A stretch of DNA of 64,000 nucleotides from Schizochytrium sp. TIO01 (lineage: Eukaryota; Sar; Bigyra; Thraustochytrida; Thraustochytriidae), in contig SMSO01000014.1 in NCBI GenBank assembly GCA_004764695.1, positions 757,148 to 821,147 on the forward strand, written 5' to 3'. Positions 1 through 64,000 of this stretch are shown here, piece after piece; position 1 is the first letter of the stretch; the number at the start of each line of letters is the position of its first letter. The notes beneath the pieces are model-generated. The model was not told the DNA's origin and did no database searches. It saw nothing but the letters and a program-made list of their open reading frames with translations. The position numbers and the translations under genes are program-made.

Positions 1-1
1 T

Positions 2-211
2 AATGCGAGGCGGCTCGAGAGAAATCCGGCCCGCTGCATGACTTGGAAAATGCTACCACAACACCGCCACGAGGGAGTTGCCGAAGTTGCTCCAGTCTCG
101 ACGTCACTGGAGGCCGCAGCGACTGGCTGCTGGCACTCCGATATCAAGGCTGCATTCCCTGCCTTTATGCGAACATTGACGAAGGCAACCTGCACAGCTT
201 GTGAGAAATGA
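2..211 (+). CDS. possible 3' end of a gene truncated by the left edge
   Basis: One frame is open from base 2 to a TGA at 209-211, giving 69 residues that end in CTACEK. The stretch is clearly richer in G+C than the AT-rich DNA that follows, as the real genes in this window are. I recognise no domain. It could be the last part of an exon whose gene lies to the left, or a chance open frame; 69 codons without a stop is not strong evidence on its own. Confidence 0.3.
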   Translation, partial: NARRLERNPARCMTWKMLPQHRHEGVAEVAPVSTSLEAAATGCWHSDIKAAFPAFMRTLTKATCTACEK

Positions 212-2006
212 GAAACCATGGCTGTTGTCGAGGTCTTGAACAGAGCTTTTGGTTGGTTTCCTCAATCTTGCAATTTCATACACGTATATATATATATATT
301 TATATACACACGCGTACTTACTTGTACAATTGATTGCATCAGCAGCAAGCTTGGCATTTGTTCACTTCGTCAGCTCCTGATAGGTGAAGCACATGCAGAG
401 CACATCAAGAGGATTCAGAACCTATCCAGGCCACGCAAAAGCCATTGTCCTCCCTCCACTGGTAGTGGTTTATTTTTAACAGATTGCACAACCTCAGGAT
501 AGAAAAGAGCATAAAGCATATCAAATAACTTATCCGATTGACAGCTTGCTCTGCTTGTTATTTTATCGCATTCTAAGCCAGCACAAGATAAGATCCACAA
601 GAATATGCAGCTACTTCGTGTTCGCTCGAGGCGACTCCCGAGACAAGAAATAGGAACGATGGCCCAGAAAATGTTCCTGGTCTCGGGCTTCAAGTTGCGG
701 TGCTCCAGTCATTCGTTTATTTTCCCATTTCGAATAGTTTGTTTAACAGTTATTTTTTTCTTTACTTCTATATTTGCAACTTGTTGTTTTTCTATTTTAA
801 AAATTGTTTCACTATGTTGTTCCTTATCCTTTTTTTCCTGTCAAACTAATAGGCTCCCTTCTACATTACTCAAATTCTGGATACCTAGGTTGGTAGGTAC
901 TCGGTGACCAGAGGTGCGAAGCATCATCTTGAAAATTATACGGAATATATCCTAGATACCTACCTACCCACTCTCGTTTCGTGCGATGGGCTCAGCCAAA
1001 GAAGTAATGGTCTTGTGACTGATGAACTAGAATTATCTGATAACAATCATTCGTAAATGTTTCAATCTTTTTCTTTTCTTTTCTCTAATTAAATCATATT
1101 TTAAAGATTTATATTACCTTCTTTTAGTTTTAAGAATTGATTATGTGTGGGCCTTTATTTATTTTAATTTTAAACTATAAGTAGCCGCTACAATTTCTTC
1201 CATCGTTCTGAGTCCAGCACAAGAAGAAGAGCGTCAAGGTCCTTTCATGCGAGGCTGAATATGAACAGCCTGTGAGAGACAACAAGGAACAATTATACGT
1301 GACTCAGAAGTGAGCGTGGTACATACTGTATTTCGCTCAAGGCAACATCACACAGGGCAAGATATAAAGGAGGGTTTTATTAAAGTTGTTTAGCAAGGAA
1401 ACACCAAGTAGGACTCCGACAAAAAAGATTGGAGCTTTACACATTCGTTCGTATTACTGAATTTTAGTTTTGCAAAAAGCATTTTGAGAGAACTTGACCC
1501 AAATTATGAAAGAGGAGAGCTTCATGGAGCACTTTCTTTATCAGTGTATAGTATGATCTCAGGAACCATCAGAAATATCTCCGTGGGCTAGGAGGCTAGA
1601 TTACTTGAATGTTATGTAGTTTGACTGTTCCCAAGCTTAATGAGATCCAACAGAATAGTCAAACCAGGGAATGTTTTCCGTTGACTCGAGTTGTAGCCAA
1701 AGTAAAATAAAAATTAGGGATAACACTGGATGAGTGAGATATTCTCTTTTGGCTTTCTAATGTCTTCTGCAGCCCCCAAAAAATGCAAAAGCCGCCAACG
1801 CATAGATAAACCTGCTAGGTTAAATTATGAAGAACTTGAGAATGCATATCTCGCACGCGTAAATATTGACCAAATTCTAAGCCACGAACTACATGGAACG
1901 GGATACATTGTTGGGAGGACAAATCTGAGATTTACCCCAATTATAAGCATATTCATAGTTGTAAAACTTAATTTTCTCATGTTTATGAATTTGTCTTTTT
2001 CTTTTT
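212..2006. other. gene-free stretch downstream of the Rrp6-like gene
   Basis: AT-rich DNA with TA-dinucleotide and pyrimidine runs. The short open frames here overlap on both strands and have biased, low-complexity translations, so I do not support any as a gene. The right part should contain the 3' UTR and polyadenylation region of the minus-strand gene that ends at 2007. The only other structure seen is an imperfect inverted repeat near 889-967. Confidence 0.6.
889..967. repeat. short imperfect inverted repeat
   Basis: GTTGGTAGGTA at 889-899 pairs with TACCTACCTAC at 957-967 with one mismatch over 11 bp; the spacer is about 57 bp. It could form a stem-loop in either transcript or be chance. 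No flanking target-site duplication was seen. Confidence 0.35.
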
Positions 2007-2132
2007 TTAAGAGGAAGGGGGCGAGGAGAACCAACCGAATCCGATGGCGCTCTCAAGTCCTGGAGGCACCATTGGACGGCGGTTCACATCTTGCGCCGGT
2101 GGGACGCCATGTCCGCGCTGTTGTTGTTGTTG

Positions 2133-2169
<37 letters not shown>

Positions 2170-5100
2170 GATTGGGAGGCAGCAGCGCGTTGATGGATTG
2201 GCATGTGCCGGCCATGCGCATTTTGTTGTTGAGAGCGTTGAGATGACGGTTGAACATGCTGTTGGTCAGCATGCCCAAGCGCATGCGCAGAGCTGGGACG
2301 CTGAGGCGCAGACACCGGTACATGTTGCGGCGACATGCTGCCATGGGGAGTAAATCCAATTGGAGACATTGAGCGAGGTTGCACACGCACAGGCTGGTCT
2401 AGCACACGAGCAATTGCAAAAAAGACGGACCCACGCAACTGCATGAGCAAAGGTGCAGTAGGATTTCTACAAGATTCGATGGCTCGGTCCAGTTGCTCCG
2501 AAGTGATGGGTCCTAATTTAGCGAGACTATACAAAACATCATCGTTCATCACGTAATCCACAGACTCGTCACGAATACGAGCAACCAGATCGCGCCAGTG
2601 TGCTAAGGCAGTAAAAACACCACGCTGCACGACTGAAAACTGCTGGGTGTCATCATGTGCACGTTGAAGTTCGACAAGCTTGGCATTGATTGATTCTTGG
2701 GTGATGCTACGCTTCTGGTATGACTGCAAAGCAATGCTGCAACTCTGATTAAACACCTTTCGCAGTAAATCTTCGCCACCATGGTACCACAAGTAGTGAT
2801 AGATATCGAGCAAGTAATGAGAGAATTGTTGTGCATACTTAAGCTGCTCGAAGGAAAGTGGCCGCAAACGCCAGTCTGCTCCAGTTTCATTTGTGTTCAA
2901 TTCAACTTGCAGAAAGTGCTTCAGCATGCTCGCAAATGAATCGTTCTTCAGATCCATCTCAGCTGCCGCAATACGTAGATCAATCATATTCACAATGTAA
3001 ATGTTGAAGTCTCGCTGAAGCCAGCGTACAGCGCCTTCTGCGCCGTAAAGAACTTTGACGATTGAAGGATTTGCAAAGAATGGAGCAAGGACGTGGATGC
3101 TGCGACGCAAAGCAAGTGCATCAATCACAAAGTCACCGTTGTACGTAGAAATTTGAATAAGGCACAGAAAGCCTTGGTATGAGCGAAAGGAGTGGTTCTG
3201 AACTGAAACACCCACTTCTTTCAATCCGCTTGTGTCGAGCAGTCGAGCCAATTCTTCCAACTGGTACTCTTGCTCTACAAACTGGAATGGGAACTGAGGC
3301 AGGTTATGAGGGTTGCGAAATTTTTGTGGAGTCTTGAACGGGAGAGAGTTTGCGAAACGCAGGCGATTAATCTCATCGGTGTAAGGTGATGTCCAAGGTT
3401 CGCTCAAAAGCTTATCGCTGTTCAAAGGAGTAACCCCATGAGGTTTGAACTGAAGGCTTGGAATAAAAGGAGTCGTCGTATTGTCAACCTCAAATTTACG
3501 CTGCGGCCGAACCTTATCGTCATACGGCAGAGACTGAACGCTGCTTTCGTCCAAGTCATATGCTTCTTTCCATACGGAATCCGCTGAAAAGGATTCCAAA
3601 GCAGTGCTAACGAGGTCATCAACGTAAGCGTTAACCGTTTTGCTGGAGTTTTTCGCTCGGTTAGAAGAAGAAGCGGAATCACGTCGGCGGGAGTCATTGG
3701 TGTTCGCAGAAGCAGCTGTGCGCGCTGGCGGGTGGGACTGATGAGTTTGAGCACGAACAAGAGCAACACGAGCCTCGCGTAACTTCGCCTCCTGCGCTGA
3801 AACATCGCGCTGCAGCTCTGCGACTCTTCTCTTCAGGTTATCTCGATCACCTCGAACTGACTCGAGTTCACGACGTAAGTCACGTGTTTCTCTTTGCGCA
3901 CGATCGGCTTTGTCCTGAAGAAGTTGATTTGACTTGCGCATTGTTGTAATTTCGCGCTTGCTCGCGTCACAACTACGACGCTCCTTGTCAAGATCTGCTC
4001 GAGCCCGGTTGAGCTGTTCGCGAAGAGCAGCATGTGCCTCACGAGACACAGTGCCATTGTTCCGGGCGTCATCAGCTCCAGAAATGGCTCTGCCAAACAG
4101 AGAAGCCCTCTGATTAAGAGCTTCACGACTGGGGTCCCCAGGAGCAGCAGCGGTGGCAACAGTCGAAGGTCCCGTAATTACGGAAGATACGCCGCCACCA
4201 GAACTTGAGCTTCCCCCTACAGGAATGCTCGAGCTGAACGCGCGAGCTCCAGCAGGAGCCGCAGATGTAGAACGCCAGTTGCGCTCGGTAGCACCACTGC
4301 TTGTCTTCGCTGAAGTTACATTCGATAATGATGCTGAGGAAGAAGTCACCGGTGCTGAAGAGTTTGTTTCAGAGTTTGATGACATTGCGGCTGCCGCCAC
4401 CGATGCTGCACTATTAATATTTGCAGCAGCGGCACTTGAAGAGGGTCCAGTCTTCGTGGCTTTCGGCGCAGCGGTGTTCGCAGACACAATTTGTGTTTGC
4501 GTCTGTGACTTGGGCGCCTGTTGCTGCTGTTGAGTTTGAGCAGGTTTCGCAGAGGTCGTGGCTGCAGAATTCGTTGCTATTTTACGTGCAGCGCGAAGCT
4601 TCCATTGCTCTTGTTGCTGTTGCTGCCTTTGGATCTCCAATTGTGCTCGTTCTGCTGCAGCTGCTGCACTCGCTGCCGTCAGAGCCCCTGGCTTCATATC
4701 ATGCCGACTTCCCCCGCTGTTTGCCTTCGTTTTGCTGACTCCGTTGGCATCAGCTTCTGAATTAGTTGCCCCAACTCCATCGACATTTGCAGAACCTGCG
4801 ATATCCAAAGGACGTGTTGAGGGGCTTCCGAAGAGCCTCTCGGACTTCAAGTCCGGGGCTTCCATGACTTTGCTGTGCTCAGGGGTTGCTTCAGAAGTCT
4901 CAAGATGTTGCGGTTTTGATGCCGCTGCAGCTGCCGCTGCTGCTGCTGCTGCAAGTGACGCCTTGTGCTGGGCAGCTTTCGAGGCGTTAGTCATAGACGG
5001 TGGCAAAGCCGCATTCTTCGCTGCAAGAGCAGCTGCAGCAGCTGCTGCTGAGATTGATGCTGCCTGAACAGCAGGTCCATTGTTGTTTCCGTAGCCGCTG

Positions 5101-5741
5101 GAACCCCCGTAGCCGCCACGACCTCCTCGTGAGCTGTGAGATCCCTTGGGACCAGTACGTTCCCGCGAATCCCAGTGCGTTCTTGGATGGTCTCCTCCAC
5201 GTCGACCTCCTCGAGAACCTTGACGCGATCCAGAGGACCGAACGCTTGCTTGATCGCCGCTGCTCGTTGCGGCTCCTGAAGAAGCTGCTGTACTGCCTGC
5301 AGATGTCGAGGCAATGCTAGAACTTGAGAGTCCATGTCCGAGTGCCTCTGTGCTAAGGTTCGGAGCAGTCTTGTTTCCAGGGTTTGCAAACAATCCTCGG
5401 GACTGGTTGCTTGACGAGGTTGCGGACCCTAAGTTGCTGCTTCCACTATGACGCAGCATAGAAGCGGGAACATCTCCAGGTCGGGGCATAATGCTGCCGT
5501 CACTGGACACAATACGAGCAGACTGCAGCACTTGGCTCGTATCAATAGGAGCCCAAGGGGACTTACGCTCCGTATTTTCAGGCTCTGCTTGGTGAATAAT
5601 GACACCGGAAGTACTCAGAGTAACCATGCCAGTCATCGGAGCATTGTTTCCGGATGAGTTGGACCTTGAACCACTAATGTTGCCAGCCCTTGATGAAGAC
5701 GAACTGGCGTTCTTGCCTCCGCTACCCAGGCCCCGATTCAT
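2007..5741 (-). CDS. Rrp6/EXOSC10-family protein with a degenerate exonuclease site
   Basis: 1244 residues from an ATG at 5741. Residues 1-550 are low complexity (Ser, Ala and Gln runs; RGG-rich near 171-217). Residues 565-665 are a predicted coiled coil. Residues 755-990 match the Rrp6/EXOSC10 3'-5' exonuclease fold, including the ADWRLRPL signature (955-962), and 1045-1115 match its HRDC domain. A Q-rich tail follows. Active Rrp6 enzymes trim RNA in the nuclear exosome with four acidic residues plus a Tyr. Here the D-x-E of Exo I is S846/Q848, the Exo II Asp is A904 and the Exo III Asp is F973; only Y969 remains. I therefore infer a non-catalytic RNA-binding or scaffold role. The usual N-terminal PMC2NT domain is not visible. 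Family membership is secure; loss of activity is inferred from the residues. Confidence 0.9.
2118..2169. repeat. CTG/CAG trinucleotide repeat coding poly-Gln
   Basis: An interrupted run of TTG and CTG triplets (CAA/CAG on the coding strand) encodes the Gln tract near residues 1192-1208 of the Rrp6-like protein. It is the longest uninterrupted codon repeat in the window and is likely to vary in length between strains. Confidence 0.9.
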
Positions 5742-8700
5742 GACCTAATCCTAATTGGACTCTTACGAATCAGCAAAGTCTGCCTCTCCTGTGTATGTGA
5801 TTTGCTATGGACAGAGGAAGCTTTGTCTTTTAACTCAAGGTTTTTGTAGTGATTGACAGATTCCCACAGTCGCTTTGAGATAGACTTCCTATCTTTCAAT
5901 GTTTGTAGTTTGTTGTTCACTCCTTGGAAACGGTGGATAAGGTTTAATCAAACTGTCTTGCCTTGCGCACTATGACTTCAGGAATTGAACTATTTTGTTG
6001 CAATGTTCTTGCAGGGCGATGAAAAGCGATATTTCTACGGAGTATGATGACCTTTTCGTGGTTTTTGAAGAATCTCTAATTACTTTCGAAAAGTTGTGAG
6101 CGTTGCAGCGTGTAAGTTGTCTAGATATGAATCAATTCTTAAGAAGATTCACTTTAAGTCTCGCAAATCTTCCCTAGAATAGAGTTTTAGCGTTTCAATC
6201 TGGACCGAAGAAAATAGATCTGGAACGAAGGAAATTTTAAGATATCTCGCAGTTTTTGTGGCGCCTCAAAGAACAAATAAAAGAGAGAGAAAGAAGACCA
6301 GAAATAAAGAGGCTGGGGTGATTCCGCAAAAACCTTGTTTTAAACCCTCGGTGTCCACCAGCGAGAGTGTAGAATATAAAGTAAGTTTGAATGACTTTCT
6401 GTAGCTTTCACGTGTCCACTACTGTGAAGATCACTACTCTAAAGCCAAGTCTGTCAAAATTGAGGCCTTCCAGACTGGGCACTGACTATTAAAGAGACTT
6501 TTTGGTCAACTAAAAATGAAATCAGTAATGGACAATCTCAAGCAGTAAATCCACTCACTCTCCAACTTATAAGGTGTACTGCAGCGAAAGTAAAGGTTCG
6601 CGTATTGCACCAGCAATCGAATCCTAATTTTCTGTGAAATTCAGCGAAGAGATGGGATGTGACCCGAAAACGTGATCTCGTCGATACTCTTACGAGAAAG
6701 GATATTTACTGGAGAGAAAAAATATACCTTTCCGTCAAACCACGCTTAAGAAACCCTACTTCCTAGAAAGAGATATGGCCAATCCTTACCAGCGGAAAAG
6801 CCACGGAACAATCTTGTGCCCTTTATACCCTTTACTTCGTCCCCAGTTGCTTATCTTATTCGATAGATTAACAGTCGACCTGACCACACGATCACTCTAT
6901 GTGGAGAAGGTAGCTTGCTTGAAATAATTAAATGAGTGTACGGTCTGCAAAAGGTGTTGCCCCTTCACAAATGACAGTGCAGAATTGACTTGAGATTAAT
7001 GGCCCAGACAACCTGACAGTTTTACAGCCAGCGGTAATTGCTGCTTGTGGTTTTCGCAAACACCCAAACTCAACAGATGATATATCCTCTAGCCTTTAGA
7101 CTTTGTGTCAGTGGCCTTCTCAGAGCTCAACCTCGCCCCCTTCCGAAAGATCGATTTTTCTCCGCTCTTTCGTTGCAGCGGTTTCCACACAAATCTGTGC
7201 CGTATTACAAAAGGAGATGAAAATCACCAGATCAGGAACAGAAACAACGGCACTACCAAAGAAATGATTAAAATTGGCCTAGAGCAAACGTTACGAGCAC
7301 ACAGCCGCTCTCGATGCCGCAGTAGTCGGGTTCGGGTCCTTTACAGGCGCGAGCAAGAAGTCAAATCCACGCCACCGAGGCAAAGTGCACAGCGATGAGA
7401 GAATCAGGAAACAATAAAACAAACAACAATAAAAACAAAAACAACAACAAAAATAAGAACAGTAACGACGAAGAGAACAGCAGTAGCGAGAGTGCTGCAC
7501 AAGGAGGCCAGAGCGTGCCACACCGGAGTGGTTCGCGGACAGGAGCCTAGGCTGTGCTTCTGAGACCTAGTTTATTCGTTCGTTTCCACCGTTTGATCCT
7601 CTTTTTTGTCTCCGTTCCTCCCTCTGCTTCGTTGTTTCTGCTGCAGCGGCTTCTTCTTTCCGGGCTGCCCGATGAACGGATGGCCAGGTCTTGCGGCTTC
7701 AAGCTCGCAGCTCGGGAGAGCTTTTGCGGCGGCTCCGGAGCCGTTTAGTGCTTCCACGCCCTGCGTGCCTTCCCGCTCCTTCCCTCTACGCAGAGAGTTT
7801 CCAAGGTCGCCGCCGAGGACTGCAAGGCGATGCTCAATCTTCTTTTACAACACGATTCACAACATAATGTAGGATTATGGGCTGGTCAAAGTCTGTGTAT
7901 TATTATACATAGTTTGTCTCTACTCACGACATAACCACTGCTATGCGGTTTAAATAATAACAGATAACTAACTCACGAAGTATAAAGTAAGGGCAACATC
8001 GTTATGGCTTAAAAGGAATGGGAATGGCTGCGCATCAATGCCCACAGAGCTCTGGGGAGGATGGAAGCTGCCCGGAGGCTTGCCTCCTGATTTCAGGCAG
8101 GTCTTCGATCCAGATGTCTTTGCATGGATGGGTCAGATCGCTTGTACACTCGGAGAGAGTGGGTCATTCGTTGAAAATGCATTCAATTGCTTTTCTATCG
8201 TTTCTCCCCTTTGTAACTAAAGCCTTTTATCTGTTTCTTTTCTTTTTTTTCTGGTCGAGTCATCAAATGTATAACCATCAGGTAAGATGTGTGGTGGAGT
8301 GAGGAGAGAGTCTGTTGCCACCGAGGGCCTCAAATAGCCACAGGTATGCTCAATCATGACGCATAAAATCCTTGGCTAGCTCCCAACTCTCGCGACTCTC
8401 TGGTCCGATACTTGCGATTTTCTGGCCCGCCCATTGCAACGTTTTGAAGAGAAGAAGTTGCATGTGGCTGATTGGCAGGCAAGTAGTTTTAACTGACTTG
8501 GCAGTTAGTATAAGCTATTTATAATATCACATTCTTCACATGTGATGCGTATAACTGACTTCGAAGTACCTTTGTCTCTGGAAGGCAGCCACTCTTACGA
8601 TAATGGCTAGCCAATCGACTACCTAGCACCTTCTACTGTCACTATTGTGGGCCAGCAGCGTACCTCGAGGCTTTCCAGGTCGTCTTGCAGGTGGCTAGAC

Positions 8701-9430
8701 CTTCCTCTTCACTGCTTAGCAACAAGACTCTAGCTAGAATTAAAATTCTTGATTTCAGGGATCGACATGAAAAATTAGTTGCGTTCATAAATTCGTGGAT
8801 ACCTAATACCATGCTAACTTGTAGTATAATGAACAGAAGGCGTCTGCAGAAGTGCAGAAAACTAACTAAACTGAGACTGAAGAAACCTGGCGCAGTTCCA
8901 AGGGTTCCTCCCACAAGTCAAGAGTGATTTTGTGAATTAGCTCTTGTGATTGTAATGTAAGTCCAACGTAGTGAGAGTGACACCGCTTTGATGGCTAGAA
9001 ACGGTTACTTTCTGAGAAATGAGAGAAGAAGAAGGGGTTAGGGCTTACAAAGGTGTGAGCAAATTCGAGAATGGTAAAGCAACAAAAACATCAATAGCAA
9101 GAACTAGGCGTTGTCAATGTAATTATGAACAAGAGAAGAAAATAGGGATGCAATAAAAACTGGAAAACATGGATATTATCTTATATCTTAATTGCAATTT
9201 TGAACAATCTTTACTATCAGAAAACAGCAACGGAAAAAACAAATGTTGCGGTTTGATTGTCATGGCAAATTGTGCATGCGGCCAGGAGGTTCTAGCATAG
9301 ACGAACTTAATTACTAACAGGGAGTTCGCGTGGTAAACTTGCACATTTTATAAATGAATAGAACAGCCACACACGTTCAGAGGCGACAGAGGACACATAA
9401 GGTGCCCTCAGATCATTTCAAGCTTAGAAT
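5742..9430. other. intergenic region, promoter side of the Rrp6-like gene
   Basis: About 3.7 kb between two minus-strand genes. The left part must hold the promoter and 5' UTR of the gene starting at 5741, and the right part the 3' flank of the subtilisin gene. A more G+C-rich patch lies at roughly 7100-7850. An open frame at 8038-8217 encodes 60 plausible residues (M-P-T-E-L-W start) and a donor-like CAG|GTAAGA occurs at 8279-8287, but no second exon could be fixed. I see no other supported gene. Confidence 0.5.
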
Positions 9431-11761
9431 CTAGCAGCAACGCACTGCCCCGTTTCCGGAGTACTTACGGCAGCGCGTTGAATTGGTGGCATAGCGAGCC
9501 TGGTAGAATTTGTTTTTACCACATGAGTCGCTAGTCCACACGAACTGGTTGTCGAATTTGCAACCATTGTTCGTAATTCCAAGAATTGCTTCATCAGAAG
9601 TACAGAGTCGAAGTCCAAGCTCATCGCAGATATCTTCGGCATTTGTCTTGTCTGTCTCTGGGCATGAGTCTGGGGAAATGACTTCAACATCAGCAATAGA
9701 ATCGATTTCATCAACGTCGTAGCAGGCCTCCTTTTTACTCTGAGAGGGAAGGTAGGCCCAGCTACAAGCATCATTGGTGAGACACAAAGCTTCATCGAGC
9801 AGAGAGCAGGGAATATCTCCATCCGAGACATCATAGCAGCCATTGCTGCTAGTATCCCAAAGACAGTTGCTTTGCTTCTTACATTTGTTCTTCTTTTTGA
9901 GCGAAGAGCACGAGACTGTAGGCTTTGCAGTAGGCATCGGGGTTGGCGCCTTAGTAGGCTGCGGGGTTGGCAAAGTCGGAGATTTCGTGGTCGGATACGG
10001 CGTAGGCGCTGAAGTGCCGCCAAGACTGAGAGATCCAAGAGTAGCAGTAACCTCATAAGAGGAGTACTTGATCATGTTCTTAAAAGTTTGGCCGTCATCG
10101 TAGCTGATCATCACCGAAAGAATGCCCACGTTCTCGTTGCCGTAATAAGTTGGGCTGAAGATTTCTTCATCCGGGTCTACCAGGCTAATCATCACAGCAA
10201 CCGCGCCTTGGTCCTCAGCAACCTTGACCTTATCAAAGAAGAGGCAATCACCACGAGGTACAAGAACGACTTTGCCAGTGAAGTCGTCGTCGGTGGCATC
10301 GCAGAGGGTATCGGTGACCGCGACAAGTGGGCCTTGATAAAGAACAGTGTTGGAGAAATCAGCACCAAAGTTAGACTGAGCAAAGTCGATACAGGTCGAG
10401 TCTGAACCATCCCAAGCGCAGACAGTATCCGGGGCCAGGGTGGGAGGCATTGTAGGAGAAGCTGTCGGGGGAGTAGGCGGTCCGGTATAAAGAGGCACCT
10501 GAAGGAGTACATTTGGCGAATCCTCATCAATGCTGGAAAGCTTGTCAGCCACCATAAGACTAATGAGTTCGCTCTGGGCGCTGTCGCGATCCATACTATG
10601 CTTCTCCAGAAGGATCGCAGCAACACCAGCAACATGCGGTGTAGCCATTGAAGTTCCGCTCATAGTTGCAGTGGCGGTCTTGGAACCCTTGTAAGTTGAT
10701 GTGATGCTAGAACCAGGAGCAAAAATATCAACGCAGGAGCCGTAATTGGAGTACCCTGCAACAGAATCGGTTTTTGTTGTTGCACCAACCGTAAAGACGC
10801 CACCACTGCGAGCTTTACCACCAGCGCTGGCCGGGGAGGTCTTACATGCGTCCTGAGCCTCGTTTCCAGCTGCCACAACAACAATCATTCCTGCTTCGAC
10901 GGCTTCTTTCACAACATTGTTCATTGCACTACTCTTGCCACCACCAAGGGATAATGATAGCACTGCAGGCTCGCCATTGTAGTTATCAATTTGATTCTGG
11001 ACGGCCCATGCAACTCCTGAAATTACATTAGAGGTGGAACCAGAGCCGCTGGAAAGAAGCACCTTAACGCCCATGATATTGGCCTCGCTGGCGATACCGT
11101 AGCTTCCTCCAGCAGCTGTGCCTGAGCAATGGGTACCATGGCCATTTCCGTCGGAAATGCCGGTGCCATCTTCTGATGTAAAATCTTTAGCAAGGGAGGC
11201 CCGGCCACCAAAATCGTTATGCGCGTAGTTGATGCCAGTGTCGATGACATAAATGTTGACGCCTTTACCAGTGTATGCGCGCTGGAAAGTAGACTTACTC
11301 AACGGAAGAGATTCCTGGTCGATACGATCAAGACCCCATGAATTCGGTGCGCCGTCAGTGGTAACCTCGTTATCTGTTTCAACCTTGACGCCAGACATAT
11401 TTCTGACAAATTCAACGAGCTCCTCATCTGGAGCATCAAAAAGCACGTTGCAGGTGGTTGTCACCTTGGCAGTTGAAACGCCCATCTCTCCATCATCTTC
11501 CTCGGTCGAACGACCATAGGTATTGGTTTCGTTTTCTCTTTTCCAGTCTTGAATCATCTTTTTGACGGTATTACATGCGACGCCATCCTGATCATCATCC
11601 TCGACAATCGCAATCCATTTATCCTCAACTTGAAGTCCGCGACGAGACTTGATAAGTGCTCGACGGGCGAGAGTATGAGCATCTGCATCGCGAACAAGAA
11701 CACCAGATGTACTTGTAGCGAGTGTGGCAACTAGGCCAAGTAGATACACGAGTTTGACCAT
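9431..11761 (-). CDS. secreted subtilisin-like serine protease (S8) with PA domain and Cys-rich tail
   Basis: 776 residues from ATG 11761. Residues 1-20 form a signal peptide. A propeptide of the I9 inhibitor type runs to about 140. The S8 catalytic domain spans about 145-395: Asp174 in VIDTG, His208 in GNGHGTH, oxyanion Asn300 in AAGN, and Ser371 in SGTSMATPH, as in proteinase K-type subtilases. After a Pro-Thr linker (427-443) comes a PA domain (about 480-575, with GKVVLVPRGDC); a second Pro-Thr linker (585-615) leads to a Cys-rich region ending in RCC. The PA domain lies after the catalytic domain rather than inserted in it. The enzyme should be exported and cleaved to activate, acting as an extracellular or vacuolar endopeptidase. 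The whole gene is one uninterrupted ORF with all catalytic residues intact. Confidence 0.95.
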   Translation of the reverse strand: MVKLVYLLGLVATLATSTSGVLVRDADAHTLARRALIKSRRGLQVEDKWIAIVEDDDQDGVACNTVKKMIQDWKRENETNTYGRSTEEDDGEMGVSTAKVTTTCNVLFDAPDEELVEFVRNMSGVKVETDNEVTTDGAPNSWGLDRIDQESLPLSKSTFQRAYTGKGVNIYVIDTGINYAHNDFGGRASLAKDFTSEDGTGISDGNGHGTHCSGTAAGGSYGIASEANIMGVKVLLSSGSGSTSNVISGVAWAVQNQIDNYNGEPAVLSLSLGGGKSSAMNNVVKEAVEAGMIVVVAAGNEAQDACKTSPASAGGKARSGGVFTVGATTKTDSVAGYSNYGSCVDIFAPGSSITSTYKGSKTATATMSGTSMATPHVAGVAAILLEKHSMDRDSAQSELISLMVADKLSSIDEDSPNVLLQVPLYTGPPTPPTASPTMPPTLAPDTVCAWDGSDSTCIDFAQSNFGADFSNTVLYQGPLVAVTDTLCDATDDDFTGKVVLVPRGDCLFFDKVKVAEDQGAVAVMISLVDPDEEIFSPTYYGNENVGILSVMISYDDGQTFKNMIKYSSYEVTATLGSLSLGGTSAPTPYPTTKSPTLPTPQPTKAPTPMPTAKPTVSCSSLKKKNKCKKQSNCLWDTSSNGCYDVSDGDIPCSLLDEALCLTNDACSWAYLPSQSKKEACYDVDEIDSIADVEVISPDSCPETDKTNAEDICDELGLRLCTSDEAILGITNNGCKFDNQFVWTSDSCGKNKFYQARYATNSTRCRKYSGNGAVRCC

Positions 11762-14700
11762 GATGCTTCTCTATGGCGTATGGAATATGGATATACAACT
11801 CGTACAACAAACTTGCAAAGAGTCTATATTGATTAGGATCTGTGTGATCTCTTTAGAGATATTTTGGGTTTGCTGTTAAAAGTTTTGATGTTTTGCAGGA
11901 TTCGGTTGTCCCGGGAGAAACGATAGGCAAATTGCTTGCCTCTTTCAGTGTTCCAAGAACTCAATTCGGTGGGTAGGGATAATGCAACTTAGCTTTGGTT
12001 GGTAGAAGCTCCTACCAATAAAAGCTAATTTGTAAGTCTAACTTCGCGTTGCTTGCCTTAAACTCGTTGAGTTTGTGGTTTGCTCCCGCTTCTGCGTTTG
12101 GGATCTGCTGTTTTCAATAACTTGGCCATTTTGATTTTTTGATCTTTTTCTTGGATGGTAGGTTGATGTACATCCTATTCCTTCGAATTATATTATCTGA
12201 CTGAAAATAGAGTGCTGTCCCCTCCAACTATGCCTATAGATAAATTCAAAGCATTCGGGAACGGGTGTGTCTCCCAGAAGCATCGAGACATCTCCCGCGC
12301 TCTTTTTTTTTTTTTTTTTTTTTTTCTTTCTCAAATTGTCCTCTTACAAGGTTAGCATTTTAATTAAAAACTTCTTTAATAGAATTTATAAATCGGACGA
12401 TGTGTATGGACAAAGGTGTGTAATAAATGGAAAGGTCTTGTGATTAACAATAGAAGCATATTCCTTCAGTCGCTTCTCATGCTGCTGCAGGTTCTGCAAA
12501 CCTATACGCACCTTTTCAGATCAATCATCACCAGAGGAACATATGGATGTTTCTTTCACTCTTCGTTTTGTTTTCCTCCAAACACATCGATACTTTTTTT
12601 AAGTACTCACTTTTGAAGAACAATTAAAATGGTGCGCCCGCGCTCAACCGTCTTTCCTAAGAAAGGAGCTAAGTATTGAGGTACATAGGCTGGCTCCTCT
12701 TGCGCTACGTGCGTCAGTCTATCAATCAACGTAGACCTACCCATATGAAGCAATACTACTATCGTAAATAAATTTAAAGATATACTGTTTTCTAACTTCC
12801 ATCTTTAAAAACTACTCTCCACGCTCAGTACGCTTCTTCACAGATTGCATTGCAATTGTCATGGCCTCTCCATCATTCATCATACGATTGATTTGCTTAC
12901 CTCAATGACGGCCGCCACATCGCTCGCGAACCTTTCAATGTGGAGCACCACTTCGACCGCCTGCTGCGAATATGATCCGACCTTTCTAAAAGACACATAG
13001 ATTTATCAACAGTTACAGGTGTCCGGTAATGTATCGCTCTGTTGTCATCGCCCGCCTCCGCTTAGCTCGGAGAACCATAGAGTTCATTAAGTTGGCAGCG
13101 GACGACTTGAACAAAATAAAAACGTGAGTGCAGACGTCCATACCCTTATCCTGGAACAGAGATAGATGATCTTATAACATGTGCCAGCAAAAGTTGTCAT
13201 ACAAACTGATTAGGTACACAAATCGTTTTCTGTAAAAATAGAACAATTAAAAAAATATAAAAATGAAATAAAATGGAAATTTAAAAAACGAAACACTCTA
13301 GCAACACAAACGCATTTCTGTCTCGCTTCTTTAGACGTGCTTGCAGATTACTTTGAGATACACTATACCCTTTATTTTGGCTACCACCTTGCTATCTTGC
13401 AAGATTTATATGCTTCATCTGTGGCTGGTTATTTATTTGTGCATTTAGGGTCCGCGCCCGCGGCGTATGTTTCCAAGAGCGCGGGCAAGCTCGCTTTTTC
13501 TTTGTTTCTTCGCAAGTAAAGTGAGCCCGGTGTGCGGTTTCTTTTCAAGAACGAGAGGATGAAAGGCAAATTGCAGCGGCTTGCAGCTCGTAGCCCGCAT
13601 GGCTCGCACCAACTATCGTGGCAGAGCTCCATTTTCATGCAAAACTTAATACGGTGCACACCTTCATGAGTTTGATTTTGAGCCTTTGATAAGAGATCCG
13701 GCTGACAACGCCTTCAGTCGGACGCCACATCATGACACTGTAGTATTTTATCTAAGTTTATCCCTATTGATAATTGTCTCCCTTTTTTTCTTTTTTTGGT
13801 TCCTGTCTCCTTCTCCTTCAAGCATGATATAATTTATTTGTTTGTTTTGTTTTAAATTAACTTTTAATTTTAAAGTACAATAGCAATAATAGCAATAGGA
13901 AGAAGAAGAATAATAATAAGAATAATAAATTCTATTTCCAACATTCTCGACTGAAAGACCTCAAAAACACACCTCAGACCATGTTTTTGCAGTGTTCTGC
14001 CGAAATTAAAAAAAAAAATGGGAAACTAGTTATAATGATCAATATCGAGCTTTAAACCTACGTGGTTTTAAACGTGGGGATCCATTGCACTAAACAACGG
14101 CGACCCGGTCACTGGCATGCCGCTGATCGTGTCCATATTTATTCATGTTGAAATCGAGTGCATTTGTTTCTGAAGCTACTTGAGATCGCATGCATCAAAG
14201 AAGGAACAGAAAAGCTAATGAGTCAAGCCAGCATCGTCATCTCATGGCAACTCATAGCGTACAACACGCAACAAAAACCGAACTAAGCCTGATGGTTAGT
14301 GGCCCTGAGAGAGATAGCCAATGTATTACATGTGTCTGTCCAGCCTCTGCTTAGCAGCGCGGAGGTCATGCGAATTAGTAAAAGTGCAGGATGTATGGAC
14401 GCTAAAGCGAGCCCCGCAATTGGGGACCGACCGCTTCACTAACTGTCCGCGGCACGAAACCAGGCAGCTGTAAGGCTTTCTACCATATGAATAACCAAAT
14501 TGCTCTACTTTGATCTTTAGCCCTCCTGGTCCTGTTGACATTTCTCGCCTGAATTGTCTAGTTGTAACGGATATTTCTTTAAAACGCCACAGGTTGAGCC
14601 TACCACCATACAGCATGCTGGCACCAAAGACCATCCATGGAACAAAATCCAGGTGAAAATAGCACGTGCAGGTTGCATTGAAGCATCCTCCTCCTTATTA

Positions 14701-17700
14701 CTTCCCTCCGCGGCAGGCCCTCCTGACGCGTTCGAAGAAGCTTATACTTGGCCTGTGGTTCTAAGATCCCTGATGCGCAGCATTCTTTTACTCTATTACC
14801 TTTCGAAGAAATATCTTTTCCCGACAGGATTTATATATAAATTCTTTTTAATTTAAAATATAGGACTATATATTTTTATTTTTAAAACTTCAACAAGTTC
14901 TTTACAATCAATGTCTTTTCTTGGTCATTTGCTACCACATTTTGAAGTTGAGACTGGTGACCCTTTTGCTCTTCACGAGCAGGCCCGTGGCAAGGTACTT
15001 GTGTATAGACCCTCTGCAGGGCTTGTGGCGGTGAAACAAGGGCGTGCATTCTCACGAGGCTGCTCCGAAGCGTCCGTCGGAACTGTTCCCCTTCTAGCTG
15101 GCCTTGGAATGTAATATTTGTAATTCCAGAGCTCTTGAAATCGAGCAAAATCCTGAGCACAACGTATTCAAAAAACGCATTCTGAGAATCTAGAATGATA
15201 ACGAAACAATCGAATGTTCTTCGGTGATTCAGTTTATGTCATCGATGTAAACAACTTTGCCGCTGACCAAGAATTTTTTTTGTGTTGAAGTTGCTCTTTT
15301 GAGCATACTTACGGTCCTGCAGTTTCCCTGAATTGAGACGTGCCGGGATGCACCAAACATCAGAAGCTCTGCCACAAATAATACGAAACGGAGCTATGAA
15401 TGCACTGAAGTAGCATGTGTCTCTGAGTACGATTTTAACCACCAAGGGAAAATCAAATGATCCCCAGTAACAAGATATTTCTGGATCTACCGTATGCAAG
15501 CCTCTTCGTGTATAAAAAGCACGAACATGGCACCCTGCAGGAGAGACCAATTGAAGCGGTGCTTGCTCGCATGGCCTCGCACGTATGCAACATCTGGCAT
15601 TCTCCAGCCTCCCTAGTCCGCGCGCAGCTAATGTGATTTTTAAGAGGTGGTTCGTTAATAATTAAATTTTACCTTTTACCTTTTTACTTTTTTGCTTCCT
15701 TAGCCTATGTTATATCCATAAAGCAATGCGTCGCTCAGGATGAAGCGACAATTCTGACTGACCAAGGTGTTCTGTCAATTGAATAGAAATAAACCAAAGA
15801 GAAACTAAAGAGCTAGTTCGACCAGTCGATCAATACTCTGCCCACCCAACACCAAATGGTACACAAATCTCATCTTTTTTTTTTCTTTTTTTTTCCCTTT
15901 CCTCCTCAACTTTTTTATTCTAATTTTATATATACATATATATTGATGTTGATATTAAAACTTAATTTTTGAAATAGAAATAATGTCCACCCTTCAGCAC
16001 TAAAGAACAGCTTCCTAAGTTCGCCAGGTAAGCACTCCCCAAGTGCCATCGAAAGTCCTCAAGCTTTCTGCATGGATATAAATATCTGGTTTACACTCTC
16101 GCCGCCACTTCAATATCAGATTTCGCATCCGATACTATCAAAGTTGTTTTACTCTTTTGCGCGAATAAGCGAATAAACATAATAAAAGTCGTTCTACTTT
16201 GAAGGAGGAGTGCACACTTCAGAAGGTGCTCCGGGTGTCGATCAAATAATCGGTCTAAAAAACTAGTCACCATGAGCATTGCATTTTGGTATCGAAATAC
16301 CTAATTGTTTACGGTATGCCAGAACAGTCTTGCCGCGGGGTAAAAAGAGCAACTTTCAAGCAACTTATGGAGGTAAGCCCAGCTCTACAGCGAGCTTGAG
16401 TGTGACGAGAAACTGATAAATAGCGACCCAAGTAAATCTACACAAGCAATCACCCAGATTTGCCCTACTCCACGTCCAAAGAGTATGTAGCAGCGCGGAT
16501 TTGTCTGCTTGGAGGATGAAAGGCACTGACTGATTTGGGAGATAAATTCAGTTTATAACAGGCTCGCCTGTACTATAGCCACGAAAAGGAAGACGCGGAT
16601 ACTCGGGGCACTTCATGCGATGCATGGTGATTAAACTTGAATTGTTAGTTACATCGAATAATCAACTCGATATGAAATGTCCCCGCTGAAGTAAGGTATA
16701 TTCAATAGGAGTTTATATACATTTTTGAGATTTTAGAACAAAGTAGCAGTTTCGGGTCGATCAAATGTGCCCCATCCCTCCACTGGGAGCAGGCATTCTG
16801 AGTTTTCCTAGTCTCCTAGACTCTAATGGCAAAGGTAAGATCAACTTGCTACAATTATGATACCCATATGCTTCAAAAAAACTCCACATGCACTTATGAT
16901 CGAACAATTAGGGTATTTGCCCAAGTTCTCAAGCATCCACAACTCTCGCTACTACCAGAAGACCAACCTTCACCACTAAGGGAAATTCTATACTATTGAA
17001 TAGTCATAAGAAGGTCATCACAGTCTCAAAATGTACAGGGCCAAAGAAATTCGGCCAAAGTGAGAGTTCTAAAGGGAGGACTTGGCGACCGGGATATTTG
17101 GATGGACCCGAAGCCGGTCTGAGGTGCAGCATGTGGCCCTGCACAGTGATCATCGCGCTGGTTTTAATAAATCAAGCAATCTGACCTAATTATTACTTCG
17201 AATATCAGATGGTTCAACGATGATTGAATGATGGCAATTCATTACAATTTTTGAAGATGCATCTATTCGAAACGGGCAACAAAACCCACACACTCATCAT
17301 TATATTTATCTCTTTAGTTTGGCAACTCGCCAGCGAGAAGTAGGTTTCTTCGGAGCTTGTTGAAGTTTGTGTTGTTAACATATAAATTTGACGAGAAAGA
17401 TTGTCCTATGCAAACGGTCACAATATTTTCACAAACATCGCAACTACAAATAATCAAATTCCATATTTATGTTTTTGAATATCAATCCAACTTTATCTAC
17501 TCAACATTGTGGTTAATATTCGTATAGCGTCATTGGTATTCTTATGAAAGCAAAAGTTGACGGTTGAACTATCCAACCTTAATTTTAAAATAAAAATTCT
17601 TCCTACAAAAGGTTCCTTCGAATGGTTTCCAGAAGAATCAGCAATGCCTGCGATAATTCAGGGTTTCACTTGTAGATCCAACTTAGGCTTCTGCTGGGTT

Positions 17701-18935
17701 TGTCTTTTTAAATCTTTGAGAACTCCGTTCGCAATAGTCAAGAGTAGGAACTGAAACAAAATGCCATCAATGTCCATCCAAAGCTAACATTTTGCAACAT
17801 AAATCTCTGAATGGCGTCAAGAAGTTGCGTTAGACGAAATCTCAAGAAACGATCATACTCAGCTAGATTGACTTTCATATCGGCCATATCATAACCCTAT
17901 TCAGAAATTTTTGTTTGTACTTTTCTTAAAGGGTGTCAAATGACTTACTTTTATGGTTCGAATCGGATCGAGTGCGAAGATTTTGTATTGTGTATCAGCG
18001 CAATTTTAAACTGGATTCTCAGCGGCCTCTTTCACTCTCAAATCTATAGCCTCAATCTCACAAACTTCACCTCTCCTTGGGGCGGACTGGTCAAATTCAA
18101 TTTAATACCTCATTTTTCTTCTCCTAGTTTTCTGACCTTGCATAAATTTTCCGCAAATTTTTGCGTTTATCAAGTCAGAAGAGTGTAGAGGAATCTTTCA
18201 GTCTAAACTTTGCCAGATCGTGCATTTGGAGACTTGCAGAACTAGTAGTAGCTGAAATAGCAAACAATCAAGGAAGTACGTCCTTGTTTCTATATTTTCA
18301 CGATAGTAATTCCTAACTCCCTTAATCTCGCACGCGGAAGACCCTATATGCCTGTCTCAGTGTCCATATCAGCGCTCATATAAATCAGTTGTAAATTCAT
18401 CATCCAAATTGACCGTCCTCATATGGTTCAGCCTCAAAGCGAATAGAGTCCGACTACTTACTAATTACCAAATTGATAGAGGATACCAAAAGTAGAAAGA
18501 GTATATCTCAGCATGTACAAGAGGCCAAGTGAAACCTATCTTTCGGAGCCAAGGGCTCCATTCACCGCAAACACTTCTGAGACTCGCAAGGAGGTCATGG
18601 TTGCAGTGAATCCGCATCATACTCTTTCTTAGGTTCCAATGTGCGCAATATAGCAACAGTAACTGTCGTTCGTGTGCTTGACAAACTAGACTTCTACAAT
18701 TGATTGCTACATAAACTACAACAACCTCCCCAAATCTACCTCAAGTTCTTATCAACGTACCTGCTTGCCCACCTGCAGCAGTATTGCACGGGTTCGGATA
18801 GCTGTATCTCCGCTTCTGCGCTTCCAGAGGACAACCAAGAAGCAAAGCAACGAATCACTAGAATCACTCACTAGCTTACCATGCTTACCATAGGTTTATA
18901 TATCTTTGATTCATACCATTTATCATCAGTCAGTT
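11762..18935. other. long AT-rich stretch without a supported gene
   Basis: Seven kilobases upstream of the subtilisin gene. The first few hundred bases presumably hold its promoter. A 23-base T run lies at 12303-12325. Minus-strand open frames at 14326-14634, 14882-15160 and 15239-15550 (about 90-100 residues each) lie in sequence and could be pieces of an eroded or multi-exon gene, but I recognise no family and found no convincing splice sites. The remainder (15.6-18.9 kb) shows only short random open frames. Confidence 0.5.
12303..12325. repeat. poly-T tract
   Basis: Twenty-three consecutive T residues, the longest mononucleotide run seen in the window. It lies about 540 bp upstream of the subtilisin start, so it could be a nucleosome-excluding promoter element or a remnant poly(A) tail read on the other strand. 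No retrocopy body is visible beside it. Confidence 0.85.
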
Positions 18936-19008
18936 GCTTCGATAACTCAGTTGGTAGAGTGGTAGGTTTACACCCTGCAAGTCTTGGGATCGACGCCCGA
19001 TCGAAGTA
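18936..19008 (+). tRNA. tRNA-Val (anticodon UAC)
   Basis: The 73-base sequence folds into a complete cloverleaf. The 7-bp acceptor stem (GCTTCGA with TCGAAGT) begins with a G-U pair. The D stem is ACTC/GAGT with an AGTTGGTA loop. The anticodon stem is GTAGG/CCTGC around loop TTTACAC, giving anticodon TAC, which reads the Val codon GUA. The variable loop has 5 bases, the T stem is TTGGG/CCCGA, and the discriminator base is A. There is no intron. The T loop is ATCGACG, so the usual T54 is A, which weakens the B box; D-stem position 10 is A instead of G. A Pol III terminator lies just downstream. This is a likely functional nuclear tRNA gene, or possibly a slightly degenerate copy. Confidence 0.85.
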
Positions 19009-19020
19009 ATAGAGGATTTC

Positions 19021-19027
19021 TTTTTTT
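19021..19027 (+). terminator. RNA polymerase III T-run terminator
   Basis: Seven T residues begin 13 bases after the discriminator base of the tRNA-Val gene, preceded by a shorter T run (ttc). This is the standard position and composition for Pol III termination and supports transcription of the tRNA on the plus strand. Confidence 0.75.
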
Positions 19028-19824
19028 CCCTCTTCGATTTTCGACTTTTTGTAGTAGCATATATCAAATAGGCTGATAAGCCATTTAGACCGAGGTTAGC
19101 GATATTCCATAAAACCTGCATATAGTGCTACAGCTACTATGTAAGGTCAAGCCTTGCAAAATGCACTCATGAGGCACGCCTGTTAATTCATTTTTGCAGA
19201 AACCTGAAAAGTGGACTGTATCGATTTGATTAGACAGAACGTGGACTGGACAGAGTGAAGCTACGAAGGTGCATTTGAGTAGGTTTTATAAATCAATGTT
19301 TATTGGGATTTCTTAGAGAGTGCAATTTAGATCATAACAACGCAAATCGCATGATTCCATTCTCATTTCAAATTAAACGTGGAGGCTGGACCCCAAGATT
19401 TGAAATGAAATGTTTATGAGAATATAAAAACGAACCATGTTTAGATGGTGGCTTTCTCAGTACACGCAATACCACACGTTGTATACATTAATCTTTCGCT
19501 TGAATACGGGTGTGTGGATATGAGTACCATTGTTGAAAGAAGATCCTGTCAACAGAAGAAAAAATAAAGAAGCAATGCGTCATGTAAAAGTAGAATGTAT
19601 TCAAGAAAGAATCTTGCAATGACCTGTATGCAAACTGAAATCATCACTGTTTGCTCTTTAACGCAAACACCTTCATTATTCTCCTCTTGGAAATCGTCCC
19701 TATCGCGTTAAATTGCTATATTAGATACTTTCTATGTCTGCATATGAAAGGCGAGACTTGCGCTGAAGCAAAGAGCTGGATTTTAAAAAAATGATACTTT
19801 ATCTTTTTACACTTTGATCCTGCA
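19028..19824. other. gap between tRNA-Val and the P-loop gene
   Basis: About 800 bp of AT-rich sequence. It should contain the 3' UTR of the minus-strand P-loop gene ending at 19825. No ORF or structure beyond that is supported. Confidence 0.6.
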
Positions 19825-22455
19825 TTATTTGTGGAAAAGGGTGGAGAAGCCTTCATTTGCAGTGACAGAGACTGCTACAGCAGAAATGCTACTTGAAACG
19901 CGAAACATAAGATCACTGACACTGTCTTCAATACCTCTGGGATAAGCAGTAACTTCACCAGAGCTTGTTGGCCACTTTACCAACACAATGTCCACGAAAA
20001 CTGTGTATGGAGTGTTGCTGGATTCTAAAGACTGCATAAGTTTATACTTCCACATGAGCGCGAGACGAGCAGCCATATGATTGATACTCTCGTCTGGACG
20101 AGATACCAAAGTGAAAACAAAGATGAGCTCATCCCGGTTCAGTGTAGGAGCGATATCTTCTAAATCCCCATTCTCTTCAGACTCGGATTCCAAGTCCACT
20201 TCAGCATCGATGTTGAACAAGTGAAAACGCGAGAAAACATGCAAGGCGTCCACAGGCGCTTTCTTCGGAAGGGATGAATCATTAGCAAAAATCACGGAGT
20301 ACGGCAAGGTAGATGGATCTGCAAAACACACAGTGCCGTATCCACGAGTTCGGGTTGCATCGTAACCAACGTTATATACACCAGTGCCTGGGCGATTTGA
20401 GCCACGGAATTCGAACCCAACAGGTCTCCACAGTGACAAGTGTCGCGAACAAAGTCTGAAGTAGTCAGAGCGCGGAGAAATATTTCCTCGGGTTTTGACA
20501 TGGGAACGGATCTCAGAAAGGTAAATACTTCCCGAGCGCGTCACGGCTTCTTTTGCGCACATTCGAAGACGAAAAGAATCGGCGGCAATGTATGCCATCT
20601 CCTCCTCGTTTCGGGGCAGGCACGACAAACTTGCGGAATAAACTACATTAGCCCACATGTTAAGAGCAGCAATAATAATAGGGGACATGTGGACATAGAG
20701 ATTCTGCTCATCCGCTTCAAGTGCAAACAGGCCACTATGTTGGGCAGCCTCCAGAGACATATTGAGGGGGAAATCCTTGAGCCAAACATTACCAAATGTC
20801 CATGGATCAGAACTGTTCCTTACGGGCTGACGAGTAATAGCCAAAGCCAACAAATGCTTCATTGCACCAATGCTGACATTTTTCACAATCTCCAAATTTG
20901 TATGTTCAACATAGTCATCTACGGTGGTATATGTGCAAGTTGAAGCAGGGGGGAGGTTGAGAGCTGAGTGTACTTGTGAGCGCCACGTGGCATCCTTAAA
21001 GATAGACCCAAGCAAATTAAGCATATCTTTTCTTAACTCTCTTGCCCCGGCCAGATCTAGCTGTCCGTTTACAACTTTATGGGCGATCTTACCTCTTTCG
21101 AGAATCGAATCACTCAAGAATGTGTAAAATCGTGGATGGCCATCAATTTCATCCAGTAGATTTCTCACTAGATGCCCATCTCCAAGGATGATGTCTTCGA
21201 TTTCAGTTGGATCTTGCTGAGGAATGTTGCCCTCAAACTCGTAAAAAACATGAAGGGCAAACTGGCGCTCTAGACGCTCTTTAGCTTCTGGGTAAGCAGA
21301 AAACCCAGAAAGATGAATTTGCTTTGCACCTGTCACATCGCTGACAGTTGAATGGCGGTTGGTTTCCTGGTCATTGAGCTCGACGTAACTAGTCATGCCT
21401 GTGACAATAGGGTAAACACGAGTAAATTTATCACGATTGAGCTCGAGCGTCTGGGCACAGGTCTGCATCAAGGCCAGGGTTCCCTGAAGATCTTCACGAT
21501 ATTCATCAATCTGAAGGAAAATAGTATCAATCCCGAGGTCTTTTTTCAATCGACTCATGAACTGGTCTAACGTGAACTTTGTGTCGCCACACATGAGCCC
21601 TCGTAAGACCTCATCGTTTGGCATGACTCCACCTTGTAGAAGGGTAAGTAAGGTTGCAATCATGAAGCACTTGCCGTTGACTCGTCTTTGTGTGTTCGTG
21701 AAAAAGGCAGACCTGAGACCGGGAAGCTGCCTCATACAACGCATAAGGAAAATGCCTTTCTGCCCGCTCTTTTGGAGCATTCGGATGCTTGTGATTGAGA
21801 GTTCATATCCAAGCCGAGTCTTACCTGCTCCTGACGGACCTTTGATGATCGGGAAGTAGAAGTGCTGCGGACTAATGTACCGCTGGTTGATAAGACGCTT
21901 AGTAGTACTTCGCATTCGCGCAAATGCTGGTTCCGTCATTTCACTCATAATGTAATTTACGAAGTCGAAGTGGTCTCGGTCAAGATCCTCTTCTAACTCT
22001 GTTGTTGACTCGGGAAGGTCCAGACTTGAAAGTTCAAGAGAGTCGAACTTAGTACTTGTGTCAAAACGCATCGTGAGTGCGTCTAAGACTTCGTTCTGCT
22101 CCATCTCGCTGCAGCTATCCTGTAAGAAAACAATGTCAAAGAGAACGTACGAAATGACTTTACGGAGGCTCCAGCCTTCACCAATATACCGCAATATGAA
22201 GAAGACAGCGGACTTTGTAGCAAGGTTATAGTCTGAGTTACGAAGGTTCAGAATACAAAAAACGAACTCTGCAAGTTGCTCGTGCTCTATAGCTTGCTCA
22301 AGCTCCTGTTTATCTGGATATTCCTGCTCGAGAGAGTCAATGATGAGGCCAACGTAATTTCCTTCGGGCGGATCAGCGCTATTCACAGCTCTCAGAACGT
22401 CTTCGACCAGGACAGTTTCCTCTTCACTAAACAAATATTCTACGATCACGCTCAT
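19825..22455 (-). CDS. large P-loop NTPase, STAND/Crinkler-like, function unknown
   Basis: 876 residues; the frame runs seven codons further upstream only to a GTG, so I start at ATG 22455 (MSVIVEYLF). Residues 1-195 are helical and acidic. A P-loop domain follows: Walker A GPSGAGKTR near 206-214, a Walker B-like hydrophobic run ending in Asp317-Glu318 (FLQIDEY), and a sensor-like VTGMTS near 351-356. This layout (N-terminal domain, P-loop with IDE, long variable C terminus) resembles STAND-type ATPases and the NTPase module of Crinkler-type proteins in oomycetes and other eukaryotes. I see no N-terminal LFLAK or ubiquitin-like module and no clear nuclease motif in the C-terminal 300 residues, which contain an acidic loop near 755-770. 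It is uninterrupted and intron-free. ATP or GTP binding is likely; the biological role is unknown. Confidence 0.85.
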   Translation of the reverse strand: MSVIVEYLFSEEETVLVEDVLRAVNSADPPEGNYVGLIIDSLEQEYPDKQELEQAIEHEQLAEFVFCILNLRNSDYNLATKSAVFFILRYIGEGWSLRKVISYVLFDIVFLQDSCSEMEQNEVLDALTMRFDTSTKFDSLELSSLDLPESTTELEEDLDRDHFDFVNYIMSEMTEPAFARMRSTTKRLINQRYISPQHFYFPIIKGPSGAGKTRLGYELSITSIRMLQKSGQKGIFLMRCMRQLPGLRSAFFTNTQRRVNGKCFMIATLLTLLQGGVMPNDEVLRGLMCGDTKFTLDQFMSRLKKDLGIDTIFLQIDEYREDLQGTLALMQTCAQTLELNRDKFTRVYPIVTGMTSYVELNDQETNRHSTVSDVTGAKQIHLSGFSAYPEAKERLERQFALHVFYEFEGNIPQQDPTEIEDIILGDGHLVRNLLDEIDGHPRFYTFLSDSILERGKIAHKVVNGQLDLAGARELRKDMLNLLGSIFKDATWRSQVHSALNLPPASTCTYTTVDDYVEHTNLEIVKNVSIGAMKHLLALAITRQPVRNSSDPWTFGNVWLKDFPLNMSLEAAQHSGLFALEADEQNLYVHMSPIIIAALNMWANVVYSASLSCLPRNEEEMAYIAADSFRLRMCAKEAVTRSGSIYLSEIRSHVKTRGNISPRSDYFRLCSRHLSLWRPVGFEFRGSNRPGTGVYNVGYDATRTRGYGTVCFADPSTLPYSVIFANDSSLPKKAPVDALHVFSRFHLFNIDAEVDLESESEENGDLEDIAPTLNRDELIFVFTLVSRPDESINHMAARLALMWKYKLMQSLESSNTPYTVFVDIVLVKWPTSSGEVTAYPRGIEDSVSDLMFRVSSSISAVAVSVTANEGFSTLFHK

Positions 22456-25400
22456 GAGTGAGAACAAGCCAAGCACAACCTCACCTCAGATGGGTATGGG
22501 ATGTTTTGGGATTGGTTGTGGAACCGATACTCGATACAAACTTAAATGTAATGTCTCAGCATTCCGGATTTGCTGATTGCTTGATCTTCAAGATTTGTAG
22601 AATTTATGAGCATAGGTACTTGTATTTGTGGGAAGTTGAAGCGAGTACAATCGTTCCTCTCACATTCGGGTCACTTAAAAAAAATATTAGGTAGTAGTTT
22701 TACGATCGCCATAGCAGTCACGTGAGCTTGTAGGACAACATTTACAAAGGCCAAGCAGACAGATCCAAATAATTGGGCTCCTCGAGCGAGGGAACATGTT
22801 CAATCGAGCTGCTCCAGGGCTCTGGGCTACCTAGTGTTTAGACAAATTGGAGAATCGAGTGCCCGGTTCATGGTACATGTCGCGGTCGTTTCGCCACGCT
22901 TGAGATCTCCGAGCAAGCTAATGATATCTAGCAGAGTCCTACTTCCGACGCAAGACCGTGACTCTTTTGGCTTCGACGCACACCCCATTCGAGTTTCACG
23001 CGCCGAGCATTCTGGAAAGTGGTTTGAGCTTGTGGCTTCGTTTTGAGTTTATTGATTGCGAAGCATGAACCCCCCTCCCGCTGCCGGGCAATAGCAGTAG
23101 TAGTAGGATCTCCTATCTTGGTGGGGATTATATTATCATCGTCGATTCATGTATTATTATGAAGGTTGATAAGGGAGACATCACGGAGGTGTGCGCTACT
23201 AGCTAGTAGCACCTTTATTCAAACGATTACAAATCCACAAAGTCAGAGGCTGCGACCAGCTTGCATTTATCAAAGCCGTTGCAAATTAGGAAGCCCGATT
23301 TTTCCACACACCGGTGTTTCCCAGCATGATTGTCTTTCCTATTACTACGTGCTACAGAAACAACACGTGAAAAACATTGATAAATGAAAGACCAGAGCTA
23401 GTCCCATTAGGGCACCCGTTATCTTGTGGGGGGGCGGCAGGCTATCTCACAGCAACTTTCGATCCAAACCTTTCAAGTTATGAGTAATTTGTGAGGAAAC
23501 TATGGTCACCAATCCTCTCTAAGAGTTTTGTTACAATAGCATGGTGTGTTTGAAGCTCCTCTACCGCATGATGCCAGGGCCAACCTTGGTGTGCGCTTTG
23601 CCTCCAGGCTTCAGCTAGGACAGTATACTACTGAAAATCCTCAAAAGATCTTTTCGGAGATCGAGTAACTTTCCTACTGCAAGGACTTGAGTTTTCATCA
23701 CCAAGAAATTCACTTGCGAAGTAAAAGAAAATTCTGCTTCATAGCTTAATTGCAACGTAAAAGGCTCCATGAAGAAGCATGATCTAAGTTAGGGATTCTT
23801 TTTTAGTGACTCTATATCTGCCCAACAATTAATTCAGATTTTGTTATCCACGTTCTATAATTGCGCCTGTGGAACCAAATGATTGTGTGCCTTGGCCTCT
23901 CAAAATTTCTACTTCTTTCAAGTTATCCTTCAGGACCTATATTGGTTAGGTAAAACCTCTGACGATCTCGTATTCGCGGAATTATCCGAACCGTGATCCT
24001 AAAATCTACAAGAATCTATTTAAGTGAATTTGTAAAATACTAACGCGGGTCTTGGCGCCATGAAACGTGACATTGTTGAGAGCAAGTATCAGGCTCGCAG
24101 TATGCGGGCAATATTGGCAGGCCATCAGTTTCACGAAACACCTTCTAGGCATAAGACGGTTTGTCAATTTCGAAGAAATTTAGATTCGCCAAGCCGAATT
24201 ACTACCAAAAACTAAGGTGAGTCCAAGTACCTTTTAGGGCTAATGATGCCAATCTGTCACAATATAAATTAGATTTGCCAGGGAATCAGCATTTTGAGAT
24301 CATCATTGATCATGTTAGACATAATAGCTCATGCACATCGAGAATTTATGTGTATACCTACTATGAAACGATTATGCAAAAGCGAACACATCATGTATTT
24401 GTCCTCGACAGCGACTGGACATGTAATGCGAACGTCATTTTTGAATATAAACTAGTGTATGGAAGTAGTGGCTCGTAAAACATGAAAAGATGAGCCTTGG
24501 ATGTGAAAAAAGTTCTTGAGAAAGTTATATATGAGCCATGGAGGATATACGTGCCGAAAGCTGACCTGTGAGGATGATTAATGAAGATAGTGTTGTCAAG
24601 GATTAGAGGTCGAGCATAGTAACGCATGAAGGCTTAGTAGTTCTGACTAGTGGATCAGCGACCTATCTACCTTGGTACAGTGTCCCAGCTCTTGCAATCA
24701 TTATAGTTGATAAGCATTTATGACGTATTATGGATTTAGACATGGTTCGAAGACATCAGATGAGGTGAGAGTTTCTCACAGACTTTTTGCCGTTGATGTT
24801 AGTTTCGTTTATTTGCAATTTGTCGAGAGTGCTTAGGGATTATTTTAGAATTTTGAATTAGTGGCTTAGGAATCATGCGATACATTTTCTGACGTTTCGC
24901 AAAGCAAAATTCTCCAAAGGATATCCCTTAGCAGTGCTGCAACTACCTACTCTCCCGATGATCGATGCCAGCGATTTGTACGTCTTTCAGACAATCCGCG
25001 AAATAGGATTTTAATGCAGATGCTGCACCATAGACAATACTCTCGGGACTGTTGCTGCTGAAAGGTGATTCTTACAAAAAATACTGATTCCGTATTAACC
25101 TGATTATATACACTTGCGTAAATACTCCTGGTGTTCAGAGATATCAAGTACGTTACTTGTATGACAATTTTATGCTCCTTCTTGAAATTGCTGAAGCTCT
25201 TTCAAATCTCCAAAGCTTGCAGATGCAGAGTGACTACATGTTTCTTCACATGTTCAAGTGAATTCGTTGGTACTGTTAATATACAATTTATAACTCCAGT
25301 CCCGGAGAGCGTAGACGCTAGCTGGAGGATTATGTGCAAAACACTTCAACAGAATCTCTAGCAAATCAGTGTAGACCTTCAAGGTCTATAGGAAAAGCAC

Positions 25401-26999
25401 CTGCTGAGAGTTAAGGGTGCGCATTGTAAATGGCATGTGTTTTATAGATTGTTGTTACCTAAATATTTAAAAAAGAGGTTGAAAATATACGTTTGAAAAT
25501 TGTGAGGGTGCTTCGATGTCTCAAGAATGCTATGCAATATAAACCACTTCCATTTAATTAGCAAAATACATCTTGGAGTTCATCTCCGCGGTTTGTTAAA
25601 TAGTACTTCCTTAAGTCCCTTACGTCGAAGTTTACAATGCATTCTCGAGTCTACTTCAAACTTCTGAACATCTTGAATTTACTTGCATGTCTAATAGTTG
25701 CCCAGATATTATATTTAGCCAAGGAAATGTCACAAAGCTGCTAAATCCTATGACAATTTATACAAGGGGTATAGAAATGTTAGATAGTTCTTCCAGTCAG
25801 GGATTTCAAATAGAGAGCATAGGAACATAGTGCCATTTTAATACTCACTTAGTCTTTACAGTCGCTACAACGAAGCCAGCGTGAGGAGTTCTGATCCTTC
25901 GAGGAGCTCTTTTCTTGGATCAAAAGGGAATAATACCATTGTGAGTCCCCTTAAAGCCATGATTTGAGTATGCCCTTGATATTGTTCTATTGTTCATAGC
26001 TAAATATTCTGGAACATCGAATTAGAACGGCGAAACATGGTTTTGCATATTCATCACCAACACTTGAATGAGTGAAGGACAAGGAGTAAAATCTAGTACA
26101 CTTTACGAAGGGCATGGAATCGAAATTGGTTTACAATATACTGTCATCTACGTTTATTGTATTCGAGACAACACTTCATCAAATAATAAATAAACCCCCT
26201 TTAAGTTTTATCTTGCTGATTGATGATTTCCTGAATGTATTTTTTTGGTATGAAGAGCGTCCTACTTAATTTATTGGCCTGAACCGATGAAGGTAATCAG
26301 CGTTCAAATCCTCTTCAAACTAATGAAAACAGAAATAAGCCAGCAAACATGCTATCTTTGCTCCTACCTACGGGGGGGAGAAATGTGCTCTTCTTCCCGA
26401 GAGCTCTGGCTAGTCAGGTAACAATCTCCCTTGCAGGGTTTAAGTTCTATCTTCAGCTGTCATGCTAGGTTGAATGCTGGTTGTACAAAACTCGATTAGT
26501 CAGCCCTTTTCAGGGTGCTGTGCGTCTTTAAATTCGATAGGGAACCCAACATCTCCAGTCGATTCCCAATAATACATGGTAATAGTACACCAGGAGAATT
26601 GAAAAAGTAGGGTTCTGTACGGAATTAGAGCGTCTTTTGTCTCTGGTTTCAAGCTCTTCAATTAGTCTTTTTAAGAATTACATCTTCTGTAGACGCTCAG
26701 GCCAAGAAAACTCTCCACCCCACATTGATACAATTTTAAATTGTCGCATGCAGGCGCGTGCGCGTGGATTATCAACGGGGCGTTACGTTGCCATGATATT
26801 CTACCTCGATTATAACTAAGTGCCCTTTTTCAAAGTACCTTTCGTCAAGTTTCTCTCACGATGCACGTGTTTTGACTTGAGGTTTTTACCCATGGAAAAT
26901 GATTGCCTCTTGCATGTGAGTGTTCTCGCGACAAGTCTTTGTGCACTAGATAATGCTTATTATTCGTCCACACTTCAAGAATGTGCCGGCAAGAGGTCA
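22456..26999. other. gene-free AT-rich stretch
   Basis: About 4.5 kb upstream of the P-loop gene; the first few hundred bases should hold its promoter. Only short open frames occur (all under about 80 codons, on both strands), none with a recognisable domain or a convincing exon chain. I see no long repeat or terminal inverted repeat that would mark a mobile element. Confidence 0.55.
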
Positions 27000-28247
27000 G
27001 ATTTCCAAATGACGCCCTGTAGACTTTTCTTCTCCAGAAATATAATTGAGTAGCGCCACAGCGGAGCGTGGAACTGCGTGCTAAATCTTTGCGTTTCGCT
27101 CCACTTTCCCCTCATCATTCCCAGCGCCATTGATTTTTGCTGCCACGCAACCAGCTTTCAGACCACCATCGCCTCAAGGTCACTCAATCAATCATTCAAT
27201 TACCCCTTGTACGCGTGCAAGGCGCATTCTTTCGCAGCCAAAAATGCTGCTCATCTGCCAACTGAGCAAAGGGCTCACTCGAAGGTAAGTCGTTCCTCAA
27301 TTTGCATTAAGCGCTCGCTGCCTCTTTTGTTTTTTTTGCAATGCCGCACCCCATTTCCATCTCAGGTCCACTTTCACAAGCCTTAGAATGAATTCTGCGA
27401 AATTCCGCTGCTGCTGCTGCTCCTGGTCGCAAGCTACCCCCGAGTCGATCGCTCGCGTGCTGGCACGCTTGGTGTGTACCGCACGGGGAACCCGCACGAG
27501 GCATGCTGCGGCGTTTGATTTCCTCTTTCGGGGCGAGAAAAGTATTTTTAATTCTTCTTCTTTCTCTCCTTCGCCTTATCAGTGCGGGGGTCAAGGAAGG
27601 TGTTTCTGAAAGAAGAGACTGCCTTCCTGTCTTCTTAGTAGCAAGAACCCCTTTGAAGAAGACGCCATGAGCCGTGAGTTGAGTCGTTCGTTCGCTCCCT
27701 TGAGACATATACATACAAACATACATACGTACGTACACATACGTTCTTGCTTTTGCAATGCCGACCAATTGCGCTGCCAAGCAGGACAAACAAAGCTCGA
27801 GGTCTCCGAACTTGTTGTTTGTTGAAAGTAGGCGAAACAGCGCATGAGATCGACAAGTGAACCTCGTGTCGTGGCTTCGAAGTCGATCTTTTCTGGGAGA
27901 AACCTGCGGACTTTATGTGCGCCCATCGTGGGATTGATGGCATATTAGCGTGTGCCTTCTAAGTCATCTCATCCTTCGAAGTCGCAAGCTTTGCCAAGTT
28001 TGAGGGGCTTGAAGTTAGTTGCTTGCTTTGGCGGCATTCGTTCATTCATTTGGCTCAAGGCGCAGAGTCGCAATCGAGCCATGAGGGCGCACGCCGGAAG
28101 AGCAAGCCAAAATGCGGCAGGCATTTTGTTGGGCTGTTCTGCAGATCGATAGCAAGAGAGCGGCGTCTGTGATGTGTTACTTTTGGTGTTGAAAGTGGTG
28201 ATCTGAACGGATACTTTGGCACCACCCAATCAATAATCTTCTGCAAA

Positions 28248-28281
28248 GCAAAAGAAAGGAAAAGAAAGGAAAAGAAAGGAA

Positions 28282-28312
<31 letters not shown>
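28248..28312. repeat. purine microsatellite (AAAAGAAAGG)n then (AAAG)n
   Basis: A 10-base unit is repeated about four times and passes directly into AAAG repeats. All bases on the plus strand are purines, so the tract could form triplex (H-DNA) structure. Confidence 0.85.
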
Positions 28313-28313
<1 letters not shown>

Positions 28314-29840
28314 GCGCCTTCTTTTCGTTTTCGTTTTCTATAGAAAGACTTATTTTAATTAAAGTTATAAATTATTAAGACTAAATACTGAAATAAATTG
28401 AAATAAAAATAAGTTGGAAAAAGTTATAAAAAATATTTTTAATTTAAAAACTCACTCGAAGAAAATATAGCAAAAGGAAAAGTAGGGAATGTTATAAAAA
28501 GCAACAGCGTGGCAAGTGGAGTCTTTCCTTTTGCAAGATGTTTTTACAGAACCTCCACGCCTCTGCATAATAAAACAACCCAGAGAGAACATAGAAGCGA
28601 GCAGAAACGTGAGTCACATACATATTTCCTTGCCTCCTTTAAAGTCTCAGATCACCCATCATTCTTATTGTGGCACACTGTGGGTCTACAGTTTTGGTTT
28701 CTTTCGTTTTGTTTTTATTTGTTTTCTAAGAAAGACGGCATCGTCGGTATACCTTACTTACTACTAAGCATGTCATGCTCTCTCTCGGTACATGGTGGTG
28801 CAGCCTTAGCACGCGTTCGCCCTACTTCGTCAGACGTCATTCATCTCGATGACGATTCCTTCTGCACCTAGAAACCTAAGTACCTAAATGCCGCACTGGT
28901 GCTTTTCCAATGCTCCAAATTTATCTCAAAATAAGTCAAAGCAACGATTTCAATGGCAGGCTTTCCGAGCTGTTCGTGTATTGATTGCATTCTCCCGAGT
29001 TATTGAGCCAACAAACCTTCCTCAGTAAGCAGAGACAGAGAGAGAGACTTTGATATCGTACTTCTTACGTCACCCAAAGTCTCCTCTTTCTGCTCGTTAG
29101 TTCCCAAAGTTCTCCATCTTCACATACTTATTCATAGATAACCAGGGATTAAGGAGGTAGTGATGGCAATATAACACTAGCTCGCGCTGATCCAATCGAT
29201 CACTTGTCAACGCCGTGAAAGAAGACTCATGTCGATTGAAGTTCAACTCGGGGTTCAACATCCTGAAAGTTATGTCTGGTGTTTGTCAGACGTTTCTAGT
29301 TCCAGGCCCTCGCTGAAGCGAACTTTCTTCAGCGCGATAATCGCCAGAACAGAGGTAAGTTAGTGCTCCTCAGCTATCAGCTCAGTAGCGGCTCATCCCG
29401 ACCTCACTCCGCGAAACGTAACGTTCCGGACACACACGTGTGCTGTGATCTAAGTAGACGAATTATGAACGTCGATACCGTGAATGCTCCTGCCTAAATA
29501 GATGTTGAAAGGTACCCGCCAACAATGTCTATTCCCAACTTGGAAACCACTCCCAATGGAAGTGGTAGGAGATCCTCGTTTCCAGGAGCTTATTTGCTTC
29601 GACGTGGACTTGCTTATGACAACAATCTCAGCAGAAACTGGCTGCTCCTGAAGAAGCTCTTGAAGAAGATCGGTCGGTCTTCAGATTCCATTTCGCAGCT
29701 AACTTCTTAAAAGTCCTTCGTGCGTGTTCTTCAGTATCGTCCGTGCGATGCCTCGGACTTTCTCGCTGCGGCGCAATCAGTGCCACGGCCATTGTTTGGC
29801 CCTCCGCTGCATTACACCTCCACATTTATGACCATCTTGA

Positions 29841-29922
29841 TATTTCTATGTTTCTGTATTTCTATTCTATATTTCTGTATTTCTATTTCTGTATTTCTGT
29901 ATTTCTGTGTTTCTGTATTTGT
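29841..29922. repeat. degenerate TTTCTGTA-type tandem repeat
   Basis: Eight-base TTTCTGTA and six-base TTTCTA units alternate over about 80 bp on a pyrimidine-rich strand. It produces open frames with repeated Phe-Leu-Tyr residues that I do not accept as genes. Confidence 0.75.
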
Positions 29923-30230
29923 ATGATGTTTGCTCACGTACAAATGGACAGCTCTCGATGTACAGCGCGACATTGCCAATTAGATTATTATCATAAAACG
30001 AGGCCCTTCATTGCTCCGTCATCTTCCCCCGAGATGGTTTATACTTACTGCTTACTACTGATTTCTATCGACGTGATCTCTACTGACTGTGTTAGAACTA
30101 CTACCAGTTCTTCGTATTCTCCGCGTCATCAGAGCAGAGCTGCTGCTGCTTCTCCTTATAGTATATAGTAAGTAGCCTTCTACCTAGCTAATTGATCATT
30201 GGGGCTCAGTAAATAAAAACAAAGAATTGA

Positions 30231-30272
30231 TTTAATTAATTAATTAATTAATTTAAAAAAAAAAAAAAAAAA
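30231..30272. repeat. TTAA repeat followed by poly-A
   Basis: Five or so TTAA/TAAT units, which are self-complementary, run into 18 A residues (30255-30272). A TTAA block next to poly-A can mark the end of a retroposed sequence, but no element body or second target site was found. Confidence 0.7.
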
Positions 30273-30980
30273 CACGCCAAAATGGAGACAATCGATCTCT
30301 GCCAAGACATACGCAGATCTTGACAATTGAACTAATTTCTGTGCTCAGGACGCTCAGGGTCATCTGGATGCTGAACCTGGAGGGTTTGTTGCGGGGTGCA
30401 TTACGAGCTCGGCTCTGCCCGGCTGCTCGGCCAGATCCACGGCAGACACGGCGAGAGAAATCTCAGGTGGAGAGACAATCTATCTATCGCTGATTCTTTC
30501 CTTGGCCAGACCTGTGTTTTTCTCTCGGCGTTCTTTGTTCGGCGCTTAGTGCGGGCACCTCCGATTCTGTGGGTCCATGTCCTCCTTTGTGGGACCAGCC
30601 TTGGGCAGCTTCTTCATTCCCATCATCTCTATTATTATCCAAGTATCTAATTGTTTATAGGTTGTCAGCAATTAAAAAAATAGAAGAGTAAAGTATTCTC
30701 ATTGTTTTTCATCGTTGCGTGTGATAAATAAACAGACAGATACATCTCTATATTTATAGAGAGATAGATAGATACAGACCATGCCTGAAAGCCTTTTGGA
30801 GAGGCTGCGCGGGCGTTTTCCCGCGGGAGAACTCGCAGGAAACGAGGAAAAGTCCTTCGGCTGCAGCCTCGAACCATTCTCAATCATCGCGATTCGTTGC
30901 GGACAGTCTGAGGACTCAGTGACGGCGCTGTTGGCGGGAATGAAGAACCGCCCTTCTTGGCTGAGCCATGGCATGGCACT

Positions 30981-31012
30981 CCTTCATTCCTTCATTCCTT
31001 CATTCGTTCGTT
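30981..31012. repeat. CATTCCTT/CATTCGTT repeat
   Basis: Imperfect tetranucleotide repeat of TTCA, TTCC and TTCG units; part of the microsatellite-rich tract. Confidence 0.75.
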
Positions 31013-31287
31013 ACAATACATATTTTATAATAGTTTAAATTTAACAAACTAGAGTACTTCGATCTATTTATACGTATTTACTGACTTACTTATTCTTTCT
31101 CTGCCCTGATTCGATTTCCGCACCTCGTGCCGTGAGCCAAAGTCTCGGCTAGTAGTTCCTATAGTTTAGGATAGGAGGCCCCGTGCGCCTGCTTCTCTGT
31201 CCTCTCTTTTCCGCGAGCAAATTTCAAAAAGGAAAAGACAAGCTCTGAAAGGAAAGAAGAATTGGGAAGAGGCTGTTCTATCAATTC

Positions 31288-31324
31288 TTCGTTCCTTCGT
31301 TCGTTCGCTCGCTCGTTCGTTCGG
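31288..31324. repeat. TTCG/CTCG repeat
   Basis: About nine four-base units of the form NTCG, each containing a CpG. Confidence 0.75.
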
Positions 31325-31810
31325 GTCTACTTTAGTCTCAGCATATGTATCTTGAAAGAAATGGAGGTCATGCAGATAACCCTTTGCACCCATCAGTAGA
31401 TATTGCGAATTGTGTGATAGAGGCGACCTTTCCTTTCTTTCAAGACAACACGCCCAGCAAAGTCTTCATTTTAAAAATTAAAATAATAATAAAATACAAA
31501 CAAAAAGATGAAAAACATTTTATTCTTTATTTTTAAAGTTAAATTATATAAAGAACTTGTTCTAAAGTCGTTATAAACCAGCAATAGTGAAAAGATAGCC
31601 AAAAGTAAAACAATCCTAGAAAGGCAATCATATCGCCCTAACTAATTGAAGCAGAGGGCTAAAAAAGGGCTCTCTAGCGCACTACCCAGAGCGTAGTTGT
31701 GCCTATCTAGGTGCTACCTGCTTATCTAGCCAACCAATAGGTGCACTTCGCAGTGCAGTGCACGAGAGGGCGTAAGAAATGCAGTACGAGCAAAGAAAAA
31801 GAAAAGCCAA

Positions 31811-31873
31811 CTCACCCATTCATTCACTCATTCACTCACTCACTCATTGCTCATTGCTCACTCATCGATCGCT
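31811..31873. repeat. CATT/CACT repeat
   Basis: Mixed CATT, CACT and CATTGCT units over about 60 bp, ending in a self-complementary ATCGAT. Confidence 0.75.
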
Positions 31874-33048
31874 GCTCTTCTTCTCTTCAATCACAGTCCG
31901 TCTACTGCAGAAGCAGAAGTAGTGGCGCCTAAATATCCCCTATTGGAGCCATCCTGCGATGAGAAGATGATGCATTGCGATCAATTAACTACTTAATTAA
32001 TCATTTTAAAACTTATTTTAAAACGTGATCAGAGAGTCAGTGTGCACTCCGTCAGTAGAATTAGAAGGCTGACAGGATGGCGATGATACATTGCTTCGCG
32101 ACGAAGACATGGTGCAACTCGATTCATTCTTTCGATATTCTCTCCAATTCTCTTCGCTCCGCTCCATTTGCATGCAAAGCAGAGCGAAGTCGCCTGTGAC
32201 GTCCCGATGAGCTCTGCCTCCACGCTTTATTGCTGCAAAGGATCGTCGTCCGTTTAGCCACGAAGAGTCTGCAGATCAGCAATATGTATGTATGCATGTA
32301 TTTATTAGTGCTAGTTTAGTTGTTATGATGTACTACCGTACCCACGGCTAAGAGGCGCTACTAAGGTATCCTTAAGCAGGCAGGAAAGAGGGAGCGCGCG
32401 AAAGAGAAATCGCCGCAAAGAAAAGAAAAGCGGAAAGAATGAGAGAGAGACTGTCGATCGCTACAGACGCCAGAGCCCAGGCACTTCTGCTACCAGACCA
32501 GCCCCAGCAGCAGAGTTATTAAGAATAGGTTGATACTCATTCCTGTAGCAACATGCCACCCAAAGCGTCTCGCCAGGCTCTCATGCTTGCGCTTATCTGT
32601 TTTGCTTTCCCCTTCAAATCGAGGGGTTCACATATTTTTTGTTTTATTTTCTATTATTTTGGGCACAGAGACAATTGAAAGGCTGAATGGAGATACGTAT
32701 GATAATCCTAATGAGCGACGTTTCACAACAGAAAAAGAAGAGGCGATAATAAAACGAAGGGCGCGGTTCTTCGTGGGCTATAGAGAATATGCATATTTAT
32801 TTATATACGTGAAGGAGCAAATCAAATTGATTGAGACGGTGAAACTTCAAAAGGAGATAGTAGCGGCATCGGTCCTTTTGATGTTGTTGCGCTTTTCTTC
32901 AAGTCAGTCATCTTCGTTTCCTTCATTCGCTCCGCAACCAAAGTGCTGAAGCGAGCAACTCATAAAATACTAAACGAAGAAGAAGAAAAAAATTAAAACA
33001 ATTTTAACTCAACCTTTAAACAATCAATTAAAAATAAATAAACAAAGA

Positions 33049-33088
33049 CTCTCTTTCTTTCTCTCTTTCTTTCTCTCTTTCTTTCTTT
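33049..33088. repeat. TTTC/TCTC repeat
   Basis: A pure pyrimidine tract on the plus strand made of CTTT and CTCT units, adjacent to the G+C-rich patch that starts near 33150. Confidence 0.75.
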
Positions 33089-33320
33089 ATAGTCGTCGTC
33101 TGTTTTCTTTTCTGTTTTTTCTTTTCTGTTTTCTTTTCTGAAAGATGAAGGCGGCGCTGCTAGTCTCGCATATCTGACTGCTAGCAGGGAGGCCTCCTCG
33201 CCCTGCGCCGCAGAATCCTCGAGGCCCTCGCGCGGAGGCCTTCCGATGCTGCTCGCGGCCGCGCGTCTGCTCGCGCGGGAAGCCTCTGCCTCGCGGGAGA
33301 GGCGGCTCGCCCACGCCGGG

Positions 33321-33382
33321 GCCTGCCTGCCTGCCTGCCTGCCTGCCTGCCCCGGCCTGCCTGCCTGCCTACCAGCCTGCCT
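33321..33382. repeat. CCTG repeat within a G+C-rich patch
   Basis: About a dozen GCCT/CCTG units, interrupted once by CCCCGG and once by ACCA. It creates Ala-Cys-Leu-Pro and Ala-Gly-Arg-Gln repeats in the translations of the two strands, which explains the artificial open frames here. Confidence 0.8.
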
Positions 33383-34504
33383 GAGAGCGGCGGCTCCGAG
33401 CGCAGGATCTGCGGAGGTTGTCTTTGTCTTTCTTTGCCTTTGGAGACGTCGTCGCCCCTCCACTCACTCGCCGGCGGATCCGAGGCCCTCGACCGTGCGT
33501 GCTTTCTGACTGTAATTTAGGGGGCCGCGGATTCGTCGAAGAGGGGGGCCTTAGGAGCGCGCGCTGATCGCCTGCTTATTGGCGTAGTTTCTGAAGCGCC
33601 GGTCTTAACTCTGCCGGCCACACGCCGCTAAAAGAAAGTGCTTCAGAAGCAGTCCTGCAGCGGATACAGGTGCATATGGGAGCGTAGGTTAACTTGTATG
33701 AAAATGGGGGGAGCGCAGAAGCACGCTGCTGAGGAGAGAAGGGAAATGAGCGCAGTTGGTGAAAAAAGAAAAGAAAAAGGAGATATGTGTTTCCGTGGTT
33801 TGCCTCGCTTATCACTCACTCCCTAGTTTAGACTGAGCTGAGGCGTCGGCAATTGAGAAAGTCGATATCATATGACGGCTGAGAGCTTATTTAGTTAGTT
33901 CACTCGTTCACAGTCGCTCTGCGAAGGTTTTAGCGCAAAGGCGACGATGGTTTTGGCATCATCATCATCATCGAAGATGTGCTTCTTTTCTGCAGTTCTT
34001 CTTGCTTGCTTTTCAAAAAAAAACACAGCTCGCCTGGTCGTGATAGGGGGTATCTACGGTAAATCATAGTAGCGCCTCGCGCGCGTTCTCTTTAGAATGA
34101 AATTGCTTCTATTGCCATTGTAAGAGTGAGGCATCACAGATTAGTATTAGAGGTACATTTTGGTTTTGTCTAAAATATTAGTTGTACTGCATATCATGAC
34201 ATGTTTTTATAAAATTAGGTAGCTGCCATTCCATTGGTAATCTTTCCTTTGCTCAGGCCAAAAGATCTCTTCGCTAAAAAGGAATTGGACATGAATGAGA
34301 GTCCTGATCGACGAGCGAATTGGAACTGGTTTTGATAGAAAGTCTCTGGATCCAACAAATACATGCATACCATATATAGATAGATACACATTGCCGCGTT
34401 TCTACATACTCGTTTAGTCCTGGCGATAGTTTGGGTTGACTTCTTGGGATATGACTGCAATAATCACAAAGGCGAAAGTGAACCATACTTTCAACACAAC
34501 TTTC

Positions 34505-34557
34505 GATCGATCGGTTTTTCGTGACTTGAGTTGATTGATCGATCGATTGATTGATTG
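34505..34557. repeat. GATC/GATT palindromic repeat
   Basis: GATCGATCG and GATTGATT units flank a TTTTTCGTGACTTGAG spacer. The GATC units are self-complementary. Related GATC blocks recur at 34943-34961 and 35251-35300. Confidence 0.7.
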
Positions 34558-35250
34558 CAATGCTGCTAAAGTTGTTTGTGATTGATCAATTCTTCAATTT
34601 CCTCCTTAAAACCATTCTTGGCTGCTCGATGTCACAAGCATGGTCAGGAAAGTGAAGGCACGTGCGAGGTGGGGACCCACCCTCACACGAGCGAGCCTGT
34701 GGCAGACCCTGCCTTTGGTTCGAGATGTCATCAACAACGTCAATCAGCATCGACGCCCAAATCATCACAAATCATCATCACAAATAACAGGTGAAATAAA
34801 TTCAGGCTCTTAGTGACGATGGCCGACATTCTTCTTGGAGCTCGCTCACATCATGTACATATTTCTAAGTGAGGCACCTCCCCAAGAGAGATCTTTGGAG
34901 GTCGGATGTCTTCGGTGCGGTTTTCGTGAATGAAAGATTGCTCGACCGATCGATCGATCGTCTGCCTCGATATCAGAGAGTCTGCGATGTCATTGTTGGG
35001 TGCCTGAGCTTGGCAGTACCTGAGTATCTATCTGATATAGACAGCTAGCTCTCTCTATAGTGAGGAAGGCACAGCACATCTTTAACAAACTAACTGGAAA
35101 GAAGAAGTTGGCTATCTTAGTTATGGCTCACAGTTCACGATTCACGATTCGTGATTCATCAATCCTGGCGCAGCAATTGAAGTCCGGTCAATGGGAATTA
35201 GATAAAACAAGGGCTTTGCGAGGAGGAGGAGGAGCCTGAAGGTACCAGGT

Positions 35251-35300
35251 ATCGATCGATCGATCGATCGATCGTGCGACCTCGAGCATCGATCGATCGC
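35251..35300. repeat. ATCG palindromic tandem repeat
   Basis: Six consecutive ATCG units, then a CTCGAG-containing gap, then three more. Each unit is self-complementary in tandem, so either strand can fold into a perfect hairpin. Confidence 0.8.
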
Positions 35301-35657
35301 CGGAATCGAAGTCGATGTTGTTAGGCAGTCCAAGCCTGCACTGGCGCTACTGCTAAGACTGCTAAGCACAGCCGTAGCTCCACACTAACGCCTCAGCGAT
35401 AGGAAACTGTACGAGTCGATCTAAAAAGTTGTTTATTTGTTTGCTTGTTGTCTCTATGGTGCGGCTGTTCTTTAAGGGAGAAAAAGAAAAGAAAAAGAGT
35501 TTAAGAGTTTGACCTCTAAAGTTTTCAAGAGGAGCAGCAAAAAGGTTTTGCAGAACAGCGATACTACTGTGGCGTTACCATAAACGGTACCACTGGTGCC
35601 GGTGATGCTGACGATGGTGAGGCCAATAAAAGGTGATCGCTAAAAATTATCAAACTC

Positions 35658-35680
35658 TGTTTGTTTGTTTGTTTGTTTTT
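35658..35680. repeat. TTTG repeat
   Basis: Five TTTG units followed by a T run, on the plus strand. Confidence 0.75.
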
Positions 35681-35955
35681 CTTTCTTTGTTCTTGATTGC
35701 TTATTATGTGCTTATTATTATAAGGTGATGAAATTGCGTTGAACAAAGGCAGTGCTACTACGCACTCCGTAGTGTTGTTGAGGTATTCGATGTGTTTAGT
35801 TAGCATTGCAATCATTTCTCGACGAAACTTATGAAAGTGGAATGAATGAATGAATAAATTGTTTGGTTTTTAGATGGCGGAGATCGCTCGATCATATATC
35901 TCCCGAGCAGCTCAAGCGTTAGCAAAGCAATCTTGGTCTTGGACGATCGAAGAGA

Positions 35956-35986
<31 letters not shown>
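35956..35986. repeat. GCTT repeat
   Basis: Seven consecutive GCTT units. Translations give Leu-Ala-Cys-Leu on one strand and Ser-Lys-Gln-Ala on the other, so the open frames seen here are artefacts. Confidence 0.8.
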
Positions 35987-36260
35987 CAGAACTGGGGGCC
36001 GCAAAGTAAAGGCATGTGGCGAAGACGAGGCGCCAGCAGCAGCAAAGAGTCGTCTTCTTTCGGGTGCCATCTGACGCTTTCTGGAGATGTTGCCGGATTT
36101 CATCTCGTTCGTGTCGAATAAGTAAGTACTGTATTGTGCTTTCTATCGATGAGGTTTTATTCGTCTATGGGAAATAGAAAGGATGAGGAGTGAGTGAATG
36201 ATGTAAATGAGGATAGTAAGTAAGATCTGGGAAGAACAAAATAGTAATTGTATTTTTAAA

Positions 36261-36300
36261 AGAAGATGAAGAAGAAGAAGAAGAAGAAGAAAAAAAAAGA
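36261..36300. repeat. GAA repeat
   Basis: About eight GAA units run into an A-rich tract. Together with nearby A/G-rich DNA this is a purine block of about 150 bp. Confidence 0.75.
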
Positions 36301-36421
36301 AGCTAAAAAAAAAGAATAAGTATAAAGATAATAGAAATGATAAAAGTTGGATGGAGAATGAAAAGAGAAAAGAAAAAGAGAAGAAAGAATAGTTGAAAGT
36401 CGCTTTCGCTTTGCTTCTTTA

Positions 36422-36467
36422 TTTGTTTTGTTTGTTTGTTTGTTTTGTTTGTTTGTTTGTTTGTTTA
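36422..36467. repeat. TTTG/TTTTG repeat
   Basis: Around ten TTTG units with two five-base variants, about 940 bp upstream of the mitoferrin-type start codon. Confidence 0.75.
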
Positions 36468-36770
36468 TTCTCCATTCCTTCGCACAAAGAAAGCGGGCAG
36501 TCATTCATTCATACCCGAATCGTGGTCTCGCACCAGAACTCCGTCTGACAGGAGCTCAGGCAAAGCTGTAACCTTCTAATCTCCAGCACAGCGGACAGAC
36601 TGACTGAAGACTGACTGGCAGACCAAGCGCGTGGCTTCGGTCGCTCGTCGAGGTTTCTTTTCTCTCCTCTTCTGTTTTCTTCGCTCATTCGTTCGCTCTC
36701 TTTTCTGTTTTCTTGTTTTCTTTTAGTTTACCATTTGCTTTTCTCTCTTCCTGAGAGTCGCATCCATCCA

Positions 36771-37402
36771 TACTCCAATCCCATCAGTGGTGCCGCGCGA
36801 GCCTCCGCTCCCCAGCCCGCGACTGCAGCAGCAGCAGCAGCAGCGAGCGCTCGGTAGCGCGTGAGGATCGTCAGGAGCAGTGGCGTTTCACGCTCGGCCA
36901 GCGAGCTAGCCAGCCTCGTGCTCGTGCCGTCGGAGCAGAGCAGAGCAGCGAGCGCATTACATTCATATCAATAACAACAAACAAACCAACAAAGAAACAA
37001 TATACTTTCGCGCGAATATATCAACTAAGTAGTGAAATCGAAAGCTAAAGCTGCTCGCACAGCAGCACACGTGATCTTCGCGTGGTGCACAGCAAGCATC
37101 TAGACAGCGTAGCGTCGATCGCTGCGCGTGTAATAGTCCCGCCCGGGCTGTCTGTCTGTTTGTCGGTGGTTTCGCGTCAGCGGAGCGGCGGCATAGACCA
37201 GCCAAGTACATAAAAAAGAAAAGAAAAAGTATATACATAAGGGTCTCAGCAGCTCCTGCTTCGGGGCATCTGTAGAACCCTCATCGCGCCGCAACATTCG
37301 CTAGCGGTGGTCCAGTCCGTTTAATAACACCCTCGGCAAACTACCTCGTTTTTGTCACTCTCTCTGTTGTAGTCGTCGAACCTCTTTGTGGAGTAAGTCA
37401 AA
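36771..37402 (+). promoter_or_regulatory. probable promoter and 5' UTR region of the carrier gene
   Basis: Base composition shifts from microsatellite-rich DNA to a more G+C-rich, mixed sequence about 630 bp before the ATG at 37403, including a GCA repeat at 36826-36843 and many CpGs. No TATA box at a standard distance is clear and the transcription start is not known. The start-codon context is AAAATGG, favourable for initiation in eukaryotes. Confidence 0.4.
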
Positions 37403-38794
37403 ATGGCAGAAACCTGGGATCACCTTGAGGATTGGGAGGAATGGTCTCCCGAATCAGGCACATCCTTTGTGGTGCACGCCGCTGCAGGTAGCATGGCTGG
37501 CGCTGCGGAGCACTGCGCAATTTTCCCCTTTGACACCATTAAGACACATATGCAGACTGAGGGCACCTCCCGCGGTGCTATCTCCAACCTGATCCGCGAG
37601 CACGGCGTCATCCGCTTGTGGCGCGGTGTGTCCACAATGTTCACTGCCTGCGTTCCCGCGCACGCAGCATACTTCTCCATCTTCGAAAAGGCCAAGGAGA
37701 GCTTCGGTGCTGATGGCGAGGAGCACACGCCCATTGCTGCCGGAGCTGCAGGCTGCCTGGCCACTGTCGCACACGACAGCATTATGACACCAATGGACGT
37801 CATCAAGCAGCGCCTCCAGCTCGGCTTCCACACCGGCATGTTTGACTGCGCCCGAACAATTTTGCGCAACGAGGGCGCCAGTGCTCTTTTCATTAGCTTC
37901 CCGACCACACTTGTCATGAACATGCCATATGCTGCGGTCATGGTCTCTGCTAACGAGAGTCTCAAGAAGATCCTCAACCCCGGCAACGAGTACAACCTCA
38001 CTGCCTTCTTTGTCAGTGGCGCTTTATCCGGAGCCTTTGCTGCTGCTATGACCAACCCTCTTGACGTCGTCAAGACCCGTCTCCAGACCCAAAATGTCCT
38101 CCGCGATTACCAGGCCCTGCGCGAGAAGGCTTTGCGTAACGCATCCAAGTCTGGACCCTCCTCCGTGCCCCCCACCGCAGCCTCTGGAGGAGCCATCTCT
38201 GGTCCCTCCAGCTCTGGATCTTCGCGTCTCTTTTCTGGACTCTGGTCCCAGGGAAGGAGCATGGCCGCCACGGCCTTCCCCGGCATCACAAGCAACGCCA
38301 CCCCGTTCCCCTCAGGACGTGGCATCCGACACGTGGGCCAGCCTTCTGTGGGTGTGACTGTATCACCTTATTATTCTCATGCGAACAAGTTGAACAACCT
38401 TCACGTGCGCAACCGGGCCCCTTTTGGTCCGTATGTCAAGGGCACAACAACAGCGACAAGGCCAGTCTCTGGAGGGGACGCCTCGGCTGTTCGTGAGCTG
38501 ATGACATCGAGCTCGAGGTCAGCGGTGCGCCGGATGCAGCCGGCAAGTGCTACGCAGCTCTTGGAGAGCTCGCAGGCCGGCGCCTCTGTACGCTTTCACT
38601 CGTCCGAGCCTGTGGGTCAAGTCATCCGCTACACCGGTCTCGTCGACACCGCCAAGCGCGTGTACCAAGAAGAAGGACTCCGAGGATTTGCTCGTGGCTT
38701 GAAGCCACGCCTCATGGTCCATGCCCCCTCCGTAGCTATCTCGTGGACCACCTACGAGACGGCGAAAAATTTGTTGTCAAGTTGGACTTCATAA
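37403..38794 (+). CDS. mitochondrial carrier, mitoferrin (MRS3/4, SLC25A28/37) type
   Basis: 463 residues from ATG 37403. The three SLC25 repeats carry P-x-D-x-x-K signatures at 42-47 (PFDTIK), 130-135 (PMDVIK) and 219-224 (PLDVVK). The first helix contains AGAAEH (32-37) before the signature and the third helix contains AHD (123-125), as in mitoferrins, which move iron across the inner mitochondrial membrane for heme and Fe-S cluster synthesis. Helix 6 is at about 433-455. Between helices 5 and 6, on the matrix side, lies a Ser/Pro/Gly-rich insert of roughly 170 residues (235-410) that is absent from typical carriers of about 300 residues. The insert stays open and has no clear splice sites, so I read it as coding. 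Iron as the substrate is inferred from family resemblance. The stop is 12 bp from the stop of the convergent VMA21-type gene. Confidence 0.9.
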   Translation: MAETWDHLEDWEEWSPESGTSFVVHAAAGSMAGAAEHCAIFPFDTIKTHMQTEGTSRGAISNLIREHGVIRLWRGVSTMFTACVPAHAAYFSIFEKAKESFGADGEEHTPIAAGAAGCLATVAHDSIMTPMDVIKQRLQLGFHTGMFDCARTILRNEGASALFISFPTTLVMNMPYAAVMVSANESLKKILNPGNEYNLTAFFVSGALSGAFAAAMTNPLDVVKTRLQTQNVLRDYQALREKALRNASKSGPSSVPPTAASGGAISGPSSSGSSRLFSGLWSQGRSMAATAFPGITSNATPFPSGRGIRHVGQPSVGVTVSPYYSHANKLNNLHVRNRAPFGPYVKGTTTATRPVSGGDASAVRELMTSSSRSAVRRMQPASATQLLESSQAGASVRFHSSEPVGQVIRYTGLVDTAKRVYQEEGLRGFARGLKPRLMVHAPSVAISWTTYETAKNLLSSWTS

Positions 38795-38806
38795 ACATTG
38801 TCAGGT

Positions 38807-39774
38807 TCATTTCTCTTTTTTGGATTCAATTGCAGAAGAGACGCCATCATCGGCATCTTCATCATCATTATTAGCATCACCGATATTAGCGCGGTGGCGG
38901 GCGTGGTTGTTGTCTTGATCTAGGTCATCCGTCTTCTCGGCGAACGCCATTACTACATAGAGGGCGATAATGGCCTGCACGCAGAGCACTGCGCTTACGC
39001 CACTGATGATATCCACCTTCTCGCGTACGCCGATGCTCGGCAAGTAGCGGTCTCGCATATAAAAAAAAACTCCTATACAGAGCAGTCGGCACCGGCAACC
39101 GAGTGGGTCATTGTGTTGTCCCCCAATTTGTCACACGTGCATATACGTGCGGTTAATGCGTAGGTCACAGTCCGTCGGGGAAATAGGATTATTGGTTAAC
39201 ACACGCGCACAAAGCACGTTGTTGGATTTGTTGTTGATCTCACGCCGCATATTATTAGTCATGACATTTTGCATTAACTCATATATTCACCCCTTTTAGC
39301 CTCCTTTCATATTATAATATTTTCTATTCTACACTTCTTGAACATTACTCTGCTGCTCATTATCATCACCTGACCAACGCAACCCCATATCTGATCATTC
39401 AAGGCTACGAACCTCTGCATATGAGGAAAGCATGGCTTGTGTATAAGTGCATTTATAATTCTCCTGGGTTTTGCCTGTGTGAGAGTGTGCTAAACTGCTA
39501 GGCTGTCAAACTTACCGAGCGGCATTGTGCCCATAAGTATGCTGAAGAGGAGCAGCTTGGAAACCACCACCGAGTTCTGCGGGCTGCCCATAGCCGTGAA
39601 AAGGTTGGTCTTGACCAGATCCCCATGCTCAATCGCGTTTTCACCACGCTTCAATACTTCAGTCTTTTCCAGGGTTGTGTCCTCTTCTTCCTTGCCTTCT
39701 TTGCTATGAACGCGGCGCTCTTCGGAGCCCTTTTGCTCCTTGCCAGTCTGTGGCACTTGCTTCACGCGAGCCAT
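38807..39774 (-). CDS. VMA21: VMA21-type V-ATPase assembly integral membrane protein (two exons)
   Basis: Exons are 39774-39516 and 39072-38807, giving 174 residues. The donor is G|GTAAGT and the acceptor is TATAG|GA; splicing restores GGA (Gly87) and joins two half-proteins that make sense only together. Residues 1-65 are charged. Helix 1 (about 70-91) runs through SKLLLFSILMGTMPLG and VFFY across the junction, and helix 2 (about 108-131) ends in ALYVVMAF, matching the two-helix VMA21 family. An acidic Asn/Asp tail follows and the C terminus is KKEK, a dilysine ER-retrieval signal like that of yeast Vma21. Members work in the ER as chaperones for assembly of the V-ATPase Vo sector. The open frame begins eight codons earlier at a GTG; I use ATG 39774. 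Confidence 0.88.
39073..39515 (-). other. intron of the VMA21-type gene (443 bp)
   Basis: GT-AG intron with a GTAAGT donor at 39515-39510 and an AG acceptor at 39074-39073, phase 1. The host protein matches a known two-helix family only when this segment is removed. It is one of two introns I can place in the window. Confidence 0.85.
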
Positions 39775-42700
39775 CTCTGCTTCTGCCTCAAACGACACTG
39801 CTACAACAACAAAGACAAAAGAGAAGTTTGCTGGATGCGCGCAGCTTGCCTAGTACCCTCAACTGAAAGGCTCCTTCGTTGCGCGTTCGAACGTTGAAGT
39901 TTGTCTTTATCTTGATCCGGCAGCGACAGCTGTGTTGGAATGATCCGTCGTGATGATCGTTCGATCTTGCCCTCGTGCCTGCATTCCACCTTGTACATGT
40001 CACAACCGTTCTTTCTGTTTGTTCTTTTCATTAAAGAGTGTTCTGACAAAGTATACACAAGTCTTGGTTTTAGGTCACGCAGGTAGACACGTTACACCGG
40101 ACTCCGTGTAATCGTCTTGAAGGTCGCTTTTGTAGTAGCTCAAGATTTTGACTGCTGCTTCAATCTCTCTTTGACCGTGGGTCTCTACCTATCTACTTTG
40201 AGCACGGCTGCAAAATGCAAGGTTAGCTCGCGTTTGTTGCGAAAGAGGCAATTATACTTGCATATCGTCTCATTTGCATTCACTTCTCTGACTATCTTAC
40301 TAGGTTTGCGAATTGATTGATTGAAAGATAGATCTAGTAGCCTGTTGCAGACAGATTCCTTCCCTACCATGACCATTCATTGTCGCGATATCTTTACCCT
40401 GCTGATAATGCTTTTTGAATATAAGAATAGGCCAACCACAATTCATTTGCATGACAAATTGCTTGCGCGTCATGCGTAAATTCCTGCGAAATTGCGGGGA
40501 TGATGCCGGTTTGGAACCAGGTGATAGGTACTCTGCCTGAGCCACCCTTGGTACGCTGTTCGACTAGTTTCATGAAAAGAGAATGTTTTCCTCCTTTTCA
40601 GGAAGACATGGATCTCGACTACTCGACTACGAACAGAGCTCGATGACCCCATTTTTATTTTAGTGCACACCATCATAAATTGTGGTCCTGAATTGACCCT
40701 TCTTTCTTGCAAACTTTACAAAAGGATACACCCTATTCGACAGCCGCAGTCCACAGGAAGTCAGCATATTCATTATAGTCCTTCTTCGCCTCCACTCCAA
40801 AACCACAGTGACGATTGCACGAAACGCGGCCAGCCAAAGCACACACTCCTTCACCAGAAGAACGTCGTCTTGCATAGGAAATCATTTTTTTTTTCATCAG
40901 AAGAACTACATCATTCGGAGGGTTTTTTGAGGTCAGCTTACAGCAAAGCAAGCTTATCGAAATGAGCTTCCCCTCATATGCAATCAAAAAAACTCATATC
41001 GAATTCCGAGCGCTGAGCACTGAGTGAGGGCTACGCATATCCTCAAAATCCGTGCAAACCAACCATAAATCTGGGCCTGCTCACAGTGTGCTTTCCTCCT
41101 CATATGCTGTCAAGAGTGTGAGTCCTACTCCTTACGGGGAACTAAGAGTTTTCCCAATCCCTGCCTCGCTCGTTGCCAACTCATGTTACTCAGCGCTGGG
41201 ACCCAGACCCTACTTGTGGAAAGTCTTCTAGGGGCTAAGACTTGAACAATCAGCTTCTCCTCGCCAGCCATGAGGCCAGCAACGCGTAATTGTCTCGTGC
41301 TCCGAGAGTTTGAGTCTGACGTAATGAATGCAAGATAGTTAGTTATACGGCCAAGGATAGGAGCAGGAGAGAGCCGCCTTAGTGGAGACCGGGAGCCTCC
41401 TGGTCGTTTGTAGTGTAATGCCTTATCTTGCTAGTGAAGGGTTAAGTTGCACACGATCAGGGTACGGAAATGATGAGGTTTGACGCAAATGGTGAGCTGC
41501 AAGGCAGCCTCTCGCTTCAAGCTAGCGATCACAACGCGTGTTTTGACCAGCAGAACTGGCCAGAGCGCTCTACCATGCGCTTTTGGAAATGCAGGGGAGG
41601 CAGACTTCCTCGCGGTGCCGCGAACCTGCTTTCAGTTAGTTGTGTTATCTTGCAAAGCCATCTTACATCATGAAAGGACCATCATGGGTGCGTGAAGTCG
41701 AAGAGGGCTTACATTTATAGTATAACTTCCTCCTCGCAAGCAACGCCGCTGCCATCATGAACCTCTCTGATAACGTTGAAGAATAAAAAGTCTAACGTGT
41801 GATAGCCACCCTGCCAAACTCTCGTGATGAAAAATAGAGCAAGCCTATGACTGCTTGAGTTGCACTTCTCCAACAACATGATAATTAGCAGCACGTGCAC
41901 TCCGGGAACGTTGTCGTATCCTTTAACAAGACACGCATGGATGCTTAATTTTGACTGGCTGATTGGTTGGCGGGCTGATTCAGAGGTATCAAGACACAAG
42001 CGAGTAACCAGAAGCAAAGAGAATCCAACATGTAGTCAGGAATGCGGACAATCGAGGCAATTACCAGGAGATGTCTCACACTGGATTTAGGGAAGAGACT
42101 CGCGGAGCTATGAAGTTCTTCTTGAGTAAGCTTTGCTCGGATTCAGGCCACTCTCGAGAACCTGTGCTGAAGGCGCCCCAGCGAGAGAGGACGCGCTGCA
42201 GCTCACAGCGCCAGAGAGCAGATGTTGACGAAACGTGACGCCTTCGAGTTCTCGGCGCTTGCTTGTGTCCTATCCCCAGAATATCTATACAAAGACGAGG
42301 CCGCCAAGTTAAAAATGAGCGCTTGTGTATCTCATTGATTCTAGTAAATCATCGTTGATCTTATGAACCTGAAGAGTTCTTGGCAGAAGATCTTGGCGTT
42401 GGCTGCTCAGTTCCACTGCCGTCTGCTCGCACACGAAACACTTCCGGCCGTTCTAGGCACTTGAGGGCCGCGGTGCCTAGTATGCTGAGAAAGACCTTCG
42501 TAAGCGGCCACGAGCACTTCAATCTCTCGCGCGAGCGAGCACCTTGAGCACGGGCCTCAAGTTGGACGAAGTAATGCTTTGAGACAAAGTAGCCAAGCTG
42601 AGCAGAACTTCAAACTAATTCCGTTTTCGTCTTGACCAGCGCAACTATAATTGTGGAGATCGATGGGGACGCCAGAGGCTTTTGTCAAAGAAGAAGAAGA

Positions 42701-44456
42701 AGAAGGAAACACAGCAACTGGCAAGAACCTGTGATTTAGTGAACAAAGCCGCCTTACCTGCGGCTTTGGCGCACGTTTCGCTGCAGTAGCAACTTGTTAG
42801 TAATTTGCAACGCCTTTGGAAGAACTAGTGGAAGTCCTGGCTAACTGTCTGAATGAAGAAACTCATAAAAGCACGACGCGCGCCGCACAGAAGGTGTTCG
42901 TGCGCATGATCAGGAAGAACTTCACTCAAGGCCCTCTGCAAGATCGCCCGCCGGCTTGAGGTCGCCCTTAAACTTCATAATCGTCACTATGAGGAGAAGG
43001 AATGTCGAGGGCATGCTTTCCCTCCCTCTCGCTCTCCGAGCATCATTCCTGCAAGTGCCATGAGCTCAAACTCGCACGTGAAATTGAAGTTCAACCTGAA
43101 CTTGATGTTGGACTCCTTCTAAATTAAATACACATTGACTGATACTAGTAGTAGTTGGTATGTACCATATGACGGGCAGAATAGATGAGCTGTGTGCCCT
43201 CTGAAGGAACCCATGAGTCCCCTCAGGATTTTCACGCACGTGCAGGGAAGAGGGGACTGGTGCGGGCTGTCGTTGCGAGCTTGGACTTCCTCAAATGCCT
43301 ATTGTTTCTTTTCTTGTTTATCTGCTTTCTCAGTTGGAAAGAGACGTTCGAACGGATGCCAAGAAAGGGTGATGTTCGTGATGTTTGACGAACTAGCAGG
43401 TCGGTTCAACGCGCTGCTCGGACCTGCTAGAAACCCACAGGCTCATGCACAATACGCACGCTGCGATTATTGCAATGGAAGCGGTGACGGGTCGATGAGG
43501 GAAGGCATTTGTTGGAAGGGGATCTGGGGATCCTGATAATGAAATTAATTATGCAAGCATTGATGGGTATTAAAGTGGATTGGTGTTCTGGTATTCCATG
43601 GTGGTTGCACAAAGTGAGGAAATCCAATTTGATCACAGAGTTATTGAAAATGAAGGGTGCTGAGAGGTTTTCACGAGATGGCTTACTAGCTGGTGTTTTG
43701 TAATCGTTTGTCCGCTCGTTGAAGTCTTTGCCAGGCTGCTTGATTGGGTCGATCAGTCACCTGAGTACTATTTCAATGCGAAGTAGCTCCTCTGTCATTG
43801 GAGAAAAGATCTCGGGGAAGACTGCAGAAATTACGGGGATCCCTGATCTGATCAAGCCACTGTTATATGCTGGTCTGAAGCTCCTCTATATTATGCAACC
43901 AACACAAATAAGAAAGAGGGGGTGAGGGGGTCGATGCGTGCTCGAAAGTTTGAGCGTGGTTATTTGCAATCAAATCAACGCGACAGCGGCCTTTCGGCAG
44001 CTAGCTACTGGGGAGCTAATATTTAAAGCTATAACGAGGAAATAAATATATAATACTAGAAAGGGGAAGAAACAGGAAGACAGGCAGGGAGCCTCCACAA
44101 CTTGAAGGAGTATGAGTACTACTTGTTCGAACTAGCAGGTTTTTGCGACTTGAAACTCAGAAAAGATCTTCAGAAGCAGTCGTGGCCTTTAGGAGCTGAC
44201 TCCCCCCCCCCCCCTCTGCCTCTGTGTTATTTGTCGATCAGTATACCGGTAGTATTGATTCTGTATAAGAATAATGGTTTAGTATTTTAGTAGTGTCTAC
44301 ATAATAGCTAATAGTCACCTACAGGTCGCCTTGGAAAGACAAGGGCCATCCCAGACTAACCCAAAACCAAAACCCAAACACCGTTCACAACAACCTTGGC
44401 TGTGTCAGAATAAACAGCTTTGCATAGTATTCTGCATCAATTTTCCTGAAAATACC
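39775..44456. other. intergenic region with a possible gene relic
   Basis: The first part must include the promoter of the VMA21-type gene. From 40 to 42 kb I see only short open frames. At 42.1-43.1 kb the composition is more G+C-rich and protein-like in several frames (see separate entry). A run of ten C residues lies at 44204-44213. No other gene is supported. Confidence 0.5.
42100..43125 (+). pseudogene. possible decayed coding sequence
   Basis: A G+C-rich kilobase in AT-rich surroundings. A plus-strand frame at about 42808-42960 reads smoothly as an amphipathic helical segment (EELVEVLANCLNEETHKS and onward to a stop), and a different plus-strand frame continues with KIARRLEVALKLHNRHYEEK. 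The switch of frame without splice signals suggests frameshift decay. The minus strand also gives plausible residues near 43030-43125, so even the strand is uncertain. No family was recognised. Confidence 0.25.
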
Positions 44457-44786
44457 ATGCTGACCTCTCATTTTCCCACAAAGCTTGGACTCTTTCTTGG
44501 ATGCGCTCTCGCAGTTCTAGAGAACTCGTTTGCGTTGACCTTAGAAGACAACGACATTTCTCTTCGTGGAGCAAGCTCTCGCAAGCTCTTTAGCAAAGAT
44601 GATGGTATTATTATTGGCCTTGTCTTCGGCTTCGTTGCGATTGTTGCAATTCTGATTGTTCTTACGCGCTTCAGCGATGACACCAAATACTACAGGAACA
44701 GCCCCGAGGCTGTGCCCCCCCTGTCACGCAAGCACCATGGAGAACAAACAGTAGGTAGCCCGGCTTACCGCGATGACTTGCTATAA
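44457..44786 (+). CDS. small type I single-pass membrane protein
   Basis: 109 residues from ATG 44457; the frame extends upstream only to a TTG, so I reject that start. Residues 1-24 look like a signal peptide (Leu/Phe/Ala-rich, after MLTSHFPTK). A short acidic ectodomain (25-48) is followed by one membrane helix at about 49-69 (GIIIGLVFGFVAIVAILIVL) and a 40-residue cytosolic tail with Pro, His and charged residues ending in DDLL. No known family is recognised. It is the first of a row of small plus-strand single-pass membrane proteins extending to 56 kb, but shares no clear sequence motif with the others. Confidence 0.65.
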   Translation: MLTSHFPTKLGLFLGCALAVLENSFALTLEDNDISLRGASSRKLFSKDDGIIIGLVFGFVAIVAILIVLTRFSDDTKYYRNSPEAVPPLSRKHHGEQTVGSPAYRDDLL

Positions 44787-46257
44787 AAGTATACACTCCA
44801 CTTTATTTGTGCTTCTGAGCACTCACACCGCTGTTCCTTACTGTTGTTGTTTGAATTTCTATAATAAGCTCATTTTATTGACCAATTTTAGGATCTTGTT
44901 TATACCTCAATTTTCTTTCGTAGCGTCGTTTCTTGAATCTGTTCACCAAAATCTATGAAGTACGGGTTCCTTTAATTTGATGACTCACTACCTTTTAATA
45001 AGCAACGTCGAGAGTTAATTCGGTATATCAAATCTATATTTTGATTCTTCGATTCGTGCCACACCGTTGTTTCATTGCACAGAAACGTGGCATCTCAAAG
45101 CAATCTTTGTGACCTTCACTAGGATATTCTTGCTTTAGCAGCTTCATTCAATGCTTGGCAACTGTGATATCTCTTTTTGGTCTAGAATGTAGTCAAAGTC
45201 TGCCCAGATTAGAAGAAAGGTTTGGGCAGTTGCTGCTTTATTTCTTTTTTTGAGCGAAATTGAAAAGGGGATATTCCAGCAGCAATAAACTTTTATGTAT
45301 CAACTACTAAAAGAAGGGCTGGTGTCGTTGCTGTGAAGTGCTAATTTACCTCTTTTGTAAATGAGTTTGTCTCACGCACTGTAATCTTTGAACTGCAAAA
45401 GAATAGGTAGGTGCATTAAATCTGTCTTTTAGGCCTCCCAATTTTTTTCCTTTTAATTTATTTTTTCTTAATGCCATTACATTGTGGTAATAAGAATGGC
45501 ATGTGTGCAGAATCCCTCTGTGCAACTCATAAGCGAACTTCGAATGGCCCAAGCTCTTCTTTTGTAATCAATACTTGCGCGTTCATCTGGTGCAAAAAGA
45601 TCGGCAAGATGCTGAACGGTTCCTACAGCACTGGACATCAGTACTGCAAACAAGTTTGTATACCTAAATACATTGAAAATAGTAGACAAGGAGCGTCTTT
45701 TCCTGCCTACGATACGTTTGGACGCAGTCGACCTAACCTATTCCGAATCAATAGTAAAAGCCCAAAAGACAAGCTTTTGTCTTTCAATATTCCTTTGAAA
45801 GTACGCTTTTAGAACTCCACAGAAAAACAAAAAACAAAAAAGAAAAATACGAGCAGCCATCGGAACTAGATCATTGCTCTTTATAACTCAGCACATATGT
45901 CACAGTTCTAGCAAGGCACAAAACACCTCTTTCTAATGCTCTGTATATTGATTGTGCTTATTAACTCGAAAAGTGTCATTTGATACTGTAAGCACTTTCG
46001 AGAAAGTCTTTATGGACCGAATTACACACGTGCTCAGGATTCAGTGTTTCTTCAGTATTGACACCTATAAGCATAATCAAAGAAAGTACATTGAAAATTA
46101 CTTGGCAGAAAATGGCTCATGTCTAGAGGGGCTTTGTTTCTTTCTGTGAAAAAGCAAATCTCAAATCAAAGCAAGCGTACTCACTGCGGCCTCGTATCTC
46201 TTTGAGTTTGTATGAATCATTTAAGGAAAGGAGCAAAGTCCTCTAGTTAGCGGAAGA
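44787..46257. other. gap with one weak open frame
   Basis: AT-rich DNA between two small membrane-protein genes. It includes an ATG-started open frame at 45471-45812 (separate entry). Nothing else is supported. Confidence 0.5.
45471..45812 (+). CDS. hypothetical Cys-rich small protein, weak
   Basis: A 113-codon frame starting with ATG. The first half contains eight Cys residues and the second half is basic. There is no signal peptide or membrane helix and no family resemblance. Because the neighbourhood is rich in small plus-strand genes it may be an exon of something larger, but the length alone could be chance. Confidence 0.2.
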   Translation: MPLHCGNKNGMCAESLCATHKRTSNGPSSSFVINTCAFIWCKKIGKMLNGSYSTGHQYCKQVCIPKYIENSRQGASFPAYDTFGRSRPNLFRINSKSPKDKLLSFNIPLKVRF

Positions 46258-46824
46258 ATGAATACCACAGAGGGCCCCCAAACGCAAGAGACCTTGGTTT
46301 CAATCGAACATCAAGCTATGCGGCTTCTTGATGACTCGACCACAAGTACTTTCGGAAATTCCATTCCAATTGTTGTAGGTTGTATTGCTGGATTGCTTGT
46401 TCTGATTGCAGTCGTGGCTTGCTGCTTGAATCAAAGCTTTCCTCGTCAAACTGATGCAAGAGGACTTCCTGTTGCGACTGAAGTTACTGGCACGACTAGT
46501 ACAGTTGCTATTACAGGCAATGGATCAATTATTCAACCTCGCTCCAATGCAACCATGCGAATGATTAATGCTGAGAGATACGGGGATAATCATATGCAAC
46601 AACTTGCAATTGCAAGTGCAGCAAGTGCCGCTACTGGAGTATTGTTTGGTGTTGGCAATACTTTACTGACTCCAGCAGGTTTGAACCCCTTATCAACTGG
46701 TTTAACTGATAGTGTCATTACTCCAGCTAGTGATCCTTCAGTATTTGGTTGTGACAACGACCCTAGTGCTGCAGCTAGTTTCTGCTCTGATGTGTTTGGC
46801 AGTAACAACCCTAATTTCAGCTGA
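46258..46824 (+). CDS. small single-pass membrane protein with LPxATxV tail motif
   Basis: 188 residues from ATG 46258. Residues 1-33 form a Thr/Ser-rich, signal-less ectodomain. One membrane helix at about 34-57 begins with SIPIVVGCIAG and ends in VVACC. The tail (58-188) is rich in Thr, Ser, Ala and Asn. A few residues after the helix comes LPVATEV, resembling LPTATIV in the two duplicated genes at 49135 and 52845; the IPIV at the start of the helix also recurs in the genes at 49135 and 55809. I infer a diverged member of the same local family. Function is unknown; the topology suggests a plasma- or endomembrane protein with a long disordered cytosolic tail. Confidence 0.6.
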   Translation: MNTTEGPQTQETLVSIEHQAMRLLDDSTTSTFGNSIPIVVGCIAGLLVLIAVVACCLNQSFPRQTDARGLPVATEVTGTTSTVAITGNGSIIQPRSNATMRMINAERYGDNHMQQLAIASAASAATGVLFGVGNTLLTPAGLNPLSTGLTDSVITPASDPSVFGCDNDPSAAASFCSDVFGSNNPNFS

Positions 46825-48730
46825 CAAAGGCGGTATAGATCTAAATGCAGCGTTCAACAGCACCTTTCCATTATATATATTCCATCTACTTACTATCCTT
46901 TAAGCAAACCTGGCTTCGCATACATATGACAGTCGAGTTCTGAGGAGAGAGGCGTTGCATATGTAAAAGACCTCACCTGTCAGAATTTGAAGGTAATAAC
47001 TGATGACTTGGGACACATTATAAAGCTCTTACGTTCTGTTTGCAATGTATAGAGCTTACCGCTACCTCTTGCATGAGTCTAAATATATGTGTGCTGGTTC
47101 TCCTCAGTAAGATGGTTTGAGTTTTAGCTGGCGTGAAACTAATCCAGATATAGTCTTACTCAACACTCTGACAAATACCAATTTGGAATCTCTTAAATAT
47201 GGCAGACGTGAGTGGAACTTGGTCACAATTTGTCTTATATGATCCAGACTTTTTAAAGTCAAAAAGTTCATTGATGAGGCTAGCCCTTTGCATGTTTGGA
47301 AAGTCTGTGATACAGAGCCAAAAGACTATTTCTGTATTCTTATTGAGGTTAACGCCTGCTAAACAGATTAACGTTACCTTGGTTAGATCAGTGCTGGAAC
47401 GAATAAAGAAATGGATGCCAAATGAAATTTTAAATTTAATGATATTTCCTATATATACATTTTATAAACTGATAGAAGCTGCAATGGTTTTGCAAATATT
47501 TTTCGCTTCTGTTCTGAAAAGATGATGTTTAGTTCTCTGCCATATAATACTTTTTCGCATGTTAGGCAAATGTTTTGAAACAACGTTTTAAATATATTGG
47601 TATATAGGCAGGAATACATTAGTGATTGAGATCATTTTAAAACACAAAAAATGCACAGCTTGCTGATAATACTCGCTTCTAACTAGCTCACATTGTGAAA
47701 TAGATGGCTGGTGAGATTTAAAACCAGCTCAACGGGGGGGCATACCCTTGCGGTTGACCTCCCTACCCCTCGCTCGGGTTGGGTAGAGTTTGCGAATCTG
47801 AGCGAGAGGTTCTCGGGTGTTCCCAGTGCATTATAAAGTTCTTTTTATGTACCTACTTGAGTACCTGTATGAGCACCGGGCGATTCTGCTGGCTGCTTTC
47901 AAATTCGTGCTGGGCGCAAGGTTTATTGCGTGATTAAAACATCTTACGAATGTAAGCATCTCAAGCAATACAACCAATTACGCAGGGAAGAATGCTAGCC
48001 GAATGTCTTCCTCGAGTACGATTAGTAGAGAAGAGTTGCTAGGTATGTCAAGTATGTTGATATCTTCGATTTTAAAATGTTTAACTTAACCCAAGTAACA
48101 TTGACTCTTGATAGTAAAAATACGTAGTTGAAGGGCTGTAATTAGTTTACAGAAGTAACAACACAAACGAAAGCAGTATGGTATATGGGGGTGTGAAATC
48201 GTCCTAGGATATCTTACAATGACCTACAAATAATTCATAATAGGCAGAAACAACTCAAGCAAAGGTATTCTCTGTAAAAGCCTCTGACTGGCGAGAGTTA
48301 TCTGATGTTCCCATCTGCTCGCAAAAGTACACAGATCAACTTTGAGTTTTCGTCGCTCAAACTGGGCAAATTTAAAAGGTTTCACTAGAAGCCAGTCAAC
48401 TGACGAACGGAAAAGGTTGGGGAATCTGCAAGGCTTGTGTCAGATCACAGCTTTTTAAGTGAAGGTATCACAATTTGCTATATATTCCAGGGAGACAAGA
48501 CGGATGCAACCACGCAACTTTACTTTGGTCAAAGAGAGTCTTAAAGACTTTAAGGATTAAAGGCTAAACGGAGGTTCGTAGGTCCTTTAAGCTGACCGGC
48601 TGGAATTGCACACAATCCAGAGCAGCAATTCCACTAGCCAAAGCGTAGTCCGATTCTTTAATCAGAACGGTAGTCAACTTCAAGAAAAAATGAAACTAAT
48701 ACCAGTCCAGGAACATCTGCGCATCAGCAA
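46825..48730. other. gap before the segmental duplication
   Basis: AT-rich DNA with one weak open frame (47199-47525) and a G/C-homopolymer-rich patch at about 47733-47820. No repeat or RNA gene was recognised. Confidence 0.5.
47199..47525 (+). CDS. hypothetical protein, weak
   Basis: An ATG-started 108-codon frame (MADVSGTWSQF start) with a hydrophobic, helical second half and a basic end. No family is recognised and nothing in codon usage separates it clearly from background. It could be a chance frame. Confidence 0.22.
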   Translation: MADVSGTWSQFVLYDPDFLKSKSSLMRLALCMFGKSVIQSQKTISVFLLRLTPAKQINVTLVRSVLERIKKWMPNEILNLMIFPIYTFYKLIEAAMVLQIFFASVLKR

Positions 48731-48860
48731 GCCATTAAGAGAGTCCTCGCCCCCTTTGTCTCTCTGTATAGTGCTACCAAAATCCTTAGCTGAAAAGTGC
48801 AGCGCCAAGATTCAATAGACTGACACACCCAGCGCCTAGAGACACTCCAATTGACAAAGA

Positions 48861-49019
48861 ATGGCAGGTGTACGAAATACCCTCAAATTTGTTCACACAA
48901 TGTTAAACTGTACGACTTCAGAGCCATACATTCTTGATCAAACTCAGGAAAACAAGGATCCCTTAAGTTGGTTTCCAAAGAATAAAAGAAGCAATGCTGC
49001 ATTGAGGTGTGTGACCTAG
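48861..49019 (+). CDS. short conserved ORF upstream of gene A (uORF or 5' exon)
   Basis: 52 codons (MAGVRNTLKF start, NCT glycosylation sequon, ends CVT). Over the first 40 or so codons, five of six differences from the counterpart at 52573 are synonymous, which suggests past selection on the protein. After that a 2-bp indel changes the ending. It could be an independent small protein, an upstream ORF, or an exon of gene A: a donor at 49006|49007 (AG|GTGTGT) and an acceptor TTTTCAG at 49124-49130 would join it in frame to the exon at 49135. Confidence 0.4.
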   Translation: MAGVRNTLKFVHTMLNCTTSEPYILDQTQENKDPLSWFPKNKRSNAALRCVT

Positions 49020-49134
49020 CTGGAAATTAAAAGTGTGAAGAAAACTTTTATCATGTTACTTCGGAGATACTATGAGTACGCGTGCGTCCATACTTCGTGA
49101 ACATCCTTTGGGACATCCATAAGTTTTCAGTAAC

Positions 49135-49996
49135 ATGGATGCTGGTCCAATAAATGTTCTCACTTATGAAGATCTGAGGTAAGCCCAAGTCTCACTACAT
49201 AGCTATAGCAGCAGGATATTGGGTAGCCAACTTGGACACCGTACCACTTCATCAGTTTGTCGGACTACTCAGCAAAACCGGAATCTCCACGAAATATTGG
49301 CAAAGCGAATTTACGAGGCTAGAGTTGTCATATCATAGCCATCCCAGTTTCCTGCGGTGGAAACAATTCATAATGGTTTCACTGAGGGAGTCTCTGGCTC
49401 AAAACATTGACCTCCGAGGCAGGAAACTATTTGACCCCATAGATTCGATATTCATTGTAATACCTATCGTAATTTTCTTGATTGGGATATGTTTCATGTG
49501 TTTCGTATTCTGCATACGTCGGAAGATGATCAATTATGCAGTTTCCACTGGTCATGGCTACGACGCGCAAATGGATCAACAAACTAATTTGCCAACAGCT
49601 ACAATTGTTGGAGCAGGAAAGAATTCTCAGACTGGTATTGCAACAGGTAGAACGGGTCTCCAGAGCGGTATTGCAACAGGTGGAATGGGTCTCCAGACTG
49701 GTATTGCAACAGGTGGAATGACTGGATTTGGTGGGGGGCTGGCCATGTCTGGAGGAGGTAATATGTCACATTTTGGTGGAATCCATCGAGCCGGTGGCTT
49801 CGGCAGTAACGGTTACAACTGGAGCAGTGAAGGAGACAGCTTCAACAGCGAAGGCTTTAGCTCCAGCAGTGGAGGCTTTAGCTCCAGCAGTGGAGGCTTT
49901 AGCTCCAGCAGTGGAGGCATTAGCTCCAGCAGTGGAGGCATTAGCTCCAGCAGTGGAGGCGGCGGCTTCAGCAGTGGAGGTTGTGGAAGTGATTAA
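49135..49996 (+). CDS. single-pass membrane protein A with Gly/Ser-repeat tail (two exons)
   Basis: Model: exon 49135-49178 (ATG, MDAGPINVLTYEDL plus two bases of Ser15) and exon 49348-49996, giving 230 residues; an alternative acceptor 9 bp earlier keeps the frame. Donor GAG|GTAAGC, acceptor CCCAG. Without splicing the frame opens only at a TTG (49232). In copy B a 13-bp insertion falls inside the proposed intron, as expected for non-coding DNA. One membrane helix lies at about 49-71 (FIVIPIVIFLIGICF), followed by a basic IRRK stop-transfer. The tail carries STGHGYDAQMDQ, LPTATIV, an 11-residue TGIATGGMGLQ repeat and GFSSSSG repeats. It is a local paralogue of the gene at 52845. No known family is recognised. 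Additional 5' exons are possible. Confidence 0.62.
49179..49347 (+). other. inferred intron of gene A (169 bp)
   Basis: Starts GTAAGCCC and ends CCCAG (or CATAG 9 bp earlier), phase 2. The paralogous segment in copy B (52889-53070) has the same ends but is 13 bp longer through a small tandem duplication of a TATCATAG-type unit. The exons on both sides stay in frame in both copies. Confidence 0.6.
49631..49720 (+). repeat. 33-bp in-frame tandem repeat in gene A
   Basis: Two full units (49631-49663, 49664-49696) and a 24-bp partial unit encode TGIATGGMGLQ-like peptides. Copy B has a single diverged unit at the same place (TGHATGGM), so the array expanded or contracted after the duplication. 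Confidence 0.85.
49853..49978 (+). repeat. 21-bp in-frame tandem repeat (GFSSSSG/GISSSSG)
   Basis: Six 21-bp units encode a Gly/Ser-rich tail. Copy B has five units at 53459-53563 with a few differences. Such arrays change length easily by slippage without breaking the frame. Confidence 0.88.
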
Positions 49997-50386
49997 AGCT
50001 TTCCTCAATAAATAATCGTGTTTCTAAATGTCTCATTCCGCGTTGTTGAGAACATATAAGCCGATGTAAACTTAGTGAGTTTCTTGAAAGGAGTAGCTAG
50101 CAATTTGAGTCTCAACAAATTTGTTTTCACTTCTTGAATTTGTAGTAAACATGCAAACAACACAACAAATCAGCGGAGTAATTTGTTTTGCATCAGCAAC
50201 CACTTAATTTATTTCTAGATTGAGGCTGATCTAGATTTTGGTATTCATAAATTTTCACAGAACAATAATGAGAGCTCCGCGTCTCCTAATTTTTTAAAAC
50301 TATGTTTGAAAATCAGAACGACATACTACTAAGTACCCGCAGATCTTATCAATCGATTTTTTCTACTGATCTATAAGCCAGTATTC

Positions 50387-50569
50387 ATGTTGCAACCAAA
50401 AATTGTTTGCGAGATATATGGTCATCTGAACCCAGCGCCTTCACTTATTGCGTTGTATATTAATCTTTTAAAACCCATCTTGACATCTAGAGGAATGACT
50501 GATTCTAGAGAAGTCCATGTCTTAACAGCAAAAAATAGCATAAGTAATAAAAACCCCAATAATTTTTGA
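50387..50569 (+). CDS. small ORF in the 3' part of copy A, weak
   Basis: 60 codons (MLQPKIVCEIYGHL start). The protein at the matching place in copy B (53960-54142) is identical and the two base differences are both synonymous, while they change residues on the opposite strand. With only two differences this is weak support. It lies about 390 bp after the stop of gene A, so it may simply be 3' UTR or flanking DNA. Confidence 0.2.
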   Translation: MLQPKIVCEIYGHLNPAPSLIALYINLLKPILTSRGMTDSREVHVLTAKNSISNKNPNNF

Positions 50570-51144
50570 AACGCGCACTTGCCTGCCGAAATGTACTGAC
50601 AGTAGAGAAACGATCTAAACTGTCCTTCAAGTGCAGCCGCGGTCCGATGCAGACTGCTTCTCATACAAAATTGATTCAAGCTTCTCCGTACCAGGTACCA
50701 GGCGATTTTCTAGGTGATTAGCTTAAGTGCAATTTGCTGTTTGTTGCCTTACTTTCTTCGAACATCTGAGGGTGAAGATTTCCAATTCTGATTTGGGTGA
50801 ACTTCTAGGGCAGAATTCAGGTGAATTCTTCGCAAGGTCCCACCATACAGAGCTGGACTTTGATACTGGACTCTTTGATGTTCAACTTGAAGTCTGGAAT
50901 AAACTCATCTAGGTTGAATGTGAAGACATTAGTTGTCCCAAGCTTGGCCGAACACTCAAGCACCGGCTATGCTGTAACTTGTAAGACCTGAGCATAGCTG
51001 AGTACCTAGCACAAGTGCAGGCGCAGGGGAAGAGAGTTGTTTTTAGTGGACTTGGGGTTGGTAAAGTCTCTGACCGGGCCTCCTCCCAGACTCGGAGCCT
51101 TCTTCTGAATTTCTACGAGTAAGAGTAGCCTGACTACCTAACGA

Positions 51145-52438
51145 GGCACATCTGCTATGCTGACGTGAGCTCCAAAAAGGAATTCGCGGGGGGGAGGGGG
51201 GGAGAGAACATAGGAGAGAACAGGCGAAATTATGGGGTACGTTCTTCTTCTCACAAAAAGATTGTGTTGGCGAGTTTTCTGATATGCATTTTATAACATA
51301 AATGGTTTTTACTGTGGGATGTGATATGTATGACATTTAGCTTTAAATCTAAAAGTCTTTATGAATTTTGTTGCTGGTTTTAGCAAGAACACCCAGTGAT
51401 GACTCTCCTCTATTCCCACTGAAAATATTTAAGTCTACTGCCACTGGGTGTCCTCACAAGGTATATACAATAGAACTTTGTAGTTGGACTATAACAATGG
51501 TTGTATTTGCATATTGAAATCACATAGAAACTAATACCAGACTATTCTCAACAATTTGTGAACGTTGCCAAAGCGACCTAGGTTTCTGCGCTTGGACGAT
51601 CAAAATGACGCATATTAGATAAGTGAACGAAAGGCGTTTTGGATAGTAAAGTATTTCCTGGTTTTGAGATATTGATTTAAAGACTTAATTACTTCATAAA
51701 TAAATAAGCAATCCAGGAAAGCAAGCAATTTTAAGCATATTCTCAAAACTCTTGGGACCCATCCAAACAGATTGTTTGAGGTTCTTGCCTTATTTGCTTT
51801 ACTACTTTGGAGTATTTTGACAAAGGAGCACACTTAAAGATACTGATTCCTCTATAAATGGCCAGGTGATTCACAGCAGCTTCTGAACTTCAGTTGATAT
51901 GAATACAATGTAGTCTCGACCTCATTTTGATCTTTATCTGCCATCCAAGTAGACGGAGTATCGCTAGAATGGATCCTCGCATAAAGAGTTCGGAAGATGA
52001 AAGATCATACTGAGAAATCATTAAAATGACATGAAGTGAGGCTCCTCTGCATTGTTCTCGTGATTTTTTGGATTCGATATAGTAGCTTTGAGTGAAATTT
52101 ACAGAAGGAAAAGTGGGAAGCCTATATGCATTGACGTGCCTCTATCTCATGGATTTGCTGATTGAATATCAACTGGAAAGTCTTAACAATCTAGAATTTA
52201 AGAAGTGCTACTATTTTGCTTGTGGACTCTTCAACTCTACATAGCAAATCTTCAATTATGTGCAGTAAAGTGGGATAGATCTTAATGGTTTTGTTAGTAC
52301 ATCACATGTTTGAGTAAACTAGCCAGGGATGAAGAGGCCAGAACATCAAGTTAAACTGCTTGCAGAAATTACATGTTTGATTCTTGGTTGGTTTAGAACA
52401 GAACATATTTCTATATATACTACATACTATCCAAAATA
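51145..52438. other. unique spacer between the duplicated segments
   Basis: About 1.3 kb of AT-rich sequence not shared with either copy. It contains a G-rich run at about 51187-51204 and only short open frames. No transposase or terminal repeats were seen. Confidence 0.55.
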
Positions 52439-52549
52439 ATGGCCATTAAGAGAGTCCTTGCCCCCTTGTCTCTCTGTGTAATGCTTCCAAAATCCTTAGC
52501 TGAAAAGTGCAGTGCCAAGATTCAAGAGACTAACACACCCAGCGTCTAG
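52439..52549 (+). CDS. short ORF with signal-peptide-like sequence upstream of gene B
   Basis: 36 codons beginning MAIKRVLAPLSLCVMLPKSL, a charged start followed by a hydrophobic core and a likely cleavage site near SLA|E. The duplicated segment starts exactly at this ATG: copy A has the rest of the sequence but lacks the ATG, carries an extra T and stops early (TAG). Substitutions between the copies are synonymous or conservative apart from that nonsense change. I infer the first exon of gene B, making it a secreted-route type I membrane protein, but could not place the splice junction. Confidence 0.4.
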   Translation: MAIKRVLAPLSLCVMLPKSLAEKCSAKIQETNTPSV

Positions 52550-52572
52550 AGACACTCCGACTGACAAAGACT

Positions 52573-52740
52573 ATGGCAGGTGTACGAAATACCCTTAAAT
52601 TTGTTCACACAATGTTAAACTGTACGACTTCGGAGCCATACATTCTTGATCAAACGCAGAAAAACAAGGACCCCTTAAGCTGGTTTCCAAAGAATAAAAA
52701 ACAATGCTGCATTGAGGTGTGTGACCTAGCTGGAAATTAA
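52573..52740 (+). CDS. short conserved ORF upstream of gene B (uORF or 5' exon)
   Basis: 55 codons; counterpart of the ORF at 48861. The first 43 residues differ from copy A by a single substitution (E/K). A 2-bp difference then shifts the frame, so the ending is different (QCCIEVCDLAGN). If this is an exon of gene B, a donor before the indel is needed; TG|GTTTCC near 52682 would join it in phase to the exon at 52845 in both copies, but it is a weak donor. Confidence 0.4.
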   Translation: MAGVRNTLKFVHTMLNCTTSEPYILDQTQKNKDPLSWFPKNKKQCCIEVCDLAGN

Positions 52741-52844
52741 AAGTGTGAAGAAAACTTTTATCATGTTACTTCGGAGATACTATGAGTACGCGTGCGTCCA
52801 TACTTCGTGAACATCCTTTGGGACATCCATAAGTTTTCAGTAAC

Positions 52845-53581
52845 ATGGATGCTGGTCCAATAAATGTTCTCACTTATGAAGATCTGAGGTAAGCCCAAGT
52901 CTCACTACATAGCTATAGCAGCAGGATATTGGGTAGCCAACTTGGACACCGTACCACTTCATCAGTTTGTCGGACTACTCAGCAAAACCGGAATCTCCAC
53001 GAAATATTGGCGAAGCGAAGTTACGAGGCTAGAGTTGTCATATCATAGCATCATATCATAGCCATCCCAGTTTCCTGCGGCGGAAGCAATTCATGATGGC
53101 TTCACTGAGAGGGATTCTGGCTCAAGACATTGACCGGAACACGAGAATAGTTGCAATAATTCAGATAACCATCGCAGCATCTTTCGTTATTTTGATTGTT
53201 GTCATAGGCTGCATATGCCGACAACGGAGGAGGAACCAATCTGCGCTTTCCACTGGTCATGGCTACGACGCGCAAATGGATCAACAAACTAATTTGCCAA
53301 CAGCTACAATTGTTGGAGCAGGAAAGAATTCTCACACTGGTCATGCAACAGGTGGAATGTCTGGAGTTAGTGGGGGGTTGGCCAGGTCTAGAGGAGGTAA
53401 TATGTCGCACCTTGGTGGAATCCATCGAGCCGGTGGCTTCGGCAGCTCTAGTTTTGGAGGCATTAGCTCCAGCACTGGAGGCTTTAGCTCCAGAACTGGA
53501 GGCATTAGCTCCAGCAGTGGAGGCATGAGCTCCAGCAGTGGAGGCGGCGGCTTCAGCAGTGGAGGTTGTGGAGGCATTTAA
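52845..53581 (+). CDS. single-pass membrane protein B with Gly/Ser-repeat tail (two exons)
   Basis: Paralogue of the gene at 49135, with exons 52845-52888 and 53071-53581, 184 residues. Exon 1 is identical to copy A. The second exon starts FLRRKQFMMASLRGILAQ. Its membrane helix (about 41-63, IVAIIQITIAASFVILIVV) shares almost no sequence with that of copy A and is followed by a stronger basic stop (RQRRR). The tail again has STGHGYDAQMDQ, LPTATIV and five GISSSSG-type units. If only unspliced DNA is read, translation would start at the tandem ATGs at 53093/53096. The helix swap alongside a conserved tail suggests that different partners or membranes are served by one cytosolic module; this is inference. 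Confidence 0.62.
53459..53563 (+). repeat. 21-bp in-frame tandem repeat in gene B
   Basis: Five units encoding Gly-Ile/Phe/Met-Ser-rich heptapeptides, the last with the GGGFSSG variant shared with copy A. Confidence 0.85.
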
Positions 53582-53959
53582 CGTTTCCTCAATAAAGAAT
53601 CGTGTTTCTAAATGTCTCATTCCGTGTTGTTGAGAACGTATAAGCCGATGTAAACTTAGTGAGTTTCTTGAAAGGAGTAGCTAGCAATTTGAGTCTCAAC
53701 AAATTTGTTTTCACTTCTTGAATTTGTAGTAAACATGCAAACAACACAACAAATCAGCGGAGTAATTTGTTTTGCATCAGCAACCACTTAATTTATTTCT
53801 AGATTAGATTTTGGTATTCATAAATTTTCACAGAACAATAATGAGAGCTCCGCGTCTCCTAATTTTTTAAAACTATGTTTGAAAATCAGAACGACATACT
53901 ACTAAGTACCCGCAGATCTTATCAATCGCTTTTTTCTACTGATCTATAAGCCAGTATTC

Positions 53960-54142
53960 ATGTTGCAACCAAAAATTGTTTGCGAGATATATGGTCATCT
54001 GAACCCAGCGCCTTCACTCATTGCGTTGTATATTAATCTTTTAAAACCCATCTTGACATCTAGAGGTATGACTGATTCTAGAGAAGTCCATGTCTTAACA
54101 GCAAAAAATAGCATAAGTAATAAAAACCCCAATAATTTTTGA
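53960..54142 (+). CDS. small ORF in the 3' part of copy B, weak
   Basis: Same 60-residue product as the ORF at 50387; see that entry. Kept only because the two differences between copies are synonymous. Confidence 0.2.
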   Translation: MLQPKIVCEIYGHLNPAPSLIALYINLLKPILTSRGMTDSREVHVLTAKNSISNKNPNNF

Positions 54143-54717
54143 AACGCGCACTTGCCTGCCGAAATGTACTGACAGTAGAGAAACGATCTAAACTGTCCTT
54201 CAAGTGCAGCCGCGGTCCAATGCAGACTGCTTCTCATACAAAATTGATTCAAGCTTCTCCGTACCAGGTACCAGGCGATTTTCTAGGTGATTAGCTTAAG
54301 TGCAATTTGCTGTTTGTTGCCTTACTTTCTTCGAACATCTGAGGGTGAAGATTTCCAATTCTGATTTGGGTGAACTTCTAGGGCAGAATTCAGGTGAATT
54401 CTTCGCAAGGTCCCACCATACAGAGCTGGGCTTTGATACTGGACTCTTTGATGTTCAACTTGAAGTCTGGAATAAACTCATCTAGGTTGAATGTGAAGAC
54501 ATTAGTTGTCCCAAGCTTGGCCGAACATTCAAGCACCGGCTATGCTGTAACTTGTAAGACCTGAGCATAGCTGAGTACCTAGCACAAGTGCAGGCGCAGG
54601 GGAAGAGAGTTGTTTTTAGTGGACTTGGGGTTGGTAAAGTCTCTGACCGGGCCTCCTCCCAGACTCGGAGCCTTCTTCTGAATTTCTACGAGTAAGAGTA
54701 GCCTGACTACCTAACGA

Positions 54718-55808
54718 CTTGTATCCTAGACGTAGCATAGGAGACGCTTAGCAAAGTGCAGAGAGAAGGATTGAGGAGGAGCCCGGGCAGCCCGGAGCCC
54801 AGGTGTACCTTATATATACCAGTCCTGATCAGCGAGACCTTCACAAACATGTATTACACCTTTGGCTCTGTTCGAGTTTCTACTCAAGAAAAGCGATTGC
54901 TGGTAGGAAACAGCCTCTTTCGACCTGGTGCGAGTGCTGACAACGAGAGAGGTAGCAAAGTACAAGAGTCTTCGCTCTCATTAGCGCCTTCTACCAGGTC
55001 TATAGGGTGCTCCTTAGTAAATAAATCATCGCACGTGAAAAAAACTCAGCGCGTGCACGCAGTGACATTGAAATTGACATTGGCATGAATAGAGACAGAG
55101 CCTTGAGGACGTGAGACTAAGTACGCTGGTAGCCTTGTACGGTTGGTTTTTTGCTCGTGTTCTTCAGGCTAAGGCTCAGGCTCAGGCTGGCCCTGGGGAT
55201 GCAATTTTTTGCTCGCACGCGCTAGCTTTCTGCACTCTTGAGCAGATGGCGAGGAGGCACCTCGGTGACTGCACCTGCACCGCTCCTTCCAAACTAAGAC
55301 TTCGCCATTTCCACAACTCCTATCGAAAGTCGTAGATAGCTCTAGTGCTGTTCAATGGGGCATGCTATTAGAAGACCAGGTATCTGAGGATCGCTAGTGC
55401 TCTTGTGTGGATGGTATAATAGAACCCTTATGTTTGATATGGGCCGGGAGTGTGCTCTGCTCGTCTCTTTCGTTCTTTTAGGGTGCTTTAGATCGTGCAC
55501 TGCTGCTCGCTGCACGATAGGAGATACTACCAGTATGAGTAGAAGTGGGAGCTATTTCTGCTCGGTCTTCGAGGTGCAGTGTAAGAGGTAGACTCTTATG
55601 TAAATAGTTATGAGATGCTAGCTTGATTTGGGAAAATTGCAGGTAACATAAGGGATCATGTAGTCCTTACTAGGACATTCTATTAGCTGCACCTCTGCGA
55701 GCGAGCAGGCTATCTAGCAAATCCGAAACATCGAAACTCGCCCGAGTCATTACTCTCCTAGGCAGGACTAAGCTCTCAGTTTACAAGTCTCGTACAAGTT
55801 TCGAAAAC
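54718..55808. other. gap between the duplication and the next small gene
   Basis: More G+C-rich than the DNA to the left. Open frames at 54756-55088, 55111-55335 and 55397-55591 are on one strand but have no recognisable domain and no splice links that I can defend. A short CAGGCT repeat occurs at about 55166-55185. The right end should hold the promoter of the gene at 55809. Confidence 0.45.
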
Positions 55809-56006
55809 ATGACGATTCTCCGTGGAAACATGCTCGACACCATCTCCTTTGTTGATAGACAACTCGGTGATGGCTACGAAACGACGCACATCGTTGGTAT
55901 GATCATCCCAATTGTCGCTGCCATTGCGTTGCTTGCATGGTTTGCCAAGTATTCGAGACCAGGCTGCTGCTCCTCTGGTGGCTCGTACCAGTACGCGCAG
56001 GCATAA
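55809..56006 (+). CDS. very small single-pass membrane protein (65 aa)
   Basis: ATG 55809 to TAA 56006, 65 residues. A 28-residue N-terminal segment leads into one membrane helix (about 29-45, GMIIPIVAAIALLAWF), then a short tail with Cys-Cys-Ser-Ser-Gly-Gly and Tyr residues ending YAQA. The IPIV at the start of the helix recurs in the genes at 46258 and 49135, and Ser-Gly residues in the tail recall the longer Gly/Ser tails of the duplicated pair. No known family is recognised. The small size makes it uncertain, but the hydrophobic segment and the position in the cluster support it. Confidence 0.45.
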   Translation: MTILRGNMLDTISFVDRQLGDGYETTHIVGMIIPIVAAIALLAWFAKYSRPGCCSSGGSYQYAQA

Positions 56007-56825
56007 TAAATCGGCGACGGAAAACGTACCCTTGTTGTGCGATTCGAGGCGGTGTAGTTGTGAATTGTGGGTAGCCAACTTCGTACGTGTAGCGCTGAGG
56101 ATTTCCAAGCTTAGTCAAAGTCAATTTGACGATAAAAGGCTCTGGGGTCTTGTAATTGTGTAAAAACGAAGGTCAAATCTGCCACTCTTGTGTGAGTTGT
56201 TTTATGTGGCCATTGATGAGGGCTGCCTACTCCTACTTCTTTCCCGCGTCTTTTGTTTGATAAATTCATTGCTGCAAACATTGCAAAACCTCGACCCTTC
56301 TCTACATCCCAATGTGGGTGACAAACTCACTCTAGGTTTCGCTTGATAACTTGCACGATTAATCTCGATGTCATTACCACTTTTAAAAAGGTAAAACAAA
56401 TTTACTTCGCTGTTGTAAAATTTCTGTCTCGTCTTCAAGAGTAGTTAGCAAAGAAGCATCAATGTTTTTTTTGCTTTTCTTTATCATACTTGCGTTTGCG
56501 TATCGCCAGCTACACCTGCGCGTTTAAACGATTCTTCATTCTGATCCTAATACGAGTAGGCAGGGTAGATTTTCACAAACACAAATTGATTTTTCTATGA
56601 TTCTAAAAGCTAAGTGGGATGTTTTATTATTATTTTAAGTCTGCATTATGATCCTATTATGGTTGATACTTGTCTCCAATTTGAATGAACCATGTAAGTG
56701 TTAAAGCAAGAGTTGCATACATATCAGGGCGAACTCTGCTTTGAGGCTGTCTGAAGAAAAAACGTCAGAAGTGCCTCTCTTTTTACTCTTCCTTTTAACT
56801 GTGTCAAACCAGAATGAAAATAGTT
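56007..56825. other. gap before the LRR gene
   Basis: About 800 bp containing the 3' regions of two convergent genes. No other feature is supported. Confidence 0.6.
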
Positions 56826-59514
56826 TCATTCTGGATATGTCGTCTGCTTTTGAAGAAGTCTCAAGGTTGCAGTCGGAGATATTAGTTCTCGATGAAACTC
56901 AAAAGCGATTCCCTGTAAGGGAATCTCATTGAAAGCTTGCTGAAATGTTGTTTGACTAGATCGCCTCGATCGAAGTGGTGGCAGCTCAACCTGGCCGGAG
57001 CTTGAACGGGAATATGCAGGTAGTGGACGTGGAGATAGTGCAGCTCTTGGCCATTTAATATTAAAGGAACTCTGATCTGGCCAGTACTTTGACACGTTTG
57101 GACACGCTAAATGAACCACTCCTTGCATTTTCAATTGGTCGACACTCTTTTCATTACTTTGTTCTTTGGTAGGGAGGAAAATTGCTCCGTATTGAGATGT
57201 ATTGCGAATTATTCCACTCCGGACATATCCACTCGCCTCAGGGGCTTGCAACCACAAGGGTAGCAACTGAAGTGGGAAAAGCACGAAACTTTCAGGTGCA
57301 TCGTGAAGTTGCAGGATGGCTACATCAGGCGGATAATCTTGAAGTTGGCTTATTGGAATGAGAGGAAAATCCGTTTTAAGATTCAACCCGCGCGATTGAC
57401 ATTCCTTCATGGGGTCGTACTCTTCAAAGTTGTCTTCAGACGTTCGAACAAAATCAATTAGCTTTACGCGTACCTGCGCCTCGGCACGTTGTAGGTGTGT
57501 ATTCAAAATAACCTCGATGACCTCGACATTAACAAGTACCGAAGGTGTGGACTCTCCCAATAATGGTGCTAGACAACGCATCCCAACATAACAATCATCT
57601 ACAGAAAAACCCTTACACGTGTTTGGTTTCTCACAAGTCAATTTGGGGGGCTCTTCGTAGCCGTAGAAAGACGAACCTGCCACAAATTTAGCTTCTAGAG
57701 CTGTATATGATATCCGGCCTTTGTTTGAAATACGAAATGCAGCATCCTCTGGCATACCTGCATAAAGCAGATAATTTAAGGAGTCTTCGTTCGTGGTTGG
57801 GTTATGAAGGCACTTGCTGTGATCGAATACAAGCTCTTCCAGCATTGTATTCCGATTAAGCATCGATATGAGCAGCTTTGAACCTTTAGTGGTGTATCCG
57901 GAGTTCTCAAAGTGTAGCACTTGTAGTGTTATATTTGAAGCAATAGAGCGCACAAATACTTCGCACCCTCGATCACTGATACGTGTGTTTCCACTTATAA
58001 ATAGTTTTGTAAGGTATGTGCGAGGATTCGATAACATACGTGCAATTTGCGACAGGTGGTTGTCAGTGAGCCCCGCAAAGCTTAGATCAAGCATGTGGAT
58101 GGTAGGATTACTAGAGAGGCTACTGATCACCTTCGAAAGAGATCCCAGCCCCAAGTCAGTATGATGTAAAATCAGATTTTTCACTGTACTCGTAGAGTTT
58201 TGCAAAAGTAATGCCAGCGCACGACCGATTCGTGGCCCTAACACGTTATTACTCAAATCTAAATTTTCGAGAGAGGGCAAGCCTCCATTCCCAATAGCTT
58301 GCTGTAATTCAGCAGAAAATCTCTCGTGAGTGCGAACGTCATCTTCACCAATGCCGTTAGATTGTAACGATAAATAGCGCAAACAACTGGCAAAAGACGC
58401 TTTCTGTAGTTCATTCAGCAGAGAGGAAGCGCCATCTGTACCCAGATTATTGGAGCATATTACAAGTCGATGCAGGAAACGAACTGATTTGGCTGCAAAT
58501 ACTGGCGAAAGGGCATATCCAACTCTGTCACATAGATTGTTTTTCCCAGAGTTCGATTTTTTCTACTTTTTCTAGCTCCTGCAACCCGGCACCACATGCT
58601 GTAAGGTGCGTGTCCGAAAGCATTAGGTCTTTCAATCGAAGACAATCTTCTTTAAGAGAAGACAATACACTTCTACTTACTCCGACATTTAGCTGGATAC
58701 ATGTGGTACAGTAAGCTCTCACAGCAAGTTGTCTTTGCCATTCGTAGTGGGTCAATTTCCCAGCATCCGCTTCTAGCTCTTCTTCTGCACATTCGAGATC
58801 TTTGCTAGCCTGCTCTATTAATGGATTAATTTCAGCTGTTACCTTTTCAAGATCTTCTGCTAAAACCCTTCGATAATATTTGCCCTCGCCCGACGAATCT
58901 TCCAGAATATCAGGATTCAGAGACGCTAGCTCAATAATCATCAAATCATATTCCTCCTGTCTCATTGCAAGTAGTTCACGTAGTCGGCTTTGGGTTTGCT
59001 CCAACCGCTCACGAAGTTTAGTGATATCTTCAGTGTATCTTTTAGCTAGTTTCCGATCCACCTCTGCCCGAATATTTGCCAAGCAAGATCCTTTCACTTC
59101 CTCTGGATTAGAGGCTTGCATGAGCTTATGGGGAGCATAATGAAGTGGCAATTGAAGTTCTCGGATTTTGTGAATTAAGATGTTGCGATCTAGCTCGTAA
59201 GCGAGATGCCCTTCATTTCCAAAGGGCTGTGTTTTATTCCAATTGTATTGCTTTCGCTCCCAAAGTATTCGCTTTGCCTCGATGCCTCTAGCTCGTTCAC
59301 GAGCTGCTACACTTGCGTACCCTTGGCGCCGTGCCTCCCCCTCTGCATTTTGCCTTGCTACCTTCGCTCCAATGCATTTCCGTGCAAGTCGGGTACGCCG
59401 CTCCAAAACATTTAGTTTATGCAGTACCTGATCATCTTCAGGCCCTGATTGTAGTTCCTGCATTTTAACTTTTGTAATTGTTCCTGGTGTTTCGGTACTC
59501 TGAGCTTTTGACAT
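56826..59514 (-). CDS. coiled-coil and leucine-rich-repeat protein, split by a +1 frameshift
   Basis: Two minus-strand frames form one protein of about 894 residues. Frame 1 starts at ATG 59514 and gives 328 residues, mostly coiled coil (about 25-95 and 150-255), ending inside an LRR (VEKIELW then a premature stop). Frame 2 takes over at once with KNNLCDRVGYALS and continues with LRRs of the ribonuclease-inhibitor type (LENLDLSNNVLG, MLDLSFAGLTDNHL, LTKLFISGN). The last 320 or so residues are an unidentified region with DDCYVGMRCLAPLLGE, followed by a Ser/Arg/Pro-rich tail. The switch falls in a CCC/TTTTT homopolymer at 58540-58547 (GGGAAAAA on the coding strand); removing one base restores a perfect LRR. 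A sequencing or assembly error is the simplest cause, with true mutation as the alternative. Likely a cytosolic or cytoskeletal scaffold; function unknown. Confidence 0.8.
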
Positions 59515-60203
59515 ACATTCGCAATGATACTACCCAGCCAGACCTACCTTGCCTACTGGTGTGCGAGCTGCTCGCTTTCATTCACATACGTGTATAAGTC
59601 GAGTCCACTTTTTCAAGCTGTTTTGATCTTGTAGTTCTTGACTTTAGGCGCGAAGTAATTCGTTCCCACGCGATACGGTGTGCACCTTTGGTCAAAAGTG
59701 ACTTTATTTGAAAAAAAAAAAAAAAGAGAATCTTCGTTTTAATCCCTCATCCACTGAAACTTCCACCGTTTGTTTCGTGAAGGCTTTGAAAAGAGTGTAT
59801 AACTGTTAACTATTGTATGACATGGCTCTTGAAATCATAGAAACTATTATGCAAAAAGTAACCTTGTCGATATCATAGAAGAATTCGCGATCAAAGGTCG
59901 AAGATAAGGAGGCAAAGCTTGTCTTAAATTAGGTTTCACTCTTTTAATAAGCTTTCTCAATTCATTTGAACCTGGTAGTCAAGAAATAGCACAGAAACGC
60001 AGCGCGCACTTTGCAGCGAGATAATTGGAAAAGTCGAAGAAAAGTATTAATGTTGAGCTGAGAGAACTTGTTTGCAGCATCCAAATCCTTGTGTCTTGAA
60101 AAAAATGAACAGAATATATTCGTGTTTTTACAACAGAGACAAGGCAATAAAATGAATATTATAAGTTTAAGTATCCAAATCTGAAAAAAAAGGCTGTCAA
60201 TAT
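59515..60203. other. gap between the LRR and DHHC genes
   Basis: About 690 bp with the promoter of the LRR gene and the 3' flank of the DHHC gene, both on the minus strand. A run of 15 A residues lies at 59711-59725. Nothing else is seen. Confidence 0.6.
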
Positions 60204-61451
60204 TTATGAAGACTTCATTTTGCCAGATTTTTTTGACTTTTTTGCTGCGGTCTTTGATGTCGCTGATCCCTCTTGTTTTTTACGAAGCTCGTTAAGAACA
60301 CGCAGATAAGGTGGCGAAATGACGTCTACAATATTTGCAATAGGTCCTTTATTGTAGATATTGTTAGGAAGTCGCAGGGGGAAGTCTCTAGCGCGTCGGT
60401 CAAACAAAGGGGGTGCAGTATCTGGATTGATCTTTTCAGCCTCTACCTCCGGGTCAGGTTTCTCCTTCAATTCCGGATAGTCTTCAGGGTTCTTCTTTGC
60501 GAGTTGGTCTCGGCTTTTATAATATTGAGCAATGCTTCCCCATTTCGCGCTCTCATTAGTAGTGTAGCCACTGATGATGAGATATACATGATAGAGGTAG
60601 AACGCGAAAACAACTATACCCATGACAGCTGAAAGCACCAAGAGCATACATAAGATTGTCTTGCGCAAAAAAACGAAGGTGAACACCATAGACCAGCTCG
60701 CGGGGTTTCGCTCACCTGTTTCGCGGTTGATAAAACTTCGCTCCCACAAATGATGGCTATCAATAAAATCCATAAGAATGTAAGCAATGCCATAGCTTGC
60801 ATAAAACAAAAGCCCAACAGTACTAAGCAAAAAGGTGAGAAATTTGTAATAGTTTGCTTCTCCAACGCATGTGTTGATCCAAGGGCAGTGGTGGTCAAAG
60901 CGACTCACGCACACATTGCAGATACTGCAATGTTTAGATCTTGCTGGTTTGTGAAATTTGCAGGTAGGGCATGAGCGGTCCTTGACATACAAGAAGCCAT
61001 CGTAGGGCCAATGATCATAGACAGGAAGATTTTCAGCAGAGATTCTTCCGGGATCGCTCCGGCTCGCGCGAATAAAAGTCATGAGCGTGAAAAGGACTGA
61101 CGCATGACTAGTGTACAAATGAATTTCACCGAGGTAACGATTGGGAATGTATGGCATGGCCTCAAAATTAAAGGCGATGAAACCACCTACAACGAGAGCT
61201 AAGTACACAATCTGCAAAATGGGATTTGGCTTATTGCAAACATAGTCCACGGTACCTTTCCAGCACCCCACCAGCGAGCTTCCACATGGTAGCGAGCCCA
61301 CAAGCTTCTCAGCTTGTTTGGGGAGCCACACTGTACAAGACCATGTCGTGCGGCCCAAGAGGCCGTTATCCTCTGCGTCGCCCATGAAACAAATGCATAC
61401 TAGTGCAATGATCACTGTGAAGTATACCAAGCTCGCTGTTAGGATGTCCAT
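60204..61451 (-). CDS. DHHC palmitoyltransferase, ZDHHC4/Swf1 type
   Basis: 415 residues from ATG 61451. Membrane helices lie at about 5-22, 78-97, 112-128, 205-228 and 262-292. The Cys-rich DHHC domain (about 155-205) has CPTCKFHKPARSKHC and then DHHCPWINTCVG, with catalytic Cys189 in D186-H-H-C189. After the last helix comes TTNE (297-300), the TTxE motif of the family. Such enzymes transfer palmitate from acyl-CoA to cysteines of membrane-associated proteins, usually in the ER or Golgi. The N-terminal pair of helices and the NxxVGxxNYxxF context resemble ZDHHC4 and yeast Swf1, which acts on transmembrane proteins near the bilayer. The tail is Lys/Ser-rich (KKSKKSGKMKSS). The gene is uninterrupted and all zinc-binding and catalytic residues are present. 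Confidence 0.95.
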   Translation of the reverse strand: MDILTASLVYFTVIIALVCICFMGDAEDNGLLGRTTWSCTVWLPKQAEKLVGSLPCGSSLVGCWKGTVDYVCNKPNPILQIVYLALVVGGFIAFNFEAMPYIPNRYLGEIHLYTSHASVLFTLMTFIRASRSDPGRISAENLPVYDHWPYDGFLYVKDRSCPTCKFHKPARSKHCSICNVCVSRFDHHCPWINTCVGEANYYKFLTFLLSTVGLLFYASYGIAYILMDFIDSHHLWERSFINRETGERNPASWSMVFTFVFLRKTILCMLLVLSAVMGIVVFAFYLYHVYLIISGYTTNESAKWGSIAQYYKSRDQLAKKNPEDYPELKEKPDPEVEAEKINPDTAPPLFDRRARDFPLRLPNNIYNKGPIANIVDVISPPYLRVLNELRKKQEGSATSKTAAKKSKKSGKMKSS

Positions 61452-63309
61452 CTTTCCTCAAATCGCTCTTTGGAGGCGCGCAGCCTTAATCGTTGATAAC
61501 GAGTTCGTGTCGTACAGGTCCTCGTCCGGGTATCAACAACGAACTTTGAATCCCTTTTTGCAGATCTGCAATCCGACTCACGCCACACACTCACACACAC
61601 GCAAAGTGCAATCTGCTACGCCTCTGCCAGCAGCTGGTGGCTCGCACGCGCTGGCCTAGTTGGCCAAGCGAGTGCAGCAAGGTCAGCAGATAGGGCTTCA
61701 ATGAAGTTTTATTGCCAAGTGTCGCTGTTCCTTTTCTTTATCAAACAATTCTAACCTAGTAGAAATATGCACTAAGACAAGGAAAAAAGAAAATTGAAAT
61801 GTTAAACTAGAAAAACTAGAAACTATAATATAAAATATTAGGCTAGCAAGGTGAGTACTCTTTGGGTTTGTAAAAGCCAACCCTCGGATTAGTAAAGTTA
61901 CCACATGTGCAAGTTTATCTGGTTGCTATTAAAAAAGTTAATGAACACTACTTCAATTGATTTTGTAAAGAACATGAGCATTGTAATAGTTCAGAAAAGT
62001 GAAGACACTATCACATCAATGTAATATTCGAAAAGACAATAGCACGGAATTGAAGAAGGCAATAAATGGCATAGCCTACCGTTTCTCTTTCCTTATTTTG
62101 AACGAACTTTGTATTCGTAATTCTTCTGTTAAGTTAATTCAACTAGATTCATGAAGATCTGCCAGCTCTCAAGCAAGGCAACATATTTGAGTAGAAAATT
62201 GTAAGCCTTTTAAGCGTCGATCACATCCACAGACCATAATTACGCGGTATCGATCAACTAAACACCGTACACAAACCCATAATGATAATTTAAGTTTACT
62301 AATAAACGGGGTATCTCTTGAGGTGCGATTTGGCTTTAGCACAGCTTCAGAGAGAACTAATATATAGTTAACACGAATTTATTTGATCGACGTGCATTGC
62401 ACACACGTTGTTAAAGATGAAACTCATTGGGTTAATAACATGTCGTCTGCCTGAAATAGTCCTACTATAGAAGTTGATCAGTATAATTTATAAATTTGCC
62501 TCTGTTGAAAAGGTTCGTGGTGTGTCAATATTTGAAAAGCTGAAGTATGTCAACATGATGTCCCTACATTCTGGGTACAAGTATAGATCAATCTTTATTT
62601 GGTGAATACTGAATATATAAATTTGAGCACCTTGGAACGAAGTGCTATTTCATTTTGTCTATGAATTTGAAAAAACAAATAAAGTAATATAAAAAGCAGA
62701 AAACTCATCTAGATAGCTGCGGTCTTAGGGTTTGAAAAAGCAGACAGATAGGTTTGCAATATAAATTTATTATCTTGCAAATCAAAGTCAGCACGACAAT
62801 CACGGTGATTTACATTCGTTGGTTCTCAACTTTTGATGAAAAGAAGATAGTGTTGAGGGAGGAGACAAGTTTCAAAGCTAAAGTGGAGATCTTATGTAGG
62901 TACAATAAACTCCAGAAAAAGATTGATCTCGAGCTCATTTTATAGTCATCCCTGGAGCAGTAATACTGGCAAGAAAGAGAATGTTTCAAGATGCTCATGA
63001 ACGAAGATAACTCTCGAAAGGAACTAGTAAAAAAGGCGTCTACTAATATTTTAGATACTATCATAGTAGGGACCTTTAAAAAAAAAATCAAGTTGAGCAA
63101 AGAAAAAAGTAACCCAAACAGAGCATTTACAAACCCTGAACAGTTGGGGGGACTGTTTGTACAGTCAAGAGAATAGTCGCCTCCAGACTCAAGGCCCTCC
63201 ACAACTTGCAAATTCCTTCGCCACCGTACCCTGAGCGAATGAATAAGTGCTTGCTTCTCTAGAGCACTTTTGTCTATCTCACAATCTACAAAACCTCATC
63301 AACAACGTC
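61452..63309. other. divergent intergenic region
   Basis: About 1.9 kb between divergently transcribed genes. The left part should hold the DHHC promoter and the right part that of the gene at 63310. An open frame on the minus strand at 62810-63211 (133 codons, hydrophobic) is opposed by Lys-rich frames on the plus strand at 62754-62945 and 62991-63176; none resembles a known family, and A/T bias explains the residue composition. I support no gene here. Confidence 0.5.
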
Positions 63310-64000
63310 ATGCCAACCAATACCCGCGCCGCAAGGCGCGAGGCTCGCACTAAGGCTCGCACTGATGAAAGACCGCAGAGGTCCCGGACTTCGAGAATGT
63401 CATCTTCGTCAGCTTCATCAGCATCTTCTGCATCGTCTTCGCCCGAAGCTGCAACATCAACAAAGACTTTGAGAGCTCGAACTAGAGGAGCCACAAAATC
63501 GCGGCGAGAAATCGCAGAATTAACGTCAAAGTCTGCCTCAATGAAGCGCAAAAGTAGTGTCAAGAAGCCGCGAAAAAGATTGAGAAGGGAGGCCCTCGAA
63601 AAGGCAGATCAGGATGAAGAAGAGCAGCTTATTAGCAAGAGACTGAGGCGAAATCGTCGTGATGCCCAAGCTGAAGAAAAAGCATTCGAAGATACTCAGC
63701 ATCGAGGAAGAAGTCGAAGAATTCAAGTACATGCGACCAGGAGCTCTAAAGCTGGACGTGGAGGTAAATATGCAAGTAACGAAGATGACGAAGATTCAGA
63801 GGAGGTTGACATAGATGCATATTCTTCACAACCAGATGCGGATGAAGATGATGCGTATGAAGAAGAAGATGATGAAAACGATGGCAGCGGAGATGATCAA
63901 GAGGAAGAAGGAGATGATGGTGACAGTGATTCTGCTGAAGAGACTCAAGATAAGCGACCTGTGCACTCACGCCCAACGCGCAGGTCTGCAAGACATCAGG
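63310..64000 (+). CDS. highly charged, probably nuclear protein, truncated by the right edge
   Basis: An open frame begins at ATG 63310 (MPTNTRAARREART) and is still open at the last base, giving at least 230 residues. The first 160 residues are Arg/Lys/Ser-rich with several basic clusters (KRKSSVKKPRKRLRRE) that fit nuclear localisation signals. Residues 160-215 are very acidic (Asp/Glu runs), followed by another basic patch (RPTRRSARHQ). This alternation of basic and acidic disordered segments is typical of N-terminal tails of chromatin proteins such as ATAD2/Yta7-type ATPases or remodeller subunits, but no domain is yet reached, so the family is unknown. Most shorter frames in this region are shadows of it. 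Confidence 0.75.
   Translation, partial: MPTNTRAARREARTKARTDERPQRSRTSRMSSSSASSASSASSSPEAATSTKTLRARTRGATKSRREIAELTSKSASMKRKSSVKKPRKRLRREALEKADQDEEEQLISKRLRRNRRDAQAEEKAFEDTQHRGRSRRIQVHATRSSKAGRGGKYASNEDDEDSEEVDIDAYSSQPDADEDDAYEEEDDENDGSGDDQEEEGDDGDSDSAEETQDKRPVHSRPTRRSARHQ

Follow-up and report, generated by a model that had tools for sequence, protein, structure and literature searches.

The locus described here encodes a homologue of Rrp6/EXOSC10 whose catalytic acids are replaced, and it raises the question of what such a protein could do if it no longer degrades RNA. The gene lies in the window, a stretch of 64,000 nucleotides corresponding to positions 757148-821147 of contig C13, in a genome of 64.06 Mb and 37 contigs. 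The encoded protein, hereafter pseudo-Rrp6, is probably an old and constrained Rrp6 pseudonuclease, which would now serve as a non-catalytic platform binding RNA and/or protein.

Pseudo-Rrp6 is encoded by a minus-strand open reading frame of 1245 codons (window 2007-5744), the second codon being the ATG, and its residues are numbered from this Met as 1. Pfam recognizes a DNA_pol_A_exo1 domain (PF01612, 4.1e-30) and an HRDC domain (1e-8), with no other match at E ≤ 1. Among 17 PDB matches the best 13 are human, yeast, or trypanosome Rrp6/EXOSC10 (top match 2.4e-51), and on the Pfam and PDB matches the exonuclease domain is of the Rrp6 type. The RPQxxF...DN...PFxP linker of Rrp6/EXOSC10 is present ahead of this domain. 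Particularly, the signatures listed in the preliminary description (RSYQGFLCLIQIST, WLQRDF, ADWRLRPL, and HRDC) were all located, together with the long low-complexity N terminus, its four RGG motifs, and its coiled-coil-like stretch. Residues 1-740 are rich in Ala (128) and Ser (127). In the coiled-coil-like stretch (residues 566-666), hydrophobic residues (LIVMAFY) occupy 20 of the 29 a/d positions and 12 of the 72 others, a pattern matched by none of 5000 shuffles. PMC2NT has no Pfam match in pseudo-Rrp6 at E ≤ 1, and a search for the Mtr4 arch-interacting motif (L[FYW]x[VIL]D) gave no match in the protein. The features of the gene are collected in Table 1.

Table 1 Features of the pseudo-Rrp6 gene, in window coordinates.
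Feature	Position	Strand	Remark
Pseudo-Rrp6 CDS	2007..5741	-	1244 aa from first ATG; one open frame, stop codon included
Four clustered RGG motifs (residues 177-210) in long Ala/Ser-rich N-terminal part	5112..5213	-	
Coiled-coil-like stretch (residues 566-666)	3744..4046	-	heptad pattern
Rrp6-type linker (KVRPQRKFEVDNTTTPFIP...), N-terminal of exonuclease domain	3285..3515	-	9/11 family-invariant residues kept
DEDDy 3'-5' exonuclease domain	2787..3284	-	PF01612, 4.1e-30; without catalytic acids
S846 replacing first catalytic Asp (Exo I)	3204..3206	-	
Q848 replacing catalytic Glu (Exo I)	3198..3200	-	
Y899 replacing invariant His of HGA motif	3045..3047	-	alignment column
A904 replacing catalytic Asp of Exo II	3030..3032	-	
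T950-N-E-T953 replacing family K-x-Y-Q ahead of ADWR	2883..2894	-	alignment columns
Y969, Exo III Tyr, kept	2835..2837	-	
F973 replacing catalytic Asp of Exo III	2823..2825	-	
HRDC domain, C-terminal of exonuclease domain	2484..2627	-	PF00570, 1e-8; profile 1-48 of 68
Poly-Gln tract in C-terminal tail	2118..2168	-	17 residues; CAG/CAA codons mixed

Other genes are visible in the same window. Read by eye, the minus strand carries a subtilisin-like protease frame (9431-11770), whose linkers are PTxxPT-rich and which may encode a signal peptide, an 886-aa frame with the P-loop GPSGAGKT, recalling the large ATPase families that have expanded in certain protists (19825-22485), and a frame resembling a DHHC-type palmitoyltransferase (60204-61457). 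A tRNA-Val with anticodon TAC is located on the plus strand (18935-19009).

The DEDDy set of Rrp6/EXOSC10 (D, E, D, Y, and D) is absent from pseudo-Rrp6, which has S, Q, A, Y, and F. Residues S846, Q848, A904, and F973 correspond to Asp, Glu, Asp, and Asp in human, yeast, and T. brucei Rrp6 and in a paralogue encoded on contig C30. The same register is obtained with phmmer (against human EXOSC10 and T. brucei RRP6) and in a five-sequence MAFFT alignment; both agree with the codons in confirming the earlier claim that all four acids are replaced and Tyr969 is kept. No acid stands in register at any of the four sites, and the only acids within five residues of them are E842 and E902. The column of E902 is variable in the MAFFT alignment (Asp in the C30 paralogue and human, Phe in yeast, Arg in T. 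brucei), so by alignment E902 is not a shifted catalytic acid. Beyond the acids, other motifs are changed in pseudo-Rrp6: HGA at its His, NKxYQ at its Lys, Tyr, and Gln, and FDT at its Thr. The Lys of NKxYQ presumably lies near the Rrp6 active site. With the four acids gone, the two metal ions should not be held, and the DEDD mechanism predicts that RNA would not be degraded. Moreover, since residues around the former 3'-end pocket are changed, this pocket may have lost its hold on RNA.

A second, intact Rrp6 is encoded in the same genome, as the preliminary description had suggested looking for. A six-frame genome search with pseudo-Rrp6 returned itself and one other place, on contig C30 (2.3e-63, 35% identity over query residues 745-1210). 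The C30 gene (L007:1264-4512, minus strand, 1082 codons) contains PMC2NT (3.4e-11), exonuclease (2.1e-44), and HRDC (1.8e-13) domains with every catalytic residue present, and it holds the single match of the PMC2NT profile over the genome (E ≤ 1). In addition, the genome contains a Dis3-type protein (L028) that combines PIN and RNB domains and two further RNB proteins, an MTR4_beta-barrel match (6.1e-31; another, at 0.04, does not pass the cut-off), an MPP6 match (5.0e-15), 11 RNase PH matches, and two Sas10/Utp3/C1D-family matches, one of which is a 155-codon frame. Given the C30 Rrp6 and these exosome-gene matches, an active-type nuclear exosome is expected, and pseudo-Rrp6 is not the sole Rrp6.

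The third RNB protein (L030:579-4499, on C30) has RNB and Dis3 cold-shock domains and no PIN domain by Pfam at E ≤ 0.01, an N-terminal stretch occupying the place of the Dis3 PIN; we take it to resemble the DIS3L type with a dead PIN. Six places in the genome match DNA_pol_A_exo1. Apart from both Rrp6 copies, the frames of the other four, when read, proved not to be Rrp6: two resemble EXD3/Mut7, one fuses an exonuclease to an ATPase, and one is DNA polymerase A-like. A 3'-5' exonuclease domain and a P-loop ATPase segment (GEPGSGKTT) share one frame in the translation of L004 (C33), and in L003 (C34) an exonuclease domain is followed in one frame by segments that by eye are YbaK-like and Mut7-C-like.

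The conservation of pseudo-Rrp6 was assessed at 84 invariant columns, defined as those identical in the C30 paralogue and in human, yeast, and T. brucei Rrp6. Pseudo-Rrp6 keeps 60 of them and loses 24: the linker accounts for 2 losses (of 11 columns), the exonuclease part for 21 (of 61), and the HRDC side for 1 (of 12). The earlier statement that the fold signatures are well preserved thus stands for the linker and the HRDC side, and only partly for the exonuclease part (40/61 kept). The 24 losses include every one of the four acids (hypergeometric P = 0.0055 under random placement). Near an acid (up to four columns away), losses (7/16) are not significantly denser than elsewhere (17/68; p = 0.22), and the exonuclease domain may therefore be relaxed in general. 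The same count gives 6/66 losses for the paralogue, 5/65 for human, 10/70 for yeast, and 13/73 (3 gaps) for T. brucei, each compared with the remaining four sequences, pseudo-Rrp6 among the references, so that these sets of 65-73 columns are not strictly the 84 columns.

Comparison with the C30 paralogue points to a long divergence. Among 131 identical residues (Met and Trp excluded), 47 share the same codon, with 46.6 expected if codons were independent. Over 373 aligned codons, identity is 0.44 at the first codon position, 0.61 at the second, and 0.32 at the third. Synonymous sites are saturated, so the protein identity that is kept reflects long selection. A stretch of 340 random codons should contain about 19 stops; here there are none. 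These results, with most linker and HRDC-side invariants kept, bear out the earlier view that the protein is under constraint. In the tree of the five aligned sequences (pseudo-Rrp6, its C30 paralogue, and human, yeast, and T. brucei Rrp6), the pseudo-Rrp6 branch is 1.42 and that of the C30 paralogue 0.68; with supports of 41 and 46 and a bootstrap consensus that differs from the best tree, it does not place the duplication in time. Pseudo-Rrp6 appears to have evolved faster in its exonuclease part, its module being kept and its frame not decayed. No relative was confirmed among the pattern matches in viral (2 and 29) or prokaryotic (13) contig collections.

Three explanations compete with the reading of pseudo-Rrp6 as a constrained pseudonuclease. 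An assembly or sequencing error could be suspected, as a single copy is seen in the genome, but the changes span about 380 bases of an open frame diverged throughout, and neither Asp to Ser nor Asp to Phe can arise by a single base change; we consider an error hardly credible. Activity could also persist through other metal ligands such as E902, which lies two residues before A904, and the retained Y969 would agree with this. Non-acids at all four sites, the variable E902 column, and the alteration of other conserved pocket motifs make such activity very improbable. A decaying or non-functional copy is very unlikely too. In favour of decay, the branch is roughly double that of the paralogue in length, at the supports given above, and the losses (24 of 84) exceed those of the other four sequences (5-13 out of 65-73); against decay stand the 1245 open codons, over which about 70 stops are expected at random, the 36% identity retained despite synonymous saturation, and the conserved linker and HRDC side. 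Judged from its sequence, pseudo-Rrp6 would thus count as a pseudonuclease, belonging to a nuclease family, having lost the catalytic residues, and retaining a constrained frame.

As a pseudonuclease, pseudo-Rrp6 probably uses its exonuclease-HRDC module as a platform binding RNA and/or protein. The RGG-bearing basic N-terminal region would aid RNA binding, and the coiled coil could provide self-association. Pseudo-Rrp6 would then select, hold, or protect RNAs, with degradation left to the separate Rrp6 and Dis3. The aligned module carries a net charge of +1 in pseudo-Rrp6 versus -5 to -8 in four active-type homologues (336 to 390 residues), and the module of residues 742-1125 alone is neutral (net 0, pI 7.3). 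At pI 9.8, the whole protein is basic, mainly owing to its N-terminal part, and this charge would suit RNA binding. RNA tethering would be in keeping with the RGG motifs and with an N-terminal part that is basic. Since PMC2NT is not detectable, pseudo-Rrp6 is probably not paired with Rrp47.

It is conceivable, if rather doubtful, that pseudo-Rrp6 is still an exosome subunit, which would sit on the S1/KH ring, compete with the active Rrp6, and favour RNA threading to Dis3. Such a role is in line with the MTR4, MPP6, Dis3, and RNase PH matches in the genome, with the well kept linker and HRDC side, and with the report, in the passages cited here, that dead yeast Rrp6 (D238N) supports Dis3 and Mtr4-dependent decay in reconstituted exosomes (PMC5553935). 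According to the same passages, yeast Rrp6 is tethered to the core by its C-terminal EAR and stimulates through its lasso, and PMC2NT is the Rrp47 site (PMC5553935). PMC2NT was not found in pseudo-Rrp6, and no EAR or lasso was recognized there, nor by phmmer in the intact copy, whose alignment ends at about residue 543 of the slice and leaves the C-terminal tail unaligned. An adaptor is preferred over a second exosome subunit because PMC2NT was not found and an EAR was not recognized. Of the preliminary description, the constrained pseudo-exonuclease is upheld by the sequence and by the intact second copy, and the role as an exosome factor is not, PMC2NT being missing from the matches.

A bolder version of the platform reading is that the dead Rrp6 forms a coiled-coil oligomer with an RGG arm and competes with or antagonizes the active Rrp6, protecting chosen nuclear RNAs; we regard this as speculative and on balance unlikely. 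It would be the natural counterpart of the dominant-negative RRP6 mutants of Drosophila cells, where overexpressed dead RRP6 is described in the cited passages as dominant negative (PMC4577213), which suggests a way for a natural dead copy to protect RNAs. Non-catalytic roles of Rrp6 are so far known from engineered mutants, and no natural Rrp6 pseudoenzyme is described among the open-licence PMC literature matches listed. If true, a natural, constrained, acid-less Rrp6 beside an intact one would mean that evolution has split catalysis from a role in structure or RNA binding, and pseudo-Rrp6 would offer a system for studying the non-catalytic role of Rrp6 alone.

Pseudo-Rrp6 shares the order of linker, exonuclease domain, and HRDC domain with Rrp6/EXOSC10 (PM/Scl-100), the DEDDy 3'-5' exoribonuclease of the nuclear exosome, and its aligned module shares 37% identity with human Rrp6 and 31% with yeast Rrp6. 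Unlike Rrp6/EXOSC10, it has lost the four acids, shows no recognizable PMC2NT at the Pfam threshold used, and contains the RGG/coiled-coil N-terminal part and the Gln-rich tail. In EXD1, Maelstrom, and Exuperantia, an exonuclease-like fold serves RNA binding or scaffolding, not catalysis. To our knowledge, neither these three proteins nor Egalitarian are Rrp6 orthologues, and they are without HRDC or the Rrp6 linker.

In the passages cited, EXD1, Maelstrom, and Exuperantia are counted as pseudonucleases, and Ssd1 and others are RNA-binding pseudonucleases (PMC8097288). Ssd1 and other fungal Dis3L2-derived pseudonucleases have an RNase II fold, and thus belong to a nuclease family other than that of pseudo-Rrp6. 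Arabidopsis, with RRP6L1 and RRP6L2, likewise has several Rrp6-like proteins in one genome, and their roles are described in the cited passages as partly exosome-independent (PMC5735172, PMC4161302, PMC3610620). Unlike pseudo-Rrp6, RRP6L1 and RRP6L2 are called exoribonucleases in these passages, where a loss of the four acids is not stated, and the comparison is one of descriptions only. The exonuclease-homology domain of Egalitarian is reported, in the part of the work cited, to contact the localizing RNA about 15 A from the putative catalytic residues, which are dispensable (PMC13186709). Egalitarian uses an exonuclease-like fold for RNA binding or scaffolding and not for catalysis (PMC13186709), as is proposed here for pseudo-Rrp6.
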